A stretch of DNA of 64,000 nucleotides from Acidobacteriaceae bacterium KBS 146 (lineage in GTDB: Bacteria > Acidobacteriota > Terriglobia > Terriglobales > Acidobacteriaceae), in NCBI GenBank assembly GCA_000688615.1, contig JHVA01000001.1, positions 1,550,001-1,614,000 on the forward strand. The letters are read 5' to 3'. The notes beneath the pieces are model-generated. The model was not told the DNA's origin. It did no database searches and was given only the letters and a program-made list of their open reading frames with translations. This document shows positions 1 to 64,000 of this stretch, piece after piece. Made by a program: the position numbers and the translations under genes. The number at the start of each line of letters is the position of its first letter. The stretch's first letter is position 1.

Positions 1-1485
1 TTCCTTCTTCTTGTCCTTTGCTGCATCCGCATCCTTCACATCGGACGTAACCTTTACCTGATCAAAACCATTCGCTCGATACAGGGCCTGAATGGAAGCA
101 ACATCGCTGGAAACCAGCCCCGGGCTATATCTTCCGCTTCTCTGATAGGCATCAGCCTTTTTGACCTGCATCCGTTCTCGCAAAATATCGTCGGAGAAGT
201 ACCGATTTCCCCTGAGCTCCACGACGACGACCTTGTGCTTGATTCCTCGATCGACGGTATAGACAACGCGCGCGGTCGGCGTGTTCTGCCCAATCACCTT
301 CACATCGACCGTGGCATCAAAATAGCCCTGCTGCTGTACAAAATCACGAATATTATGCAGCCCCTCATTCAACAGATCGTTGTCGATCGTTCCTTCCTCG
401 AAGATGGGGACCAGCAAGTGCAGCCGGCCTTTGGAGACCTTCGTGCCTTCGACTAGAACCTTGACCTCCGGCCCCTGATTTACGTGGAACTGATAATCCA
501 GCTGTTTACGTTGCGGATCATACGTCTGCTGCTGCATGCTGACCGTGGCTTCCAGCCGGTCACGCTTCTGATACTGCGTTCGCAGACGCGACAAGGCGTT
601 GCTGACCGTATCCCGCGTCACCTTCTTCCCGCGCTTCAGCTTGCCCTTCTTCCGAAACTCCTCGATCGTCATGCCGAGATCCGGACTATCTACCGTAACC
701 TCGCCAATCCGCGCCTGCGGACCCACATTGACGTCATACTCCACGTTGACCTGGCTGTTAGGACGGTCCAACGTCGTACCCGCGTAGATCTTCGGCTCAT
801 GGTATCCGTTGGATCGCAAAATATCGCGGATCCCCTCCGTTCCGGCCGAAACTGAGGTATCGGTATACCCTGTGCCGGGACTCAGTTTGGTGGCATATTC
901 CAGCAACGACGTCAGCCGGTCGCTCTTCACTCCAGTGATCGTGACTTTCCCGACGTAGTAACGTGGGGTTCCCGCGAAGATAAGAACCATCCCACTACCC
1001 TCGCGGATTCCGCGTACAGAAATATCTCGATAACGTCCGCTGTCAAAAAGACGGCGCGTACTCTCACGCACCTTTTGCGGATCTAACGGCTCGCCCGCTT
1101 TTTGCGTCAGCTCATTCGGCAGAGTGTCCGTCGCCTCGAACGTTACCCCGGTAAACTCGATCCGGCTGACCAACAGCCCTTTCCACTCCCAGACCGAAGT
1201 GGTCAGGCCAGGCCCCGTGGAAATCGTAGGTTCTGTCAACCGCTGTTGCCGTCTGGGTCTCTGCGTCTGAGAAGCTGGAGACGTCGTCGGGGGACGCGTC
1301 CCTTGTTGCGGTGTCGATAAAGTCGGAGCCTCGGGAGTGGAAGGCGTCAGGATCGAGGGATTCAAATCACCGGGTTCGCTCTGCCCCAGGCAACGGAGCG
1401 CCATCGCTGTCCAGAGAAGCAGGACAGCCATCACACCAGACGTCAGCCTGTCACCGCGCCCGCTTCTCGTTGGACCTCTTCGCAA
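1..1485 (-). CDS. BamA/TamA-like outer-membrane protein, POTRA region (3' part outside window)
   Basis: Minus-strand reading frame that runs off the left edge; about 495 N-terminal residues are visible. It starts with a signal peptide (hydrophobic MAVLLLWTAMAL core) and a Pro/Thr/Gln-rich linker. Repeated POTRA-type units follow, each beginning with a strand such as VSRIEFTGV, VGKVTITGV or KHKVVVVELRGNRYFS and containing an LFDSGRYRDI-like helix. POTRA repeats are the periplasmic arm of Omp85 proteins that insert beta-barrels; the barrel would lie beyond position 1. In-frame TTG at 1485 gives a positively charged n-region and has GGGG just upstream; an in-frame TAG at 1504-1506 excludes earlier starts, and ATG at 1431 is the alternative. 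Whether it is BamA, TamA or a surface-protein transporter cannot be decided without the C-terminus. Confidence 0.8.
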   Translation of the reverse strand, partial: MRRGPTRSGRGDRLTSGVMAVLLLWTAMALRCLGQSEPGDLNPSILTPSTPEAPTLSTPQQGTRPPTTSPASQTQRPRRQQRLTEPTISTGPGLTTSVWEWKGLLVSRIEFTGVTFEATDTLPNELTQKAGEPLDPQKVRESTRRLFDSGRYRDISVRGIREGSGMVLIFAGTPRYYVGKVTITGVKSDRLTSLLEYATKLSPGTGYTDTSVSAGTEGIRDILRSNGYHEPKIYAGTTLDRPNSQVNVEYDVNVGPQARIGEVTVDSPDLGMTIEEFRKKGKLKRGKKVTRDTVSNALSRLRTQYQKRDRLEATVSMQQQTYDPQRKQLDYQFHVNQGPEVKVLVEGTKVSKGRLHLLVPIFEEGTIDNDLLNEGLHNIRDFVQQQGYFDATVDVKVIGQNTPTARVVYTVDRGIKHKVVVVELRGNRYFSDDILRERMQVKKADAYQRSGRYSPGLVSSDVASIQALYRANGFDQVKVTSDVKDADAAKDKKKE

Positions 1486-1691
1486 CTGACCCCATAAACC
1501 TTTCTAAACCACAGTCTTGTGACATCAGCGCCTACCTTGCAGCCTGCGAGCGGTGATCCTCAATCTGACTTGCGGTCTTGCCCCCTGTAGGATGCAGTCC
1601 GGCGGCCTGAAGCCCACCGGTTCCGCATCAGGCGACCATTTCCCTATACTACGAAAGAGCAGAGTCCTTCGGGGACCCAGAAAGACGACCT

Positions 1692-2804
1692 ATGCAACAG
1701 ACCTCGCCGGAGTTCGCTCCATCCTCATCTCCCGGCCCCTCCCTGATAGACGACCAGGAGCGCTACTCCCGCCAGATCCTCTTCTCGGGCATTGGACCCG
1801 AAGGGCAGGCTCGGCTTGCACAATCCCACGTCGCGGTCGTGGGCTGCGGAGCCACAGGAGCAGCTGCGGCCTCCCTGCTGGCGCGCGCCGGCGTGGGAAT
1901 CCTGACACTCATTGACCGGGATTTCGTGGAAGCCTCCAACCTGCAACGCCAGATCCTCTTCGATGAGGCCGACGCCCTCCAGGCTCTTCCCAAGGCCGAA
2001 GCCGCCCGTCGCAAGATCGCGCAATTCAACTCGGGGGTCACGGTCAATGCCCACGTTACAGACCTGATTCCCTCCAATATTGCTGAGCTTCTAGGCGATA
2101 GTCAGCTCATTCTGGATGCCACAGACAACTTCGAAACACGCTATCTCATAAACGACTTCGCGGTTCAGAAGGGAAAACCCTGGATCTACGCCGCTGCGAT
2201 CGGTGCTTATGCAGCGACCATGAACATCCTTCCCCGCACGCCATCCGAGGCTCCTGCTTCTCAGTCCAGCGCATGGGAGCCCACGGCCTGCCTCGCATGC
2301 CTGTTTCCCAAACCTCCCTCAGGTCCGGTCGAAACCTGCGATACCTCGGGAATCCTCTCCACGGCAGTCAATTTCGCCGCCTCCATTCAGGTCACCGAGG
2401 CGCTCAAATTCCTGACCGGCCAGGTCTCTCTGCTGCGCAGAACCCTGCTCTCGTTCGATCTCTGGACGTCAGAACGTTCCGAGATCTCAGCGCGTACTCC
2501 AGCAAAAGACTGCGTTGTCTGCGGTCTCCGGGAATTCTCCCACCTGGCTGGAGTCAACCGCCCTCACATCACCCTGTGCGGAAGAAACTCCGTTCAGATC
2601 CACGAACATCACCGCCCGGTAGACTTTGCGGCCATGCGAGACCGGCTTTCACCCCACGGCGAGGTTCGCTTCAACAATCTTCTGCTGCGGTTTGAACGGC
2701 CTCCCCACACCCTGACCATCTTTGCCGATGGCCGGGCCATCGTTCAGGGAACAACCGACATCACCGTTGCCCGGTCCCTCTATGCACGCTTCATCGGTTC
2801 CTGA
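1692..2804 (+). CDS. ThiF/MoeB/HesA family adenylyltransferase (E1-like)
   Basis: 370 residues. E1-like enzymes adenylate the C-terminal Gly-Gly of a ubiquitin-like sulfur carrier (ThiS, MoaD) for thiamine or molybdopterin synthesis. Visible are the nucleotide-binding VVGCGATGAAA loop (about residues 49-59), IDRDFVEASNLQRQ with the Asp and Arg that contact ATP, DATDNFETRYLIND, and two zinc-type pairs, CLAC and CVVC. A C-terminal segment of about 80 residues starting near LCGRNSVQI replaces the rhodanese domain of some MoeB/MOCS3 proteins. No thi or moa genes lie nearby, so the partner carrier is unknown. It stands alone between the divergent POTRA gene and the sigma factor; only a weak GAAAG precedes the ATG. 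Confidence 0.85.
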   Translation: MQQTSPEFAPSSSPGPSLIDDQERYSRQILFSGIGPEGQARLAQSHVAVVGCGATGAAAASLLARAGVGILTLIDRDFVEASNLQRQILFDEADALQALPKAEAARRKIAQFNSGVTVNAHVTDLIPSNIAELLGDSQLILDATDNFETRYLINDFAVQKGKPWIYAAAIGAYAATMNILPRTPSEAPASQSSAWEPTACLACLFPKPPSGPVETCDTSGILSTAVNFAASIQVTEALKFLTGQVSLLRRTLLSFDLWTSERSEISARTPAKDCVVCGLREFSHLAGVNRPHITLCGRNSVQIHEHHRPVDFAAMRDRLSPHGEVRFNNLLLRFERPPHTLTIFADGRAIVQGTTDITVARSLYARFIGS

Positions 2805-2916
2805 GCAGAAAAGAGAAGCGGAGATAGCCGTATCTCGAGCTTAAACAACCTTTTTCAGACAAAATGACTCCTACAACCTACGTGTGAAAAATCCTTTACT
2901 GCCTCTTTTTTCTATC

Positions 2917-2937
2917 CTTGAACGTAATCCGTTCAAG
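2917..2937. promoter_or_regulatory. Perfect inverted repeat upstream of the ECF sigma gene
   Basis: CTTGAACG and CGTTCAAG are perfect 8-bp complements separated by TAATC, 26 bp before the sigma-factor ATG. The size and dyad symmetry fit a dimeric regulator site; a 5'-UTR hairpin is the alternative. No run of T follows, so a terminator is unlikely. The cognate regulator is unknown. Confidence 0.4.
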
Positions 2938-2963
2938 AAATTGACACAACCCGGAGTTGAACT

Positions 2964-3623
2964 ATGGAAGTCCAAGGTCTCCAGATGACTGAAGCTAAGA
3001 CCGCCCCCGGGCTCTTCAAGCGCAATCCACCTATTGCGGGTGAAGCAGAAGCGATTGAGCGCGCCAAAGCAGGCGACGCAGAGGCTTTTTCGAAGCTCTA
3101 TGCATTGCATAAACGTCGCGTATACACCCTGTGTCTTCGCATGCTCGGAAATGTCTCCGAAGCCGAAGACATGACCCAGGAGGCCTTCCTCCACCTCTTT
3201 CGCAAGATCGGCAGCTTTCGCGGTGAAAGTGCGTTCTCGACCTGGCTACACCGTTTGACAGTAAACCTTGTCCTTATGCACCTTCGCAAGAAGGGGCTGC
3301 AACTGGTCTCTCTGGAGGAGACCATTAATCCTTCGGAAGAAGATTCCCCCAAGCGTGATTTCGGAAGTCGCGATACTCAGCTCGCAGGATCTGTCGACCG
3401 TGTCGCTCTTGAGCGAGCCGTTGCTTCACTTCCTCCCGGCTATCGCATGGTTTTTGTGCTTCATGACGTTGAAGGTTTTGAGCATAATGAAATTGCAGGC
3501 ATGCTTGAGTGCTCAACCGGAAACAGCAAATCTCAGCTCCATAAGGCTCGCCTCAAGCTTCGGGAGCTGCTCCGTCGATCGGAGTCCACCGCTCAGGCCG
3601 AGGTTAAGGAAGCGGCATTATGA
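2964..3623 (+). CDS. ECF-family RNA polymerase sigma factor (RpoE-like)
   Basis: 219 residues with the two-domain ECF layout. Sigma region 2 spans about residues 30-105 ([50 protein letters not shown]), and region 4 spans about 150-205 with the helix-turn-helix ([20 protein letters not shown]). A variable linker lies between. ATG at 2964 is preceded by CGGAG at good spacing. The gene overlaps the next one by 4 nt (ATGA), the usual coupling of sigma and cognate anti-sigma. The expected role is envelope or oxidative stress transcription released by a signal acting on the downstream protein; the signal cannot be read from sequence. Confidence 0.92.
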
Positions 3624-3907
3624 CCTTGAAGAACTCTAGCCCTATCCCGTTATCTTGCGCTGAATTTCAGGAACAACTACCCGATCTGTTCGCTGCCGGC
3701 AGCGGTGCTATCCACGATCCTCAACTCACTGAGCATCTAAAGACGTGCGAAAACTGCTCCGCCCTGGTTCGCGATCTGCAATATATCGCAGATCAGGCGA
3801 AGCAATTGCTTCAGCCCACGCACGAACCCAGTGACAGCGTCTGGAAGAAGATCCAGGAAGGTCTTGCCGCTGATTCCAGCCTTGTCCCTGAACCCAGCAA
3901 GAATTGA
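3620..3907 (+). CDS. Putative zinc-finger anti-sigma factor
   Basis: 95 residues, translationally coupled to the ECF sigma gene. A Cys near residue 14 ([16 protein letters not shown]) and [11 protein letters not shown] (H-x3-C-x2-C, about residues 36-46) form the anti-sigma (ZAS) fingerprint that clamps an ECF sigma factor. The protein has no transmembrane segment and ends soon after the zinc domain, so it would be a soluble anti-sigma factor, typical of thiol/redox-responsive pairs of the RsrA type. Redox sensing is inference from the missing membrane anchor and the CxxC. Confidence 0.8.
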
Positions 3908-3958
3908 CTCACAAATAAGTTGATTCTGGGATTTTGTCCGTGTATGGTCGTACACAGT

Positions 3959-4048
3959 ATGGTGCATAGCTTCAACTCCGCCCGATTTAGCTTTCGCTAC
4001 TGGTATCCGGTAGCGGCCGGCGGAGCCTCGCATGTACCTCTGAATTAG
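3959..4048 (+). CDS. Aromatic-rich leader peptide of aroK
   Basis: 29 codons ending at TAG 4046-4048. The peptide reads MVHSFNSARFSFRYWYP and then VAAGGASHVPLN. Five of seven residues in FSFRYWY are aromatic (TTT AGC TTT CGC TAC TGG TAT), covering all three end products of the shikimate pathway. An in-frame ATG at 3944 would add MVVHS at the N-terminus; GGGA at 3928-3931 is a weak ribosome site for it. The peptide sits directly before an intrinsic terminator and shikimate kinase, the position of classical pheA or trp leader peptides. The start codon is the least certain part. Confidence 0.7.
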   Translation: MVHSFNSARFSFRYWYPVAAGGASHVPLN

Positions 4049-4079
4049 CCAGACCTCAGAGCCTTCGATCTTCCCCGAG

Positions 4080-4110
4080 CCGCGACCCCAAAGGTCGCGG
4101 TTTCGTTTTT
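4080..4110 (+). terminator. Intrinsic terminator in the aroK leader
   Basis: An 8-bp G+C-rich perfect stem, CCGCGACC / GGTCGCGG, with loop CCAAA is followed by TTTCGTTTTT. It ends 31 nt before the preferred aroK start. Lying before a gene, preceded by a leader peptide and by a competing complement of its 5' arm, it is best read as an attenuator; it could also terminate the sigma/anti-sigma transcript. Confidence 0.8.
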
Positions 4111-4141
4111 ACACTAAAGAATGAGACACCGGAGAAAGTCA

Positions 4142-4738
4142 ATGTCATTCAGCCAGCAAGTCCTCAGCGCTCTCGACCCCGCAAAGGTCCCATCTGACGT
4201 TCTTCCCTCCCATCTACGTCGCCTGGTGCTCACAGGCTTTATGGGCGCTGGCAAATCAACGGTTGGCCGCCTTCTCGCTGCACGCCTCGGATGGGAGTTT
4301 CTGGACCTTGACCAGCATCTGGAAAACCGTGCGGGTGCCACCATCCCGGAGCTGTTCTCCCGACATGGCGAAGCCTATTTTCGTCGCCTGGAATCCACCG
4401 CTCTGGCCTCAGCTCTCGGCCGCTCGAAGGTTGTGCTCGCCCTTGGCGGAGGAACGCCGGAAGACCTCACCAATCGGCTTCTCATCGAACAGACTCCCGG
4501 TACTGCTACGGTCTTCCTCGATGCCCCCTTCGCTACGCTCTTCGATCGCTGTGTCCTCCAGGAGATCTCGCGACCGGTCCTTGCTGATCCAGCAGCGGCA
4601 CAGGTCCGATTTGAACGACGTCGCCCCCTTTATACCCGTCTGTCGCACCTCACCGTCGAGACCACCAACCTCTCCTCGGATCAGACCATCGAAGCCATCC
4701 TCTCCGGGCTGAACCAGATTCCGTACTTCCGCACCTAA
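4142..4738 (+). CDS. aroK: Shikimate kinase
   Basis: 198 residues from the preferred ATG at 4142, which has GGAG nine bases upstream (ATG 4121 in frame would add seven residues). It phosphorylates shikimate at the 3-OH with ATP, step five of chorismate synthesis. Visible are the Walker A loop LTGFMGAGKSTVGRLLA, the substrate-binding Asp/Arg region LGWEFLDLDQHLENRAG, FRRLES, ALGGGTPE, and a lid with SRPVL and ERRRPLYTRL. The N-terminal 25 residues before the fold are longer than in E. coli AroK. aroB and aroC lie elsewhere in this window in separate transcripts. Control by aromatic amino-acid supply is suggested by the upstream leader. Confidence 0.93.
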   Translation: MSFSQQVLSALDPAKVPSDVLPSHLRRLVLTGFMGAGKSTVGRLLAARLGWEFLDLDQHLENRAGATIPELFSRHGEAYFRRLESTALASALGRSKVVLALGGGTPEDLTNRLLIEQTPGTATVFLDAPFATLFDRCVLQEISRPVLADPAAAQVRFERRRPLYTRLSHLTVETTNLSSDQTIEAILSGLNQIPYFRT

Positions 4739-4741
4739 GGC

Positions 4742-5851
4742 GTGCAGCGCAAACTATCGGCATCTAATCGGTATACCGATCCACAGGAGAATAAGCTGGC
4801 CTACGAGACCGATTCGACCATTCAGGAGAAGCACTCCCGCCGGATTGTGCGAGGGCATATTCTTTTTGCCTTTGGATTGCTCCTGGCGCTGGGCCTGGCG
4901 TGGCTGCTTGCAAAAGAGATCATTCTGATCTATGTCAGCGCCCTGTTCGCCGCCGTCCTGATGCCGATCGTCAATCGCATCATGCGGACCCACATCCGGG
5001 GAAAACAGCCATCAAAAGCAGCGGCCATCTTTTTGATCGTTGCTGGAATTGGCCTCGTCGTCGGCATCTTTCTCACCGTCGGCCTGCCTCCCGTGCTGCA
5101 TGACCTCAACCAGTTCTCTACGGAGCTTCCTTCGCGCATCCCGAAGGTGATGTCTCGACTGGACCAGCTCCCAATTGCCAATCGGCTGGGTGTGGATGAG
5201 ATCGCTCATCGTGCCGAAGGTGCACTCACGACGACAGCCAGCTACCTGATGACCTCGCTGCCGAACTGGCTCTCGCACCTGTTTGACATTCTCTCCGCCC
5301 TCTTCCTCTGTATTTATTTCATGCTCGAAGGCGATGCCGCCTATCGGTTCGCGCTCTCTTTAGTTCCTCCGACTCACCGGAGTCGTCTTGGTTCGACTCT
5401 CGAAAAGGCAGACGACAAGATCAGCAACTGGCTCATCGGCCAGGGCCTCCTCATGGTTATTCTCGGAGTCTCCTCGACCATCGTCTTCGCAATCCTGCAC
5501 GTCCGCTATTTTTTGCTCCTCGGATTTCTGATGGGCCTGTTCAATATCATTCCCATCGCGGGCGGCGTCGTCACCATTACTCTCGCCGCGATTGTCGCAG
5601 CCTTCGACTCCTGGAGCAAAGTCGCTGGAGTGCTTATCTTTTACATTCTCTATTTGAATGTCGAGAACGCTTACCTCATCCCGCGCATCATGGGGAGCAG
5701 TGTTGAGCTTTCAGGACTCACCATCCTCATCGCTCTTCTCTGTGGCACTGCACTGGCTGGAGTCACCGGGGCTCTCGTGGCGGTTCCCACCGCTGCTCTC
5801 ATTGCTGTTCTTCTCGAGGAGTACGCTGTTTACAAAGATGTAACAGAGTGA
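4742..5851 (+). CDS. AI-2E/PerM family membrane transporter
   Basis: 369 residues from GTG 4742, three bases after the aroK stop. The family (PF01594) has about eight membrane helices. Here a helix pair lies near residues 40-80 (HILFAFGLLLALGLAWLLA, EIILIYVSALFAAVLMPIV), a third near 100, then a soluble segment, then a hydrophobic C-terminal half containing GLFNIIPIAGG and VPTAALIAVLLEEY. Members export small molecules or ions; substrates are mostly unknown and AI-2 export should not be assumed. TAAGG lies close before the GTG; an alternative is the non-standard CTG at 4796 with AGGAG at ideal spacing. Probably co-transcribed with aroK. Confidence 0.85.
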   Translation: MQRKLSASNRYTDPQENKLAYETDSTIQEKHSRRIVRGHILFAFGLLLALGLAWLLAKEIILIYVSALFAAVLMPIVNRIMRTHIRGKQPSKAAAIFLIVAGIGLVVGIFLTVGLPPVLHDLNQFSTELPSRIPKVMSRLDQLPIANRLGVDEIAHRAEGALTTTASYLMTSLPNWLSHLFDILSALFLCIYFMLEGDAAYRFALSLVPPTHRSRLGSTLEKADDKISNWLIGQGLLMVILGVSSTIVFAILHVRYFLLLGFLMGLFNIIPIAGGVVTITLAAIVAAFDSWSKVAGVLIFYILYLNVENAYLIPRIMGSSVELSGLTILIALLCGTALAGVTGALVAVPTAALIAVLLEEYAVYKDVTE

Positions 5852-5944
5852 AGTGCAACAGCACCAATGGTCTATAGATCATCGATTAGCCGTCTCTAAA
5901 AAATTTAGCGCGGATAGAATCTGGGCTTGCTATCCTGTTTTGCA

Positions 5945-6547
5945 GTGTCCGAACTGAAGCTTCGTCAACCCGCTCGTAGCAATCTCCTGGCTCCAGTACT
6001 GATCGCCTTTTTAGTCCTTGGTATTGCGATCGCGCTCATCCTGCGCTTCACGCCTCACAGCACCGCGAAGCTACAGATCCTCCACACCACCGCCTATCCA
6101 ACCCACACGGTCTTCAAATCAGACTCGATCCTGGTTGGACGAGATCGATCCCAGGACGACCTGTACGTCGTTACCACACTCCGCATGGAAGATCGATTGA
6201 ATCTGCCTCTCTTCGTCAAGGATCTCACCGCCACCTTAGAGACATCAGACGGGCAAAAGTTTGAGACAAGCGCTGTCCAGAAACAGGATTTCGAAAATCT
6301 GTTCACGACCTACCCTGCACTGCGCCCTCTCGCCACCTCCCCACTCGTGCGGGAAACTCTCATCGAATCGGGTCAGGCAGCTCAAGGAACGATCATCTTG
6401 CACTTCCCTGTCACGCAGGAAGCCTGGAACCATCGTCGCTCCGCCACACTTCATGTAGCTCTTTACCATCAAGGCAAGGTGTCGATTGCAATCCCGACAG
6501 GCGATCAGGCCTCATCCGTAGACGAAGGAACATCAGAAGACGAATGA
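5945..6547 (+). CDS. Conserved hypothetical single-pass membrane protein
   Basis: About 200 residues from GTG 5945 (TTG 5927 in frame is another possible start; neither has a clear ribosome site). An N-terminal cytoplasmic stretch (SELKLRQPARSN) and one helix (LLAPVLIAFLVLGIAIALIL) precede an extracytoplasmic beta-rich domain with HTVFKSDSILVGRDRSQDDL and LTATLETSDGQKFETS. It resembles no family I can name with certainty. It overlaps rsmE by 4 nt (ATGA), so the two are co-expressed, but no functional link is evident. Confidence 0.7.
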   Translation: MSELKLRQPARSNLLAPVLIAFLVLGIAIALILRFTPHSTAKLQILHTTAYPTHTVFKSDSILVGRDRSQDDLYVVTTLRMEDRLNLPLFVKDLTATLETSDGQKFETSAVQKQDFENLFTTYPALRPLATSPLVRETLIESGQAAQGTIILHFPVTQEAWNHRRSATLHVALYHQGKVSIAIPTGDQASSVDEGTSEDE

Positions 6548-7269
6548 CCCGCCGTCGTTGGATTGCAGACACATGGACGTCGACAACTGCCACGCTCACC
6601 GGAGAACAGGCTGCACATCTTGCGCGTGTTCTGCGAGCGACACCCGGACAGATCTACGACATCGTTGCCGGAGGATTTCTTCATCGCGCTGAAATCGTCA
6701 GCGTCCAGCCCACAGAGGTCGTCTTCGCTCTCCATGAAGAACTCGAATCCGAGACCGCTCTCCCGTTACATCTTCTGCTGGCTGTCTTCAAATTCGACCA
6801 CATGGAATGGGCGATCGAAAAAGCAACTGAGCTCGGCGTAGATCGCATTACACCTATCCTCGCTCGAAGGACGGAAAAGCATCTGTCTCAGGCCGCCGCG
6901 AAGCGAGCAGAACGCTGGCGCAGGATTGCGCTCGAATCTTCCAAGCAGTCGCGCAGAACCACGATACCCACCATAGAAGAACCGTCTTCTCTCAAGCCTG
7001 TTCTGGAAAAAGTGAACGAGCCGGTACGCCTTCTCCTATCAGAAACCGAACAGGAGACCAGCATTGCTTCAGTGCTGAAGGCCAGTACTGCTCCAGACAT
7101 TCGATCCACATACGCGTTGGCGATTGGACCGGAGGGAGGCTGGACTGCAGAGGAGATGCTCCTCTTCCAGGAGCATCAATGGCATCCGGTCACACTCGGC
7201 CCGCGCATCCTTCGCGCCGAGACCGCAGCCATCTCTGCCATCGCAATTCTGTCGTCCCATCTGCTCTGA
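6544..7269 (+). CDS. rsmE: 16S rRNA (uracil(1498)-N(3))-methyltransferase
   Basis: 241 residues, the normal RsmE length. It methylates U1498 of 16S rRNA at the decoding site using S-adenosylmethionine. The N-terminal PUA-like domain (EQAAHLARVLRATPGQIYDIV) is followed by a SPOUT knot domain: KFDHMEWAIEKATELGVDRI, RRTEKH, ERWRRIALESSKQSRR, and the knot motifs LAIGPEGGWTAEE and LGPRILRAETAAISAI. It is translationally coupled to the preceding membrane protein gene. Confidence 0.95.
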   Translation: MTRRRWIADTWTSTTATLTGEQAAHLARVLRATPGQIYDIVAGGFLHRAEIVSVQPTEVVFALHEELESETALPLHLLLAVFKFDHMEWAIEKATELGVDRITPILARRTEKHLSQAAAKRAERWRRIALESSKQSRRTTIPTIEEPSSLKPVLEKVNEPVRLLLSETEQETSIASVLKASTAPDIRSTYALAIGPEGGWTAEEMLLFQEHQWHPVTLGPRILRAETAAISAIAILSSHLL

Positions 7270-7445
7270 TCGTCTCTATCAGGCTCTGCGGAGGGTAATA
7301 CTCGACGACGGTTTCAGGGATTTCTCGTTCCGCTACACCCAAATGAAGTGTCATCCTGCGTATAGCGGTAGCAGAAGCGCAAGTCGAAGGATTGCAGGCG
7401 TGCGAACGGACAAATCAGGGACGCCAGGTAGGGAGTGCTGAGAGA

Positions 7446-7883
7446 TTAGTTCGGCTTCTCACGGTCCGCACGGCCAAATCTGGCATCGATCCGCTTTCGT
7501 CCGGCAAAACCTTCTTCCGGAGAGTGCCAATACTCAATCTGCTTCTCCCCAAGCTTCCAGCACAACAGAACCGTCTGCCCTTCCATCGTGCAGGGAAAAT
7601 CCAGCAATCCTTTTTCCAGGTCCTTCACCTGAACGCCAATCTCATCGATCTCGGTCAGTGTGTCCTGGGTCTCCTGGAGAGCTTTGTCACGCTCCGCGCG
7701 GCGGCGCGCAGTCTTGACGACATCGAGGTGAGCGCCGCCAATCATAAAGATGTGATGGCGCAGCCGCTCGAACTCCAATTCAAGCTCTGCGGCACGCGTC
7801 CCCGCCTTTTGCGCCCTCCGTAGAAGAGCCTCGACGACGGGAAGCAATGTCTGCGCCTCTCCCAGCGTGAACGTTCGACTCAA
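7446..7883 (-). CDS. DUF2203 family protein
   Basis: 145 residues. The opening FTLGEAQTLLPVVEALLRRA is the hallmark of DUF2203, a small mostly helical family of unknown function. The middle is a probable coiled coil (RAAELELEFERLRHHIF, ALQETQDTLTEIDEIGVQVKDLEKGLLDFP). The C-terminal part (VLLCWKLGEKQIEYWHSPEEGFAGR) is a conserved hairpin. Its start overlaps the nadA stop by 4 nt, so it is the second gene of the nadA transcript and would come under the NAD+ riboswitch. Confidence 0.85.
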   Translation of the reverse strand: MSRTFTLGEAQTLLPVVEALLRRAQKAGTRAAELELEFERLRHHIFMIGGAHLDVVKTARRRAERDKALQETQDTLTEIDEIGVQVKDLEKGLLDFPCTMEGQTVLLCWKLGEKQIEYWHSPEEGFAGRKRIDARFGRADREKPN

Positions 7884-9010
7884 CCCTTAACCTCCAGCAT
7901 GCGGTCCAGCGCCACCCTGGACCAATGCTTCACATCCTCATCCACTTTGATGCGATTCACCACGTTGCCCGCAATCAGGTTTTCCAGCGACCATGCGAGG
8001 TGCTGCGGAGAGATACGGTACATCGTCGTGCAGAGGCATCCCGCATCGTCCAGCGTGATCACCTCTTTGCCCAGAGAAGCAAAGCGGTTCGCCAGGCGAT
8101 TCACCAGATGAATCTCTGTTCCCACAGCGAAGCTCGACCCGGCAGGAGCCTTCTCGATCACTTCAATCAGCCGTTCCGTCGAACCAATCGCGTCGGCCTT
8201 CTGGCAGACCTCCCATCGGCACTCCGGATGAACGATCACTTGCATCTCCGGACGCTCGCGTCGGATGCGATCCACGTGTTCCGGAAGAAAACGTTGATGC
8301 ACCGAGCAGTGTCCCTTCCACAAAATCACCTTCGCGGAACGGAGACGATCAGGAGTCAGCCCTCCGTTGATCTGATACGGATCCCAGACCGCCATCTCGC
8401 TCAAGGGAATTCCCATGGCAAAGGCCGTGTTTCTCCCCAGGTGTTGATCCGGAAGGAACAGGATCTTCGAGGCACGTGCAAAGGCCCAGTCAAAGGCTCC
8501 GCGGGCGTTGGACGAGGTGCACACCAACCCTCCCCGCTCGCCACAAAAGGCCTTGATCGAAGCGGCCGAGTTCATATAGGTCAGTGGAATCAGATCGCCG
8601 GCCAGTCCCACGCGCTCAAGCGCATCCCAACAGTTCTCCACCTGGCCGATCTCTGCCATATCGGCCATCGAACAGCCGGCATTCAGATCCGGCAGAATAA
8701 CCTGCTGCCAGGGCTTGGCGAGGATGTCTGCCGTCTCCGCCATAAAGTGAACGCCGCAAAAGATCATGTACTTGGCATCCGTCTGCGAGGCGACCTTCGA
8801 AAGCTTGTAGCTGTCGCCGGTGTAATCCGCAAACCGAATGACTTCGTCACGCTGGTAGTGATGCCCCAGCAGGACTACATCGGTGCCAAGCGTAGCTCGA
8901 GCCGCTGCAATGCGGTCGTCCATCGTATGGTCCGGCTGCGCGAGATAGTGATCCAGAGAACAAGAAACCTGAACTGCATCAGCTGCAGTTTCAACTGCAA
9001 CCTCTTCCAT
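7880..9010 (-). CDS. nadA: Quinolinate synthase A
   Basis: 376 residues from ATG 9010 (TTG 9022 adds MSVL and lies nearer GGAG). It condenses iminoaspartate from NadB with dihydroxyacetone phosphate to quinolinate, the precursor of NAD, using a [4Fe-4S] cluster. Cluster cysteines are visible in IFCGVHFMAETADIL, GGLVCTSSNARGAF and DDAGCLCTTMYRIS; LLGHHYQRDEVIRFAD and HPECRWEVCQKAD are further family motifs. A DUF2203 gene is coupled downstream. A tandem NAD+-I riboswitch lies directly upstream, giving feedback by NAD+. nadB is 5 kb away on the same strand; nadC is not in the window. Confidence 0.96.
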   Translation of the reverse strand: MEEVAVETAADAVQVSCSLDHYLAQPDHTMDDRIAAARATLGTDVVLLGHHYQRDEVIRFADYTGDSYKLSKVASQTDAKYMIFCGVHFMAETADILAKPWQQVILPDLNAGCSMADMAEIGQVENCWDALERVGLAGDLIPLTYMNSAASIKAFCGERGGLVCTSSNARGAFDWAFARASKILFLPDQHLGRNTAFAMGIPLSEMAVWDPYQINGGLTPDRLRSAKVILWKGHCSVHQRFLPEHVDRIRRERPEMQVIVHPECRWEVCQKADAIGSTERLIEVIEKAPAGSSFAVGTEIHLVNRLANRFASLGKEVITLDDAGCLCTTMYRISPQHLAWSLENLIAGNVVNRIKVDEDVKHWSRVALDRMLEVKG

Positions 9011-9031
9011 TAGTACGCTCAAAGTACTCCG

Positions 9032-9186
9032 CCTTCAGTCTCACAGAAGCGTCAGGCGCCGACGTGCGGTGCCGTCTTTTGCTTCTGAGACGGGGATGTT
9101 GAAAGCATGCACTGCAACGGTTGCAGTAGGTTCGCTGTACCGGCTCATACTCGAGCCATTACCCAACCTACGGGGATGTTGCAACC
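9032..9186 (-). promoter_or_regulatory. NAD+-I riboswitch (nadA motif), two tandem domains
   Basis: Read on the minus strand. Domain 1 (9186 down to 9119) closes with GGTTGC/GCAACC, contains the signature CAACATCCCCGTAGGTTGGG, a GGCTC/GAGCC hairpin and CAGCGAACCTACTG, with GTAGGTT pairing AACCTAC. Domain 2 (9105 down to 9032) repeats CAACATCCCCGTC within a CTTTCA/TGAAGG stem and pairs GTCTCAGAAGC with GCTTCTGTGAGAC. This matches, as I recall it, the NAD+-I riboswitch consensus described upstream of nadA in Acidobacteria. Domain 2 ends at the ribosome site: GGAG is followed by the small hairpin AGTAC/GTACT that overlaps the start codons, suggesting translational control. Confidence 0.87.
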
Positions 9187-9395
9187 AGACTTCTACCTCT
9201 TGTTTCCTTTACTGCAAGCGACTCACGCCGCTTTCACAACATTGGACGATTCTCCGGCAGAAACGACACATTTTTTCTTTCCCACCCCGCTCCGTCATCC
9301 GGCGCAGCGGTAATACACCATCTATCTTACAACAGGATAAAGGCCATGGTCGGCCATTGTCGCTCGTCGAGCGAGGCCGTATCATAGGAACAATT
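9187..9395. other. Divergent nadA/tatA intergenic region
   Basis: No gene is supported here. On the minus strand TTGCAG (9212-9217) and TAGAAG (9190-9195) with a 16-bp spacer form a candidate nadA promoter whose start would fall at the 5' edge of the riboswitch. On the plus strand I see only G+C-rich short dyads (GGCC..GGCC near 9351-9364 and CGCTCGTCGAGCG near 9361) before the tatA ribosome site; a tatA promoter is not evident. Confidence 0.35.
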
Positions 9396-9953
9396 ATGCC
9401 GAGCTTCGGCGATAGCGCCTTCATTTTCATCCTTGCCCTCATCCTCTTCGGCCCGAAGAAGCTCCCAGAGCTCGCGCGCCAGCTTGGGAAGCTGATGGGT
9501 GAGTTCCGCCGTGCTTCAAACGAGTTCCGGATGCAGATGGAAGAGGAGCTGCGCCTCTCCGAACAGGCTGAGCAACAAAAGAAGATCGCCGCCATGGAAG
9601 CCGCTGCCCCTCCTACGCCGCCGCTCCCCGAAGTGACCGAAAACTCCATCGCGGCGCCGTCATATACAGAGGAATTTACGACTACAGAGCAATTCACGAC
9701 CGAAGAAGGAACCTTGCTTGAAGTCTCTTCAACCTCGGAGTCCACTCCTCTGCCCATCGCAACCTCTGGCGATCTCAACCTGATGCCTCCCTCGACGGGG
9801 CTTCCGGTAGAAAGCTCTTCGGTCTCCCGAGCCTTCGATTCTGTTCCCCACGTGGAAGATCCGGAGCTGGCAAATACAATCACCGATCCCTCCCAAGGTC
9901 ACACCCCGGATGCTCCGGACCACATAGCAAGTGAGGCACAGCTGCATGGCTGA
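9396..9953 (+). CDS. tatA: Sec-independent translocase TatA/TatB-family protein
   Basis: 185 residues from ATG 9396, preceded by AGGA; the frame stays open upstream but that stretch lacks protein-like character. TatA/TatB proteins form the pore or receptor with TatC for folded, twin-arginine-signal proteins. Visible are a short membrane helix (AFIFILALILFGPKKLPE), the FGP hinge and an amphipathic helix (LARQLGKLMGEFRRASNEF). Residues from about 65 onward form a long acidic, Thr/Ser/Pro-rich tail (many EE and TTE), much longer than in E. coli TatA. It is the first gene of a tatA-tatC-glutaminyl cyclase operon. Several proteins in this window have Tat signals (GH92, GH125, the multicopper oxidase). 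Confidence 0.88.
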   Translation: MPSFGDSAFIFILALILFGPKKLPELARQLGKLMGEFRRASNEFRMQMEEELRLSEQAEQQKKIAAMEAAAPPTPPLPEVTENSIAAPSYTEEFTTTEQFTTEEGTLLEVSSTSESTPLPIATSGDLNLMPPSTGLPVESSSVSRAFDSVPHVEDPELANTITDPSQGHTPDAPDHIASEAQLHG

Positions 9954-10725
9954 TCTGGTCGACCGCGCACGGGCGGCCGTTACCGACCGCGCCGAGCTCC
10001 CAGGCATGAGCCTGATGGAGCATCTTGATGAGTTGCGCAAGCGGCTCATCCGCTCCGTCATCTACCTGCTTCTCGGCTTCGTAATCGCGTATGCCTTCCA
10101 CGAACGGCTCTATGGACTCGTGTCGAGACCAATCGACATGCTCAACCTGCCGTTGAACTTTACGCATCCCACCGACGGCCTGAATCTCTATCTCAAAACA
10201 TCCCTTGTCGGCGGAGCCATCCTCGCCTCTCCCTTCATCCTCTATCAGCTCTGGTTGTTTATCGCGCCGGGCATGTACTCCAATGAGAAGCGTTACGTCG
10301 TTCCCTTTATGACGGCAACCATCACCCTCTTCCTCGGTGGTGTCTGGTTCGGATATCAGTGGGTTCTACCCGGTGCGCTGAAGGTGCTCATTGGAGACTT
10401 CGGGCGGCGCTTTCACCCGATCATCACTATCGAGGACTACACCAGCTTCTTTCTCGCCGTCATTCTCGGGCTCGGCATCACCTTCGAACTTCCCATTCTG
10501 ATATTTTTCCTCTCGATCCTTGGCATTGTGGATGCCAAATTCCTCATTCGGCACATCCGTTATGCCATCCTCGTCATCTTCGTCATCGCAGCCATCATCT
10601 GTCCGCTTCCCGATCCGGTGAGCATGTGCCTGTTCGCCATGCCCATGTTGGTCCTCTATATGGTCGGCGTCGGTGTAGCCTGGATCTTCAATCCGGCCCG
10701 TCGAAAAGAGGCCAAATCCGCATGA
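9946..10725 (+). CDS. tatC: Sec-independent protein translocase TatC
   Basis: 259 residues from ATG 9946, overlapping the tatA stop by 8 nt; GTG 9931 is an in-frame alternative. TatC recognises the twin-arginine signal peptide. It has the conserved N-terminal MSLMEHLDELRKRLIRS, the first helix SVIYLLLGFVIAYAF, FILYQLWLFIAPGMYSNEKR, and six hydrophobic segments ending with PMLVLYMVGVGVAWIF. Together with TatA it forms a minimal translocase here. Confidence 0.95.
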   Translation: MADLVDRARAAVTDRAELPGMSLMEHLDELRKRLIRSVIYLLLGFVIAYAFHERLYGLVSRPIDMLNLPLNFTHPTDGLNLYLKTSLVGGAILASPFILYQLWLFIAPGMYSNEKRYVVPFMTATITLFLGGVWFGYQWVLPGALKVLIGDFGRRFHPIITIEDYTSFFLAVILGLGITFELPILIFFLSILGIVDAKFLIRHIRYAILVIFVIAAIICPLPDPVSMCLFAMPMLVLYMVGVGVAWIFNPARRKEAKSA

Positions 10726-11696
10726 TCTCGTATAGAGGCGACAGGCCTCAAGAGCTCAGAATCCTGCTGGCTGCGTTTGTCGTCTCGCTTCTGTTTTTCT
10801 CCGCCGCTGCCGGACAGGCGCAAAAGATGGCGCACTCGACAACGAGGTTCAGTGGAGAATCCGCCTACGAGCTGACCCGGCAATACATCGCCGCCGCACC
10901 TCATCGCTGGATCGGTTCCCCGGATCACGCCAAGGCAGAACAGTTCATCCGCTCCCACTTCGCCCCCGAAGCGGCGAACGGCACCTTCGAAACCGACTCC
11001 TTCAGCGCCTCCACCCCCGCCGGTCAGCTATCGATGAAGAACTTCATCGTTAAATATCCGGGCAAGAAAGACGGCATCATCGTCGTCGCCAGCCACTACG
11101 AAACAAACTATCCCCTGCGCGATATCAACTTCGTCGGCGCGAATGACGGAGGCGCGACCTCTGCCCTCCTCATGGAGCTAGGCCGCTATCTCAGAACCCA
11201 TCCTCCTCAGGGATACAGCATCTGGCTGGTCTTCGACGATGGAGAGGAAGCAATCCAATCCTGGAGCGACCGCGATTCGCTCTACGGAACTCGTCATCTC
11301 GCTGCAAAGTGGTCGCAGGACGGGACCATCAAAAAGATCAAGGCCTTCCTCGTAGCCGACATGATCGGCGACAAGGATCTCAACCTCGACCGCGATTCCA
11401 ACTCCACGCCCTGGCTGCTGGACCTGCTGGCGACTGCGGCAAAGAACACAGGACACAGCGCCTACGTCTTCAAAAACGAGACGACCGTAATGGACGATCA
11501 CCTTCCCTTCCGTCAGCGTGGTGTTCCCGTCCTCGACATGGTCGACCTCGACTACGGCCCTCCCACCCAGGAGCATCCTGAGGGGGGGTACCACCACACC
11601 GCCCTCGATACCCTGGATAAAGTCAACGCCCACTCCCTGCAGATATCCGGCGACCTTGTGCTCGAAATGATCCGGCTGATCGATCAACGCGGATAA
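10722..11696 (+). CDS. Glutaminyl-peptide cyclotransferase-like M28 protein, exported
   Basis: 324 residues from ATG 10722, coupled to tatC by ATGA. An N-terminal signal peptide (ILLAAFVVSLLFFSAAAGQAQ) precedes an M28-type zinc hydrolase fold. Motifs are ASHYETN, FVGANDGGATSALL (Asp zinc ligand), IWLVFDDGEEAIQSWSDRDS (Glu pair), SLYGTRHLA, ADMIGDKDLNL and a C-terminal HTALDTLDKV (His ligand). The DGEEA..WS..DSLYG..HLA string is characteristic of glutaminyl cyclases, which convert N-terminal Gln to pyroglutamate on exported proteins. Clustering with tat genes suggests action on exported substrates. An aminopeptidase activity cannot be excluded. Confidence 0.85.
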   Translation: MISYRGDRPQELRILLAAFVVSLLFFSAAAGQAQKMAHSTTRFSGESAYELTRQYIAAAPHRWIGSPDHAKAEQFIRSHFAPEAANGTFETDSFSASTPAGQLSMKNFIVKYPGKKDGIIVVASHYETNYPLRDINFVGANDGGATSALLMELGRYLRTHPPQGYSIWLVFDDGEEAIQSWSDRDSLYGTRHLAAKWSQDGTIKKIKAFLVADMIGDKDLNLDRDSNSTPWLLDLLATAAKNTGHSAYVFKNETTVMDDHLPFRQRGVPVLDMVDLDYGPPTQEHPEGGYHHTALDTLDKVNAHSLQISGDLVLEMIRLIDQRG

Positions 11697-11853
11697 AAAG
11701 CCAACATCGCCGGGCAATTTCCCCATTTAGAACAGTCCGCCTGGAACGTTTCGCCGCCGCGACTCATGTAATCCCTCATCCCTGCCGATCACTCCTTCGT
11801 GGGATAGATGAATCGGTATGCATATTTTTAAGCTGCATACGAGGGAGAGAAAG

Positions 11854-12051
11854 ATGTCGTCGCTCAAGATGGCTGTTTGGAATCGCCGGCACCACGAGGT
11901 CATGCCGGGCAAATGGGAGAAAAAAACCAGCTACTTCGATCTTCATCCGCTGGCTGACGTCCTCCGTGGACTGGTCTACACCTCTGTGCTCTGGGGACTG
12001 CTGGCCGTCGGAGTTTACTCCATCTATTCGATCGTACTTCGATCGCATTAG
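11854..12051 (+). CDS. Small single-pass membrane protein, unknown
   Basis: 65 residues from ATG 11854, which has an excellent GAGGGAGAG upstream (an in-frame ATG at 11818 lacks a site). The N-terminal half is basic and soluble (WNRRHHEVMPGKWEKK) and the C-terminal half is one hydrophobic helix (VYTSVLWGLLAVGVYSIYSI) ending in LRSH. I do not recognise the family. It lies 50 nt before the terC-like gene in the same direction and may be co-transcribed with it. GTATGCA..TGCATAC around 11815-11840 can form a hairpin in its leader. Confidence 0.6.
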   Translation: MSSLKMAVWNRRHHEVMPGKWEKKTSYFDLHPLADVLRGLVYTSVLWGLLAVGVYSIYSIVLRSH

Positions 12052-12101
12052 AGAGTCCCGTCTCCGCAATCTCGGCGCAGACGCGATAGCATCTTAGAGA
12101 G

Positions 12102-13058
12102 ATGCCTGATGCGACGCCCCTAAGCCACTGGATCGGATTTCATGGTTTCGTCTTCCTGCTGATGGCGGCGGAGTTCCTCTACACCCGCTGGCAACGCTCA
12201 AAGCACCCTGACCGGGACACGATCCACGCGACCTCCGTAGCGGCTACAGTGATGTGGGTGGGCGCCGCTGTCATATTCGCCCTCTTCATCCTGAAAACTC
12301 TCGGTGGCGAATCGGCAACGCAATATCTTGCTGGATATGCCATCGAAGAAGCGCTCTCTGTCGATAACCTCTTCGTCTTTCTTCTTCTCTTCAATCTCTT
12401 TCGCATCGAATCGCGCTATCAGCCGAAAGTGTTGTTCTGGGGCGTTGCGGGAGCCATCGTGATGCGCGGTGCCTTCATCGCCGCAGGCATCAGCCTGCTC
12501 GAAAGATTTGAGTGGGTCGGATACATCTTTGCCGTGGTACTCCTGATCGCGTCCATTCGTCTGGTTCTGCCTGAGGACGAAACAAAAAAAGAAGAAACAC
12601 CTCGCTGGCTCAAATGGATCTCCGACCTGCAGCCCGTCAGCCTCAGGCAGGATCACTTCGTCGTCAAGGAAAACGGGAAGAATATGGCAACCGTACTTCT
12701 GCTGGCCCTGATCGCCATCGAAGTCACCGACCTGGTCTTTGCCATCGATTCCATCCCGGCCGTTCTCTCCATCACGCGCCATCCCTTTCTGGCTTACACC
12801 TCCAACATCATGGCGGTTATGGGGTTGCGTTCGCTCTATTTCCTCCTCGCCCATCTCCTGACTAAGCTGCGATTCCTCCACTATGGTCTGGCAGCCGTAC
12901 TCGCCTTCGCTGCCTTCAAGATGCTGACCGCACATTTCGTCGAGATCAGTCCAGTCCTCTCCCTGGGGGTGGTCGCAGCCATGCTCGCTGTCACGATCGC
13001 CCTCTCCCTGTTCATTCCCGCTCCGGTGGCCGCCCAAAGTCCTCAGAAGAAAATTTAG
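12102..13058 (+). CDS. TerC family integral membrane protein
   Basis: 318 residues from ATG 12102 (AGAGAG upstream). TerC/Alx proteins are polytopic membrane proteins tied to manganese efflux, metallation of exported proteins and tellurite resistance. About eight or nine helices are visible, with the conserved acidic signatures YAIEEALSVDNLFVFLLLFN, VTDLVFAIDSIPAVLSITR and SNIMAVMGLRSLYFLLA. A charged cytoplasmic loop (PEDETKKEETPRWLKW) separates the two halves, as usual. No yybP-type manganese riboswitch fits into the 50-nt gap upstream. Confidence 0.93.
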   Translation: MPDATPLSHWIGFHGFVFLLMAAEFLYTRWQRSKHPDRDTIHATSVAATVMWVGAAVIFALFILKTLGGESATQYLAGYAIEEALSVDNLFVFLLLFNLFRIESRYQPKVLFWGVAGAIVMRGAFIAAGISLLERFEWVGYIFAVVLLIASIRLVLPEDETKKEETPRWLKWISDLQPVSLRQDHFVVKENGKNMATVLLLALIAIEVTDLVFAIDSIPAVLSITRHPFLAYTSNIMAVMGLRSLYFLLAHLLTKLRFLHYGLAAVLAFAAFKMLTAHFVEISPVLSLGVVAAMLAVTIALSLFIPAPVAAQSPQKKI

Positions 13059-13117
13059 AGAATAGATATAGGACTTATCTTGTCCTAATTTAGCTTTTCC
13101 GCTAAAACTAAGAAATC

Positions 13118-13681
13118 ATGTCTCGTTCCTCTTCGCACGCCTTTCTGCGGTTCAGCCGCTTGCTGCATTTGTACCTGGGTATCTTTACGGCCCCTGCTCT
13201 TATCTTCTTTGCCTTTACTGGTGCCCTTCAGACCTTCAGCCTGCACGAAACCACGCGAGGAAGCTCCTACAAACCGCCCGCCTGGGCCGTCACTCTCGGG
13301 CAAATTCACAAAAAACAGACGCCAGTCGTTCCAGATCGCAAACGCCCACCCTCACTCGACTCTCCGAGCTCCCAGGCTCCCGGAAATCAAGCTCCAGAGC
13401 GGCGAAGTGACCCCGACAAGCGAAGCGAAGGCCGCGCCCGAGCCACAGAGGCCGCTGCACTTGCCCAATCAGCCGCAGTAGCCTCCAAGCCGGATGCCCC
13501 TACTGGACGCAAACACCATCCACTGCCGTTGAAGATCTTCTTCCTCATCGTTGCCATCGGACTGTTTCTCTCCAGCCTGACCGGCATTTACATGTCTTAC
13601 AAGTACATGCGCAATCGCACCATGGTAACGGCGCTCTTGATCCTGGGAATCGTAATCCCCATCGCTCTCGTATTCGTATAA
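13118..13681 (+). CDS. PepSY-associated membrane protein, putative
   Basis: 187 residues with an N-terminal segment FLRFSRLLHLYLGIFTAPALIFFAFTGALQTF, typical of the first helix of PepSY-associated (PiuB-type) proteins. A long low-complexity charged linker (about residues 60-125, rich in Pro, Arg, Ala and Ser) follows, then two closely spaced helices (KIFFLIVAIGLFLSSLTGIYM, VTALLILGIVIPIALVFV). The PepSY domain seen in full-length relatives is missing, so this is a reduced member. A dyad TAGGAC..GTCCTA lies at 13069-13087 in its promoter region. Function unknown; iron or envelope association is only family-level inference. Confidence 0.65.
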   Translation: MSRSSSHAFLRFSRLLHLYLGIFTAPALIFFAFTGALQTFSLHETTRGSSYKPPAWAVTLGQIHKKQTPVVPDRKRPPSLDSPSSQAPGNQAPERRSDPDKRSEGRARATEAAALAQSAAVASKPDAPTGRKHHPLPLKIFFLIVAIGLFLSSLTGIYMSYKYMRNRTMVTALLILGIVIPIALVFV

Positions 13682-13692
13682 AACCGGAAAGC

Positions 13693-13726
13693 AGCAGCGG
13701 CGCCTCGGGCCGACCGCTGCTTTTTC
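13693..13726 (+). terminator. Intrinsic terminator after the PepSY-type gene
   Basis: AGCAGCGG (13693-13700) pairs with CCGCTGCT (13714-13721), an 8-bp G+C-rich stem followed by TTTT. It ends the plus-strand transcript before the convergent nadB gene. Confidence 0.75.
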
Positions 13727-13808
13727 TCTACTCCGAGGGAAGAGCGTCGCCGCGCCCCCCTCGCCCCCGACCACTAGATCGGAACCCAGCCGAGCAATTG
13801 TCGCGGGC

Positions 13809-15461
13809 TCAGGGATGGGTGGTGACGTCGGAGGCGGCTACCGCCATCCTCTGAAACGAAGGGCGAAAGCTCAGGACATCGCGCTCCAGCACAGAATGAA
13901 GTGCTGCAGCATCTTGCTCCGGATAGTCATGGCGATAGTGAGCGCCGCGGCTCTCTTTTCTAGCCAGCGCCGAAGTCACAATCATCTTCGCTACCGCATG
14001 AAGATTCCTGGCTTCCATGGCACGCCGCGATCGACCGCGCGGCATCGTCTCAGCCAGAGCGTGCAACATGCGCTGCATCGTCTCCATCCCCTGTGCATCG
14101 CGAAGCAGCCCGGCGTACTTCCACATGTTGGCGCGAAGATCCTGAATCCAGCGTTCAGTCTGCTCATCCGGAGTGAGCTCTTCTGGGTCAGGCATACCCG
14201 TTTGCGCCGCTGGTGGCGACGTCACGGAGCGGGATAAGTCAGCCACCATCGACTCGGCAGCAAGCGCTCCAAAGACCAGCCCCTCCAGAAGCGAGTTGGA
14301 AGCCAGGCGATTCGCCCCGTGAACTCCGGTACACGCCGCCTCACCCGCAGCATAGAGTCCCGGCAGTGTGGAGCGACCGCTTACGTCCGTAAGAATTCCA
14401 CCCATCAGATAGTGAGCCGCCGGCCGGACCGGAATGAGATCACGATTCAACTCAAGACGGTATTTCGCCAGAAAACGCGAGATGCCGGGAAAACGAGCTT
14501 TCAGGTCTTTCCGGATGTGACGCATGTCCAGATAGACCGGCCCATCCATTCCTTCACGAGTAATCGCACGGGCGACGACATCTCTTGGAGCGAGCTCAAG
14601 CAGAGGGTGATAACGGTCCATAAAGCGTTCACCCCTCGCGTTGACCAGGTAAGCTCCTTCGCCGCGGAGGGCCTCACTCATCAGAAACCGGGGAGCATTC
14701 GCCATGCTGAAAGCCGTCGGATGAAACTGGTAAAACTCCATGTCGCTGACCGCTGCGCCCGCACGCCAGGCCATCGCGATGCCGTCACCTGTTGCCACCG
14801 CAGGATTCGTCGTGTCGCTGTAGACCTGTCCCGCGCCGCCGCTCGCAATCAGCGTGGCTCGCGCGTAAACCGTAAGGACTCCGCCCTCTCCGTCCAGCAG
14901 CGTCGCCCCTACAACCCGGCGTTGTCCCTCGTCGGACGCAACCAGCAGATCGATCCCCGTGATCCACTCCAGCAACCGCACGTTGGGAAGGGAGCGTACA
15001 TGCCGCAGCAGCGACACAGCAATCTCTTTTCCCGTAGCGTCCCCATTCGCGTGCAGAATCCGCGACCGGCTATGCGCTCCCTCGCGGGTAAGCATCAGCT
15101 CGCCATTCTCCCGGTCGAAAGCAGTTCCCCACTCCAGTAGCTCCTGCACCCGCTGCGGTCCCTGTTCGACCAGGATGCGGGCCGCCACCGGATCCACTAA
15201 TCCATCGCCAGCGACCAGGGTATCTTCCAGATGAAGGGCGACATCCTCGTCTCCCCCCATCGCGACTGCTATCCCACCCTGCGCGTAGGCGGTATTCGAT
15301 TCTGCAAGCTCCTCTTTCGTAACGACGAGAACTGTACCGGAGCTGGCGAGCCGGATGGCGGCACTCAGACCGGCAATTCCGGCGCCGATCACGAGAAAAT
15401 CTACAGGGGACTTAGACAGACTTGCTGGAATAGAATCGCTCGACGGCACTGCGGTTGGCAC
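13809..15461 (-). CDS. nadB: L-aspartate oxidase
   Basis: 550 residues from GTG 15461, which has GAGGAG six bases upstream; an ATG at 15533 would add 24 residues but leaves one base to aroB and puts the aroB ribosome site inside nadB. It is a flavoenzyme oxidising L-aspartate to iminoaspartate, the substrate of NadA. Visible are FAD-binding VIGAGIAGLSAAIRLA, NTAYAQGGIAVAMG, SGGAGQVYSDTTNP, the catalytic-region MEFYQFHPTAF and EGAYLVNARGERFM, and HGANRLASNSLLEGLVFG near the second FAD-contact region. The C-terminal helical domain (RRAMEARNLHAVAKMIVTSA) is complete. Confidence 0.95.
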   Translation of the reverse strand: MPTAVPSSDSIPASLSKSPVDFLVIGAGIAGLSAAIRLASSGTVLVVTKEELAESNTAYAQGGIAVAMGGDEDVALHLEDTLVAGDGLVDPVAARILVEQGPQRVQELLEWGTAFDRENGELMLTREGAHSRSRILHANGDATGKEIAVSLLRHVRSLPNVRLLEWITGIDLLVASDEGQRRVVGATLLDGEGGVLTVYARATLIASGGAGQVYSDTTNPAVATGDGIAMAWRAGAAVSDMEFYQFHPTAFSMANAPRFLMSEALRGEGAYLVNARGERFMDRYHPLLELAPRDVVARAITREGMDGPVYLDMRHIRKDLKARFPGISRFLAKYRLELNRDLIPVRPAAHYLMGGILTDVSGRSTLPGLYAAGEAACTGVHGANRLASNSLLEGLVFGALAAESMVADLSRSVTSPPAAQTGMPDPEELTPDEQTERWIQDLRANMWKYAGLLRDAQGMETMQRMLHALAETMPRGRSRRAMEARNLHAVAKMIVTSALARKESRGAHYRHDYPEQDAAALHSVLERDVLSFRPSFQRMAVAASDVTTHP

Positions 15462-15534
15462 AACGTCTCCTCGTTCTTCGATGCTATCCGATAGAACAGC
15501 TCCGGAGAAATCCTTACGATAGGATGAAAGCATC

Positions 15535-16674
15535 GTGCCTTCGATTCAGCTCAAGACGCCAAGCGCAAATTACGCCATCGAGATCGCATCAGGACTTATC
15601 CGGAAACTCCCTGCTCGCCTCAAAAAGCTGAAGAACGGTAAACCCTTCCGTCCTTTCATCGTGACCTCGTCCGAGATCTGGGGACTCTGGGGAAAACAGG
15701 TTCTCGCTGCCTTCGGAAAAGATCAGCCGACGGTGCTGTTTCTTCCCGCAGGAGAGAAATACAAACGCCTCCGTACCCTTGAGTCGCTGCTGGAGCAGCT
15801 AGCCGAAGCCGGTGCCGACCGCGATGCTCTGTTAATCGCCTTTGGTGGCGGCGTCGTCGGTGACGTGACCGGATTTCTGGCTACAATCTACATGCGGGGG
15901 ATCACCTACGTGCAGGTTCCGACCACCCTCCTGGCACAGGTCGACTCTTCCATCGGAGGAAAGACCGGGGTCAACCTCGCAGCAGGAAAGAATCTCGTCG
16001 GCAGCTTCCACCATCCGCTCGCTGTACTCGCCGACACCGATCTCCTGACGACGCTTCCGGCCTCCGAGCTGCGAGCTGGCCTTCAGGAATCGGTCAAAGC
16101 CGGAATCATTCGCGACCCAAAGCTCTTCCGCTATCTCGAATCCAACGCTCAGGCCGTTCTTCGCGGTGATGCGAAAGCCCTGACTCATGTGGTCGCAGCC
16201 AGCGTACGCGTCAAGGCAGACGTCGTTGCCAACGACGAGCGGGAAGCCGGTCTGCGCATGATCCTGAACTACGGTCATACGCTCGGCCATGCCATTGAAG
16301 CCGCTACCGGTTACAAACAACTGCTGCACGGCGAGGCGGTCGGCTGGGGAAGCATCGCCGCAACCCGCCTGGGACTGATGCGTGGGCTCATTGGAGAAGC
16401 CGAGGCGGACCGCATCATCCGGCTGATTTTGCTCTACGGGCCCTTGACCCCAATCGAAGTCAAAGCTTCGAAGCTGGTAGACCTCACCTCCAACGACAAA
16501 AAGAACCGCAGCGGAACTCTGAGCTTTATCCTTCCCGCGAAGGTCGGTCGGGCCGTGATCGTACGCGACATCACCCGCGAGGAGTTGCTGGAAGCCGCTC
16601 AATGGATGCTGGAGCAGATGCGCAGCCAGACCACAAAGCCCACGGCAAAGGCTAAAAAGAAGAATCGTCGATGA
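15535..16674 (+). CDS. aroB: 3-dehydroquinate synthase
   Basis: 379 residues from GTG 15535, with AGGA nine bases upstream. It cyclises DAHP to 3-dehydroquinate with NAD+ and a divalent metal (zinc), step two of the shikimate pathway. Motifs are [38 protein letters not shown], the metal-binding [11 protein letters not shown] and [12 protein letters not shown]. The C-terminus carries a basic Lys-rich tail ([12 protein letters not shown]). It leads a coupled run aroB-menG, close to the CDF and PASTA genes. Confidence 0.95.
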
Positions 16675-17444
16675 CATCGATACGGCAGCACGAGCACGAA
16701 TACTCTACGGGAGCCCGCCCCGTCGGCGCGGCCACGGAGGAATCTGCAGCAGCGAACGTGCAGCAGATGTTCGACTCGATCGCGCCGAAGTACGACCTGC
16801 TCAATCATCTGCTGTCGGTTGGACTCGATCGCTGGTGGTGGGCCCGGGCAGCGAAAGTCTTTCGCTCCACCCTGGCACAGCCCGACGCTCGTGTGCTCGA
16901 CCTCTGCTGCGGCACCGGCGACATGACCATGGCGCTGATGAAGTATCGGCCAAAAGGAGTCGGTGAGGCTTCGCTTCTGGCCGTGGACTTCTCTCACGAG
17001 ATGTTGGAGCGCGGCAAACAGAAATTTGCGAAACATAACATCGTCGCCATCGAAGCCGATGCCCTCCATCTCCCTTTCGAAGACGGCACCCTGGCCCTGG
17101 TGACCTCGGCCTTCGGATTCCGGAACCTGGCCAACTATGAAGATGGCTTGGCAGAGCTCTATCGCGTTCTCAAGCCGGGCGGCCAGATCGGAATCCTCGA
17201 CTGCAATCAGCCGGAAGGAATCGTAGGCGGCCTCTATAACCTCTACTTCAAGCAGATTCTTCCCCGGATCGGTGGAATGATCTCCGGGGACCGGGAGGCC
17301 TATCGCTATCTCCCCGCTTCGGTCGAGCGGTTTCCCCGCCCCAGGCGCATGCTGGAAATGATTCACGCGACTGGCTTCCGTGACGCCAGCTGGACCGGAT
17401 ACACCTTCGGCACCGCGGGCCTCTATCGCGCAACCAAACCCTGA
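16671..17444 (+). CDS. menG: Demethylmenaquinone methyltransferase (UbiE/MenG)
   Basis: 257 residues, overlapping aroB by 4 nt. It is an S-adenosylmethionine-dependent C-methyltransferase for the last step of menaquinone synthesis. Visible are [20 protein letters not shown], the SAM-binding [45 protein letters not shown] and the [13 protein letters not shown] strand. The ~25-residue N-terminal extension before the family signature is dispensable-looking. Pairing with aroB makes sense because chorismate feeds menaquinone. With no ubiquinone genes seen, MenG is preferred over UbiE. Confidence 0.92.
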
Positions 17445-17481
17445 TACGCGTTCCCACCGGACAAGTTAACATTGAGTGTCG

Positions 17482-18924
17482 ATGAACCATACCCTCCCAT
17501 CCGAGAAAACCCGCTCGCTCTCCGGCCAAAAACGCTCGGCAGCGCTGTTTTCCGTGTTGGCAGCTCTTGGCATCACCCTGCTCAAGTTGTTGACCGGTAT
17601 CCTGACCGGCTCGCTCGGCATGCTCTCGGAGGCGGCACATTCCACCATCGATCTTGTGGCCGCGGGCATCACCTTGTTCTCAGTGCAGGTATCCGATCGC
17701 CCCGCAGACGACACTCACAACTATGGACACGGCAAAGTAGAGAATCTTTCGGCATTTACGGAAGCCGTCATCATGCTCGGGTCCAGCATCTGGATCATCA
17801 CGGAAGCCGTTCGTCGGATCTCCTCGCGAGAACATCTATCGCTCCGACCTTCGCCATGGCCGTTTCTCGTGCTGATGCTCTCCATAGCCGTCGACTTTAC
17901 CCGCTCTCGGCGCCTGCACACCATCGCTCAGGAATCGGCAAGCCAGGCGCTTGAAGCAGATGCCATTCACTTCAGCACCGATATCTGGTCTTCCCTCGCT
18001 GTGCTGATCGGCCTGGGCGCATCTTTCATTGGCTATCGCTGGAACATCCCTTCGCTCGAGCTGGCTGATCCCCTTGCCGCCCTCATCGTTTCTGGAATCA
18101 TCCTCCACGTCACCTGGGGCCTCGGACGCCGAACCATCGATGCCCTCCTCGATGCCTCTCCCAAGGAGAGTCGCGAAGCTACACGCGAACTCAATCGCGA
18201 GCTCAGCGCCATCGACGGCGTGCTCTCCATTACCCGCCTGCGGACGCGCCGCTCCGGCGCAGACTACTTCGCCGACCTCACTCTGGGGCTTGCGCAGAAT
18301 CTGACCTTCCAGCGAACAGAACAGATCACCCGAGAGGCCACGGCCGCTGTAGAACGCCACCTGCCCGGTGCCGATGTCGTCATCCATACCGTCCCGATGG
18401 AGACCGGTGGAGAAAGCGTCTATGACCGCATTCGCGCCGTAGCCGCACGCATGAACCTCACCATCCACGACGTCATGGTCCATCGTTACGGCCAACAGCT
18501 GCAGGTAGAGCAGCACCTCGAAGTGGATGAAACCATGTCTCTTAAGAAGGCACATGACCTCGCCACCCAGCTCGAGACTGCGATTAAACGCGATATCCCG
18601 GAAATCGCCTCGATCCTCACCCACATCGAAAGCGAACCGGCCACCATCGAACAACCCGAATCGCAGGAGCGCGACCGCCAGCTGGAAGTCAGGCTCCGCC
18701 GCGTAGCCGTTACTTTTCCGGAGATCCTCGACATCCATGACGTCATCGTGACCCGAATGGGGTCGCACCTCCAGGTAAACTGCCACTGCACCATGCCCGA
18801 TGACCTCCCCATGTCCCGCGTCCACACCGTCATCACCGCGCTCGAAGGTGCCTTTAAACTGGATGTACCCGAGGTGGACCGGCTCCTGATTCATCCGGAG
18901 CCGGCAACGGATAATCGACGATGA
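17482..18924 (+). CDS. Cation diffusion facilitator transporter with extended cytoplasmic tail
   Basis: 480 residues from ATG 17482 (GTG 17476 in frame). CDF proteins exchange Zn2+, Fe2+, Mn2+ or Co2+ for protons. The six-helix part (about residues 15-215) has both metal sites: EAAHSTIDLVAAG on helix 2 and ALEADAIHFSTDIWSSLAVL on helix 5, plus the metal-loop string DRPADDTHNYGHGKVENLSAF. The cytoplasmic tail is about twice the usual length, with repeated dimerization-like modules each built around a histidine-rich strand (LTIHDVMVHRYGQQLQVEQHLEVD; DIHDVIVTRMGSHLQVNCHC). Metal specificity cannot be assigned. Confidence 0.9.
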   Translation: MNHTLPSEKTRSLSGQKRSAALFSVLAALGITLLKLLTGILTGSLGMLSEAAHSTIDLVAAGITLFSVQVSDRPADDTHNYGHGKVENLSAFTEAVIMLGSSIWIITEAVRRISSREHLSLRPSPWPFLVLMLSIAVDFTRSRRLHTIAQESASQALEADAIHFSTDIWSSLAVLIGLGASFIGYRWNIPSLELADPLAALIVSGIILHVTWGLGRRTIDALLDASPKESREATRELNRELSAIDGVLSITRLRTRRSGADYFADLTLGLAQNLTFQRTEQITREATAAVERHLPGADVVIHTVPMETGGESVYDRIRAVAARMNLTIHDVMVHRYGQQLQVEQHLEVDETMSLKKAHDLATQLETAIKRDIPEIASILTHIESEPATIEQPESQERDRQLEVRLRRVAVTFPEILDIHDVIVTRMGSHLQVNCHCTMPDDLPMSRVHTVITALEGAFKLDVPEVDRLLIHPEPATDNRR

Positions 18925-19745
18925 CCACAGTGCATGTGCGGTTCGTGGGCTGGGCCCCTGTTCGGCGCTTCTTCAATATCGTTCTTGGAGCAATGGCGAT
19001 GATCGCCGTCGCCATGATCTCCGCCTTTCTCGCCATGAGACTCGCGATCCATGGCCGCGAGGTCAAAGTTCCTCAACTGAGCCACCTGACCATCCCGGAA
19101 GCCAGTCGCAAGGCAAGCGCCTTAGGCCTTCGCCTGCAGCTGGAGAACCGCTTTTACTCTCCCAATATCCCCGCAGGCCAAGTCCTCGCGCAATATCCCG
19201 TCGCCGGAGCCACCGTGCGCCGCCAGTGGCCCGTCCGCGTGACGGAAAGCCTCGGAATCCAGCAGGTCTCCATCCCCGATCTCAACGGTCAGGGAGAGCG
19301 AGCAGCCTCCATCAAGCTGCGTCAGCTCGGGCTTGAGCTGGGAACCGTGGCCCACGTCTCCCAGCCCGGACCCGCCGGAGTCGTCGTCGCCCAGACCCCC
19401 GCCCCAGGCGCAGAAGGCGTCGATCGGCCCCGAGTCAGTATCCTCCTCAATGATGGCCTCGAGGAGGCCTCCGCCGGCTACGTCATGCCCTCGCTCGTCG
19501 GCCTCACGCTCTCCGGAGCCTACGCCCGCGCCAGCACTGCCGGCCTCAGGATCGTCAGCGCAGAAGACGTCACCCCGGCAAGTCCCGTATCTCCTGCGCC
19601 TCAAGCGAACGTCACCACCCCACCTGCACCCTCTGCCGCATCACTGGCCCCTGCGATGACTCCAGGAATCGTCGTGGCACAAAGTCCGCTCGCAGGCCAT
19701 CGCGTGGCGAAAGGCGACACCGTGCAGCTCTCCCTCACCCACTAA
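18921..19745 (+). CDS. Membrane-anchored PASTA-domain protein
   Basis: 274 residues, coupled to the CDF gene by ATGA. A single N-terminal helix (FNIVLGAMAMIAVAMISAFLAM) anchors three PASTA repeats facing outward: VKVPQLSHLTIPEASRKASAL, SIPDLNGQGERAASIKLRQLG and YVMPSLVGLTLSGAYARAST. The repeats carry the typical VVAQTPAPGA and VVAQSPLAGHRV ends. A Pro/Ala-rich insertion splits the third repeat. PASTA domains bind peptidoglycan or beta-lactams and are normally attached to a Ser/Thr kinase or a transpeptidase; neither is present here, so this is a stand-alone wall-binding protein. Confidence 0.88.
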   Translation: MTTVHVRFVGWAPVRRFFNIVLGAMAMIAVAMISAFLAMRLAIHGREVKVPQLSHLTIPEASRKASALGLRLQLENRFYSPNIPAGQVLAQYPVAGATVRRQWPVRVTESLGIQQVSIPDLNGQGERAASIKLRQLGLELGTVAHVSQPGPAGVVVAQTPAPGAEGVDRPRVSILLNDGLEEASAGYVMPSLVGLTLSGAYARASTAGLRIVSAEDVTPASPVSPAPQANVTTPPAPSAASLAPAMTPGIVVAQSPLAGHRVAKGDTVQLSLTH

Positions 19746-19766
19746 GATCGTTTCCATATTTCCCCA

Positions 19767-21104
19767 CTAGCGCGAGACCCGCTCCAGCAACGCCGCAAAA
19801 AAGCCATCTCCCCGATGAACTCCAGGCAGCGTGCGCAGATACTTCCCGCGAAGCACTCCCTGCTGGGGCTCTCGTAGTCTCCCCGAGGATTCCAGCCGCT
19901 GCAACGCCGGCTCGAGCGAAAGAATCTCAATCCCGCTAACATCTGCAGCGACCGCTTCAACCACCTGCTCACACTCCTCCGGCTCAAGCGAGCAGGTCGA
20001 ATACAACAGACGTCCGCCCGGAGCAAGATGCGAAAGCAAGGCACGCAGGATTTTGCGTTGCCGGTCCACCTGACGTGGAAGATCGGAATCCAACAACCGA
20101 AGCCGAATCTCCGGATTCCGCGACAGCGTTCCCGTACCGCTGCATGGAACATCCGCCATAATCAGATCGAACTGACCGATCGACGCCGGAGGTTGCGTGG
20201 CATCCACGACCTCCGTCCTGACCTTCGCGGCATAGGGATACTTCTCGAAACGCGCCGACATCGCTGCAAGACGGCGGGCACTTACATCCGTTGCCAGCGC
20301 GTTCGCTTCCGGCAGCCTTTTAGCAAGAATCAGCGATTTGCCTCCCGGAGCCGCACACGCATCCCATACGCGACCGGCCGAGAGAGCTGACTCCGCAGCA
20401 AGCTCAGCCACCAGGCGCGAGCCATCATCCATCCGCGGAAGATTCTCCTCTTCGGCATCGACGAACAGTTCCGGCGCGTCTGGTTCCCTCTGCCCCGCCT
20501 CGCATATTTTGATCGCGGCAGCACGACCATAGTTCGCTACCCATCGCTCCACCAGCCACGCAGGATGCGACAGCCGCCGCGCAATCGCCGCCGAGCTCTC
20601 GTGGAGAGGGCGTCCCGGGGCCTTCTGCCCCACAAGCTTGCGAAGCACAGCATTCACCATCCCCGCCGCATGGGGATTTCCGCTCACCCGTGCCAGTTCG
20701 ACACTCTCGTTCAGCGCTGCATGTGGAGGAATCCGGTCCAGATGCAGAAGCTGAAAAGCGCCCAGGCGCAACACAAGAGCAACCGGCTCGGCCAGGCGCT
20801 GATCCGGCCTCTGCAGCAAGGGCTGAATCCTGGCATCCAGCGCAATCTGCCAGCGCAACGTACCCAGCACAAGGGCCGTAGCAAGGCTGCGATCCTCAGC
20901 CGAGAGCTTTGTCGTATGCGATGAAAAAAGAAGGTCGTCGCTGTTGCCTCTACCTGCCGCGACAAGGGAGAGAATCTCGAACGCAGCGATTCGGGCCGGG
21001 GAAACTGTCTTAGGTGTGCTGGGAGGTCTAGGCAATCGAAAGCTCTTTCTGCCATTAAGAATACCTTCAAGGCGGCAACGGCGCTCTACGCTCCCTTGCG
21101 CCAC
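19767..21104 (-). CDS. rsmB: 16S rRNA (cytosine(967)-C(5))-methyltransferase
   Basis: 445 residues from GTG 21104, overlapping the AraC-type gene by 19 nt. RsmB modifies C967 of 16S rRNA. The N-terminal NusB-like domain (ARIAAFEILSLV, ATALVLGTLRWQIALDARI, LRLGAFQLLHLDRIPPHAALN) is followed by a Rossmann methyltransferase with VWDACAAPGGKSLILA. The two catalytic cysteine motifs are MADVPCSGTGTLSRNPEIR and LLYSTCSLEPEECEQVV. The N-terminal 35 residues before the fold are poorly conserved in character, so the true start may be downstream. Confidence 0.93.
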   Translation of the reverse strand: MAQGSVERRCRLEGILNGRKSFRLPRPPSTPKTVSPARIAAFEILSLVAAGRGNSDDLLFSSHTTKLSAEDRSLATALVLGTLRWQIALDARIQPLLQRPDQRLAEPVALVLRLGAFQLLHLDRIPPHAALNESVELARVSGNPHAAGMVNAVLRKLVGQKAPGRPLHESSAAIARRLSHPAWLVERWVANYGRAAAIKICEAGQREPDAPELFVDAEEENLPRMDDGSRLVAELAAESALSAGRVWDACAAPGGKSLILAKRLPEANALATDVSARRLAAMSARFEKYPYAAKVRTEVVDATQPPASIGQFDLIMADVPCSGTGTLSRNPEIRLRLLDSDLPRQVDRQRKILRALLSHLAPGGRLLYSTCSLEPEECEQVVEAVAADVSGIEILSLEPALQRLESSGRLREPQQGVLRGKYLRTLPGVHRGDGFFAALLERVSR

Positions 21105-22003
21105 GCTCCCGGCGTCACGCCCTCACGCTGGCGAAACGTTCGGACAAAATTGACAGGCGAGCTGAAGCCCGTCATCGAAGCAATCTCCTGAACGGACCAC
21201 GAATGCTTCTTCAGCAGATATTTGGCACGGTCCATCCTCTGGTCCAGGAGATATTGGTACGGTGTCGTACCCGTCATCGCGCGAAACTCGCGCGCAAAAT
21301 GAAACGGGCTCAGGCTCAACTGTTGCGCAACCTCCTCCAGATGCACATCGCGATCCAGATTCTCAGAGAGATATTCCATGACGCGGCGAAGCTGTGGCAT
21401 AGGAAGTCCACCCCGAAGCGGGCGAAGATCAACCGGTTCGATCGCATGACGACGCAACAGGACGCTAACCAACCCAGCAGAGATCAGGTCCGCATAAAGG
21501 CGACCCAACGGCCATCCGTGCGCGGCCTCACGGCCCATCTCCGAAAGCAGCCGTTCTAACGACGGGTCTTCAAGCGACCATTGCGTCCGGAACTCCGGGA
21601 CAATCGCTCCCGACTCCCCGGCCACCTGCTCGAGAACCTCCGGGCGCACTGAAAGAATCAGCCTCTCCGAAGCACCGTGCCACAACGCACGATCCCGCGT
21701 ACCGGCCGGCACCAGCATGATCGAGCCCGGAAAGGTTCTTTCCACCCCATGCTTCCCCGCCGACCACCATTGCATCCGGTCATCGCCGCTAAGCTGCAGG
21801 TGCAGGCAAAGCTCTCGATGCTCGTGCTCAGGCAGTTCGGTGGCAAGGATCGTGTGCCGCTCCAGCAGGATTCCCTGCCACGGTTGTTCTTCCGCTTGAT
21901 GCAAGGCACACGGCAGCAGCGGAACCAGTTCCTTGTCCCGAAGCACCGAAATCCTGTTTTGCCCTGGATCCTTCACCTCTGATTTAAGATGCCCTTCCGC
22001 CAC
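21086..22003 (-). CDS. AraC family transcriptional regulator
   Basis: 305 residues. The N-terminal ~170 residues form a cupin-like sensor domain. The C-terminal ~100 residues carry the double helix-turn-helix: MEYLSENLDRDVHLEEVAQQ, LSPFHFAREFRAMTGTTPYQYL, RMDRAKYLLKKHSWSVQEIA and GFSSPVNFVRTFRQREGVTP. The effector is unknown. It is divergent from the 57-residue membrane protein gene at 22083, a plausible target, and it runs into rsmB on the same strand. Confidence 0.9.
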   Translation of the reverse strand: MAEGHLKSEVKDPGQNRISVLRDKELVPLLPCALHQAEEQPWQGILLERHTILATELPEHEHRELCLHLQLSGDDRMQWWSAGKHGVERTFPGSIMLVPAGTRDRALWHGASERLILSVRPEVLEQVAGESGAIVPEFRTQWSLEDPSLERLLSEMGREAAHGWPLGRLYADLISAGLVSVLLRRHAIEPVDLRPLRGGLPMPQLRRVMEYLSENLDRDVHLEEVAQQLSLSPFHFAREFRAMTGTTPYQYLLDQRMDRAKYLLKKHSWSVQEIASMTGFSSPVNFVRTFRQREGVTPGAWRKGA

Positions 22004-22082
22004 TGAGGAAGCAATTCGGTTTCAGCAAGAAATGCATACTCCCCGCACAAACAAGATCCATCCTTATCTTTGGAGGTCAACC

Positions 22083-22256
22083 ATGAGAAGGTTCACTGAT
22101 CTTGTAAGCGAAAGTTTTATCTGGAGCGTAGGGATCACCCGCCCAAAACCGGGTCAGGAACGGATGGCAGCCATCTACATCACCGCAACCCTGGCCGCCA
22201 CCATTCTGGGAGCTATCGCCATCTTCCTGCTGCTCCTCACCGTTTTGAGACACTAG
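22083..22256 (+). CDS. Small membrane protein divergent from AraC regulator
   Basis: 57 residues from ATG 22083, supported by a strong TTTGGAGG ribosome site. A short N-terminal region (RRFTDLVSESFIWSVGITRPKPGQERM) is followed by one helix (IYITATLAATILGAIAIFLLLLTVL) ending RH. I recognise no family. Divergence from the AraC-type gene with a 79-bp gap suggests joint control. A dispersed repeat copy follows the stop codon. Confidence 0.55.
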   Translation: MRRFTDLVSESFIWSVGITRPKPGQERMAAIYITATLAATILGAIAIFLLLLTVLRH

Positions 22257-22280
22257 ATCTTTTTTCAAAGAAACGACACG

Positions 22281-22323
22281 CCCGTCATTCTGAGCAAAGC
22301 GAAGAATCCCTGTATTTCGCCAG
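22281..22323. repeat. Dispersed GTCATTCTGAGC-type repeat, copy 1
   Basis: Begins CCCGTCATTCTGAGCAAAGC, continues with a GAAGAATCCC core and ends TGTATTTCGCCAG. The same sequence with few changes recurs at 23411-23451, on the other side of fmt. This motif class is a common intergenic repeat in Acidobacteria and some other phyla. It has weak internal dyad symmetry (AGCAAAGCGAAG). Confidence 0.8.
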
Positions 22324-22352
22324 TGCAGCCATAAAGCATGCCTGAGGCAAAC

Positions 22353-23288
22353 CTACTCCCCCAGCCGTTCCCCGGAATTGATCTGATAACCCCGCATTAG
22401 CTCGGCAGCAGGCATCCGCTTCTTCCCCTCAACCTGCACCTCATCCAGCTCCATCACTGTAGACTCCCCGCACCCCACAAGCAGACGCCCTTCATGGAGA
22501 TGGATCACGCCGGCCGCAATCCGTTCGCTGTGCGCCACCGGATGCAGACCATGCGCGATTAACTTCTTTCCACGAAACATCGTGAAAGCTCCCGGCCATG
22601 GCTGAAAACCGCGCCACCGGTCGTGTATCTGCTTCGCCGTTCGGTTGAAATCGATGCGGCCATCCTCGCGGGTAAGGATTGGTGCGTGCGTCGCCAGGCT
22701 GTGATCCTGCGAAGTCGGAAATAGCTCACCCGCCTCCAGTCGCCGCAGCGTCTCGACCATCAGGGGAGCTCCGACTTCGGCAAGATTTTCGTAGACATCG
22801 ACAGCCGTCTCCTCTTCTCCAATCGGAACAGCCTGGGCCAGCAACATCGGGCCAGTATCGAGACCGGCATCGAGTCGCATCGTCGTCACACCGGTTACCG
22901 TCTCGCCGTTCGCCACAGCCCATTGGATGGGTGCCGCGCCGCGGTATTTCGGCAGCAGCGAGCCGTGCAGGTTGATGTTGCCGAACCTCGGCAGCTCCAG
23001 CATCCACGACGGAATAATCCGGCCATAAGCGACGACAAGAATCGCATCCGGCGCAATCTCCGTCAGTCGGTCCTGTAGCTCTGGGTTGTTCTTGATCTTC
23101 TCCGGCTGAAGAACTGGAATCGAATGGGCAAGCGCCATCTGCTTGACGGGAGGTGCCTGAAGCTTCTGATCTCTCCCAACCGGCCGGTCCGGCTGTGTCA
23201 GTACCAGCGCAACCTCGTGGCCGGCAGCAAGCACCGCCTCCAGCACAGGAACAGCGAACTGCGGGGTTCCACAAAAAACGAGTCTCAT
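22353..23288 (-). CDS. fmt: Methionyl-tRNA formyltransferase
   Basis: 311 residues, standard length. It formylates Met-tRNA(fMet) with 10-formyltetrahydrofolate. Visible are MRLVFCGTPQFAVPVLEAVL, the catalytic strand NINLHGSLLPKYRGAAPIQW with the Asn-His pair, and GVTTMRLDAGLDTGPMLL with the catalytic Asp. The C-terminal tRNA-binding barrel has FQPWPGAFTMFRGKKL. def follows upstream on the same strand, separated by 235 bp of repeat-bearing DNA, so co-transcription is uncertain. Confidence 0.96.
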   Translation of the reverse strand: MRLVFCGTPQFAVPVLEAVLAAGHEVALVLTQPDRPVGRDQKLQAPPVKQMALAHSIPVLQPEKIKNNPELQDRLTEIAPDAILVVAYGRIIPSWMLELPRFGNINLHGSLLPKYRGAAPIQWAVANGETVTGVTTMRLDAGLDTGPMLLAQAVPIGEEETAVDVYENLAEVGAPLMVETLRRLEAGELFPTSQDHSLATHAPILTREDGRIDFNRTAKQIHDRWRGFQPWPGAFTMFRGKKLIAHGLHPVAHSERIAAGVIHLHEGRLLVGCGESTVMELDEVQVEGKKRMPAAELMRGYQINSGERLGE

Positions 23289-23333
23289 CTGGTCTCTATG
23301 CTATTCGCTCATCGTCTTCGAAGGGACTAACTG

Positions 23334-23451
23334 CCCGTCATCCTGAGCCAGTTATAGGCACGTCATTTTGAACTTGTTATATGCCCGTGTCCCGAGCCCA
23401 ATTACCATGACCGTCATTCTGAGCGCAGCGAAGAATCCTGTATTTCGCCAG
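23334..23451. repeat. Degenerate ~25-bp tandem array ending in dispersed repeat copy 2
   Basis: Four units spaced 24-26 bp start near 23334, 23359, 23383 and 23410: CCCGTCATCCTGAGCCAG, CACGTCATTTTGAACTTG, GCCCGTGTCCCGAGCCCA and CCGTCATTCTGAGCGCAG. The first three are followed by TTATAG, TTATAT and ATTACC-type spacers. The last unit continues into the full element (23411-23451) matching copy 1 at 22281. The array sits between def and fmt. Confidence 0.7.
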
Positions 23452-23523
23452 CCCAGCCCCAACTCTTCGCTCTGAGCGGAAAAACCTCATCTAGACAAGA
23501 ACAAAGCATCGCACGCGAAAAGC

Positions 23524-24048
23524 TCACCATTCGCCGTTCTTCTGCATTTTTTTGATCTTCCGCAAAACCAGATCCCGCTTCAGGCGGCTCAAACGGTCGA
23601 TAAAAAGAACCCCATCCAGGTGATCGATCTCATGCTGCAGGGCACGAGCCAGCAGCTCTTCGCCCTCCACCTCGAACCACTCACCTACGACGTTTTGAGC
23701 CCGCACCTTGACCTTCGCGGCGCGGTTCACCTTCTCCCGGATCTCCGGAAGCGAAAGACAGCCTTCTTCTTCAAACTGCTTTCCTTCCCGCGCAACGATC
23801 TCTGGATTAATCAGGACCAGCTTGTCCGCGGGATCTTTCTTAAAGTTCACGTCGATGACGGTGAGGCGCTGGGAAAGCCCGATCTGGGGGGCCGCCAGTC
23901 CGATGCCATGCGCTGCATACATCGACTCGAACATCTCCTCGACCAGTGTCTTCAGGTCTTCCCCAAACTCGGTGACATCTTCGCCCCGCTTTGCAAGTAC
24001 AGGCTCGGGATACTTCACAATCTCATGGATTTTGATCTTTTTGGCCAC
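23524..24048 (-). CDS. def: Peptide deformylase
   Basis: 174 residues. It removes the N-formyl group from nascent proteins using Fe2+ or Zn2+. All three motifs are intact: GIGLAAPQIG (motif 1), EEEGCLSLPE with the metal Cys (motif 2) and LQHEIDHLDGVLF with HExxD (motif 3). The C-terminal basic helix (LKRDLVLRKIKKMQKNGEW) is longer than in E. coli. It starts one base after the aroC stop region on the same strand, forming an aroC-def unit. Confidence 0.96.
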   Translation of the reverse strand: MAKKIKIHEIVKYPEPVLAKRGEDVTEFGEDLKTLVEEMFESMYAAHGIGLAAPQIGLSQRLTVIDVNFKKDPADKLVLINPEIVAREGKQFEEEGCLSLPEIREKVNRAAKVKVRAQNVVGEWFEVEGEELLARALQHEIDHLDGVLFIDRLSRLKRDLVLRKIKKMQKNGEW

Positions 24049-24049
24049 G

Positions 24050-25225
24050 TCAGTACGCTCTTATCTGTTCAAGATAACCCTGATAATTCCGCTGAAGCTC
24101 TGCAAGAGAGTCCCCGCCGAACTTCTCAAGCACCAGGCGCGCCACGGTCAACGCAACCATAGCCTCGGACGCTACACCCGCCGCCGGCACCACGCATACG
24201 TCAGAGCGCTCATAGGCCGCCTTGACGGGCTCGCGGGTCTCAAAGCTCACGCTTGCCAGCGGACGGCGCAGTGTGGAGATGGGCTTCAGATACCCTCGCA
24301 CCAGGACATCTTCTCCATTCGAGATGCCGCCTTCGATTCCCCCGGCATTGTTGTGGTCACGGGAGAACCTGGTGAAGTCCTCATCGTCTCCCTCGTAGCC
24401 GATCGCATCGTGGACAGTTGATCCCAGAGACTCAGCCGCGGTCACCCCACGGCCAATCTCAACCGCCTTGACCGCCTGAAGGCTCATCACCGCCTGGGCC
24501 AGCAGTCCGTCCAGACGCTCGTCCCAGTTGACGTGGGTTCCAACCCCTGGAGGCAGCCCGTGGACCACCACTTCAAAGACGCCTCCAACCGTGTCTCCGG
24601 TGCGAAGAACCGCATCCACTTCGGCCTTCATGCGAGCCTCATCCTCGGCATCGACACAGTTGAGCAGAATCTCTTCCTTCTGCGACAACGCGACAATCTC
24701 CTCCCACTGCGCTGGCCGTGAAAGCTCGGCCTTGCCGACCCGGATCACATGCGACAGAACCTCAACGCCAAGCTCGCGCAAAAGCAGCTTCGCAAGGGCT
24801 CCACAGGCGACGCGGGCGGTAGATTCTCGAGCACTCGCTCTTTCAAGAACATAGCGGGCTTCACGAAAGTTGTACTTCAAGGCCCCAGCCAGGTCCGCAT
24901 GCCCCGGGCGAGGAGACGCGACCGCCTTGTGCTTCGATAGATCGCCCTCTTCCACAGGGAGAATCTCGGTCCAGTTCTTCCAGTCGTTGTTCGCGATGGT
25001 CATCGCGATCGGTGAACCGATCGTCTTGCCATGACGAACGCCTGAAAGGATATGGGCGGTATCCCGTTCGATCCGCATCCGCCCGCCGCGGCCATAGCCA
25101 CGCTGGCGACGCCAAAGCTCACGGCTGAGGAACTCCTGATCGACCGGCACACCGGCTGGAAGACCGCTCACCAGGGCTACAAGACTCTCGCCATGGCTCT
25201 CACCTGCTGTGGAAAATCGAAGCAT
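24050..25225 (-). CDS. aroC: Chorismate synthase
   Basis: 391 residues. It converts EPSP to chorismate with reduced FMN, the last shikimate step. Motifs are MLRFSTAGESHGESLVALVSGLPAGVPVD in outline at the N-terminus (GESHG shown), RRQRGYGRGGRM, SPRPGHADLAGALKY, RASARESTARVACGA and the C-terminal NNAGGIEGGISNGEDV. The family-conserved RPGHAD and ARES stretches are intact. The ATG at 25225 has only a weak ribosome site. No aromatic leader peptide was found upstream, unlike aroK. Confidence 0.96.
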   Translation of the reverse strand: MLRFSTAGESHGESLVALVSGLPAGVPVDQEFLSRELWRRQRGYGRGGRMRIERDTAHILSGVRHGKTIGSPIAMTIANNDWKNWTEILPVEEGDLSKHKAVASPRPGHADLAGALKYNFREARYVLERASARESTARVACGALAKLLLRELGVEVLSHVIRVGKAELSRPAQWEEIVALSQKEEILLNCVDAEDEARMKAEVDAVLRTGDTVGGVFEVVVHGLPPGVGTHVNWDERLDGLLAQAVMSLQAVKAVEIGRGVTAAESLGSTVHDAIGYEGDDEDFTRFSRDHNNAGGIEGGISNGEDVLVRGYLKPISTLRRPLASVSFETREPVKAAYERSDVCVVPAAGVASEAMVALTVARLVLEKFGGDSLAELQRNYQGYLEQIRAY

Positions 25226-25271
25226 CGGACTGCGTAACCCTTATTGGCGCTTGCGTAAAAACAGAAGCTTT

Positions 25272-25280
25272 ATTGTAACA
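25272..25280 (-). promoter_or_regulatory. Candidate extended -10 promoter of aroC
   Basis: On the minus strand TGTTACAAT is a TGnTATAAT-type extended -10 with one mismatch, 47 bp before the aroC ATG; no convincing -35 is seen. Just upstream a CACATC/GATGTG dyad (25284-25309) could mark a regulator site. The remaining gap up to 25448 holds nothing else I can support. Confidence 0.35.
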
Positions 25281-25448
25281 ACCACATCCGCTACGTTCGG
25301 GGAGATGTGGGCGTATCGAAGTCATTTCGACCGATCTGCCTCGTAACCTAAAAATGACGGCCCCCGCAGAGGTGGCATTTACATAGACCACGAACGCGCC
25401 TCCGGCGATCTTCCCCAAAAGAACGTTTCTCGTAGGTTAGGTTGCTCC

Positions 25449-26543
25449 TTAATCCACTTTGACCTCGGGATCCACGACCGCCTGAGTCTCCTCCTCCGGA
25501 CCCCCTACAGGAACCAAAGGTCCGTCTGGAGCCGGCTCTGTTGAGGCCGGGTCGTTGGACTGAGCGAGCCCTTTAAGATAGACACCCGAATTGAAAAGCG
25601 GACGCTCCATCGAGCGGACCCAGTCGGTCACTTCGCCCGGCCCCTTGCCCTGAGCCTCCGCGTTGGCGAAGGCATTGCGCAGGGTCTGCATCTTCGCCTC
25701 GAGATCGTCGAGAACGTTCAGCAGAAGGGCCTCTGGGGTCATGGGCAGCTTGGGCGAACCGAACTCATATCTGCCGTGATGCGAGAGGATCATATGCTCC
25801 ACCAGCAGGCGTAACCTCTCGGGGAACGGGTCCAGCTGGCGGACCTTCTCGACCAGCATGCCCTGGGCGATGCTGATGTGCCCGATCAGCTGGCCTTCCA
25901 GCGTGTAACCAAAGCTTGACTTCCAGTGAAGCTCACGGATCTTGCCGATATCGTGCAGGATAGCCCCCGTGACCAGGAGATCCGGATCGACCTCCGGGTA
26001 GAACGGCGCTGTAGCCAGGCAGACCCTCACCAGGGTCAGCACGTGCTCCAGCAAGCCACCGATCCAGGCATGATGCAGCACCTTGGCCGCCGGTGCCACG
26101 CGATAGGCCGCAGCAATCTCAGGATCATCCAGAAACGAGAAGACCAGACGCTGCAGGTTGGTATTGGAAAATAGGGCCACATACCCGCGTAGCTCATCCC
26201 ACATCTGGTCGATGTCGAAATGAGTGATCGGGAGATAGTCAGTGGGATCGATCTCCGTCTCGGCAGCAAAGCGAAGACGCTGTAACGCCATCTGGAACTT
26301 GTTCTGGTAGCGGGTGATCTGGCCCTGCACCTTGACATAGCACCCATCGGAGCAAGGAGCGATGGATTCCTGGAAATCCTCCCACATGACGGCAGGCATC
26401 GAGCCCGTTTTGTCGGTCAAGGTTACGGTGAGAAACTGTCCCCCCTGTCGCCGCTCCCGAACCTGCAGCGAGGACAGAACAAAGTACGAGGTGACCACTG
26501 CATTGTCAAAGCGGGGGGCATCCGCGATAAAGAAATCTTTCAT
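25449..26543 (-). CDS. YhaM-like 3'-5' exoribonuclease (OB-fold plus HD domain)
   Basis: 364 residues from ATG 26543; the frame continues upstream only into a palindrome. YhaM proteins are manganese-dependent 3'-5' exonucleases. The N-terminal nucleic-acid-binding OB fold spans about residues 15-100 (SSLQVRERRQGGQFLTVTLTD, CYVKVQGQITRYQNKFQMAL). The HD domain (about 150-300) has KVLHHAWIGGLLEHVLTLV, the metal motif LVTGAILHDIGKIREL and EHMILSHHGRYEFGSP. The C-terminal 50 residues are acidic and Pro-rich. An upstream bidirectional hairpin region separates it from the isomerase gene. Confidence 0.88.
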   Translation of the reverse strand: MKDFFIADAPRFDNAVVTSYFVLSSLQVRERRQGGQFLTVTLTDKTGSMPAVMWEDFQESIAPCSDGCYVKVQGQITRYQNKFQMALQRLRFAAETEIDPTDYLPITHFDIDQMWDELRGYVALFSNTNLQRLVFSFLDDPEIAAAYRVAPAAKVLHHAWIGGLLEHVLTLVRVCLATAPFYPEVDPDLLVTGAILHDIGKIRELHWKSSFGYTLEGQLIGHISIAQGMLVEKVRQLDPFPERLRLLVEHMILSHHGRYEFGSPKLPMTPEALLLNVLDDLEAKMQTLRNAFANAEAQGKGPGEVTDWVRSMERPLFNSGVYLKGLAQSNDPASTEPAPDGPLVPVGGPEEETQAVVDPEVKVD

Positions 26544-26570
26544 CGCAACCAGAATACGCTGCCTGGCAAA

Positions 26571-26604
26571 ACAGAGATGCGAGGCCAAGGCCTCGCATCT
26601 CTGT
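26571..26604 (-). terminator. Perfect 16-bp stem hairpin after the parvulin gene
   Basis: ACAGAGATGCGAGGCC and GGCCTCGCATCTCTGT are exact complements separated by AA. Read on the minus strand the stem is followed by TTTGCC, giving (with the final stem T) a short U-tract, so it can terminate the parvulin isomerase transcript. A two-base loop implies a slightly opened apex. Confidence 0.65.
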
Positions 26605-26630
26605 AACCACCAAAATCGATTTTGGTGGTT
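26605..26630. repeat. Perfect 26-bp palindrome adjoining the terminator
   Basis: AACCACCAAAATC and GATTTTGGTGGTT are exact complements with no spacer, centred on ATCGAT. It directly abuts the larger hairpin and ends two bases before the parvulin stop codon. It may be a second terminator arm or a protein-binding site. Confidence 0.75.
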
Positions 26631-26632
26631 AG

Positions 26633-28594
26633 CTAGTTTTGCGGCTGCGGAGCCGGTTCCTGCTGCGGCGCAGGCGCCGGATTCTGCGGGATCGGTGCAG
26701 GTGTCATCCCCTGAGGGGTCGCCCCAAGGGAGGGACTCACCGTCGGAGCCGGGGGCGGCGGGGGTGGGGGAGGAGCCACGGGCTTGTTCTGCAAGCGCTC
26801 CTTCGCAGCCCCTTTCTCCCTGACAGCCTTCTTCTTTGTCGCAGTGTCGCCATTCAACCCTAGAGGAGAAGACTGCGTTTTGCGATCCTGGACCTCTTGG
26901 GTGCTCGCTGGGGCCGGGGTGTAAGCAGCCTTCTCCTTTATAACTGCCTGCTTCTTTTGGGCCTTTTCTTCGGCTTCCGTTCGGGAGCGATAGGCGAAAC
27001 GGCTCTTACCTTCGTGTTCCGGCTTCGGCGCTAAGGGATCTTCGTTGTTGACGGCCTGCACCGAATTATCAACGGGAGCAATAGCCGTTCCCGGGGCTAT
27101 GGCGGCTCCAGCGTCTCCCGCCTGGGTTGAGGCAGCTATTCCCGCTCCCGCGCCTTCAGAGGCTTCCTGTGGGCCCGGAGGAAGGGCGTTCCTCGGAGCC
27201 TGCCCAAAGCGAACCTTCTCGCGCCTGATCTTCTTTGATTTGGAGGGAGTAGTCACCCGGGTGCCTACCTTCGCTGTCGTTGCCGCGCTAGTTGGAACTG
27301 TGGTCGAAGCGGGGGCGGCGGTGGTCGCAGCATCCCCCGTCGCTGCAGGCGCGGCGGTGGGTGTGGCAGCAGCCGCGGCCGGAGCGGCTGGCGAAGCAGG
27401 TGAGGCTTTGCTCACGGTAGAGAAACGTCCGCCACGATCAAAGCGTTGTTTCTCTTTCTTTTTCTTCGGCTGCGGAGGAGCATAGGCGCTGAAGACGGGC
27501 TTGGTCTGGCGGGAGCTTGCTCCAGAATCTACAAAACCGGGCTTGATATCGATGTACGCATCCTCGCGGAGCTTGGTCAGGTAAGTGCGAAGCGCAGGCT
27601 GCATCTGCTGCATGTACATCGCTTCCTGAATCTGAGGCTCGATGTCTTTTAGAGGGGGAACACCGGCCTCTTGATGTTCGGTCACCTTCAGAATAACGAA
27701 GCCTTGGCGCGTACGAATAGGCGCGGTCACTCCACCGGCTGGAAGGGAGAAGGTCTGATCCTCCAGAACTTTGGCGAGAGCGCCCCGCTTGAAGAGGCCG
27801 AGATCGCCCCCCTGCGAAGCTGTGGGACCGCCAGAATTTTGCTTCGCCATGTCATCGAAGCTGGCGCCCCCCTTGATTTTGTCGGCGATACCCTCTGCCT
27901 TGGCTTTGGCCTGCGCCACAACGGCGTCAGAGGCGTCCGCAGGGGTCGGCACCAGAATTTCGCTTAAGCGGACCTGTTCAGGCTGGCTGAACTCATTCTT
28001 GTGAGCCTCGTAATAGGCTTGCTCCTGCCCCTGGGTTGCCTGCAGATGGCGACCTACCTCATCCCGGACCACCTGCTGGGTCAAGATTCCATTGCGGATA
28101 TTTGCCTTGAAGTCCTCGAAGGAATAGCCCTGTTGCTGCGCTGCTCTCTCGAGATCATCCAGAGAATCCATGTGATTCTGTTTACGGATCTCATCCAGAC
28201 GGCGGACAACCTCAGCATCGGCATTGAGGCCAAGCTCTTTAGCACGGGAGAGGAGCAGCTGCTGATCGATCATGTCGCGCAGAAGATTTTTCTGGCGATC
28301 GGCAGCTTCGTCTGCGGGAACCTGATTTTGCTGGTTTTCCCCCGCAAGCTGTTGTTCGCTCCGTTCCATGTCGCTGCGGCTGATGATGCGATCGTTCACG
28401 CGGACGATCACATCCTCGACAACCGTACCGTTAGGCGTAATGGCCTGCGGTGTGGGCAGGGTTACCTGCCGCTGGGGTTCGTTAGGAACACTAAGCGGGC
28501 TCTGATACCGCGGCGCCTGGGCCAGCACCGCAACCGGAAGTACCAGCAGGCTGAAGCTGCATACCGCCCTGAACTGCGAGATTCTAAAGGTCAT
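26633..28594 (-). CDS. SurA/parvulin-type peptidyl-prolyl isomerase with long basic Ala/Pro tail
   Basis: 653 residues from ATG 28594. A signal peptide (FSLLVLPVAVLAQ) leads to a SurA-type N-terminal chaperone domain (DVIVRVNDRIISRSDMERSE, LLRDMIDQQLLLSRAKELGL). One parvulin domain follows, about residues 205-315 (VRLSEILVPTPADAS, GGASFDDMAKQNSG, QGGDLGLFKRGAL, PIRTRQGFVILKV). These periplasmic proteins help fold outer-membrane proteins. From about residue 355 on, ~300 residues are low-complexity: Ala/Thr/Pro stretches, clusters such as KKKKEKQRFDRGGRF and KKIRREKVRFGQ, a run of eight prolines, and a final PAPQQEPAPQPQN. That tail is not part of the SurA family. Confidence 0.88.
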   Translation of the reverse strand: MTFRISQFRAVCSFSLLVLPVAVLAQAPRYQSPLSVPNEPQRQVTLPTPQAITPNGTVVEDVIVRVNDRIISRSDMERSEQQLAGENQQNQVPADEAADRQKNLLRDMIDQQLLLSRAKELGLNADAEVVRRLDEIRKQNHMDSLDDLERAAQQQGYSFEDFKANIRNGILTQQVVRDEVGRHLQATQGQEQAYYEAHKNEFSQPEQVRLSEILVPTPADASDAVVAQAKAKAEGIADKIKGGASFDDMAKQNSGGPTASQGGDLGLFKRGALAKVLEDQTFSLPAGGVTAPIRTRQGFVILKVTEHQEAGVPPLKDIEPQIQEAMYMQQMQPALRTYLTKLREDAYIDIKPGFVDSGASSRQTKPVFSAYAPPQPKKKKEKQRFDRGGRFSTVSKASPASPAAPAAAAATPTAAPAATGDAATTAAPASTTVPTSAATTAKVGTRVTTPSKSKKIRREKVRFGQAPRNALPPGPQEASEGAGAGIAASTQAGDAGAAIAPGTAIAPVDNSVQAVNNEDPLAPKPEHEGKSRFAYRSRTEAEEKAQKKQAVIKEKAAYTPAPASTQEVQDRKTQSSPLGLNGDTATKKKAVREKGAAKERLQNKPVAPPPPPPPPAPTVSPSLGATPQGMTPAPIPQNPAPAPQQEPAPQPQN

Positions 28595-28758
28595 CGTCAC
28601 TCGTTATCTAAAACATCAAGGAACCGTCATCTGCCCCACGCTCCCTCTTCTGGCTGAACTCACCTGAGGCGAGGGACGACATCCGTCCCATCATTCTAAA
28701 CGCGCTGGACGGAAGAGGCGAATCCGTGTCATTTGGCGGGAAATCGCTTACCTGGCGA

Positions 28759-28767
28759 TGCTATACT
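28759..28767 (+). promoter_or_regulatory. Candidate extended -10 promoter of the S41 protease gene
   Basis: TGCTATACT fits TGnTATAAT with one mismatch, 93 bp before the protease ATG. No good -35 lies at 17 bp. The rest of the 265-bp divergent gap shows only a weak degenerate repeat-like string near 28688 and nothing else I can support. Confidence 0.4.
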
Positions 28768-28859
28768 CCGTCCAATGGAGGACGTTCGCAACTGCGTCGT
28801 CCTAACGTAATTCCGCGCGTTTTTCGGCGCAGCTTTGCACACTCGAGGTTACCCGAACG

Positions 28860-30482
28860 ATGGCCCCCCGCACACGCCGCGCCCTTTTCTCAGCAACAAT
28901 CTTTCTGGCCACCTGTGCTGTGGCAGGCACATTCATTAACCAGAGGGTCGATGCACAGTCGGCAACGGATGAGTCGACGCTGCGCGATAGCTTGCGCAAC
29001 TTCACCAATGTGTACTCACTGGTGGAACAGAACTACGCCGATAAGATGACCACCGACAAGACGGACAAGGCCATCTACGATGGGGCGATTCCCGGCATGC
29101 TGCATGTGTTGGATCCGCATTCGAATTTTTACGATCCGAAGGCGTATGCCCAGATGCGGGAGGACCAGCATGGACGGTATTACGGCGTAGGCATGACCAT
29201 TCAGCCGCAACCAGACCAGAATGCGAAGAACGGCACCAAGATTGTGGTGCTTTACCCGTTTGAAGGCACTCCCTCCTTCAAGGCTGGCATCCGGCCGGGA
29301 GACACGATTCTTGCCGTCGACGGCAAGAGTACCGATGGAATGGATACAGCCGCTGTCGCTTCCCTGCTAAAAGGACCGCGGAATACGCATGTCAAGGTGT
29401 CGATCAACCGCGAAGGGGTACCGAAGCCTTTGGAGTTCGACCTGGTGCGCGATGAGGTCTCACGACCTTCCGTTGATCTTGCGTTTTTAGTCCGGCCCGG
29501 CGTTGGCTACATGCATGTCACCAACTTTATGGAGACGACCAGCCGCGAGGTCGGAGATGCGATCGATAAATTTGGCGACATCAAAGGTCTGGTGATCGAC
29601 CTGCGGGGAAATCCGGGCGGTCTACTGAATGAAGCTGTCAACATGAGTGACAAGTTCCTGCAGAAGGGACAGATTGTGGTTTCGCAGCGGGGACGCGCTT
29701 TTCCCGATCAGGTCTATCGCGCTTCGCATGGTTCGGACACGAAATATCCGATTGTGGTTCTGGTCAACAGGAATACCGCCTCGGCTGCCGAGATTGTCTC
29801 GGGTGCGCTGCAGGACCATGACCGCGCATTGATTGTGGGCGAAACGACCTTTGGCAAGGGATTAGTACAAACCGTTTTTCAGATCTCGGAGAACACCGGT
29901 CTGGCACTGACGACCTATCACTACTACACACCTTCCGGCCGCCTTATCCAGCGTAACTACAATCATGTTTCGCTATACGACTACTACTATGTCCGTGACA
30001 CTTCTCAGCAGAAAGACAAGGCCAATCGTGAGGTCAAGCTGACGGATTCAGGGCGCACGGTCTATGGCGGAGGCGGCATTACACCGGACGAAGCGATTGA
30101 TAACTTCAAGACAAATCGTTTCCAGGATTCTCTGCTGCAACACTACGCCTTCTTCAAGTTCAGTCAGCACTACCTTGCGGCCCACAACTCCGTAAGCAAA
30201 GACTTCACCGTGGACGATGCTGTCGTGCAGGAGTTCAAGAACTTCCTGAAGTCTCAGGATATTGAGTACACCGACCAGGATATTGCCGGCGTTCAGGATT
30301 GGCTTAAAGAGAGCATCAAGAGCGACCTGTTTACCTCGCAGTTTGGACAGCTGGAGGGCCTGAAGGTCCGTGCCGAGTGGGATCCGCAGATTGCAAAGGC
30401 AATCTCGTATCTTCCGGAGGCTCAGACATTGCAGGATCATTTGAAACTGGCTCAAATGAAGACAAATCCTTCTCACAACTAA
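28860..30482 (+). CDS. S41 family C-terminal processing protease (CtpA-like)
   Basis: 540 residues. An N-terminal signal/anchor (LFSATIFLATCAVAGTFI) precedes a helical region and a PDZ domain (about residues 110-195, FEGTPSFKAGIRPGDTILAV). The S41 protease core has GYMHVTNFMETTSREVGDAI and GLVIDLRGNPGGLLNEAV. The catalytic Ser lies in VLVNRNTASAAEIVSGALQ and the Lys in GETTFGKGLVQ. Such enzymes trim C-termini of periplasmic proteins. A C-terminal extension of ~120 residues after the core is longer than in CtpA. GAGG lies 12 bases before the ATG. Confidence 0.94.
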   Translation: MAPRTRRALFSATIFLATCAVAGTFINQRVDAQSATDESTLRDSLRNFTNVYSLVEQNYADKMTTDKTDKAIYDGAIPGMLHVLDPHSNFYDPKAYAQMREDQHGRYYGVGMTIQPQPDQNAKNGTKIVVLYPFEGTPSFKAGIRPGDTILAVDGKSTDGMDTAAVASLLKGPRNTHVKVSINREGVPKPLEFDLVRDEVSRPSVDLAFLVRPGVGYMHVTNFMETTSREVGDAIDKFGDIKGLVIDLRGNPGGLLNEAVNMSDKFLQKGQIVVSQRGRAFPDQVYRASHGSDTKYPIVVLVNRNTASAAEIVSGALQDHDRALIVGETTFGKGLVQTVFQISENTGLALTTYHYYTPSGRLIQRNYNHVSLYDYYYVRDTSQQKDKANREVKLTDSGRTVYGGGGITPDEAIDNFKTNRFQDSLLQHYAFFKFSQHYLAAHNSVSKDFTVDDAVVQEFKNFLKSQDIEYTDQDIAGVQDWLKESIKSDLFTSQFGQLEGLKVRAEWDPQIAKAISYLPEAQTLQDHLKLAQMKTNPSHN

Positions 30483-30497
30483 AGAACTCGAAGTCCG

Positions 30498-30534
30498 GCG
30501 CCCGCATCGATACAGGATGCGGGCGCTTTTCTTT
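30498..30534 (+). terminator. Intrinsic terminator after the S41 protease
   Basis: GCGCCCGCATC (30498-30508) pairs perfectly with GATGCGGGCGC (30516-30526) around loop GATACAG, followed by TTTTCTTT. This is a strong 11-bp stem. Confidence 0.9.
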
Positions 30535-30580
30535 CCCCTGTTGATGGTTGATCGACGACCATGGAGGGCTTTTGATAAGG

Positions 30581-31357
30581 ATGGCTTCGGTAGCGCGAAG
30601 ACTCGTTGCAGCAGCTTTCTTCCTTCCGTCGGTGTCCATCTGCGTCGCGCAAGGAATGCTTTCTGTCGATGGAACTGCGACCTATCGGGAGCGAATCGCA
30701 CTTCCACCGGACGCAGTGTTTGAAGCGACGCTGGAAGACGTGTCGCGGGCGGATGCAGCGGCAATAGTATTGGGACGATCCCGGACTGAGCAGCCTGGCA
30801 ATCCCCCGTTTTCTTTCAGTATTCCGTACGATCCAACCCGGATTCAGCCGACCCACGTCTATGCGGTGCGCGCACAGGTGACCGTGAGCGGAAAACTGAT
30901 GTTCACGACTGATAGACGATACGAGGTTCTAACCCAGGGACACGGAAGCGCGATCGGCATGATGATGTTGCGCCGTAGCTCGGGGAGGACGGATGAGACT
31001 GCTCAAGCTGCTCTTCCGCTGCGGGGAGCTTATTGGAAGCTGGAAGAGATTAGAGGGGAGCGAGTGATGCCTGCTGATCAGCAGAACGAGGCGCATCTCC
31101 TCTTCAACACTGAGGGCGGACGGGTGTCCGGATCAGGAGGCTGCAACCGTCTAGCCGGCTCATATACGGCCGATGAAAAGTCTCTGCGCTTCGGGGCGAT
31201 GGCGTCCACTCGAATGGCGTGCATGCACGGGACGGAGGCGGAATCGAAGTTCCTTCAAGCAATGGAACAGGTGCGAAGCTGGAGGATTATCGGGCATCAA
31301 CTTGAACTCGCCGATGAGAGCGGACGAGCGGTTCTTCAATTTTCCGCACAGCCATAG
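30581..31357 (+). CDS. YbaY-META domain fusion protein, exported
   Basis: 258 residues from ATG 30581 (GGAGGG upstream). A signal peptide (VARRLVAAAFFLPSVSICVAQG) is followed by a YbaY-type beta domain (about residues 25-125: VDGTATYRERIALPPDAVFE, VSRADA, FSFSIPYDPTRI, YAVRAQVTVSGKLMFTTD). A META/HslJ domain occupies about 150-258 (LRGAYWKLEEIRGERVMPAD, GRVSGSGGCNRLAGSYT, LRFGAMASTRMACM). META proteins are linked to heat-shock or motility secretion phenotypes; YbaY domains occur in lipoproteins. No lipobox Cys is seen, so it is probably periplasmic. The molecular role is unknown. Confidence 0.85.
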   Translation: MASVARRLVAAAFFLPSVSICVAQGMLSVDGTATYRERIALPPDAVFEATLEDVSRADAAAIVLGRSRTEQPGNPPFSFSIPYDPTRIQPTHVYAVRAQVTVSGKLMFTTDRRYEVLTQGHGSAIGMMMLRRSSGRTDETAQAALPLRGAYWKLEEIRGERVMPADQQNEAHLLFNTEGGRVSGSGGCNRLAGSYTADEKSLRFGAMASTRMACMHGTEAESKFLQAMEQVRSWRIIGHQLELADESGRAVLQFSAQP

Positions 31358-31399
31358 AAAGATCAGTCCTGACCTGCAGCAAAACCAGATTATGCGGAA

Positions 31400-31474
31400 T
31401 GGAGCGGGAGACCGGGATCGAACCGGCGACATTCAGCTTGGGAAGCTGACGTTCTGCCACTGAACTACTCCCGC
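31400..31474 (-). tRNA. tRNA-Gly (anticodon CCC), CCA encoded
   Basis: On the minus strand the acceptor GCGGGAG pairs with CTCCCGC; the D arm is TAGTTCAGTGGCAGAA. The anticodon stem TCAGC/GCTGA encloses the loop TTCCCAA, giving anticodon CCC. The T arm is GCCGGTTCGATCCCGGT. Discriminator T and an encoded CCA finish the gene. Confidence 0.95.
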
Positions 31475-31498
31475 CTGAGAGTGTGGTTCTGCTCCTTC

Positions 31499-31527
31499 AT
31501 CATATCGCTGACGCCTTGAAAGGTGAA
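31499..31527 (-). promoter_or_regulatory. Candidate promoter of tRNA-Gly
   Basis: On the minus strand TTCACC (31522-31527) and TATGAT (31499-31504) are separated by 17 bp, and the -10 lies 24 bp before the tRNA 5' end. Confidence 0.4.
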
Positions 31528-31625
31528 GCGTTCTCTTACTGGCTGGCAGATGGTCAGCAAGAGTGGAGGGATGCGACTTTCCGGGAGAACAATACGTCTC
31601 CTCAGGTTGAGGCACAAAGGCTCCT

Positions 31626-32561
31626 ATGCGTTCCAGAGGCAGAACTCTATCGTCATCTTTTTTCATTTGCATTTTTGCAGTGATGGCTCTTTTCTCGGTC
31701 CGAGGTTCGAGCCAGACCGCAGCGCCAAGCATCGCGGGGGCACCCATCCAGAGCACAGACCCAGGAGTTCGCGCACGGCTGAATCTGCCGGAAGCGAAGA
31801 ATCCTGCACTTCCGACGCTCTTCCTGGTAGGTGACTCAACTGTGCGGAACGGTCACGGTGACGGAGCTAACGGACAGTGGGGATGGGGAGAGCCCCTGGT
31901 GGATTACTTCGATCCGGCGAAGATCAATGTAGTGAATCGCGCGATCGGAGGGCGCAGCAGCCGTACTTATATCACTGAAGGTCATTGGCAGGAGATTCTG
32001 GACCGCTTGAAACCTGGCGACTTCATTTTGATTCAGTTTGGCCACAACGACTCAGGGCCGCTGGACGATGCGAGCCGTGCCAGAGGGAGCCTACCTGGAA
32101 CAGGCGATGAGACCCGGGAGATTGAAAACCCGATTTTGAAGCGTCATGAGACCGTGCACAGCTATGGATGGTATATGCAGCAGTACGTCCAGCAGGCCAG
32201 GCAGAAGGGCGCGACGATCCTTGTGTGCTCCCTGATTCCTCGCAAGATCTGGAAGGACGGCCATGTGGTCCGCAGCGGCAGTGACGGTTATGGAGGATGG
32301 GCGAAAGAAATCGCTGCGGAAGAACATGTACCTTTCATCGACCTTAACGAGATTATTGGTCGCGAGTACGACTCGATGGGGGAACAGGCGGTCGAGGAGC
32401 TTTTTGCGGACCCTCATACGCACACGAGCCTGAAAGGTGCCCGTATCAATGCGGAGGCTGTGGTCACCGGATTGAAGCTGCTCAATCCAGACCCGCTGAG
32501 CAAGTATTTCTCCGAAAAAGCGGCGCAGGTTTCAGCAGTCATGCCAGCGGTTAAGCAATAG
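31626..32561 (+). CDS. Rhamnogalacturonan acetylesterase-like SGNH esterase (CE12)
   Basis: 311 residues with a signal peptide (SSSFFICIFAVMALFSVRGSSQ). It would remove acetyl groups from the rhamnogalacturonan backbone of pectin outside the cell. SGNH blocks are FLVGDSTVRNGHG (nucleophile Ser), NRAIGGRSSRTYITEG, QFGHNDSGPL and DPHTHTSLKGA (catalytic Asp and His). The length and the WGWGEPL and THTS strings favour CE12 over generic GDSL lipases. It opens the polysaccharide-degradation half of the window and converges on cutC. Confidence 0.88.
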   Translation: MRSRGRTLSSSFFICIFAVMALFSVRGSSQTAAPSIAGAPIQSTDPGVRARLNLPEAKNPALPTLFLVGDSTVRNGHGDGANGQWGWGEPLVDYFDPAKINVVNRAIGGRSSRTYITEGHWQEILDRLKPGDFILIQFGHNDSGPLDDASRARGSLPGTGDETREIENPILKRHETVHSYGWYMQQYVQQARQKGATILVCSLIPRKIWKDGHVVRSGSDGYGGWAKEIAAEEHVPFIDLNEIIGREYDSMGEQAVEELFADPHTHTSLKGARINAEAVVTGLKLLNPDPLSKYFSEKAAQVSAVMPAVKQ

Positions 32562-32563
32562 CT

Positions 32564-33313
32564 TTATATTTTGGATTCAGCAAGACGAAGCTCGCGGATG
32601 ACAGCGCGAATGTCTTCGGGATCGACGATGTAAACGTCATGTTCGGCGGAGGAGAGAACTCCGCTTCGTTGCGCTGACGCAGCTGCCGAGCGTCTTCGCC
32701 GCATGCTTCCGTGGAAGTGACTTGCGTGTGTGATACGAGCTATCGTTGCCGCATTCTCGACCCGGAGGCCGCCGCCTGGCGCGACGTCGATCCGGCCTGC
32801 CGCACGGTCGACCAGACGAGCGAGAGTTGGAGCTCCCGCAACGACGTCGCTCGCTCCTCCTGAGGTCAGGAGTCTTCGACAGCCTGTTGCGATGACGTCT
32901 TCGAGAGCTTGTTCGAACGAAGGAGTAAGGTCGAATGCTCTATGAAAGGTGGTCTCCAAAGCGCCGGCCAGATCGACGAGTTCGCGCGTACGTTCGATAT
33001 CGACGGTAGCGTCAGGGTGAAGGACTCCGACGACGAAGCCGCTGACGCCCAACGATCGCGCATGAAGGAGATCTTCGCGGATCAATGCAAATTCATCTGC
33101 GGTGTAAACGAAGCCACCGGAACGAGGACGCAGAAGGACATGGATGGGCAGTCCACTACGCTGCACTGCTGCCTCGATCAGGCTATGGCTCGGCGTCAGT
33201 CCATCTTCGCTGAGCGCTGAACAGAGCTCAATGCGAGCCGCTCCCCCTTGCCCTGCAGCAAGACATGCCTGCAGGGTTTCGGCGGAGAGCTCGAAGATAA
33301 CTTCGCGGTTCAC
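32564..33313 (-). CDS. cutC: Copper homeostasis protein CutC
   Basis: 249 residues, a TIM-barrel family. Motifs are FELSAETLQACLAAGQGGAARIELC in outline (GGAARIELCSAL), EDGLTPSHSLIE, LLRPRSGGFVYTADEF, GFVVGVLHPDATVD, TFHRAFDLTPSFEQALED, RLLTSGGASD and FHGSMR near the C-terminus. CutC binds Cu(I) in some species, but its enzymatic role is unsettled. It overlaps the GH92 gene by 4 nt, so here it travels with a mannosidase, which hints at a carbohydrate-linked role rather than metal handling. Confidence 0.92.
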   Translation of the reverse strand: MNREVIFELSAETLQACLAAGQGGAARIELCSALSEDGLTPSHSLIEAAVQRSGLPIHVLLRPRSGGFVYTADEFALIREDLLHARSLGVSGFVVGVLHPDATVDIERTRELVDLAGALETTFHRAFDLTPSFEQALEDVIATGCRRLLTSGGASDVVAGAPTLARLVDRAAGRIDVAPGGGLRVENAATIARITHASHFHGSMRRRRSAAASAQRSGVLSSAEHDVYIVDPEDIRAVIRELRLAESKI

Positions 33314-35631
33314 GAGAGTTGAAGGGATGGGGGTGCAACCGATGGATCAGCGCCAAAGGAAGGATTCGGTTCCGGTCCCATGGTGAAGACGAGTTTTCCT
33401 CCCGCTGCGATGTCGGAATGATGAAACCAGGCTCTTTTCTGCTCTTTCCCGTTGAGCGAGAAGGACTGGATGTATTGATGCGACGGGTCTTTTCGCTCGA
33501 CGACAAGCTCCAGCTTTTTGCCACGGCCAAGATCGATGGTTGCTGTGTCGAAGAGAGGCGAGCCCAGGATGTAATTTCCGCTGACGGGATCGACGGGATA
33601 GAAGCCGAGCGAACTGAGGATGTACCAGGCCGACATCTGACCAACGTCCTCATTGCCCTGCATTCCATCCGGCTTGGCTGCATACATGGTCTCCAGCAGG
33701 CTGCGAACCCGTGCCTGGGTCTTATGCGGAGCACCCGCGTAGACGTAGAGATATGCGATGTGGTGCGAGGGCTCATTACCGTGAGCGTATTGTCCTACAA
33801 GGCCTGCGATGTCCGGCGGGGCATCTTCGGGGAGGTCGCTGGGTACAGTGAAGAGCTGATCAAGCTTTGCAAGGAAGGGCTCGCGTCCGCCGAAGAGCTC
33901 GATGAGGCCGGCAGCGTCATGCTGCACCCCGAAGGTGGTCTGCCATGCGTTGGATTCGGTGTAGTCGCGCCATTTTTTGAAGTGCCCCATGTCGATCGGC
34001 CGGAACGGTGAGGTCCAATTGCCGTCTTCAAGTTTGGGCCGCATAAAGCCAACGGACTTGTCGAAGTAGTTCCGGTAGTTGGTAGATCGCTTAACAAGCA
34101 TGGAGGCATCGTCAGCCTTACCCAGCTTGCGGGCAACATGCGCGATGGACCAGTCGTCATAGCAGTACTCAAACGTCTTCGAGACGGACTCGCCTTCTTT
34201 GTCTGCGGGAATGTAGTGAAGCTTGCGGTAGTAGCCGAGGCCGCGATAGTCATCGACCATCGCACGCTTCATCATGAGGCTGTAGGCCTTCTCGTAATCG
34301 ATGCCGGTGAAACCTTTATTGCAGGCTTCGGAGATGACGGCGGCGGAATGGTAGCCGGTCATGGTGCCGGTTTCAGTAGACATCAGGGGCCAGACCGGCA
34401 TACCGGCAGGACTCTCCTCAGCCATACGAATCAGCGCATTCATGAACAAGGGAACACGTTCCTGCTCAATGAGTGTGTAGGTCGGATGAGCAGCGCGGAA
34501 GGTGTCCCACAGAGAGAACGTAGAGAACTGATGCTGCCCCTTGGGGAGGGTATGGATTTCGTTGTCCATACCGCGATAACGACCATCTACGTCGTCGAAG
34601 AGCGTAGGTCCCAGGGACAGATGATAGAGGGCGGTATAGAAGATATGTTTGTGTGTGTCGTTGGCGGTCCCGATCTGAATCTTTGATATCTGACGACGCC
34701 AGGAATCGCGGGCCGCTGCGCGGACTTTATCGAACTCCCATCCTGGAGCTTCAGCCGCGAGATTCTTTGCTGCACCCTCGGCGTCCACGCCTGAGATGCC
34801 CGTCTTTACGAAGATCCGCTCATTGGCCTTGGTGGAGAAATAGAGGACGCACTTGAGGTTCTTCCCCTTCAGTTCCTGACCGATTGCCGGAGCAGGTACT
34901 TCTGCATCGTCAGAATAGAAGACGATGCGCTCAGGGCGCCGGGACACCTTGAGCGTGAAATAGGCGTGCCGATTCTTTCCCCAAGCTGAGGTCCGCCGTC
35001 CACCTGCCAGAGTATCGGGAGCTACCAAACGCAGCTCTGACGAGTCACAGGGACCAGCTCCGGGACCATATCCATGCTGGAGATCGAGGATCAGATACGA
35101 TTTGTCGCTTGCCGGAAACGTGTATCGGTGCAGTCCGGTCCGCTCGGTCGCGGTGAGCTCAGCGCGGACCTTGTAGTCCTTGAGCATGACTGAGTAGTAC
35201 CCCGGCTCTGTGCGCTCGTCGGCATGATCAAAACGCGACCGATAGCCCGCATCAGGATTTTCGCGATCCCCTGGTGTGAGGTGAGCTGTGCCAGTACCTG
35301 CCATCACGAGAAAATCAAGGAGGTCACCACAGCCGGTTCCGCTGAGATGCGTATGACTGAAGCCCATGATGGAACTGTCGGAAACGTGATATCCGGAGCA
35401 CCAGTCCCAACCATCGTTAAATGTATCCGGGCTAAGCTGAACCATGCCAAAGGGCATTGCTGCCCCGGGGAAGCAATGCCCATGCCCACCTGTCCCTATC
35501 CGGGGATCAACCCACTGCAAAGGGTCTTCGGTTTTTGTGCCTGTTGCGGCATAAGCCAGCCTATCGAGGGGAAGTGCACTCGCAGCGCATACGGCGGCGC
35601 TCCGCTCCAGAAATCTTCTACGACTGATCAT
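33310..35631 (-). CDS. GH92 family alpha-mannosidase, Tat-exported
   Basis: 773 residues, the usual GH92 length. The N-terminus ISRRRFLERSAAVCAASALP is a twin-arginine signal. GH92 enzymes are calcium-dependent, inverting exo-alpha-mannosidases that trim alpha-1,2, -1,3 or -1,4 mannosides of fungal or yeast mannans and N-glycans. Visible are VDPRIGTGGHGHCFPGAAMP, FSHTHLSGTGCGD, YHLSLGPTLFDDVDGRYRGM and, in the catalytic C-terminal domain, GLVGQYAHGNEPSHHIAYLY and GNEDVGQMSAWYILSSLGFY. GGAGAATG precedes the ATG. It is divergent from the GH125 gene, giving a shared promoter region. Confidence 0.95.
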   Translation of the reverse strand: MISRRRFLERSAAVCAASALPLDRLAYAATGTKTEDPLQWVDPRIGTGGHGHCFPGAAMPFGMVQLSPDTFNDGWDWCSGYHVSDSSIMGFSHTHLSGTGCGDLLDFLVMAGTGTAHLTPGDRENPDAGYRSRFDHADERTEPGYYSVMLKDYKVRAELTATERTGLHRYTFPASDKSYLILDLQHGYGPGAGPCDSSELRLVAPDTLAGGRRTSAWGKNRHAYFTLKVSRRPERIVFYSDDAEVPAPAIGQELKGKNLKCVLYFSTKANERIFVKTGISGVDAEGAAKNLAAEAPGWEFDKVRAAARDSWRRQISKIQIGTANDTHKHIFYTALYHLSLGPTLFDDVDGRYRGMDNEIHTLPKGQHQFSTFSLWDTFRAAHPTYTLIEQERVPLFMNALIRMAEESPAGMPVWPLMSTETGTMTGYHSAAVISEACNKGFTGIDYEKAYSLMMKRAMVDDYRGLGYYRKLHYIPADKEGESVSKTFEYCYDDWSIAHVARKLGKADDASMLVKRSTNYRNYFDKSVGFMRPKLEDGNWTSPFRPIDMGHFKKWRDYTESNAWQTTFGVQHDAAGLIELFGGREPFLAKLDQLFTVPSDLPEDAPPDIAGLVGQYAHGNEPSHHIAYLYVYAGAPHKTQARVRSLLETMYAAKPDGMQGNEDVGQMSAWYILSSLGFYPVDPVSGNYILGSPLFDTATIDLGRGKKLELVVERKDPSHQYIQSFSLNGKEQKRAWFHHSDIAAGGKLVFTMGPEPNPSFGADPSVAPPSLQLS

Positions 35632-35774
35632 TCATTCTCCGATGGCAGAGATTTTCAAAAAAAGAGCCGATCCGATAAGCGCGACGGCTCTCTATGACGA
35701 CGGACACCGACTCCATTCTTACGTAAGCGATGACGCACCGGCAACTGTGGGAGAATGACATCGAGTCAAATCGA

Positions 35775-37262
35775 ATGAAATTATCAGGTTCTCTTTCCAG
35801 CAGACGCAGTTTTCTCCGTTCCGCCGCAGCCACCTCGCTTTTTCCCGCCATCGCATATGCCCAGCAGTCTCAAGAAGTTGAAGCACAGTCTTCGGTAGAG
35901 GTCCCTGCGGTCAAAGCCCCGTGGGACATGTCAAAGGGCCGTCCTGCTCCTTCAGAACGGAAGTTCCGCAGTGATGCCGTAGAAACATTTCTGAAGGAAC
36001 GCAGCAGCCGAATTGCAGACCCGGTGCTAGCCTCACTCTTTGTTTCCTGCTTTCCGAACACACTGGATACGACGGTTGAACCGGGAACGTTTGAAGGCAA
36101 GCCAGATACGGCTGTAATCACAGGAGACATCCTCGCCATGTGGCTGCGGGACTCCTCTGCACAGGTTTGGCCTTATCTCCCGCTTGCGAAGCAGGATCGC
36201 CGGCTGCGCGATCTGCTTGACGGGGTGATCCGTCGTCAGGCGCGATGTATCCTTATCGATCCGTATGCCAATGCCTTTATGGCCGATCTCAATGCTCTGC
36301 CTTTACCGTGGAGCCTCAAGGACAAGACTGAGCTTCGTCGTGGTGTGGGTGAGAGAAAATGGGAGGTTGATTCCCTCTGTTATCCCATTCGACTGGCTCA
36401 CGGTTACTGGCAACAGACCGGGGACACCGGCCCTTTCGATCAACGATGGCGCGATGCCATGAAGCTTATTGTGGACACCTTTCGCGTTCAGCAACGGAAA
36501 CATGGGCTCGGGCCGTATCGTTTTCAACGGGACTCCAACGCTTCGACGGAGACGCTTCCGGCGGCCGGCGCGGGAAATCCCGTGCGCGCTATTGGACTGA
36601 TCGCATCCGGCTTTCGACCATCCGACGATGCATGCATCTTCCCGTTTCTGGTGCCGTCCAATCTGTTTGCTGTCACGTCGTTGCGTCAGCTCTCGGAGAT
36701 GGCCCATGCGATTTTGCATGACGACGCACTGGCAAACGAAGCTTCCTCTCTTGCCGACGAAGTCGCGCGCGCGCTGCGTGAACACGCAGTTGTAACGACA
36801 CCACAAGGAACGATCTGGGCCTATGAAGTCGATGGCTATGGTAGCCAGCTTGTGATGGATGACGCAAATGTCCCCAGCCTGCTGGGACTTCCCTACCTGA
36901 ACAGTTCGCCCGACGCCGCGCTCTATGCACGGACACGGGCTTTCTGCTGGAGCGAGCGCAATCCGTGGTTCTTTCGAGGCAACGCTGGAGAAGGCATTGG
37001 AGGGCCGCACGTGGGACGCGACATGATCTGGCCAATGTCACAGATGATCTATGCGCTGACCAGCACGCGCGAAGATGAGATTCGTCGCGCTGTCGGGATG
37101 CTCAAGAATTCCGCGGCAGGATTCGGGTTTATGCACGAGAGCTATTTCAAAGACGACCCGAAACGCTACACAAGAGCCTGGTTCGCCTGGGCGAATACCC
37201 TGTTCGGCGAGTTGATTAGCACACTGGCAGGCACACGGCCTGAGGTGCTGCGGCTTGATTAG
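35775..37262 (+). CDS. GH125 exo-alpha-1,6-mannosidase, Tat-exported
   Basis: 495 residues from ATG 35775, chosen because it opens with a twin-arginine signal ([19 protein letters not shown]); ATG 35730 in frame adds 15 residues. GH125 enzymes are metal-independent inverting exo-alpha-1,6-mannosidases. Family strings are [51 protein letters not shown]-type [20 protein letters not shown] and [16 protein letters not shown]. Paired with GH92 it covers the alpha-1,2/1,3 and alpha-1,6 bonds of yeast-type mannan. Confidence 0.93.
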
Positions 37263-38170
37263 CCGTGACGTGCCCGCCAAAGTGCGCCGAGAATGGGATC
37301 GACCATCCCAGGAACAACCTTAAGGTCTGGGAGATCGCGACGCAGAATCTCAACGATCTCGTCCCGGATGGAGGTTACATGCTCGAGGATGCTACCGGTG
37401 AAGGCCAGATCCGGCACCCAGTCCGTCTCTGGATTCTCACGACGCAGCCTGTCGATAATAATTCGAGCCAGATGGGCCAATTCCTCGGCCTCACGATGAA
37501 GCACCCCACGCGCGACGTCGTCTCCAGCTTCGGCACATGCAACGACGATGGGAGCAAGCCGGGTGAAGTCAGGAGCAGGGATCTGATTGGCATAGGCAAC
37601 AAGATCGTTGAACTCATTCAGCTTCCAGAGCTTCAGGATAGCCGGCAAAAGCATGGTCTTGCGCTCTTCGTCCACAGCCAGTGCCGTATCCCGGAGAGCC
37701 TGTTGTCCGATCCTTGACCCGGAGCCTTGATCGGAGAGTGCCGGTCCCCACCCTCCCGCAGTGGTGAGCTTTCCCGTAGGGGTCCGTCCAGCGACGTTGG
37801 AACCTGTACCGGCCATCACCAGAACGCCCGGACCGCCAAAAAACGCTCCGTCCAAGGCAATTTCGACGTCGCCGACCAGGATGAGCGATCCGCCGACCCG
37901 CTCGGAAAAGATCTTCCGTATCCAATCTGTGACCAGCGCTACGGTGACGCCCGCCGCGCCGACACAACTGCGCGTTACCTCTCGAACTGAGAGGCCGGAC
38001 TTCGCTTCAAGTTCGAGAATAGCCTTGGTGAAGTTCTCTTCCGCTGTGTGAGCGTCCGTTCGCATCCGCTTGATGGTGCCGCCGCGCACGCGCGCAAGCT
38101 CATGTGCATCATCGGCCAAGACATATTCGGTTTTAGTCCCGCCCAGGTCCACTCCAAGGTAAAGCGCCAA
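37259..38170 (-). CDS. BadF/BadG-type ATPase, probable N-acetylglucosamine kinase
   Basis: 303 residues from TTG 38170 with GAGG eight bases upstream. The ASKHA fold shows the phosphate-1 loop [26 protein letters not shown] and the phosphate-2/adenosine region [39 protein letters not shown]. Relatives phosphorylate GlcNAc or other amino sugars; others belong to 2-hydroxyacyl-CoA dehydratase activators, but the N-terminal and GWG motifs fit the kinase branch. It converges on GH125 with a 4-nt overlap of the ends. Glycan-derived sugar salvage is the likely job. Confidence 0.82.
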
Positions 38171-38329
38171 CGGTTCGTCCTCTGCTATCTTTTTTGCCCC
38201 AGAGTTCTTGTTCCGGCGGGGACGCTCTATCGTAAATGAGAAGAATAAAAAGCGGAATCTCCCGTAGGGCCCTGCTGTTCGAGTAGGAAACCACTACTAT
38301 GGAGGGACCCTCTTTCACCTGGGCAGAGA

Positions 38330-39219
38330 ATGGATCGTCGGATTTTTCTTCAGGGGTCACTGAATTCCGCACTTCTGAGTTATAGTCTCCCGTTTGCCCA
38401 GAAGACGACCATGATCGATTCGCACGTGCACGTCTGGAAACGCGACCGCCACTTTCCATTTGCAAAAGAAGCGAAGGCTCCAGACTTTGATATCGCAGCG
38501 GAAGATCTTCTGCGATTGATGAAGGAAAACGGAGTTGCCCGCACCGTCCTGATTCAGGTCATTCATTACCGCTGGGACAATCGTTACCTTCTGGACGTAC
38601 TCCACCGCTATCCGGGGAAATTTCACGGGGTATGCCGAGTCGATCCCGAGGATCCTGCGGCACCCGATCATCTGAGCATGCTGACAGCAAGTGGATGCCA
38701 CGGTGTTCGACTGAGCCCTGATGCGACGCCCAAGAGCGACTGGATTCGTGGCGCCTTGATGGCGCCTCTGTGGCAAAGATGCGCGCAGCTTAAGGTTCCC
38801 ATGACATTGCTGTTGCCTGCGTCGCGGCTGCCCGACTCTGCTGTCTGGATTGAGAAGAACCCGGATCTGGATGTGGTGATCGATCATATGGCGGATGTTT
38901 CTGCGGGCGATGCTAAGCAGCTACAACTTCTTCTGGCGATGGCGCGGTATCCCCGGGTTTACCTCAAGATCTCTCAATATGGTCTCTTTCCCATCAATCG
39001 TTTCCCTACTCGGACGTTGCGGAACAGATTCAGCGATTACGGGACAGTTTCGGAGCGCACCGCTTGATGTGGGGGACAGATTGGCCCATTTTGCGGGAAC
39101 GGCTTTCGTATAGCCAGAGAGTGTCTCTCTACCGTGACCATTTAGGATTTTTATCGGATTCGGAACGCAACGACATTCTGTATCGAACCGTGCAACGAGT
39201 ATGGCCGTTCGGGATGTGA
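38330..39219 (+). pseudogene. Amidohydrolase (sugar lactonase-like) interrupted by a -1 frameshift
   Basis: Frame one runs from ATG 38330 to TGA 39065-39067: MDRRIFLQG, then TMIDSHVHVWKRD (metal HxH), VARTVLIQVIHYRWDN, FHGVCRVDPEDP, VIDHMADVSAGDAKQL and LKISQYGLFPINRFP. From 39006 the -1 frame continues the family pattern to TGA 39217: YSDVAEQIQRLRDSFGAHRL, MWGTDWPILRERLSYSQ, SERNDILYRTVQRVWPFGM. MWGTDWP is the conserved C-terminal metal motif, so the intact protein was ~296 residues. The family includes L-fuconolactonase and galactarolactone isomerase, fitting the garD neighbour. The junction T TTC CCT (38999 region to 39006) is a canonical -1 slippery heptamer. A one-base deletion, a sequencing error or programmed frameshifting all fit. 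Confidence 0.85.
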
Positions 39220-39246
39220 AGCATATTAATTAGAGGCAAACTGCAG

Positions 39247-40791
39247 ATGCAAAACATTCAGCCCCGCTCCATCCAGGTCCATCCCTCCGATAATGTTGCC
39301 ATTGTCGTCAACGAAGGGGGCTTGCCTGCCGGCACTGTATTCGAATCAGGTCTCGTTCTGAAGGAGGGGGTGCCGGAGGCGCATAAAGTTGCGCTGACAG
39401 CCATCCCCAAGGGCGCGGCAGTGATTCGATATGGCGTTGTCATTGGCCGTGCCGTTCGAGAGATTCCTGCCGGAAGCTGGGTCCATGAGGGTATCCTTAC
39501 GCTTCCCCAAGCTCCCGCACTGGATCAGCTTCCTTCTCCACGGGAGGATCAGCAATTTCTGCCGCCTCTCGAGGGCTTCACCTTTGAAGGCTACGTCAAC
39601 GACGATGGCACGGTGGGAACAAAAAATATTCTCGGCATCAGCACTACGGTCCAGTGCGTCTCCGCAACCGTGGAATATGCGGTGAAGAAGATCAAGGCAG
39701 AGTTACTGCCTTACTATTCCAATGTCGACGACGTCATCGCGATTACCCATCCTTATGGATGTGGAATCGCCATCGACGCTCCAGGTGCCGAGATTCCGAT
39801 CCGCACGCTTCGCAATCTCAGCCTCAATCCCAATCTCGGCGGTGCTCCCATGGTGGTGAGCCTGGGTTGCGAAAAGCTGCAGCCATCCCGAATGTTGCCA
39901 AGCGACACGCTGCCCGTCCTGACGACACAGTCGTATGTCGTTCGACTTCAGGATGAGGAACATCGTGGCTTTGGAGATATGGTGCAGGCCATCATGAGTA
40001 TGGCCGAAGAGCGCTTGCGAAAGCTCAACCAGAGGCGACGTGTAACCCGTCCAGCATCCGATCTGATTGTTGGATTGCAGTGTGGTGGAAGCGATGCGTT
40101 CTCTGGAGTGACAGCCAATCCTGCAGTAGGGTACGCCGCCGACCTGCTTGTGCGGGCGGGAGCTACGGTCATGTTTTCAGAAGTGACGGAGGTTCGCGAC
40201 GCAGTGGATCTGCTTACTTCGCGTGCCGCCTCCAAGGAAATTGCAGACGGGCTGGCACGCGAGATGGAGTGGTACGACAGATACCTGCAACAGGGGGCGG
40301 TCGATCGCAGCGCGAATCCGAGCCCCGGAAACAAAAGCGGGGGCCTTACCAACATCGTTGAAAAAGCGCTCGGGTCCATTGTGAAATCCGGAACGAGCCC
40401 TATCCGTGGTGTCTTTGGACCGGGCGAACGTGTTACGACCAAGGGCTTGGTGTTCGCAGCAACTCCCGCCAGCGATTTTGTCTGCGGGACGCTGCAACTC
40501 GCAGCGTCCATGAATATGCATGTCTTTACGACGGGCCGAGGGACTCCCTACGGCCTCGCAATGGTGCCGGTCATCAAAGTGGCTTCGCGGACCGCTCTGG
40601 CGGAGCGCTGGTTCGATCTCATCGATGTCGATGCTGGTACCATCGCCACCGGAAAAGCCACGATTCAAGAGGTAGGGGAGGAGATCTTTCGGCTGATTCT
40701 GGATGTGGCGAGCGGGAGAAAGCAGACCTGCGCCGATCGATGGGGACTTCACAACGAGTTTGCGCTGTTCAATCCTGCACCGATCACGTAA
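39247..40791 (+). CDS. garD: Galactarate dehydratase
   Basis: 514 residues. It dehydrates galactarate (mucate) to 5-dehydro-4-deoxyglucarate, metal-dependent (calcium or iron in relatives). The small SAF-like N-terminal domain has [37 protein letters not shown] and VPEAHKVAL. The large UxaA domain starts at [20 protein letters not shown] and includes [58 protein letters not shown] and [18 protein letters not shown]. These strings match E. coli GarD closely from memory, better than altronate dehydratase UxaA. GAGG precedes the ATG. It is convergent with gudD, and the broken lactonase gene lies just upstream. Confidence 0.92.
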
Positions 40792-40800
40792 ACAATGCTG

Positions 40801-42141
40801 CTAGCAAAGACAAGGTCGTTTCGGGTCGAACTTCCAATTGGGCCTGAGAAACTGCATTGCCGTAGCATCGTCTCTGGCTCCGAGCCCAACGTCGCAATAC
40901 AGACGATGCGCCGCTTCGACCTGCTCCATGTCGAGCTCGATCCCGAGACCGGGTCGTTCTGGGACGGTCAGTGTCCCTCCTTCGATTTTGAAAGGAGCGA
41001 TGGTCAGGCGTTGTCCGTCCTGCCATATCCAGTGGGTGTCAATCGCCGTCATCCTTCCGGGTGCAGCGGCGGCGACGTGCGTGAACATAGCAAGAGATAC
41101 GTCGAAGTGATTGTTGGAGTGAGAGCCCCAAGTAAGACCCCATTCGCGGCAGAACTGCGCTACCTGAACCGAACCCTGCATCGTCCAGAAGTGCGGGTCG
41201 GCGAGCGGGATATCGACGGCATGCAGCTCTGCTGCATAGCGAAGCTGCCGCCAATCCGTCGCGATCATGTTGGTCGCCGTGGGCAAACCGGTCTCGCGTC
41301 GGAATTCAGCCATGACCTCGCGGCCGGAGTACGTCCGCTCCGCCCCACACGGATCTTCCGCATAGGCGAGGACGTCGCGTTTTCCCGTGCAGAGTCGCAC
41401 CGCCTCGTCCAAAGACCATGCTCCGTTAGGATCGAGAGTGATGCGAGCCTCAGGGAAACGTTCTGCAAGTGCCGTAACCGTTTCCATCTCCTGATCGCCA
41501 GACAATACCCCGCCCTTCAGCTTGAAGTCACGAAAACCGTATCGTGATTCGGCGGCTTCGGCCAGTTGAAGGATGGCTTCCGTCGTCAGTGCCTCTTCAT
41601 GCCGCAACCGTAGCCACGCATCCTGGTTGTCCGCGTCACTTGCATAAGGCAGGTCTGTCTTTTTTTGATCACCGATGTAGAAGAGGTAACCAAGAACATC
41701 GACCCTGCTTCTTTGTTGACCTTCTCCCAACAACTCTGCGACGGGCACCCCGAGAAACTGGCCGAGCAAATCGAGAAGAGCAGACTCCAATGCGGTAACG
41801 GCGTGAATGGTCGTCCTTAGGTCGAAGGTCTGCAGTCCCCGTCCTTCCGTGTCGCGGTCTGCAAATCTTGCCTGTACGGTTTTCAGAATCTGCTTGTACA
41901 GAGCAAGCTTTTTCCCTTCCACAAGTGCCCGGCTTTCTTCGAGCACGCCGCGAATCTTCTCCCCACCTGGCACCTCTCCTACGCCAACTGCACCCGTGTC
42001 GTCGGTCAGGATAACCAGATTTCTCGTGAAGTAGGGCCCATGTGCTCCGCTGAGGTTGAGAAGCATCGAATCTCGCCCCGCGACAGGAATCACGCGCATG
42101 GACTTGATACGAGAAGATTCCTTTTCAGTGAGACTGGTCAT
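40801..42141 (-). CDS. gudD: Glucarate dehydratase
   Basis: 446 residues of the enolase superfamily. It dehydrates D-glucarate or L-idarate to 5-dehydro-4-deoxyglucarate. Visible are [52 protein letters not shown] and [18 protein letters not shown]. Catalytic residues are the Lys pair in DFKLKGGVL, metal ligands in [21 protein letters not shown] and TNMIATDW, and the His in [12 protein letters not shown]. It overlaps the transporter gene by 4 nt at the end of the kdgT-kdgD-permease-gudD operon. Confidence 0.95.
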
Positions 42142-43499
42142 GCCTTTCCATCCGCTGCTTCGGGGAGTTTGAGATCAACGCGCTTGATCTCGCCCACGAT
42201 GGGAAGATACGCAACGATAGCCATGAGCGCTGTGGCAACGACGAAGATCAGCGCATCATGGAACGATCCCGTGCGCTTGACGATATAGCCGATGATGATT
42301 GGCGTGGTAATGCCGGCAAGATTCCCAATGAGGTTGAACAGTCCACCGTTGAGGCCAATCAGTGGCTTTGGAGATGTATCTGCAATTACGGTCCACCCCA
42401 ACGCGCCAAAGCCTTTGCCGAAAAACGCCAGAGACATCAAGATCATGACGACCAGCTGCGTGTCGGCATAGTTGCAGCCAATCATCGTGACGGAAAGCAA
42501 CATCCCAGCTACGATCGGAGTTTTGCGAGCGAACGATAAGGAATATCCGGCCCTTAGCAGCCTGTCAGAGACGACGCCACCGAGAATTCCTCCAGCGAAT
42601 CCACAGAGAGCGGGCAAAGCGGCCATTACACCGACTTTGGTGATGGACATATGGCGGGCCTGAGCGAGATATACAGGAAACCACGTAAGAAAAAACCAGG
42701 TCAGCGTCGTAATGCAGTACTGACCGATGTAGATGCCGACGAGCATGCGGCTGCTCAGCAGCATCTTTACTGCGGCCCAGGTCAATCGGGGAACTTTCTG
42801 CGTCGACCCCGATCCCGGATCGATATTCACCAGCCCGCCGCCGCGTTCGATGTAGTCAATCTCTTGTTGGTTGATACGCGGATGTGCCTTGACACCGTAG
42901 ACGGCCCTATACCAGACAAAGCTCAGAAGAAGGCCCGCGGTTCCTACGAACCAGAAGCACTGCTTCCAGCCCCAGGCGTTTGTGATCCATCCTAGAATGG
43001 GAGCGAAAAGGACGAGGGAAAAGTACTGCGAGGCATTGAAGATGGCTGAAGCTGTTCCTCGCTCTGCAGTCGGAAACCAGCTGGCTACAATCCTGCCATT
43101 TCCCGGAAACACAGGAGACTGAACCAAGCCCGAGATCAAGCGAATTCCGAAGATCGCAATGAAAGCGGCCGTGGCTGGCAGATATCCGGCGAACCCGGCA
43201 AAGAGCGCGCAGATCGACCAGCCAATAATGCTGATGCCATAGATTCGTTTTGACCCGAAGCGATCCAGCAACCCTCCGGCGGGCAACTGTCCTGCAACGT
43301 AGGCCCAGCTAAAGCCCGAAAAGAGGTACCCGAGCCGCACGGGATCCATGTGAAGATCTTTCGAGAAGCTGATTCCAGCGATCGAAAGCATCACACGATC
43401 GCCATAGCTGAAGCAGCTGGCGACAAAGAGCATCAGCACGATCAGATATCGGACGTGAGTCGGCTTTCTTTCCGATACTGTCGTCGCCGTTATCATCAA
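42138..43499 (-). CDS. MFS transporter, probable glucarate/galactarate permease (GudP/GarP-like)
   Basis: 453 residues with twelve hydrophobic segments. Anion:cation symporter (ACS) hallmarks are [15 protein letters not shown] on helix 1, [27 protein letters not shown] after helix 2 in outline ([12 protein letters not shown]), and [20 protein letters not shown] on helix 4. Coupling to kdgD and gudD by 4-nt overlaps supports hexarate uptake. The substrate is inferred from the neighbours; related members carry galactonate or hexuronates. Confidence 0.88.
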
Positions 43500-44443
43500 T
43501 TGCGGTTACCGATGAGTTTTGTCAGCTCTTCGATCTCTGCGGCAGTGAGGTCTACAAGAGGAGGCCGAACTGGTCCCGCAGGCCGTCCGATTGCATTCAG
43601 ACCCGCCTTAACGATTGAAACAGCGTAGCCCTTGCGCCGGTTCCGAATTGCGATGTAAGGCAAGACAAAATCCCGGAGCCCTGCATATACCTTCTCCCGA
43701 TCCCGAGCCCGAACCGCAGTATAAAACTCCTGCGCGAACGCGGGAAGGAAGTTGAAGATTGCCGAAGAGTAGGTCGTGACGCCCATCTCCAGATAAGGTA
43801 GCGCAAAGGTCTCCGCGGTGGGCAGACCACCGACATAGGTCAGCCGATCACCTAACCGCGCATAGATGCGCGTCATGAGTTCGATGTCACCGTAGCCATC
43901 TTTAAAGCCGATTAGATTCTGGCAGCGCTCACACAGTTTCGCAACGGTCACATCGTCCATGATCGCGTTATCACGGTTGTAGATAATAACGCCGAGATTC
44001 GTAGAAGCGCAGACTGCTTCGACATGGGCTGCGAGGCCTGCCTGCTCCGAGTTCACCAGATAGGGAGGAAGAAGCAGGATTCCATCGGCTCCAGCATCCT
44101 CTGCAGCCCTGGCAAACTCCTTCGCTATCGTTGTTCCGTATCCACATCCGGCGAGCACAGGAGTCCGCCCCTTCGTCTCCTGAACTGCAGCCTGGACGAT
44201 CGTTGAAAACTCGCCCAATGCGAGCGAAAAGAACTCTCCTGTACCCCCCGCCGCGAACAAGCCTGCAGGTTTATATTCCAGCAGCCACGAGATGTGCTTT
44301 CGATAGGAGTTTTCGTCAAAGACAAGATCTTGATTGAAATGCGTAACTGGAAAAGAGAGAAGGCCCTCGCCGATCTTTTTCGCCAGCTCAGACGGAGTCA
44401 TCTTTGGCATCTTGCACCCTGCATCCGAAATTTGTTTACTCAC
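43496..44443 (-). CDS. kdgD: 5-dehydro-4-deoxyglucarate dehydratase
   Basis: 315 residues from GTG 44443 (GAGG five bases upstream; ATG 44410 is the alternative). A DapA-family TIM barrel, it decarboxylates and dehydrates 5-dehydro-4-deoxyglucarate to 2-oxoglutarate semialdehyde. Motifs are [44 protein letters not shown], the proton-shuttle Tyr in [11 protein letters not shown] and the Schiff-base Lys in [14 protein letters not shown]. The FPVTHF opening and GTGEFFSL are specific to KdgD rather than to DapA or NanA. It takes the shared product of GarD and GudD. Confidence 0.94.
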
Positions 44444-44509
44444 TATACCTCAGGGAGACGAGCACTCGCCTTTGCTTCACCATGCATATAATCGACCGGC
44501 CAATCCGCC

Positions 44510-45463
44510 TCAAATGCCCCGTTGTTTTGCTCGACGATACCACCAGGCTGTCAACAACGGCGCCAAGAGGCTGGTCACCACCACCGACGATGCCACGAGG
44601 ACTGTCGCGGGTTTTGCGGCAGCAGCATATTGAGGATTGGCTGCTGCTACCAGCATGGGTACTGCAGCAGCATTGCCGGCAGTCGTCGCTGCTGCGACCC
44701 CGGCGGTGCCGTTTCCGCCGATCAGCTTATCCACCACGATCATCAGCAATGCCGATACGGCCAAGACTCCAATCCCAAGAAGAGCGCCAAGCAGACCAGC
44801 GCCCCATACAAGATGAAGGTCCAGCGTTGTCCCCAGAGCGAAGGCAAAGAATGGAATGAGCACGGGCGCCGCTCCACCAAGAAAAACGCGAAGCTCCGAG
44901 TCCAGATTTCCCAGGATCATTCCAATGAACAGAGGCAGAATAGCTCCCATCAGGGTCTGCCACGGAAACGACGACAGCCCAGCTACTCCCAGGGTCACCA
45001 TGGTGATGAACGGGCCAGATTCGAGTGCCATGACAGAGTATGCCGCTACATCCTCTGAAGAGCCGTAGCGGCGCATCAACGCCATATAGAGGCCGCCATT
45101 GGTATCGTTGATCGCGGAGACAACCGCCAGCGTTGATAATCCAGCAAACCATCCGGACGCCACAGGCTGTGTGCCCAGAAAGTGACCGAGGACCGCTCCA
45201 CAAAAAATACCGAGTACGATCTTTGTCGCCAGCAGAGCGCCACCACGCTTTGCAATCCCCGGTAGCGCTCGAATTGATATCGTAGCCCCGATGCATACGT
45301 AAAAGACAGCCAGGATTGGCAAAGCGCCGGTAAAAAGGCCTTGCGTGAAAGATCCGAAAAAGGTCCCTGCATGCGGTGCGAAAGTCGTCACCAGGGCGCC
45401 CCAGGCAAGCGGCACTGTCATCAGCCCACCTGGTACTCGTTCAACCGTCTCTTTTATCTTCAT
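44510..45463 (-). CDS. kdgT: 2-keto-3-deoxygluconate permease family transporter
   Basis: 317 residues with about ten membrane helices. It opens with the family signature [23 protein letters not shown] and has [59 protein letters not shown] and [21 protein letters not shown]. KdgT imports 2-keto-3-deoxygluconate from pectin breakdown by proton symport. As first gene of the kdgD-permease-gudD transcript it may serve sugar-acid import more broadly. The AraC, FadR or LysR-type regulator usual for such operons is not nearby. Confidence 0.92.
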
Positions 45464-45613
45464 TTGCCCACGGTTGAATAATGCCGGATTCGGACCTACA
45501 AAGGCGATAACAAACTAGATCGCGTATCAATAATTGAAAAATTGTGTGAGGAGCCAGGTGAGGGCTCACTGTTCCGTCGAACAACCGATTTACTTTGCCG
45601 GCGCCAGGTTTAT

Positions 45614-45913
45614 CTATTCTGTTGAATCAATCTGGATCACCGAAAGCTTTTGCGCTTCATTAAGATCGATGGCGAACGATTTCGTCTTGCCTGACTCCGC
45701 GGCGCACGAAGAAAGTGGCTCTCCATAACGGTCAGGAACCAATCCTGCCAGCTCAAATTCTTTTCGGAGCGCCTCAGAGCTCTTGAAACGACGAACCACG
45801 CCTCGAAAGCCAACGATCTCCCCCACGATCGAGCAGGAGACGACGAGTGGCTCCTCTCCCTCATCGAGACGTAAATTTAATAGAAAAGACGGCATGGCTT
45901 CCGACTCTGTCAT
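45614..45913 (-). CDS. Hypothetical protein, about 99 residues
   Basis: From ATG 45913, which has GGAGAAAG upstream; the frame stays open to 45964. The protein is soluble and acidic with two beta-rich halves: MPSFLLNLRLDEGEEPLVVS, EIVGFRGVVRRFKSSEAL and KSFAIDLNEAQKLSVIQID. I recognise no family. It lies alone between kdgT and the DUF4159 gene; the gaps on either side (45464-45613, 45914-46036) hold nothing else I can support. Confidence 0.5.
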   Translation of the reverse strand: MTESEAMPSFLLNLRLDEGEEPLVVSCSIVGEIVGFRGVVRRFKSSEALRKEFELAGLVPDRYGEPLSSCAAESGKTKSFAIDLNEAQKLSVIQIDSTE

Positions 45914-46036
45914 ACTCTTCTTTCTCCAATCTCTCGTGGACTTCTGGCTATTATTGGCCTGCACCTGAAAACTTGGATGCTATCCAAGGGGGACGAGTAC
46001 TCTAGAGCGCATATGAGGTGAGATAGAGATAAATTA

Positions 46037-46861
46037 TCAATGCGTCATGGCATAGATGACATAGTTCACGCCCAGTTCTGTGCCGAGAACAGAAAATTTG
46101 GAGGGATAACGAGGATCGTCCAAAAACTCCCAGGAGTCCCCAATATCTGAGTTCAGGGAGAAAGCGACCATGACCCTCCCTTTATCGTCGTAGATTCCCT
46201 TCCAGTGGGCGACATAGCCATCTTTCTTGTGCCCCGTGCTCAGATGCTCTGCGCCAGGGACCTGAAAGCGATTGTCAAGGTCGAAGAAGGTATGAAAGAT
46301 AGGATCATCGTTGGGAATCTCCACGAGATTCCGTTCCGGGAAGACCATCTTCATCGTCTTCTCAAAATAGGCTTCCTCTTGAGAGCCGTGGCAATCATCC
46401 GCCATAAAGAATCCACCTCTTAGCAGGTAGTCCCGCAGCTTTCTGGCTTGCTTTTCGGTGAGACCCCATTCCCCGACCTGCACGGCATAGAGCCAGGGCC
46501 AGTTGTAGATCTCGTCCCCGTCGTCAAGACTCACCGGTTGCTCTACGGATCGCGCATCAACATTCGTGAGACGGCGAACTGCATTCGCCATTGCGCGGTC
46601 CGCCCGGGGATAGTCCTGCGTCCACAGGGACAGACCTTCCTGCCACGGTCCGTCGAATCGGCCACGATATCCGTCCAGGGGCCCGGGAGGAAACATCAGC
46701 CGGGCAAAGGTCCACTCCGCTGACTTGCTCCAGTCGGCAGGAAGGGGAAAACGAGATCCGTATTCGACGGAGGGGTACTCACGGAAACGATGTTGCGCGA
46801 AGACAGCGGCAGACGCTACTCCAGCAAGAATCAGGTATCTGAAAGCTCGTCGCAGTTGCAT
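46037..46861 (-). CDS. DUF4159 domain protein (paralogue A), exported
   Basis: 274 residues from ATG 46861 (upstream in-frame starts at 46864 and 46885). A signal peptide (FRYLILAGVASAAVFAQH) is followed by one DUF4159 domain: EWTFARLMFPPGPLDGYRGR, WTQDYPRADRAMANAVRRLT, DEIYNWPWLYAVQVGEWGLT, LRDYLLRGGFFMADDCHG and DDKGRVMVAFSLNSDIGDSW, ending GVNYVIYAMTH. The domain is a class-I glutamine-amidotransferase-like fold by family knowledge and occurs beside MoxR/vWA genes. It shares the same end motif and many strings with the plus-strand paralogue at 48487. It lies directly downstream of the multicopper oxidase gene, 5 nt apart or overlapping depending on start. Confidence 0.85.
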   Translation of the reverse strand: MQLRRAFRYLILAGVASAAVFAQHRFREYPSVEYGSRFPLPADWSKSAEWTFARLMFPPGPLDGYRGRFDGPWQEGLSLWTQDYPRADRAMANAVRRLTNVDARSVEQPVSLDDGDEIYNWPWLYAVQVGEWGLTEKQARKLRDYLLRGGFFMADDCHGSQEEAYFEKTMKMVFPERNLVEIPNDDPIFHTFFDLDNRFQVPGAEHLSTGHKKDGYVAHWKGIYDDKGRVMVAFSLNSDIGDSWEFLDDPRYPSKFSVLGTELGVNYVIYAMTH

Positions 46862-46890
46862 CATCGATAGACCTCGATATGGCAAGCCGA

Positions 46891-48324
46891 TCAGGCGTAG
46901 CGAAAGAGTGCTTTAAAGCCGTAGTCCATATGCTGCTGCAGATGACAATGAAACAGCGAGAGTCCAGGCTGATCCGCAGTAAACTCAACTACGGCCTGGC
47001 CGTAGTACGGCACAACAACAGTGTCTTTGATAATTCCGGACGTCTTTTTGCCGTTGATCTCCCTTAGCTCCCAAAGATGTCGATGGAGATGCATCGGATG
47101 CGCATCATCGGTTCGATTGTGCATCGTCAAGCGATAGCGAAGCCCTCTCTCCAGGACGAATTCTTGTTCGTGAGGGTAGGGCTTGCCGTTGATAAGCCAG
47201 GTATTGAATTTGCCAGACCCTCCGGGAATCTTCTCGAAGGCCATTTCAATCGATTTTACGGGCGCAGACGTCGCTGGTTCTGGATTTCCAAAGATCGTGT
47301 AATCCCAGGATCTGTGCTGAGGATCAACCCATTGCGGCTGGCGGTGTTGTCCGGCATACTCGACGACCACACCAAGGCCTGCTTCGCGCACCATCTTCTC
47401 CGTACTGCCCAGGATCCAAATCCCGGGATTCGTCATTTCAATCACGACGTCGGCACGTTCCCCGGCTCCCAGAAAAACAGAGTCGACTGCCTGCGGCCTG
47501 GGGACAGGATTACCGTCGAGCGCGATTACGTGCATCTTGTGGCCTGCGAGGGCGATACGGCGATTCTCAATCGCGCTGGCATTTAGAAGGTGAAGGAGCA
47601 ATCTCTGTCTTTCTCGAACGCGGATCGGTTCGCCAGCCCCTAACATCCTGTCATTGATGGAGTAGGTCATCGAACCAACTTCCAGGCCATTTGGATCGGT
47701 ATTGATCGTCGGGGGTTTTTCGAAGATTCGATCATGATGCGTATCATCATCGTCATCTTCCATGGTGCTGGTGAAAAACGGTTCCCAGTCTCGCAGAGCC
47801 AGGAAGTGTTCCTGATCGTAGCTTCCTGGTTCGTTTGCCGTCTCAACGTAGACGAAACCGAACTGCCCAGTAAACGACCCCTTGTGAAGATCATCCATCG
47901 CCATGGCGTGCGAGTGATACCAGCGTGTCCCTGCAGGTCTCGGCGTAAATTGGAACCTCAGCCGGCCATGAGGCGGAACCGTCGGTGAACCCTCTTCTTC
48001 GGTTCCGTCCACGTCGGGCGGAATGAGCATCCCGTGCCAGTGCACCAGTTCCGGACTGTCCGTCTCGTTGATGACCTCAACCGTCACGGGCTTCCCTTCG
48101 CGCATCCTCAGTATTGGACCAGGCGCGGTTCCGTTATAGCCGATTGTGGAGATGATGCGGGAGCGATCCAATTCGACTGCCACAGGCGAGATTCGGAGGG
48201 TATAGTCAGGCTTCGCCGTTATCAGTTTCGCGGAGGGGGTTTGCGCCGCCAGTGAGATACGGGCGGTCCCAGCATGTGCCAGACTGAAGACCCCCAGTTT
48301 GAGAAGATCGCGTCGCCTCATCAC
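46891..48324 (-). CDS. Multicopper oxidase, Tat-exported (CopA/laccase-like)
   Basis: 477 residues with a Tat signal (MMRRRDLLKLGVFSLAHAG). Three cupredoxin domains carry the four copper motifs: LVHWHGMLIPPDVDG, RWYHSHAMAMDD, HPMHLHRHLWEL and FHCHLQQHMDYGF. The type-1 axial position, four residues after the last His, is Phe rather than Met, as in high-potential laccases. It may oxidise Cu(I) or phenolics in the periplasm. A DUF4159 gene follows it and the vWA operon starts divergently, so the three may be co-regulated. Confidence 0.9.
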   Translation of the reverse strand: MMRRRDLLKLGVFSLAHAGTARISLAAQTPSAKLITAKPDYTLRISPVAVELDRSRIISTIGYNGTAPGPILRMREGKPVTVEVINETDSPELVHWHGMLIPPDVDGTEEEGSPTVPPHGRLRFQFTPRPAGTRWYHSHAMAMDDLHKGSFTGQFGFVYVETANEPGSYDQEHFLALRDWEPFFTSTMEDDDDDTHHDRIFEKPPTINTDPNGLEVGSMTYSINDRMLGAGEPIRVRERQRLLLHLLNASAIENRRIALAGHKMHVIALDGNPVPRPQAVDSVFLGAGERADVVIEMTNPGIWILGSTEKMVREAGLGVVVEYAGQHRQPQWVDPQHRSWDYTIFGNPEPATSAPVKSIEMAFEKIPGGSGKFNTWLINGKPYPHEQEFVLERGLRYRLTMHNRTDDAHPMHLHRHLWELREINGKKTSGIIKDTVVVPYYGQAVVEFTADQPGLSLFHCHLQQHMDYGFKALFRYA

Positions 48325-48418
48325 ACCCTCTTCTGTGCAGTTGCCTGTGGCAGTTTTATCCCAAAGACGGCTTAAATCGCAGATCCAGTGCTACAAAATC
48401 GCCTCTTCCTTCGTCTAC

Positions 48419-48433
48419 CTGTCTATTAGACAG
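48419..48433. promoter_or_regulatory. Palindromic operator-like site between multicopper oxidase and vWA operon
   Basis: CTGTCTATTAGACAG is a perfect 7+1+7 palindrome in the 162-bp divergent gap, 54 bp before the DUF4159 start. Its form resembles TetR/AcrR-type operators. A site here could control both transcripts. No regulator gene is adjacent. TGGAGG at 48475-48480 is the strong ribosome site of the operon's first gene. Confidence 0.4.
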
Positions 48434-48486
48434 AGCCCAGGCCATTTCTGGTACTCTCCTCATCGCCGCCTCATCTGGAGGTTCTG

Positions 48487-49290
48487 ATGAAGCTCTCGCG
48501 GATTGCCACCGCGTCGGTCATCGCTGCCGTTGGCTGTGCTGGATTGCGCGCCTACCAGCGAGTTGGCGATTTTGGCTTCGGGAACGATGATTCTCCTTCC
48601 AACATTAAAGCGGAATTTTACTGGTCGCGCCTTGCCTTTTCCTCGAACTTACAAGGACTTAGCAGCTTCGGAGACTACGGCTACTGGCGCCGAAATGCTT
48701 GGTCCAGAGACTATCCCAAAGCTGACCGTCAGTTTCTGATCGCCATGCATCGCCTGACCCGGATCGATGGCCGCCCCACGGAGCAGGTGGTCAACCTCGA
48801 TTCCGACGAAATCTTCAACTATCCATGGATCTACGCAGTGCAGGTTCAGATGTGGTCCTTCACCGACAAGGAGGCAAAGAGGCTTCGAGAGTACCTGTTG
48901 AAGGGCGGATTTCTGATGGTCGATGACTTTCATGGCACCGAAGACTGGGAAAACTTTATGAATGGAATGCGACAGGTACTTCCTGACTATCCCATCGAAG
49001 ATCTCCAAAACGGTGACGAGATCTTCCACACCCTCTATGACGTCGACGACAAGATGCAGATTCCAGGGGAGCACTGGGTCCGCACCAGGCGGACTTATGA
49101 GAAGGATGGTTATCAACCAAAATGGCGAGCGATTCGCGATAGCAAAGGAAGGATTGTGGTAGCCATCTGCCACAACATGCATTTAGGGGATGCATGGGAA
49201 TGGGCAGATGACCCCGATTACCCAGAAGTATTTGCATCCATGGCATTTCGTGTTGGGCTCGATTACATCATTTATGACATGACCCATTAG
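48487..49290 (+). CDS. DUF4159 domain protein (paralogue B), first gene of vWA/MoxR operon
   Basis: 267 residues, start fixed by TGGAGG six bases upstream. A short signal (IATASVIAAVGCAGLRAYQ) leads to the DUF4159 domain: WSRLAFSSNLQGLSSFGDYG, WSRDYPKADRQFLIAMHRLT, DEIFNYPWIYAVQVQMWSFT, LREYLLKGGFLMVDDFHG and DSKGRIVVAICHNMHLGDAW, ending GLDYIIYDMTH. It is clearly a paralogue of the gene at 46037. In many bacteria DUF4159 proteins sit with MoxR, DUF58 and BatA-like proteins; the biochemical function is not known. It starts an eight-gene operon reaching 62375. Confidence 0.88.
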   Translation: MKLSRIATASVIAAVGCAGLRAYQRVGDFGFGNDDSPSNIKAEFYWSRLAFSSNLQGLSSFGDYGYWRRNAWSRDYPKADRQFLIAMHRLTRIDGRPTEQVVNLDSDEIFNYPWIYAVQVQMWSFTDKEAKRLREYLLKGGFLMVDDFHGTEDWENFMNGMRQVLPDYPIEDLQNGDEIFHTLYDVDDKMQIPGEHWVRTRRTYEKDGYQPKWRAIRDSKGRIVVAICHNMHLGDAWEWADDPDYPEVFASMAFRVGLDYIIYDMTH

Positions 49291-49320
49291 GTCGGAAACC
49301 GGAACCCAGGGTACAAGCGC

Positions 49321-51603
49321 ATGTTTGAGTTTATTTTCAAGTATCCCAGCCCGGTTTTTATCAAGGGCCGCTTTGTTTTTTTGTCGGCATGGCCCGTCTG
49401 GTTGCTAGTCGCATTAGCGAGCTTACTGACGGCGGCTTTGGCGTGGCTGACCTATCGAAAGCTCTCAACAGTCGCACCGAAGTTACAAGGCTGGAGGATA
49501 TGGGTGTTATGGGCGATGCAATCCGCCTTCATGGCATTGATCCTTCTACTCCTGTGGCAGCCCGCCATGACGGTTGCCGCTTTGACGCCCCGTCAAAACA
49601 TCATCGCTGTTGTCATTGACACCTCACGTAGCATGGCAATCCAAGACAGTGATGGAAAGACCCGTGAGTCTGCGGCACTCAACATTCTTGAGAGCGGGTT
49701 AGTATCCGACATTCAGAAGCGCTTTCAAGTTCGCTTTTATCGACTCGGTTCCAGTGTTACTCAAATTGATGGACCCCAAGGTCTCCAACCGCAGGACCCC
49801 GCGACGAACATCAATGTGGGTCTCAAGAAGCTTGCAGAAGATACAACCGACCTACCCATTGGAGCGGTGCTTCTTTTAAGTGATGGCTCCCAAAATTCGA
49901 TCGAAATGGGGGAATCCGGAATTGCTCTCGATACGCTGCAGGCACTGCATAACCGCAGACTTCCGGTCCACACCATCGGATTCGGACGGCTTCAGGTTAA
50001 CCATGATGTGGAACTGGAGAACGTCAGCATGGCTCCGTCCACCGTCATCAACTCTCGGATATCTGCGGCTGTAAGCTTTATGCAACACGGTTTCGCAGGA
50101 CAGACCGCCAAGATCACCGTTCATGACGGAGAGAAAACGCTCGCCAGCCGGGAGATAAAGTTTGCGCCAGATGGATCACTGCAAACGGAGTCCCTTTTCT
50201 TCTCGGCAGGCACAGCCGGCGCGCGCGATCTCCAGTTCGTAATTTCTCCCTTGTCTGAAGAAGAGAATCTGAAAAACAATGCTATCGCCCAACCGATTTT
50301 GGTCAATGACAAGAAGCGACGTGTCCTTTATGTAGAAGGTGAACCCCGATGGGAGTTCAAGTTTATCCGACGAGCGGAAGAGGATGATCCAACAACTCAG
50401 CTTGTCTCTATGTTACGAACCAGCGAAAACAAGATCTATCGTCAAGGCTTGAAAGATCCAGGTGAACTTGCCGACGGCTTCCCGACTCGTCCCGAGGACC
50501 TATTCGAATATTCCGGAATTATTATCGGCTCGGTTAATGCAGATTATTTTTCTCCTATACAACAGGAATTGATCCGTCAATACGTGGACCGGAGAGGCGG
50601 AGGCGTTCTATTCCTTGGGGGACGAATGTCTCTGAGCGACGGTGGCTGGGGCGTATCAAGTATCAGTGAATTATTGCCTACGTTCCTACCTTCCGGACGC
50701 AATAGCTTTCATCGAAATCCAGCCACAGTTGAGCTAACTACCGCCGGAGCCGAGTCCTCGATTACTCGCCTGCTGGATGATCCGGCAAGAAATCTCGAAC
50801 GATGGAAAAAGCTTACGTATCTGGCGGACTACCAGGAGACCGGTTCTCCAAAGCCGGGTGCTCTTGTGCTGGCGCAAATGGATGTCGGGCGACGTAAGCT
50901 TCCACTCCTTGTCACGCAAAGTTATGGTCACGGTCGCACCGCCATACTTGCTACGGGAGGAACGTGGCGTTGGCAAATGAGCGAAGCATTAGGAGATCCG
51001 TCGCACGACCTCTTCTGGCAACAACTGGTGCGGTGGCTGATCGCGGATTCACCGGCGGCGGTCAGTGCATCTGCTTCCTCGCATCGGTTGATGGACGATG
51101 GAAAGATACAGCTGAGTGCTCAGGTTCGTGATACTCAGTTCCAACCATCAATCAACTCACAGGTCACCGCCCATATCCTCGGACCACAAGGAGTGAACTC
51201 CTTTGTTGACCTCTCGCCCTCACAGGACACTCCGGGCCAATATACAGTTGGCTGGAATGCGGAAAAGCCAGGAGGCTACCTGGTCGAGATCACCGCGACT
51301 GACGGCGCTTCAAAGAAGGAGTCAGGCCGCGATACATTGACTTTCCGTCGTGAAGATGAGGTAGCAGAAAACTTTCATACCGAGCAGAATCGTCAATTTT
51401 TGCAAGAATTATCTGCCCAGACAGGGGGGCGATACTGGGAGCCAAACGTAGTTAAAGATATTCCACGCGATATCTCCTATTCGGAGGCTGGCATCTCCGT
51501 CCGAACGACGAACCCGTTATGGGATATGCCACTTGTCTTTCTTTTGCTTTTGAGCTTGCTCAGCGCAGAATGGCTTCTGCGACGTAGATGGGGCATCTTA
51601 TGA
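49321..51603 (+). CDS. Membrane vWA protein with glutamine-amidotransferase-like domain
   Basis: 760 residues. Two N-terminal helices (WPVWLLVALASLLTAALAWL, WVLWAMQSAFMALILLLLW) are followed by a vWA domain (about residues 95-265) with an intact MIDAS: IDTSRSMAIQ and LLLSDGSQNS. A beta domain (270-330) precedes a GATase1-like domain (about 335-590: RRVLYVEGEPRWEFKFIRRA, DRRGGGVLFLGGRMSLSDGG, SYGHGRTAILATGGTWRWQM). An Ig-like segment and a C-terminal helix (MPLVFLLLLSLLSAEWLL) follow. This is the large BatA/aerotolerance-type architecture, periplasm-facing. It overlaps the next gene by 4 nt. Confidence 0.88.
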   Translation: MFEFIFKYPSPVFIKGRFVFLSAWPVWLLVALASLLTAALAWLTYRKLSTVAPKLQGWRIWVLWAMQSAFMALILLLLWQPAMTVAALTPRQNIIAVVIDTSRSMAIQDSDGKTRESAALNILESGLVSDIQKRFQVRFYRLGSSVTQIDGPQGLQPQDPATNINVGLKKLAEDTTDLPIGAVLLLSDGSQNSIEMGESGIALDTLQALHNRRLPVHTIGFGRLQVNHDVELENVSMAPSTVINSRISAAVSFMQHGFAGQTAKITVHDGEKTLASREIKFAPDGSLQTESLFFSAGTAGARDLQFVISPLSEEENLKNNAIAQPILVNDKKRRVLYVEGEPRWEFKFIRRAEEDDPTTQLVSMLRTSENKIYRQGLKDPGELADGFPTRPEDLFEYSGIIIGSVNADYFSPIQQELIRQYVDRRGGGVLFLGGRMSLSDGGWGVSSISELLPTFLPSGRNSFHRNPATVELTTAGAESSITRLLDDPARNLERWKKLTYLADYQETGSPKPGALVLAQMDVGRRKLPLLVTQSYGHGRTAILATGGTWRWQMSEALGDPSHDLFWQQLVRWLIADSPAAVSASASSHRLMDDGKIQLSAQVRDTQFQPSINSQVTAHILGPQGVNSFVDLSPSQDTPGQYTVGWNAEKPGGYLVEITATDGASKKESGRDTLTFRREDEVAENFHTEQNRQFLQELSAQTGGRYWEPNVVKDIPRDISYSEAGISVRTTNPLWDMPLVFLLLLSLLSAEWLLRRRWGIL

Positions 51604-52556
51604 CGCGCGTCCGGCGATCAAAACGATGGCGATTGCTTCATAGGGTTTGTGCGATCCTTTGCCTCTCTGCAATTCAGAGCCGTGCTGCAACCTACTATGT
51701 AATCGTCGCCGGCCTCGGGGGGGAGGCGGATTACGAACAACGCTTCACCGCTGCGGCAAAGGATCTCGACAAAATCTTCAGGACCTCTGAGCCGACGGGA
51801 CAGATTTACACCTTAGTTCAACAACAAGCCACCTCATCCCGGCTGAAAAACACTTTATCGACCATCGCACGGTCTGCCCGACCACAGGACGCATTTGTAC
51901 TGGTACTGATTGGCCACGGATCCTTTGACGGAAGCGTCTACAAGTTCAATCTTCTAGGTCCAGACGTTGACGCTGAAGAGATTGCGGAGATGTGCAATCG
52001 CATTGCATCGCAGCGGCAACTCATTGTAGATACCTCCAGCGCCAGTGGGGGCGCGATCCCCGCACTCAGATACCCCGGTAGGGCAATAGTTACCGCAACT
52101 AAGTCGGGCACTGAAAAGAATGCGACCGTCTTCGCCCGCTATTGGGTTGAGGCTCTACAAGATCCGTCTGCAGATACGGACAAAAGCGACTCTATCAGCG
52201 CTTTGGAAGCCTTCACCTACGCCACTAAAAAGACCGCTACCTTTTATGAATCGCAGAAGCGCCTCGCAACGGAGCACGCTGTCTTCACGGACGTCATCGG
52301 TGGCGATCCTGTGCGCGAAGCAGGCACGGGGCAAGGCTATCTGATGTCGAGCTTTACCTTAGTTCGATTCGGGGACCTTCAACAGATTGCTAATAATCCC
52401 GCCAAGCGCGAGCTTCTGCAAAAGAAAGAAGATCTCGAGCAAAAGATCGATACTCTCAAGTACCAGAAGGCGGCCATGGATCCGGCCGACTACAAAAGAC
52501 AGCTCACGGCAATGCTGCTTGACCTGGCGCAAGTGCAGCAGGAGCTGGACAAATGA
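51600..52556 (+). CDS. Exported caspase-fold (C13/clan CD-like) protein lacking the catalytic Cys
   Basis: 318 residues from ATG 51600 (ATGA overlap). A signal peptide (RVCAILCLSAIQSRAATYYV) is followed by a clan CD-like fold: YYVIVAGLGGEADYEQRF, the catalytic-His strand FVLVLIGHGSFDGSVYKFNL, and RQLIVDTSSASGGAIPAL, where legumain- or caspase-like enzymes have Cys. In this protein that position is Ser or Ala, so it looks proteolytically dead or uses Ser. After ALEAFTYATKKTATFYESQK a coiled coil (LLQKKEDLEQKIDTLKYQKA) ends the protein. Coupling to a gluzincin protease gene suggests a regulator or scaffold. Confidence 0.7.
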   Translation: MTRVRRSKRWRLLHRVCAILCLSAIQSRAATYYVIVAGLGGEADYEQRFTAAAKDLDKIFRTSEPTGQIYTLVQQQATSSRLKNTLSTIARSARPQDAFVLVLIGHGSFDGSVYKFNLLGPDVDAEEIAEMCNRIASQRQLIVDTSSASGGAIPALRYPGRAIVTATKSGTEKNATVFARYWVEALQDPSADTDKSDSISALEAFTYATKKTATFYESQKRLATEHAVFTDVIGGDPVREAGTGQGYLMSSFTLVRFGDLQQIANNPAKRELLQKKEDLEQKIDTLKYQKAAMDPADYKRQLTAMLLDLAQVQQELDK

Positions 52557-54748
52557 GGCGAAGGTCCTATTGGATTGTGCTTCTTCTTGCCATCGCGACG
52601 CCCCTCGCCGCCGCGACGCCGAATTGCTGGGTAATGCGCAGACATGGTCAGGAGAATGAATCACGGGTCTGCTTCGAACAACTCACCCGCAACACAGATG
52701 CGGGAATGCGTGCTGAAGGTTTCTGGGGACTCGAAGAATGGGATAGTGCCAACGAACAATTCCGGATTGCAACCCGGTCGCCAAACGGCGGTGCTGAGAC
52801 CAAGGCTAGGTGGGGAATGCTCCTTCATGAGCGCTTCAATGACAAAGATGCCTCCGATCTTTTTCGTGAAGCTTTAGCCCAGGATTCCACAAACGTGGAC
52901 GCCTATCTTGGACTGGCTATCGTATCTGCCGACAATTTCAATGGGAAAGCCATGCTCTACGTCAATAAAGCTCTCGCGCTTGCCCCGAATCGAGCCGAAG
53001 TACACGAGCTTGCGGCGCGCTTTGCGCTTGAAAATGATGATCGCGATCTGGCCGCGACAGAGGCGGATAGAGCTCTGGCGCTCGAGAGCGATGCTCTGGA
53101 CGCTATCTCTGTCCGGGCCGCGATTGAGTTAATTAGCGAGCGCCAACCCGACACATGGCTGACGCGATTGCAATCCGTCAATCCCCACTACGGTAGTGGG
53201 TATGCACAGATTGCACATCATCTGGAACTTCACTATCGGCATGACGATGCGGTCGCCTACTATCGCAAAGCGATAGCAGCAGAACCCCGGCTCTGGTCTG
53301 CTCATTCAGATTTGGGGATAGGGCTTATGAGGCTCGGTCAACAGGAGGAGGCACAAAAAGAGCTGGAACTCTGCTATAGCAACGGCTACCGCGATGCAGC
53401 TACGGTCAATAGTCTCCGGTTACTGGATAGCTATAAAAACTATGTAACTATCCGTGACGCAACAACCGTTCTGAAACTCAAAAAGACAGAATCCGATCTA
53501 CTACATCCGTATTTGCAAGATGAATTGCACAGAATTATCGCGGCCTACAACAAAAAATATGCAATGCGGATCTCTGGGCCGGTGCAGGTAGAAGTCTATC
53601 CCGACCACGAGGATTTTGCGGTCAGGACAATGGGGATGCCCGGCCTTGGAGCTTTGGGCGTCACCTTTGGAAAGGTCATCGCGATGGACAGTCCATCCGC
53701 ACGGAAGCCAGGTGACTTCAACTGGGGCGCGACTCTTTGGCATGAGATGAGTCACGTGTATGTTCTCACTGCGACAAAGAATCATGTTCCCCGATGGTTC
53801 ACGGAGGGACTTGCCGTTCACGAGGAAGGTGAACGGTCCGCAGAATGGAGCAATAGAGCCACTCCAGATGTTCTTATTGCCATCCGCGAGAAAAAACTGC
53901 TCCCTATTCTAAAGCTCGACCGCGGATTCGTTTATCCTCAATACCCCTCTCAGGTTGTAGTTTCGTATTTTCAGGCGGGCAGTATTTGCGATTTCATAAA
54001 GGCCAATTGGGGCGAACCAAAGCTTCTTGAGATGGTTCACTCCTATGCAGATCTGAAGACAACTCAGGAAGCGATCAAGCAAAATCTCGGTCTCACTCCA
54101 GAGCAATTCGATGAGCAATATCTTGATTGGATCGACAAGAGATATTCTCCTCAGGCATCTCATTTTGATGAGTGGCGGGAAAAGCTGAAGCTCATCGCTG
54201 CGGCCGCGCAATCTCAACAGTGGGACATCATTATCAATGCGGGCCCTGCAGCCATCGCCCTTTATCCGGAGTACATCAGCGAAGGCAATGTTTATGGTTT
54301 TTTAGCCGAGTGTTATCGCGAGAAGAACGACGTCGCTGCAGAGATCAGAACTTTAGCCGCGTATGAACATGCGGGAGGTCAGGACCCCGCCATGCTGAAG
54401 CGCCTGGCGACATTGGAAGAACAATCCGGCAGTAAATCTGCCGCAGCCGAGACGCTTACACGCGTGCTCTATATCTATCCCGTCAACGACGCCGATCTGC
54501 ATCGCCAGCTTGGAGATTTGCTCTATGAGCAGAAATCTTATGACAAGGCTGTACTTGAGTTCGGTTCAGCGATCGCCTCACACCCCGTCGATCGGGCCGG
54601 CACGGAACTTCGTCTGGCGCAGGCGTATCTTGCTGGCGGACACAAAGATCAGGCTGAAGAAAGCGTGCTGGCTGCACTTGAGATTGCGCCTAATTATGCC
54701 CCTGCCCAGAAGCTTTTATTGGAGTTACATCAATCCCCGAACAAATAG
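52553..54748 (+). CDS. Exported TPR protein with embedded gluzincin metalloprotease domain
   Basis: 731 residues, overlapping the previous gene by 4 nt. After a signal peptide (SYWIVLLLAIATPLAAATP), TPR-like helices fill about residues 40-290 (AKWGMLLHER-type, DSTNVDAYLGLAIVSADNFN, YYRKAIAAEPRLWSAHSDLG). A peptidase MA-like domain (about 320-530) holds TLWHEMSHVYVLTA (HExxH) and PRWFTEGLAVHEEGE with the third ligand Glu, so zinc binding is intact. TPRs resume to the C-terminus (LATLEEQSGSKSAAAETLTR, VLEFGSAIASHPVDRAGTEL). It is probably periplasmic. Substrates are unknown; an envelope role is inferred from the operon. Confidence 0.85.
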   Translation: MRRRSYWIVLLLAIATPLAAATPNCWVMRRHGQENESRVCFEQLTRNTDAGMRAEGFWGLEEWDSANEQFRIATRSPNGGAETKARWGMLLHERFNDKDASDLFREALAQDSTNVDAYLGLAIVSADNFNGKAMLYVNKALALAPNRAEVHELAARFALENDDRDLAATEADRALALESDALDAISVRAAIELISERQPDTWLTRLQSVNPHYGSGYAQIAHHLELHYRHDDAVAYYRKAIAAEPRLWSAHSDLGIGLMRLGQQEEAQKELELCYSNGYRDAATVNSLRLLDSYKNYVTIRDATTVLKLKKTESDLLHPYLQDELHRIIAAYNKKYAMRISGPVQVEVYPDHEDFAVRTMGMPGLGALGVTFGKVIAMDSPSARKPGDFNWGATLWHEMSHVYVLTATKNHVPRWFTEGLAVHEEGERSAEWSNRATPDVLIAIREKKLLPILKLDRGFVYPQYPSQVVVSYFQAGSICDFIKANWGEPKLLEMVHSYADLKTTQEAIKQNLGLTPEQFDEQYLDWIDKRYSPQASHFDEWREKLKLIAAAAQSQQWDIIINAGPAAIALYPEYISEGNVYGFLAECYREKNDVAAEIRTLAAYEHAGGQDPAMLKRLATLEEQSGSKSAAAETLTRVLYIYPVNDADLHRQLGDLLYEQKSYDKAVLEFGSAIASHPVDRAGTELRLAQAYLAGGHKDQAEESVLAALEIAPNYAPAQKLLLELHQSPNK

Positions 54749-54761
54749 CGAGGATCAGCGG

Positions 54762-55790
54762 ATGGCTACTTTTACCGATCTCAGTTCAGACGCGGCTCAA
54801 CTTCAACAACGCGTAGAGCGCTTTCATACAGTGCGAGAAAAGATCCTTCAGCAGGTCCGCGAAGTCATCGTCGGCCAGGATGAAGTCCTCGACCAAATCC
54901 TGATTGCACTTTTCGTGGGTGGCCACTGTTTGATGACAGGCATGCCGGGTACAGCAAAGACACTCATGGTTCGCACGATCGCCGAGACTTTGGGTCTCGA
55001 CTTTCGACGCATCCAGTTCACGCCAGATTTGATGCCCTCCGATATTACCGGCACCGACATCATTGAAGAGGACATGGCAACCGGCCATCGCAAGTGGACG
55101 TTCGTTCACGGTCCAATTTTTGGGAATATCGTCCTTGCCGATGAGATCAACCGCACTCCACCCAAGACCCAGGCCGCGCTGCTTGAGGCAATGCAGGAGC
55201 ATTCATGCACCGTAAGAGGACATGTCTATCCATTGCCTGAACCGTTTTTCGTTCTTGCCACCCAGAACCCGATCGAATTGGAGGGCACGTATCCACTTCC
55301 TGAAGCCCAGCTCGATCGATTTCTCTTCAACACAACGCTGGACTACCTGACGTCCGATGAGGAACTGAGGGTTCTCAACCTGACAACGACTACACATAGC
55401 GCTAAGGTGGAAGCCGTAACAAATGCAGACGAACTGCTCGACTTTCAGCAGCTTGTGAGAATGGTCCCGGTAGCCGAGTCCACGGCACGTTATGTGATTC
55501 GCCTCGTTCGTGCAACGCGGCCAAAAAGCGAGAATGGCCCGGAGTTCATAAAAAAATATGTGAACTACGGCGCGAGTGTGCGCGCGGCACAGTTCATTGT
55601 TCTGGCCGCAAAGGCTCGGGCTCTTTCCAAGGGGAGATATCACGTAACTTACGAGGACGTCGTCTCTCTGGCTATTCCAGTACTGCGTCATCGTATCTTG
55701 TTGAATTTTCATGCAGAGTCCGAACGCATCGATGCAGACGAGATCCTAAAGCGCTTACTGAATCATCTTCCCCCGCCAAAGGAGACCTGA
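54762..55790 (+). CDS. MoxR family AAA+ ATPase
   Basis: 342 residues from ATG 54762 (GAGGA upstream). Motifs are EVIVGQDEVLDQILIALF, the Walker A region LMTGMPGTAKTLMVRT, FTPDLMPSDITGTDI, Walker B region GNIVLADEINRTPPKTQAAL, EAMQEHSCTVRGHVYPLPEP, sensor 1 FFVLATQNPIELEGTYPLPE, arginine-finger AQLDRFLF and the C-terminal lid GASVRAAQFIVLAAKARALS. MoxR ATPases remodel or activate vWA proteins and partners. Three vWA-domain proteins are encoded in the same operon, the next starting within the stop codon. Confidence 0.96.
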   Translation: MATFTDLSSDAAQLQQRVERFHTVREKILQQVREVIVGQDEVLDQILIALFVGGHCLMTGMPGTAKTLMVRTIAETLGLDFRRIQFTPDLMPSDITGTDIIEEDMATGHRKWTFVHGPIFGNIVLADEINRTPPKTQAALLEAMQEHSCTVRGHVYPLPEPFFVLATQNPIELEGTYPLPEAQLDRFLFNTTLDYLTSDEELRVLNLTTTTHSAKVEAVTNADELLDFQQLVRMVPVAESTARYVIRLVRATRPKSENGPEFIKKYVNYGASVRAAQFIVLAAKARALSKGRYHVTYEDVVSLAIPVLRHRILLNFHAESERIDADEILKRLLNHLPPPKET

Positions 55791-56677
55791 TGCAGCGGTT
55801 CCTCAGTCCCGAAGTACTGGCAAGCATCTCTTCCCTGGATCTTGTCGCCAAAACCGTTGTGGATGGATTTATTGCGGGGATGCATCGATCTCCCGACTTC
55901 GGTTTCAGCCAGGAATTTGCGGAGTACCGTGCCTATACACAAGGAGAGGATCTTCGCCATGTTGACTGGAATCTCTTTGCAAGAACAGAGCGCTGCTATC
56001 TGAAGCGCTACAAGGGCGAGACGAATAGTCAGCTTATGATTCTCCTCGATGCCAGCAATTCAATGCAATACAGTTCCCGACGCACGTCAAAGGCAGATTA
56101 CGCCCGCTATCTTGCAGCATCCCTTTTTTATCTGGCAATTGGAAATCAGCGAGATGCAGCGGGCCTCATCGTATTCGACGAAGAGGTTCGTAACTATATC
56201 CAACCCTCGACTCGACAAGGTCAACTCGTGCGGCTGCTTGCCGCGCTCGACACGGCAGAACCACGTGCACAGACCAATTTTTCAAAACCACTTACACACT
56301 TTCACTCCATGTCGCGTCGACGTGGCATCGCCATCGTGATCTCCGATTTCTACGAAAGGCCCGAAACAATCGCGCACTCATTTGAGTCCCTCAGATTCAA
56401 AGGTAACGACGTTGTCCTGTTCCACGTGCTTGACCCTCAGGAGATAAAACCAGAACTGAAACATCCGGCAATACTGGTCGACATGGAATCTGGTCAGAAA
56501 ATTGAAGTTACTCCCGAGTACGTCAACACAACATACCGCACCAAAATACAAGACCACATCACGGAACTTCGAACGCGGGCACAAGCTGCCGGGCTGGAAT
56601 ATCAACTTATCCATACTGATCAGCCGCTTGATTCCGTGTTGCATGAATATCTTTCACTCCGAAAGGCGAACCTCTAA
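55790..56677 (+). CDS. DUF58 vWA-type protein
   Basis: 295 residues, start overlapping the moxR stop by one base. The DUF58 core GMHRSPDFGFSQEFAEYRAY and YTQGEDLRHVDWNLFARTER precedes a vWA domain with the MIDAS motif LMILLDASNSMQYSS and TNFSKPLTHF / VISDFYERPE. No transmembrane helix is visible, so it is cytosolic, where it can meet MoxR. It matches the MoxR-DUF58 pair found in nearly all Bat-like loci. Confidence 0.94.
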   Translation: MQRFLSPEVLASISSLDLVAKTVVDGFIAGMHRSPDFGFSQEFAEYRAYTQGEDLRHVDWNLFARTERCYLKRYKGETNSQLMILLDASNSMQYSSRRTSKADYARYLAASLFYLAIGNQRDAAGLIVFDEEVRNYIQPSTRQGQLVRLLAALDTAEPRAQTNFSKPLTHFHSMSRRRGIAIVISDFYERPETIAHSFESLRFKGNDVVLFHVLDPQEIKPELKHPAILVDMESGQKIEVTPEYVNTTYRTKIQDHITELRTRAQAAGLEYQLIHTDQPLDSVLHEYLSLRKANL

Positions 56678-58725
56678 TGGGTTTCCTATCGCCATGGTTC
56701 CTTGTTGGATTGTTTGGGGTCGGAGTTCCGGTCTTTATACATTTGCTTCGTAAACACGTAACAATTCCTCACCCAGTTAGCTCGCTAATGTTTTTTGAGC
56801 GCGGGATACAGAGCTCAACGCGGCACAGGCGTCTGCGTTATCTTCTTCTCTTTACCTTGCGGCTGTTATTGGTAACCCTGATCGTTCTTGCGTTTGCAAA
56901 CCCTTTCCTCCGCCGACCTGTCAATGCGAACCAGATCCTTTTGGTGATTGCCCTCGACAGTTCTTTTAGCATGCGCGCAGAAAATCGATTCGCCGAGGCA
57001 AAGCGGCAAGCTCTCCAACTGCTCTCTTCCAAGCCTCGCTCTCGGCGTGCACAAATCGTGTCTTTGGGTGGACATATCCAACTGTTGACAGAAGCGACTG
57101 CGGATCCGAATCAGCTTAGAGCTGCCCTCGACGGTATTACGTCCGGAGATGGCCACGCGAACTTTTCGGATCTAGCGCGTTCCATTCGCACCCTGAGCGA
57201 ATCCAGATCAGAACCGATCGAAATTCATCTCTTTAGTGACATGCAACGCACAGCCATGCCGGGGAATTTTACGGAAGTCGCTTTGCCAGCGCCGGTAAAC
57301 CTGATCCTCCACGACATCTCCAAAAAACGTGCCGTTGCAAATTGGGCGATCGAAAGCGTTAGCGCGCCCAGGGACGTCACAGATCCCAAAGATCCCGCAC
57401 AATCAAAGGTTAAGGCAGTTGTCGCAGGCTTCGCCACTACCGAGACCGAGAAAACGATCTCTCTGATTGTGAGCGGCAAACAGGTCGCAGCCCGAACGAT
57501 CAAGGTTCCGCCGAACGGTCGCACAGTTGTTGAGTTTGCCCCGCACGAGTTGAATTATGGGTTCAACCGCTGTGAGATCCAAATCGAGCAGAATGACCCT
57601 CTTCCCGAAGATAACGTTGCCCGATTCGTTATTCGGCGGGTCGATCCACAGCGCGTTCTGTTCATTCACAATGCATCCGACCAGCGGTCGCCGACCTATT
57701 TTGGAACAGCATTGAATGCAGCGACTCACGGAGCCTTCATCCTGCAACCTATGGTGGCCGAACAAGCGACAAATATCGACCCAGCCAGATTCGCATTTAC
57801 TGTGTTGTCCGATGCGACTGCTCTTCCCACAATCTTCGAACATGCGTTGGAGCAGTATGTCATGAACGGCGGAAGTGTCCTCATCTCCCTCGGACTCGAT
57901 GCGGAGCGACAATCTCACATACCCCTCTGGCAAGGCTCTTTACAGCGACCTCATAACTTTGGAGTTTCCAATGCAGCGACGATCGGCCAAGTCGATTTTA
58001 CGTTCCCTGCTCTCGAACAAAATCATCCTTCACGTGACAATGGGGGCTGGGGAACGACGAAAGTGATATATGCGGCCTCTGTAGAAGCCTCTGGCGCGCG
58101 TGTTGCCGCCAAGCTAAACGACGGCACTCCGCTACTGCTCGAAAAACAGATCGGAGAAGGACACGTGCTTCTCTTTACCTCTGGTCTCGATAACTTTACG
58201 AATGACCTGCCCTTGTCTCCTGTCTTCGTTGTCTTCGTTGATAAGACGGCACGATATCTCTCAGGCAATGAACATGTCCAGGGATCTCAGGTTGTCGATT
58301 CTTTCGTCCAGCTTCGTTCCTCCACTGAAGGTCTTAAAGAGAATCCTAAAAAGGCCAACGCAGTTGAGGTCCTTGATCCAGACGGACACCGGCCGCTTTC
58401 CTTGTCCGACGCGCGAAGCTCGCAGACGTTTCGGTTAGCACGCACAGGCTTCTACCAAATTCATTTCGCCAACGGAAGGGAGGCTGTGATCGGGGTCAAC
58501 CCCGACCCGAAAGAATCCGACCTCACTCCGATCTCTCCAGAGATGCAGAGCTTATGGATGGCAGGAAACAAGGATCAACGCAAAGTTGCAGAACACGTTA
58601 CCGCGGACAAAAAGTATCGGACTCTAAGTCTCTGGTGGTACGCTATGTTACTTGCATTCGTGGTGGCTGTGGCTGAGAGGATTCTCTCAAGCCGCCATCT
58701 CGAGACGCAGCGGGAGGCAATATGA
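56677..58725 (+). CDS. BatA-like membrane vWA protein
   Basis: 682 residues, overlapping DUF58 by one base. The BatA N-terminal helix region (FLSPWFLVGLFGVGVPVFIH, RYLLLFTLRLLLVTLIVLAF) is followed by a vWA domain (about residues 80-230, LLVIALDSSFSMRAENRF, IHLFSDMQRTA). An Ig-like segment (240-320) and a GATase1-like domain (about 330-520, LEQYVMNGGSVLISLGLD, GEGHVLLFTSGLDNFTNDL) come next, with a C-terminal helix (LSLWWYAMLLAFVVAVAERI). It is the second large membrane vWA protein of the operon and shares its layout with the gene at 49321. Confidence 0.9.
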   Translation: MGFLSPWFLVGLFGVGVPVFIHLLRKHVTIPHPVSSLMFFERGIQSSTRHRRLRYLLLFTLRLLLVTLIVLAFANPFLRRPVNANQILLVIALDSSFSMRAENRFAEAKRQALQLLSSKPRSRRAQIVSLGGHIQLLTEATADPNQLRAALDGITSGDGHANFSDLARSIRTLSESRSEPIEIHLFSDMQRTAMPGNFTEVALPAPVNLILHDISKKRAVANWAIESVSAPRDVTDPKDPAQSKVKAVVAGFATTETEKTISLIVSGKQVAARTIKVPPNGRTVVEFAPHELNYGFNRCEIQIEQNDPLPEDNVARFVIRRVDPQRVLFIHNASDQRSPTYFGTALNAATHGAFILQPMVAEQATNIDPARFAFTVLSDATALPTIFEHALEQYVMNGGSVLISLGLDAERQSHIPLWQGSLQRPHNFGVSNAATIGQVDFTFPALEQNHPSRDNGGWGTTKVIYAASVEASGARVAAKLNDGTPLLLEKQIGEGHVLLFTSGLDNFTNDLPLSPVFVVFVDKTARYLSGNEHVQGSQVVDSFVQLRSSTEGLKENPKKANAVEVLDPDGHRPLSLSDARSSQTFRLARTGFYQIHFANGREAVIGVNPDPKESDLTPISPEMQSLWMAGNKDQRKVAEHVTADKKYRTLSLWWYAMLLAFVVAVAERILSSRHLETQREAI

Positions 58726-61700
58726 GCAAGCAAAACGAGCTCAACTCCTACATCGGGCGTGTAATCGACAGACTGCGATTGCGGGCCTGGATCCTTGGGT
58801 GTACGGTACTAGCTTCTACCGCTTTACTGACAACGGTTACGCTGGTCCTCGCATTGAATCATTACGCATTTCCAGCCACCGGAGTAAAGGGTGGTCGACT
58901 TGCCCTTGCGCTTACCCTCATTCTCGTTATCGCATTTTTTATTGTTCTGCCATTATTCCGTGTCAGCGCAGGTCGTGCTGTACATAAAGCTGAAGCTACT
59001 CACCCAAATCTAGGACAGCGGCTCACAACCTTTCACGAACAGCAACATACTGAAAATGATGTATTTCTCGAGCTACTCGCTGCAGACACGCTGGCTCTCA
59101 CAGAAGAGGCACCCCCTACTTCTATCGCTCCCGGGAACAGGCTGTTCGCTATTTTAGGAATAGGGTTGGGGTGTCTTTGCACTTTAATTTGGCTCATAGC
59201 TGCCAAGCCCGGTTTTGTAGGATATGGCGCGGCACTGTTGTGGACCGGCGAGCAGAAGAATGCTGCCCCGCTTTATAGCATCAACATCGCTCCTGGGGAT
59301 GCTACAGTCCGACGCAACGGCGATCAGCTTATAACCGCGAATGTTGTTGGGCTGCGGCCAGAAAAGGTTCAAATCTTTGCTCGCTATCAGAACGCTAAAA
59401 ACTGGGAGCTCGCAAGCATGCATCCGCAGCCAAATCTGGGCGGAGCAATGAGCTATCAGTTTGTGCTTGCCGGCCTCCCGGAAAGTGTAGAGTACTATGT
59501 CACCGCAGGGCCTCTGACATCGCCACATTACAACGTCCGTGTCGTCGATCTGCCCTCAGTAAGAAAAATAAAAGTCATCTACCAATATCCCAAATGGACA
59601 GGAGAGAAACCTGCGGCCCAAGAGCAGACGGGCGATCTGCGCGCGATCGAAGGAACTGACGCACAGATTGAGGTCGAGATGGATAAGCCCTTGAAAGACG
59701 GGAGACTTACTCTCGATGACAGCAAAACAATCAAGCTATCTGAAGAAAATGCGAATACGTACACCGGTACCATTCATATGACGAAGGATGGGGCATACCA
59801 TATCGCCGCGGTTGATCGGGGTCAGCCTGTTCGCCTCTCGGAAGACTATTTCATTGCAACAGATAAAGCGGAGCCACCCCAGGTCAGTATCACTCGTCCT
59901 AGCGGGGACTATCGTGCCTCTCCGATAGAAGAGGTCGCGATAGGCGTTCAAGGATCTGATCGATTTGGCCTTCGTGATTTACACCTTCACTATTCCGTCA
60001 ATGGCGGATCTGACCACGACGTGGATATGTTGAAAAATCGTGGCGCGAAGGATCTCAGCGGCACGCACACTCTACCGCTCGAGGATTACAAGCTGGTGCC
60101 AGGAGATCTCGTAGCCCTCTATGCCACAGCTAAAGACGGCCACTCTGAGACCCGAACCAACATTAGTTTTATACAGATTGATCCTTTTGAACGAGAGTTT
60201 TCGCAATCGCAACAAAGTGGGGCCGGGGGAGGTGGAGGATCTAACCAAAATAACCAGACTGATATGTCCAAACGAGAGAAGGAACTGATTGCGGCTACAT
60301 GGAAACAACAGAATGATAAGGCCTCAGGAGCCAAAGAAGCTGCAGCCATGGGGCAGTTCCTGTCTGATGCTCAGAATAAACTTCGTGATCAGGTGATGGC
60401 TCTCTCTACTCGAATGCAGAGTCGAGATCTGTCGGAGGCAAATGACGAATTCAACAGCTTCGCGAAAGACATGCAGCAGGCTGCAACCGCGATGTCCCCA
60501 TCGGCTGAAAAATTGAAGGGTATGCAATGGAAAGATGCTTTGCCTTCAGAGCAAAAAGCTCTTCAAGCATTGTTGCGAGCTGAAGCTACATTTCGTCAAA
60601 TCCAGGTGGCCTTCGGTCAGCAGGGTGGGGGGGGAGGCGGCGGAGCAAACTCGGCTGGCCGAGATCTTGCAAGTTTGTTCGACCTCGAATTAGATACGGA
60701 GAAGAACCAATACGAGACTGCGAAGAATACGTCTCCTGCCGAGAAGCAGCAAAAGGAAATTGACGATCTGCTCGCCAAACTCGACGCATTGGCCAACAGG
60801 CAAGAAGAGCTCAACCGGCAACAAAAGAATCCGCAGCAAGGCTTTCAAGAGCGATGGCAACAGGAGATGTTGCGGCGCGAGGCTGAACAACTTCAGCGGG
60901 AAATGGAACAGCTTGCACAGAACAATCAGCAAAACAGTGGTTCACCCCAGAACGGTCAGCAGAGTAGTTTTCCTCAATCAGGATCGCAGCAACAACAAAG
61001 CTCGTCTGCAAATACCTCAGGTTCCGGTCAAAACAGCGGGAGTCCTCAAGATCAGCGCATTCAGCAAGCCCTAAGCCGTCTTCGCCAGGCGAACGACGCG
61101 ATGAAACGAAATGGAACTCGAGAGCAGAGTTCTGAGAATGCGCGCCAAGCGGCTGAGAGGCTGCAGGAAGCGAAGAATTTATTAAGTGCTAGCCAGCAAC
61201 AACTTGCTACGGGAAAACTAGGATCGTTATCGCAAGAAGCTAATCGCATCATGCAGCAAGAACGCGCTCAAAATCAACGAATCGATCATTTTGGGAATCA
61301 ACCTGACACCGACCAGAATCGCGAAAACATTGAGACACGCCTGCGAGAGAGGAACCAGTTGGCGGCTGAGAGGCAGCAGCTCTCGAATGATCTTTCCAAG
61401 CTAGAAAAAGACATACGCGACTCAGCGCGCAGAATGGCACCCAACCAGCCGAAAACGGCACAGAAGTTGCGCCAGGCTCTAACCGGCATGGATGAGTCCG
61501 ATCTTGGTAATCATATGCAACGAACTGCTGATTGGCTGAGGCGAGGTGTTAATCCAAATTCCGGTGGCACGGAATCTGAGATTGCCCACGGGCTGCAAAA
61601 GCTGAGCCAGCAACTTCGAGAAGCACAAGATAGTATGCGACGGGAGCAGCCAGGGCAGCAAACAAACTCCAGTTCGATCAATCAGACCGCGGCACTCGAG

Positions 61701-62375
61701 CAACTTCGCCGTATGCGGAATCAAATTGAGGCGATGGACGGATCTGGAAATAAAGATCTAAAGCGACAGTCCAGCGCCCCCACCTTTAATGCCGCTGATA
61801 CACATCATGAAGGAACATCAGAGGGTGGCAGAGGACAGAATCAGCAGAATCCTGGTCGCGGTGCACAGAATGCTCCTTATCCTGGACAGCAGTTAGAAAG
61901 CAATCGGCTGCAAAGAGGCACTAACAATGGCGAGATACGGGCAGGGGGTAGCCGCAACGATGGCGTTGCATGGGGGAATATCAACACTGGCAATAATACT
62001 TATGCCTCCGGAGCGATGAGGCCGGTGCCAACCGATGCATCAGGAAATCCCCAAGATGCCGAACAGAATTATCGCCAACAGCTACGGGAGGTTGGCCAAC
62101 TAGGACACATCGTGCAAGGAGATCCTAATCTGTCCAAGGAGATCCAAGATCTTACGCGGCGCATGCAGCAACTCGATCCGAAAAGATTCCCCGGAAATCC
62201 GGATCTGGTTGATCAGATGCATCATGAAGTTCTCAGTTCGATTGATCGCATTGAACTTCAGTTAGCAAACCAAGGATCAGAAGCGGAAGCGAGAACAGGA
62301 AAATCTTCCGTCATTCCAGATGGCTATCAGGATTCCGTTGCCGATTACTATCGCCGGCTAAGTAAATCGCACTAG
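58722..62375 (+). CDS. DUF4175 family membrane protein with long Gln-rich coiled-coil region
   Basis: 1,217 residues, coupled by ATGA. Two N-terminal helices (ILGCTVLASTALLTTVTLVL, GRLALALTLILVIAFFIVLP) and a third near residue 145 (RLFAILGIGLGCLCTLIWLI) precede Ig-like domains to about residue 490. A glycine spacer (GAGGGGGSNQNN) and long helical, Gln/Asn/Arg/Ala-rich stretches follow: AKLDALANRQEELNRQQKNP, MLRREAEQLQREMEQLAQNN, RLREANDAM-type and QTAALEQLRRMRNQIEAMDG. DUF4175 proteins accompany MoxR/vWA loci in alpha-proteobacteria and acidobacteria. The C-terminal 90 residues (LGHIVQGDPNLSKEIQDLTR) regain a conserved, ordered character. Confidence 0.87.
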   Translation: MSKQNELNSYIGRVIDRLRLRAWILGCTVLASTALLTTVTLVLALNHYAFPATGVKGGRLALALTLILVIAFFIVLPLFRVSAGRAVHKAEATHPNLGQRLTTFHEQQHTENDVFLELLAADTLALTEEAPPTSIAPGNRLFAILGIGLGCLCTLIWLIAAKPGFVGYGAALLWTGEQKNAAPLYSINIAPGDATVRRNGDQLITANVVGLRPEKVQIFARYQNAKNWELASMHPQPNLGGAMSYQFVLAGLPESVEYYVTAGPLTSPHYNVRVVDLPSVRKIKVIYQYPKWTGEKPAAQEQTGDLRAIEGTDAQIEVEMDKPLKDGRLTLDDSKTIKLSEENANTYTGTIHMTKDGAYHIAAVDRGQPVRLSEDYFIATDKAEPPQVSITRPSGDYRASPIEEVAIGVQGSDRFGLRDLHLHYSVNGGSDHDVDMLKNRGAKDLSGTHTLPLEDYKLVPGDLVALYATAKDGHSETRTNISFIQIDPFEREFSQSQQSGAGGGGGSNQNNQTDMSKREKELIAATWKQQNDKASGAKEAAAMGQFLSDAQNKLRDQVMALSTRMQSRDLSEANDEFNSFAKDMQQAATAMSPSAEKLKGMQWKDALPSEQKALQALLRAEATFRQIQVAFGQQGGGGGGGANSAGRDLASLFDLELDTEKNQYETAKNTSPAEKQQKEIDDLLAKLDALANRQEELNRQQKNPQQGFQERWQQEMLRREAEQLQREMEQLAQNNQQNSGSPQNGQQSSFPQSGSQQQQSSSANTSGSGQNSGSPQDQRIQQALSRLRQANDAMKRNGTREQSSENARQAAERLQEAKNLLSASQQQLATGKLGSLSQEANRIMQQERAQNQRIDHFGNQPDTDQNRENIETRLRERNQLAAERQQLSNDLSKLEKDIRDSARRMAPNQPKTAQKLRQALTGMDESDLGNHMQRTADWLRRGVNPNSGGTESEIAHGLQKLSQQLREAQDSMRREQPGQQTNSSSINQTAALEQLRRMRNQIEAMDGSGNKDLKRQSSAPTFNAADTHHEGTSEGGRGQNQQNPGRGAQNAPYPGQQLESNRLQRGTNNGEIRAGGSRNDGVAWGNINTGNNTYASGAMRPVPTDASGNPQDAEQNYRQQLREVGQLGHIVQGDPNLSKEIQDLTRRMQQLDPKRFPGNPDLVDQMHHEVLSSIDRIELQLANQGSEAEARTGKSSVIPDGYQDSVADYYRRLSKSH

Positions 62376-64000
62376 TGTGTGGTACCCACTCTTTCATTTC
62401 GTCGGACGGTAACAACATTTGTAGACTTAAGATTGAACTCACCACGTAAACGAATATCTTCCGATGACGAACCGACCAGCACATCAAAGACACCGGGTTC
62501 GACGCGGAAGTCATGGATTTTGACGTCGTAGTAACCGAGACGGCTAACAGGAATATCGAAGGTAATAGGCTTCGTCTCGCCAGGCTGCAAATCAATCCTT
62601 TGGAAAGCTCGGAGGCTTTTGATCGGTTGATAGACGGAGCTTTCGCGCTGATGGCTGTAGAACTGCGCGACCTCCGCGCCTTGTCGCTGACCAGAATTCG
62701 TAAGATCGAACGAGACCTTCAGTTTGGCTGCTGCACCTGTGCCTGATTGCGAGACTTTGAGATGGCTATAACTGAACGTTGTATAGCTCAGACCGTGGCC
62801 AAAAGGATATAAGGGCACGCCTTTGAAGTACATGTATGTGTATCCCTTGCTGACGTCATACTCGTTCTGGGGCGGGACACCATCGAGACTTTGGTAAGCG
62901 GTATAAGGAAGATGGCCGCTGGGGTTGTTGTCGCCAAAAAGTGTGTGCGCAATCGTATCTCCTCCCCCCTCCCCCGGATACCACGCTTCCAAAATCGCAG
63001 GGAGATGGTCGTTTGCCCAGTTCACTGCAAGTGGACCAGCATTTTCCAGCACGAGCACCATGTTAGGGTTGGCTGCGTAGATCGCTTCAAGAAGCTGTTC
63101 TTGTGCTCCTGGCAGATCGAGGTTGCGTCGGTCGCGACCTTCCGCTTCGACCCGCAGATTCGTACCCAGGCAAAGCACAACGATGTCGCTTCGACGTGCA
63201 AGTTCCACGGCGCGATCGATCGCCTTTTGGTCGAGAGGTTCGGTGTAGCCTGCCCCCTTCTCATACTCAATCTTCACTCTCTTCCCGAGTAGTGACTCAA
63301 GACCGCGCGTTACGCTGACTTTGCGAAACGGCGTTCCATAGTAGTTACCGGTCTCATAGTCATCGCCACCGGCGGGACCGATCACAGCGATGGATTTAGT
63401 CTTCGCCCTATCGAGAGGCAGAAAGTTCTGTCGATTGAGAAGAAGTGCCATTGATTCTGCGCCGAGTTGGTCCGAGAGTTTGAGATGCTCGGGCGAGCGT
63501 ACAACGTCCATGCCGAGTGTCGCGTATGGACTGTCCTCAGGAGGGTCGAAGGCACCGAGTCGAAAACCCACCCGCAAGACATTACGCACTGCACGGTCGA
63601 GTTCTTTCTCGGTAAGCAAGCCGCGCTTCACGGCGAGAGGAAGGTTTTGCTCGAACTCGGGATCGTCAGAATCATTGCCTGCCTTAATAGCCATGGCAGC
63701 TGCATAGACAGGATCTTCACTGAAGCGTTGTCCGACCTCGTTGCGCCGCGTTGTGGTAAGTAGCTCAACAGCGCCAAGATCGTCGGTAACGAATCCGTCA
63801 AAGTGCCACTTGTCGCGAAGGATATCGGTAAGCAGATAATGATTCACCGCATCCGGTGTCCCGTTAATGGCGTTATAGCTCGACATAACAGACTGTGCAT
63901 GACCTTCCGTGATGGCGTCATGCCAGTGGGGCAGCCAGTATTCAAAGAGGTTGCGTTCATCAACAGTAGCGGAGAGATGTTGGCGACCGGTTTCAACATT
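62372..64000 (-). CDS. GH3 family beta-glucosidase (5' part outside window)
   Basis: C-terminal 542 codons of a minus-strand gene whose start lies beyond 64000; the frame is open through the edge. GH3 domain 1 ends with ATVDERNLFEYWLPHWHDAI, QSVMSSYNAINGTPDAVNHY and the nucleophile region WHFDGFVTDDLGAVELL. Domain 2 (alpha/beta sandwich) has IAVIGPAGGDDYETGNYYGT and VVLCLGTNLRVEAEGRDRRN with the usual acid-base region. The fibronectin-III-like third domain ends the protein (AEVAQFYSHQRESSVYQPIK, LRAFQRIDLQPGETKPITFD). It should hydrolyse beta-glucosides or related plant-wall oligosaccharides. It overlaps the DUF4175 stop by 4 nt, convergent. Confidence 0.95.
   Translation of the reverse strand, partial: NVETGRQHLSATVDERNLFEYWLPHWHDAITEGHAQSVMSSYNAINGTPDAVNHYLLTDILRDKWHFDGFVTDDLGAVELLTTTRRNEVGQRFSEDPVYAAAMAIKAGNDSDDPEFEQNLPLAVKRGLLTEKELDRAVRNVLRVGFRLGAFDPPEDSPYATLGMDVVRSPEHLKLSDQLGAESMALLLNRQNFLPLDRAKTKSIAVIGPAGGDDYETGNYYGTPFRKVSVTRGLESLLGKRVKIEYEKGAGYTEPLDQKAIDRAVELARRSDIVVLCLGTNLRVEAEGRDRRNLDLPGAQEQLLEAIYAANPNMVLVLENAGPLAVNWANDHLPAILEAWYPGEGGGDTIAHTLFGDNNPSGHLPYTAYQSLDGVPPQNEYDVSKGYTYMYFKGVPLYPFGHGLSYTTFSYSHLKVSQSGTGAAAKLKVSFDLTNSGQRQGAEVAQFYSHQRESSVYQPIKSLRAFQRIDLQPGETKPITFDIPVSRLGYYDVKIHDFRVEPGVFDVLVGSSSEDIRLRGEFNLKSTNVVTVRRNERVGTTH

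Follow-up and report, generated by a model that had tools for sequence, protein, structure and literature searches.

The shikimate kinase gene, aroK, in the window (the whole 64,000-nucleotide stretch of DNA analyzed here) is preceded by a leader that we hold with high confidence to be a trp/phe-type ribosome-mediated transcription attenuator sensing the charging of the aromatic tRNAs (Phe, Tyr, and Trp). The reading is inferred from sequence comparison and predicted folding, without expression data behind it. The leader probably acts as an aromatic starvation switch, the response to starvation being inferred, and with the same reservation an initial annotation that had read it as an aromatic attenuator proved largely right. 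The leader ORF, the conservation of its codons, the three helices, their geometry, and the target genes were established by computation.

Features of the aroK leader

In the trp and pheA attenuators of E. coli, the leader ORF carries codons for the pathway product, segments 1 to 4 form mutually exclusive 1:2, 2:3, and 3:4 helices, and a terminator precedes the first structural gene. The aroK leader (Table 1) resembles them in its ORF codons, segments, exclusive helices, and terminator, a likeness that involves no comparison of sequences. It meets the criterion of a short ORF with codons cognate to the pathway product, translation itself being inferred, and that of an intrinsic terminator ahead of the structural gene.

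Table 1. Features of the aroK locus in the window
Feature	Position	Strand	Remarks
Sigma factor gene	2964-3623		Upstream of leader; Pfam Sigma70_r2 and r4
Small gene	3620-3907		Behind sigma factor gene; without a Pfam match; called anti-sigma factor from its position alone
Predicted -35 box, TTGATT	3920-3925	+	Read from sequence
Predicted -10 box, TATGGT	3943-3948	+	17 nt 3' of -35 box
Leader ORF, MVHSFNSARFSFRYWYPVAAGGASHVPLN, plus stop	3959-4048	+	29 codons; ATG at 3959; TAG at 4046-4048
Regulatory codons, Phe-Ser-Phe-Arg-Tyr-Trp-Tyr (FSFRYWY)	3986-4006	+	
Segment 1, CGCTACTGG (Arg-Tyr-Trp codons)	3995-4003	+	Partner 4007-4015; folding, swap test, covariation
Segment 2	4007-4030	+	Pairs with segment 1 through 4007-4015 and with 4066-4086 through 4010-4030; folding, swap tests
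Antiterminator apical hairpin	4038-4061	+	CTCTGA (4038-4043) with TCAGAG (4056-4061); folding, alignment
Segment 3	4066-4087	+	Antiterminator 3' arm; final part doubles as terminator 5' arm
Intrinsic terminator, GAGCCGCGACC-CCAAA-GGTCGCGGTTT then CGTTTTT	4077-4110	+	Hairpin 4077-4103, 11 pairs
aroK, shikimate kinase	4142-4738	+	Pfam SKI, E 7.7e-38

The leader stop codon sits in the loop of the antiterminator apical hairpin, and the T-tract of the terminator is interrupted. The aroK gene, the single match in the window's genome, has a likely ribosome-binding site, GGAG, at 4131-4134. The initial annotation had correctly placed CGCTAC at 3995-4000, GGTAGCGGC at 4009-4017, GCCGCGACC at 4079-4087, the terminator, and the 31-nt gap between position 4110 and the aroK ATG. 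The 29-codon aromatic frame that it described is present; its region began at 3944, and ATG 3959 is the likelier start because the in-frame ATG at 3944 falls within the predicted -10 box. Its proposal of a segment with two alternative partners was likewise borne out, with the antiterminator being longer than described in extending over 4010-4030 and 4066-4086 under the CTCTGA/TCAGAG cap. Within 4121-7269, close behind aroK, were observed genes for an AI-2E family transporter, an unknown product, and an RsmE-family protein, which may share the control exerted by the leader.

Occurrence of the leader before aroK

The first set of aroK loci comprised 20 from named genomes (L001 to L014 being Acidobacteriaceae) and 30 (L021 to L050) taken from the matches of a close-relative search of 61 genomes; L021 is the window's own locus. 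Loci L015 to L020, from other phyla, were left out of the counts; the aromatic scan was empty in five of them and returned an unrelated frame in L020. An aromatic ORF was found in all 44 of the first-fetched acidobacterial loci, the window's own included, and each of them had one small ORF whose aromatic core ended in Tyr-Trp or Phe-Trp. The pattern used for the aromatic ORF was written after a broader scan had been inspected. Chance was ruled out mainly because of the conservation of this ORF across loci. Removal of 7 exact duplicates left 37 distinct leaders.

In a wider sample of the class, the regions upstream of aroK were taken from two more groups of 20 loci, one belonging to the same family and one to other families. 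The leader was present in 8 of the family loci (L059, L061, L062, L065, L066, L067, L068, and L070), which together with the 37 distinct leaders formed a working set of 45 aroK leaders. Among the 12 family loci without it, the terminator scan, itself imperfect, showed a terminator-like hairpin only in L060, and the aromatic scan gave unrelated frames in L054 and L055. Retention of the terminator with loss of the small frame, the outcome that the initial annotation had named as refuting its reading, therefore occurred at most once in the family.

The leader was seen in none of the 20 other-family aroK loci scanned, one of which (L073) was represented by just 220 bases. In these loci the aromatic scan returned unrelated frames in L071, L076, L079, L086, and L088, and the terminator scan gave matches in L075, L082, L085, and L087. 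The terminator scan was imperfect, having overlooked the leader-bearing L012 and L025, where the hairpin was found by a separate search. As a separate observation, L082, L085, and L087, all of one other genus, shared a different hairpin (AGCCCAAG...CTTGGGCT followed by a T-run) approximately 15 to 25 nt before the aroK match. The scan detected no aromatic ORF in these three loci, and the hairpin is perhaps another kind of attenuator.

The leader peptide is constrained up to the Trp codon

Across the 44 distinct peptides encoded by the 45 aroK leaders, 239 of 711 residues were aromatic up to one position past the Trp codon, versus 23 of 603 beyond it. An ATG lay exactly 12 codons ahead of the codon preceding Tyr-Trp in 30 of the 37 distinct leaders. 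The codon before Trp was TAT in 21 of the 45 and TAC in 20, the other 4 having a Phe codon there. Indels in the leader core stayed in frame (L001, L027, L043, and L050), and in L059, L061, and L068 the order of aromatic residues was altered to FWYRYCF with their aromatic character kept. Spacing was also bounded in all 45 leaders, with 39 to 63 nt from the Trp codon (Cys in three) to the stop codon and 29 to 45 nt from the stop codon to the CCGC of the terminator. The Phe codon before Ser/Thr (3986-3988 in the window) was observed to be TTT in 39 of the 45 leaders as aligned, and inspection by eye showed TTT in the six indel-shifted leaders too. Elsewhere these ORFs do use TTC, the overall counts being 87 TTT and 51 TTC.

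Conservation of the peptide could also reflect a TnaC-like arrest peptide, whose signal would be a free aromatic amino acid inside the ribosome tunnel and not the charging of tRNA. The core F-[ST]-x-x-[YF]-W is indeed well conserved, and the Thr or Ser after the first Phe is not aromatic. However, the order and identity of the aromatic residues vary (FWYRYCF, FTYRFSF, and FYFYFYF), and 3' of the Trp codon many nucleotides are conserved despite changes of reading frame from one species to another; we conclude that as far as Trp the constraint is on the peptide, and past it on the RNA. The antiterminator explains those conserved nucleotides. A TnaC-like element would be expected to conserve a particular peptide past the regulatory codons, which is not the case here, and we consider this explanation improbable relative to a leader that responds to tRNA charging.

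Predicted promoter and start of the leader

A consensus scan of 3500-5500 found no sigma-70 promoter, and the promoter was therefore argued from alignment at the leader ATG. The elements TANNNT, 14 to 17 nt ahead of the ATG, and TTG, 37 to 41 nt ahead, occurred together in 40 of the 45 aroK leaders; at background offsets, in the 37 leaders tested, their mean frequencies were 2% and 3%, respectively. The signature was missing in L046, L047, L062, L066, and L070, where the chosen ATG may be wrong. The predicted boxes imply a transcript start near 3954-3957 in the window, and on this inferred start the ORF would be nearly leaderless. A Shine-Dalgarno energy of -5 or better was found at none of the 45 leader ATGs versus 35 of 43 aroK starts, each aroK start having been set at whichever in-frame ATG had the strongest signal, which favors aroK.

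A TA-like box approximately 10 bp before the start codon is given as a mark of leaderless genes, which average 13.3% in three acidobacterial genomes, in a published survey (PMC3160421). With a TA-like box some 10 nt upstream of its ATG and without a Shine-Dalgarno signal, the aroK leader ORF may be leaderless, to judge from these predicted features alone, the transcript start being inferred. An inverted repeat, GTGTATGGTCGTACAC, was also noticed across the predicted -10 box (3940-3955); by eye it is absent from the other aroK leaders compared, and it is possibly an operator, or chance.

The promoter signature bears on whether the terminator, which sits between two gene sets, merely insulates aroK from the upstream sigma-factor genes, with the ORF and stems as by-products. 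We find this scarcely credible, since most aroK leaders carry a promoter signature of their own ahead of the ORF, the ORF and terminator co-occur in the examined family loci apart from L060, and, as described below, trpB and the DAHP synthase and chorismate mutase genes are preceded by related elements. Attenuation remains our preferred reading of the terminator.

Alternative RNA structures

The region 3940-4110 folded better than chance (-66.2 versus -49.4 ± 3.8 kcal/mol; z, -4.43). The terminator showed double-sided changes at 5 of 14 consensus pairs, and a hairpin at its place was present in all 45 aroK leaders. RNAalifold on truncated leaders recovered just a 4-pair GCGG/CCGC core, and alignment-free swap tests were therefore used, in which the pairing of each leader's own segments was compared with permuted partners. 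For the 2:3 helix, own pairing was -22.9 versus -20.5 ± 0.6 kcal/mol (p 5e-5) in 22 hand-picked representatives of the 45 aroK leaders and -22.2 versus -20.7 ± 0.33 kcal/mol in all 45. In 15 of the 45, comprising near-identical L003-like leaders together with L010, L062, L065, and L066 among others, the own 2:3 pairing was no better than the mean with foreign partners.

The same test on 46 leaders standing before four target genes gave -20.8 versus -17.6 ± 0.35 for 2:3 and -16.8 versus -12.3 ± 0.45 for 1:2 (p 5e-5 for each). When divided by target, the 2:3 test was significant for the 17 leaders of chorismate mutase, the 9 of DAHP synthase, and the 8 of aroK (p 0.016) and not significant for the 12 trpB leaders alone (p 0.11). 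In the 1:2 and 3:4 stems of the 46 leaders, standard pairs filled 94.1% of cells versus 84.7 ± 0.7% in shuffled and at most 54.6% in slid alignments, and 86 cells had double-sided changes versus 28.3 ± 3.8 in shuffles. The structure was derived from the alignment on which it was tested, which favors it, and neither the swap nor the covariation tests remove shared ancestry.

Covariation extended to the coding function of segment 1, the middle base of the Tyr/Phe codon and its partner being AU in 23 leaders, UA in 9, UG in 7, CG in 2, and unpaired in 5; both bases were changed in 18 leaders. The 1:2 stem was observed as CCCTGC/GCAGGG in L043 and as CCCCGC/GCGGGG in L050; this difference is compensatory and replaces two amino acids.

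We take the criterion of an antiterminator (2:3) that is exclusive with both the terminator and 1:2 to be met, with the trpB result and the 15 leaders that pair no better than with foreign partners as reservations. The logic of pheA/trp-type attenuation, as suggested in the initial annotation, is thereby backed by double-sided changes and swap tests for three exclusive helices, and the alignment of related upstream regions yielded both the conserved aromatic peptide and the compensatory stem changes that it had named as support.

Folding with a ribosome and the proposed mechanism

For the window RNA, ribosome footprints of assumed size were imposed on the leader. Before segment 4 was included, a footprint at Tyr14 or Trp15 gave the 2:3 helix a probability of 1.0 or 0.97, respectively. 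With the footprint at the stop codon, the probabilities of 1:2 and 3:4 were each approximately 1, and free RNA behaved in the same way. In the full leader with a stalled ribosome at equilibrium, the probability of 3:4 was 1. RNA from past the stalled ribosome to before segment 4 folded into the composite antiterminator in 44 of 45 leaders, the exception being L048, and the z value of the stalled-leader fold was below -2 in 19 of 22 representatives (L010, L048, and L065 were above -2). When segment 4 was present, the terminator won in 43 of 45 leaders even with a stalled ribosome. Because the completed terminator wins at equilibrium, antitermination must be kinetic, the trapping itself being inferred.

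In the proposed mechanism, transcription would begin at or just before the ATG at 3959, and the first ribosome would load on a nearly leaderless transcript. When aromatic amino acids are plentiful, the ribosome would pass the regulatory codons and reach the stop codon at 4046; segment 2 would then be covered or refolded with segment 1, and the terminator hairpin would end transcription before aroK. If any of these charged tRNAs were short, the ribosome would stall over segment 1, freeing segment 2, which would pair with segment 3 before segment 4 exists, and RNA polymerase would continue. Without translation, the default of 1:2 plus terminator would keep the switch off. Control would cover aroK and perhaps also the genes behind it. 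The direction of this control is inferred, as are the kinetic trapping of the antiterminator and the transcript start.

Terminated leader RNA would, by inference, arise whenever aromatics are plentiful, and besides attenuating, the leader might yield a trans-acting small RNA and peptide, for which rnTrpL/peTrpL of S. meliloti offers a precedent (PMC7298713). We regard such an additional role as unlikely; nothing here indicates a trans target, with no target search behind this statement, and the reading frame is not kept in the C-terminal half of the peptide.

Second leader copy and a probable wider regulon

Covariance models were built from 42 leaders (R1) and 46 leaders (R2). In the window's genome, R1 gave two strong matches, the aroK leader (E 1.1e-21) and a second copy at 2722276-2722420 (E 4.2e-12) that encodes MISHSSRFISFIYRYWYPVAASAE. 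This copy precedes trpB (TIGR00263 above cut-off), trpA, DAHP synthase, and prephenate dehydrogenase genes; a threonine-dehydratase-like gene, a sequence impression only, was noted in the same row (L127:3421-9088). The next R2 match in this genome (E 0.044), which ends a frame unrelated to the leader, was left out, and the total is two copies. By eye, no such leader was seen upstream of the two chorismate-binding-family genes of the genome (L195 and L196).

At an E value of 0.01 or better, R1 had matches in 97 of 399 genomes of the class. Sixty of these matches were examined, chosen to span genera and to favor places other than aroK. An aromatic-pathway gene was found by tblastn within 1.3 kb downstream in 58 of them, 52 of which were not aroK, the first match being TrpB in 21, chorismate mutase in 19, DAHP synthase in 12, and AroK in 6; in L185 the DAHP synthase match begins only 809 nt in. 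The two without a downstream aromatic match, L136 and L183, were counted as failures and are weak (E 4.5e-5 and 1e-3), as weak as some of the passing matches.

R2, applied to 396 genomes of the phylum at an E value of 0.001, had matches in 40, including five from outside the class. In L187 and L188 the leader is followed by chorismate mutase and then DAHP synthase, and in L190 a leader encoding FYFYFYF precedes prephenate dehydratase (Pfam PDT), the DNA of L191 being nearly the same. The remaining locus outside the class, L189, was observed to have the leader MTRKLYYCHYWCACTF and a next gene that is unresolved, with a weak similarity of 25% to a threonine-dehydratase query. Distant weak matches may be convergent. 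As judged from sequence, related putative aromatic attenuators stand before several aromatic-amino-acid genes in acidobacteria; aroK, the target given in the initial annotation, does follow the leader and is not its lone target.

Codon content and target gene

A Trp codon was present in 5 of 23 distinct leader peptides before chorismate mutase/prephenate dehydratase, 11 of 12 before DAHP synthase, and 21 of 21 before trpB. The contrast of 5 of 23 versus 32 of 33 for DAHP synthase plus trpB gave a Fisher p of 2.6e-9, and that against DAHP synthase alone gave 1.6e-4. The test excluded L136 and L183, which lack a downstream aromatic match, L163 and L175, which have no clear peptide, L189 (unresolved target), and the aroK leaders, since most of these had been found by a pattern containing W; related genomes were counted separately. 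In L171 the Trp codon of the DAHP synthase leader falls after the core, and L179 is uncertain. These data are no more than suggestive that Trp codons may be rarer in leaders whose first gene is dedicated to Phe and Tyr.

An extended reading is that an ancient leaderless pan-aromatic attenuator family is a main aromatic sensor of the Acidobacteriota, having been duplicated to trpB, to the genes for DAHP synthase, chorismate mutase, and prephenate dehydratase, and in one family, at a late stage, to aroK, with the codon mix tuned for each target. We are evenly divided on it, our estimate having been lowered because Trp-free leaders precede operons that include DAHP synthase, which also serves Trp; in at least five cases (L132, L165, L169, L172, and L187) the gene behind such a leader is that of chorismate mutase, with DAHP synthase next.

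Discussion

Leader-peptide attenuation is a textbook mechanism. Unlike the E. coli trp and pheA attenuators, the aroK leader mixes Phe, Tyr, and Trp codons, its target is a gene of the common pathway, it lacks a Shine-Dalgarno signal, and its composite antiterminator is longer. The trpL RNA of Sinorhizobium meliloti begins with the ATG of its leader ORF, as may also be true, or nearly so, of the aroK leader, and differs in being a Trp leader before trpE(G) (PMC7298713). The trp attenuators of Actinobacteria are likewise classical, lie outside the Proteobacteria, and were found by comparison, and they differ in having double or triple Trp codons; no conserved structure was reported there before phenylalanine or tyrosine operons (PMC1262725).

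The screen of Naville and Gautheret (2010) predicts attenuators in Acidobacteria, almost none with an associated function; it describes leader-peptide attenuation as known from Proteobacteria and Actinobacteria and adds a Firmicutes case, and the words aroK, shikimate, aromatic, and tryptophan are absent from its main text (PMC2965389). An attenuator of DAHP synthase has already been proposed elsewhere, a Shewanella aroF motif having been noted as an attenuator sensing tyr-tRNA (PMC2659441). Among the open-access titles and abstract beginnings in the matches listed, we found no attenuator before shikimate kinase and no aromatic attenuator in Acidobacteria, in keeping with the statement in the initial annotation that no such account was known for acidobacterial shikimate kinase.

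No T-box was among the Rfam matches up to an E value of 5 for 3600-4300 of the window or at gathering score in L127, L131, and L134, and no Rfam leader family matched at gathering score in any of these. Subthreshold matches to RNAI (16.2 bits; gathering, 47) and DUF2693-FD (15.4 bits; gathering, 44.5) were taken as chance. The mechanism is thus of a known kind, and the element, the phylum, the mixed codons, and the set of targets appear new as far as the literature searched reaches.

One related RNA element appears to underlie a set of aromatic attenuators in the Acidobacteria. With its mixed Phe, Tyr, and Trp codons, the aroK leader would sense a shortage of any of the three amino acids, which fits a single-copy gene of the common pathway. 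The leaderless start, if correct, bears on how ribosome and polymerase are synchronized, and codon content that varies with the target may serve as a natural experiment on the way in which attenuation specificity depends on codon choice.
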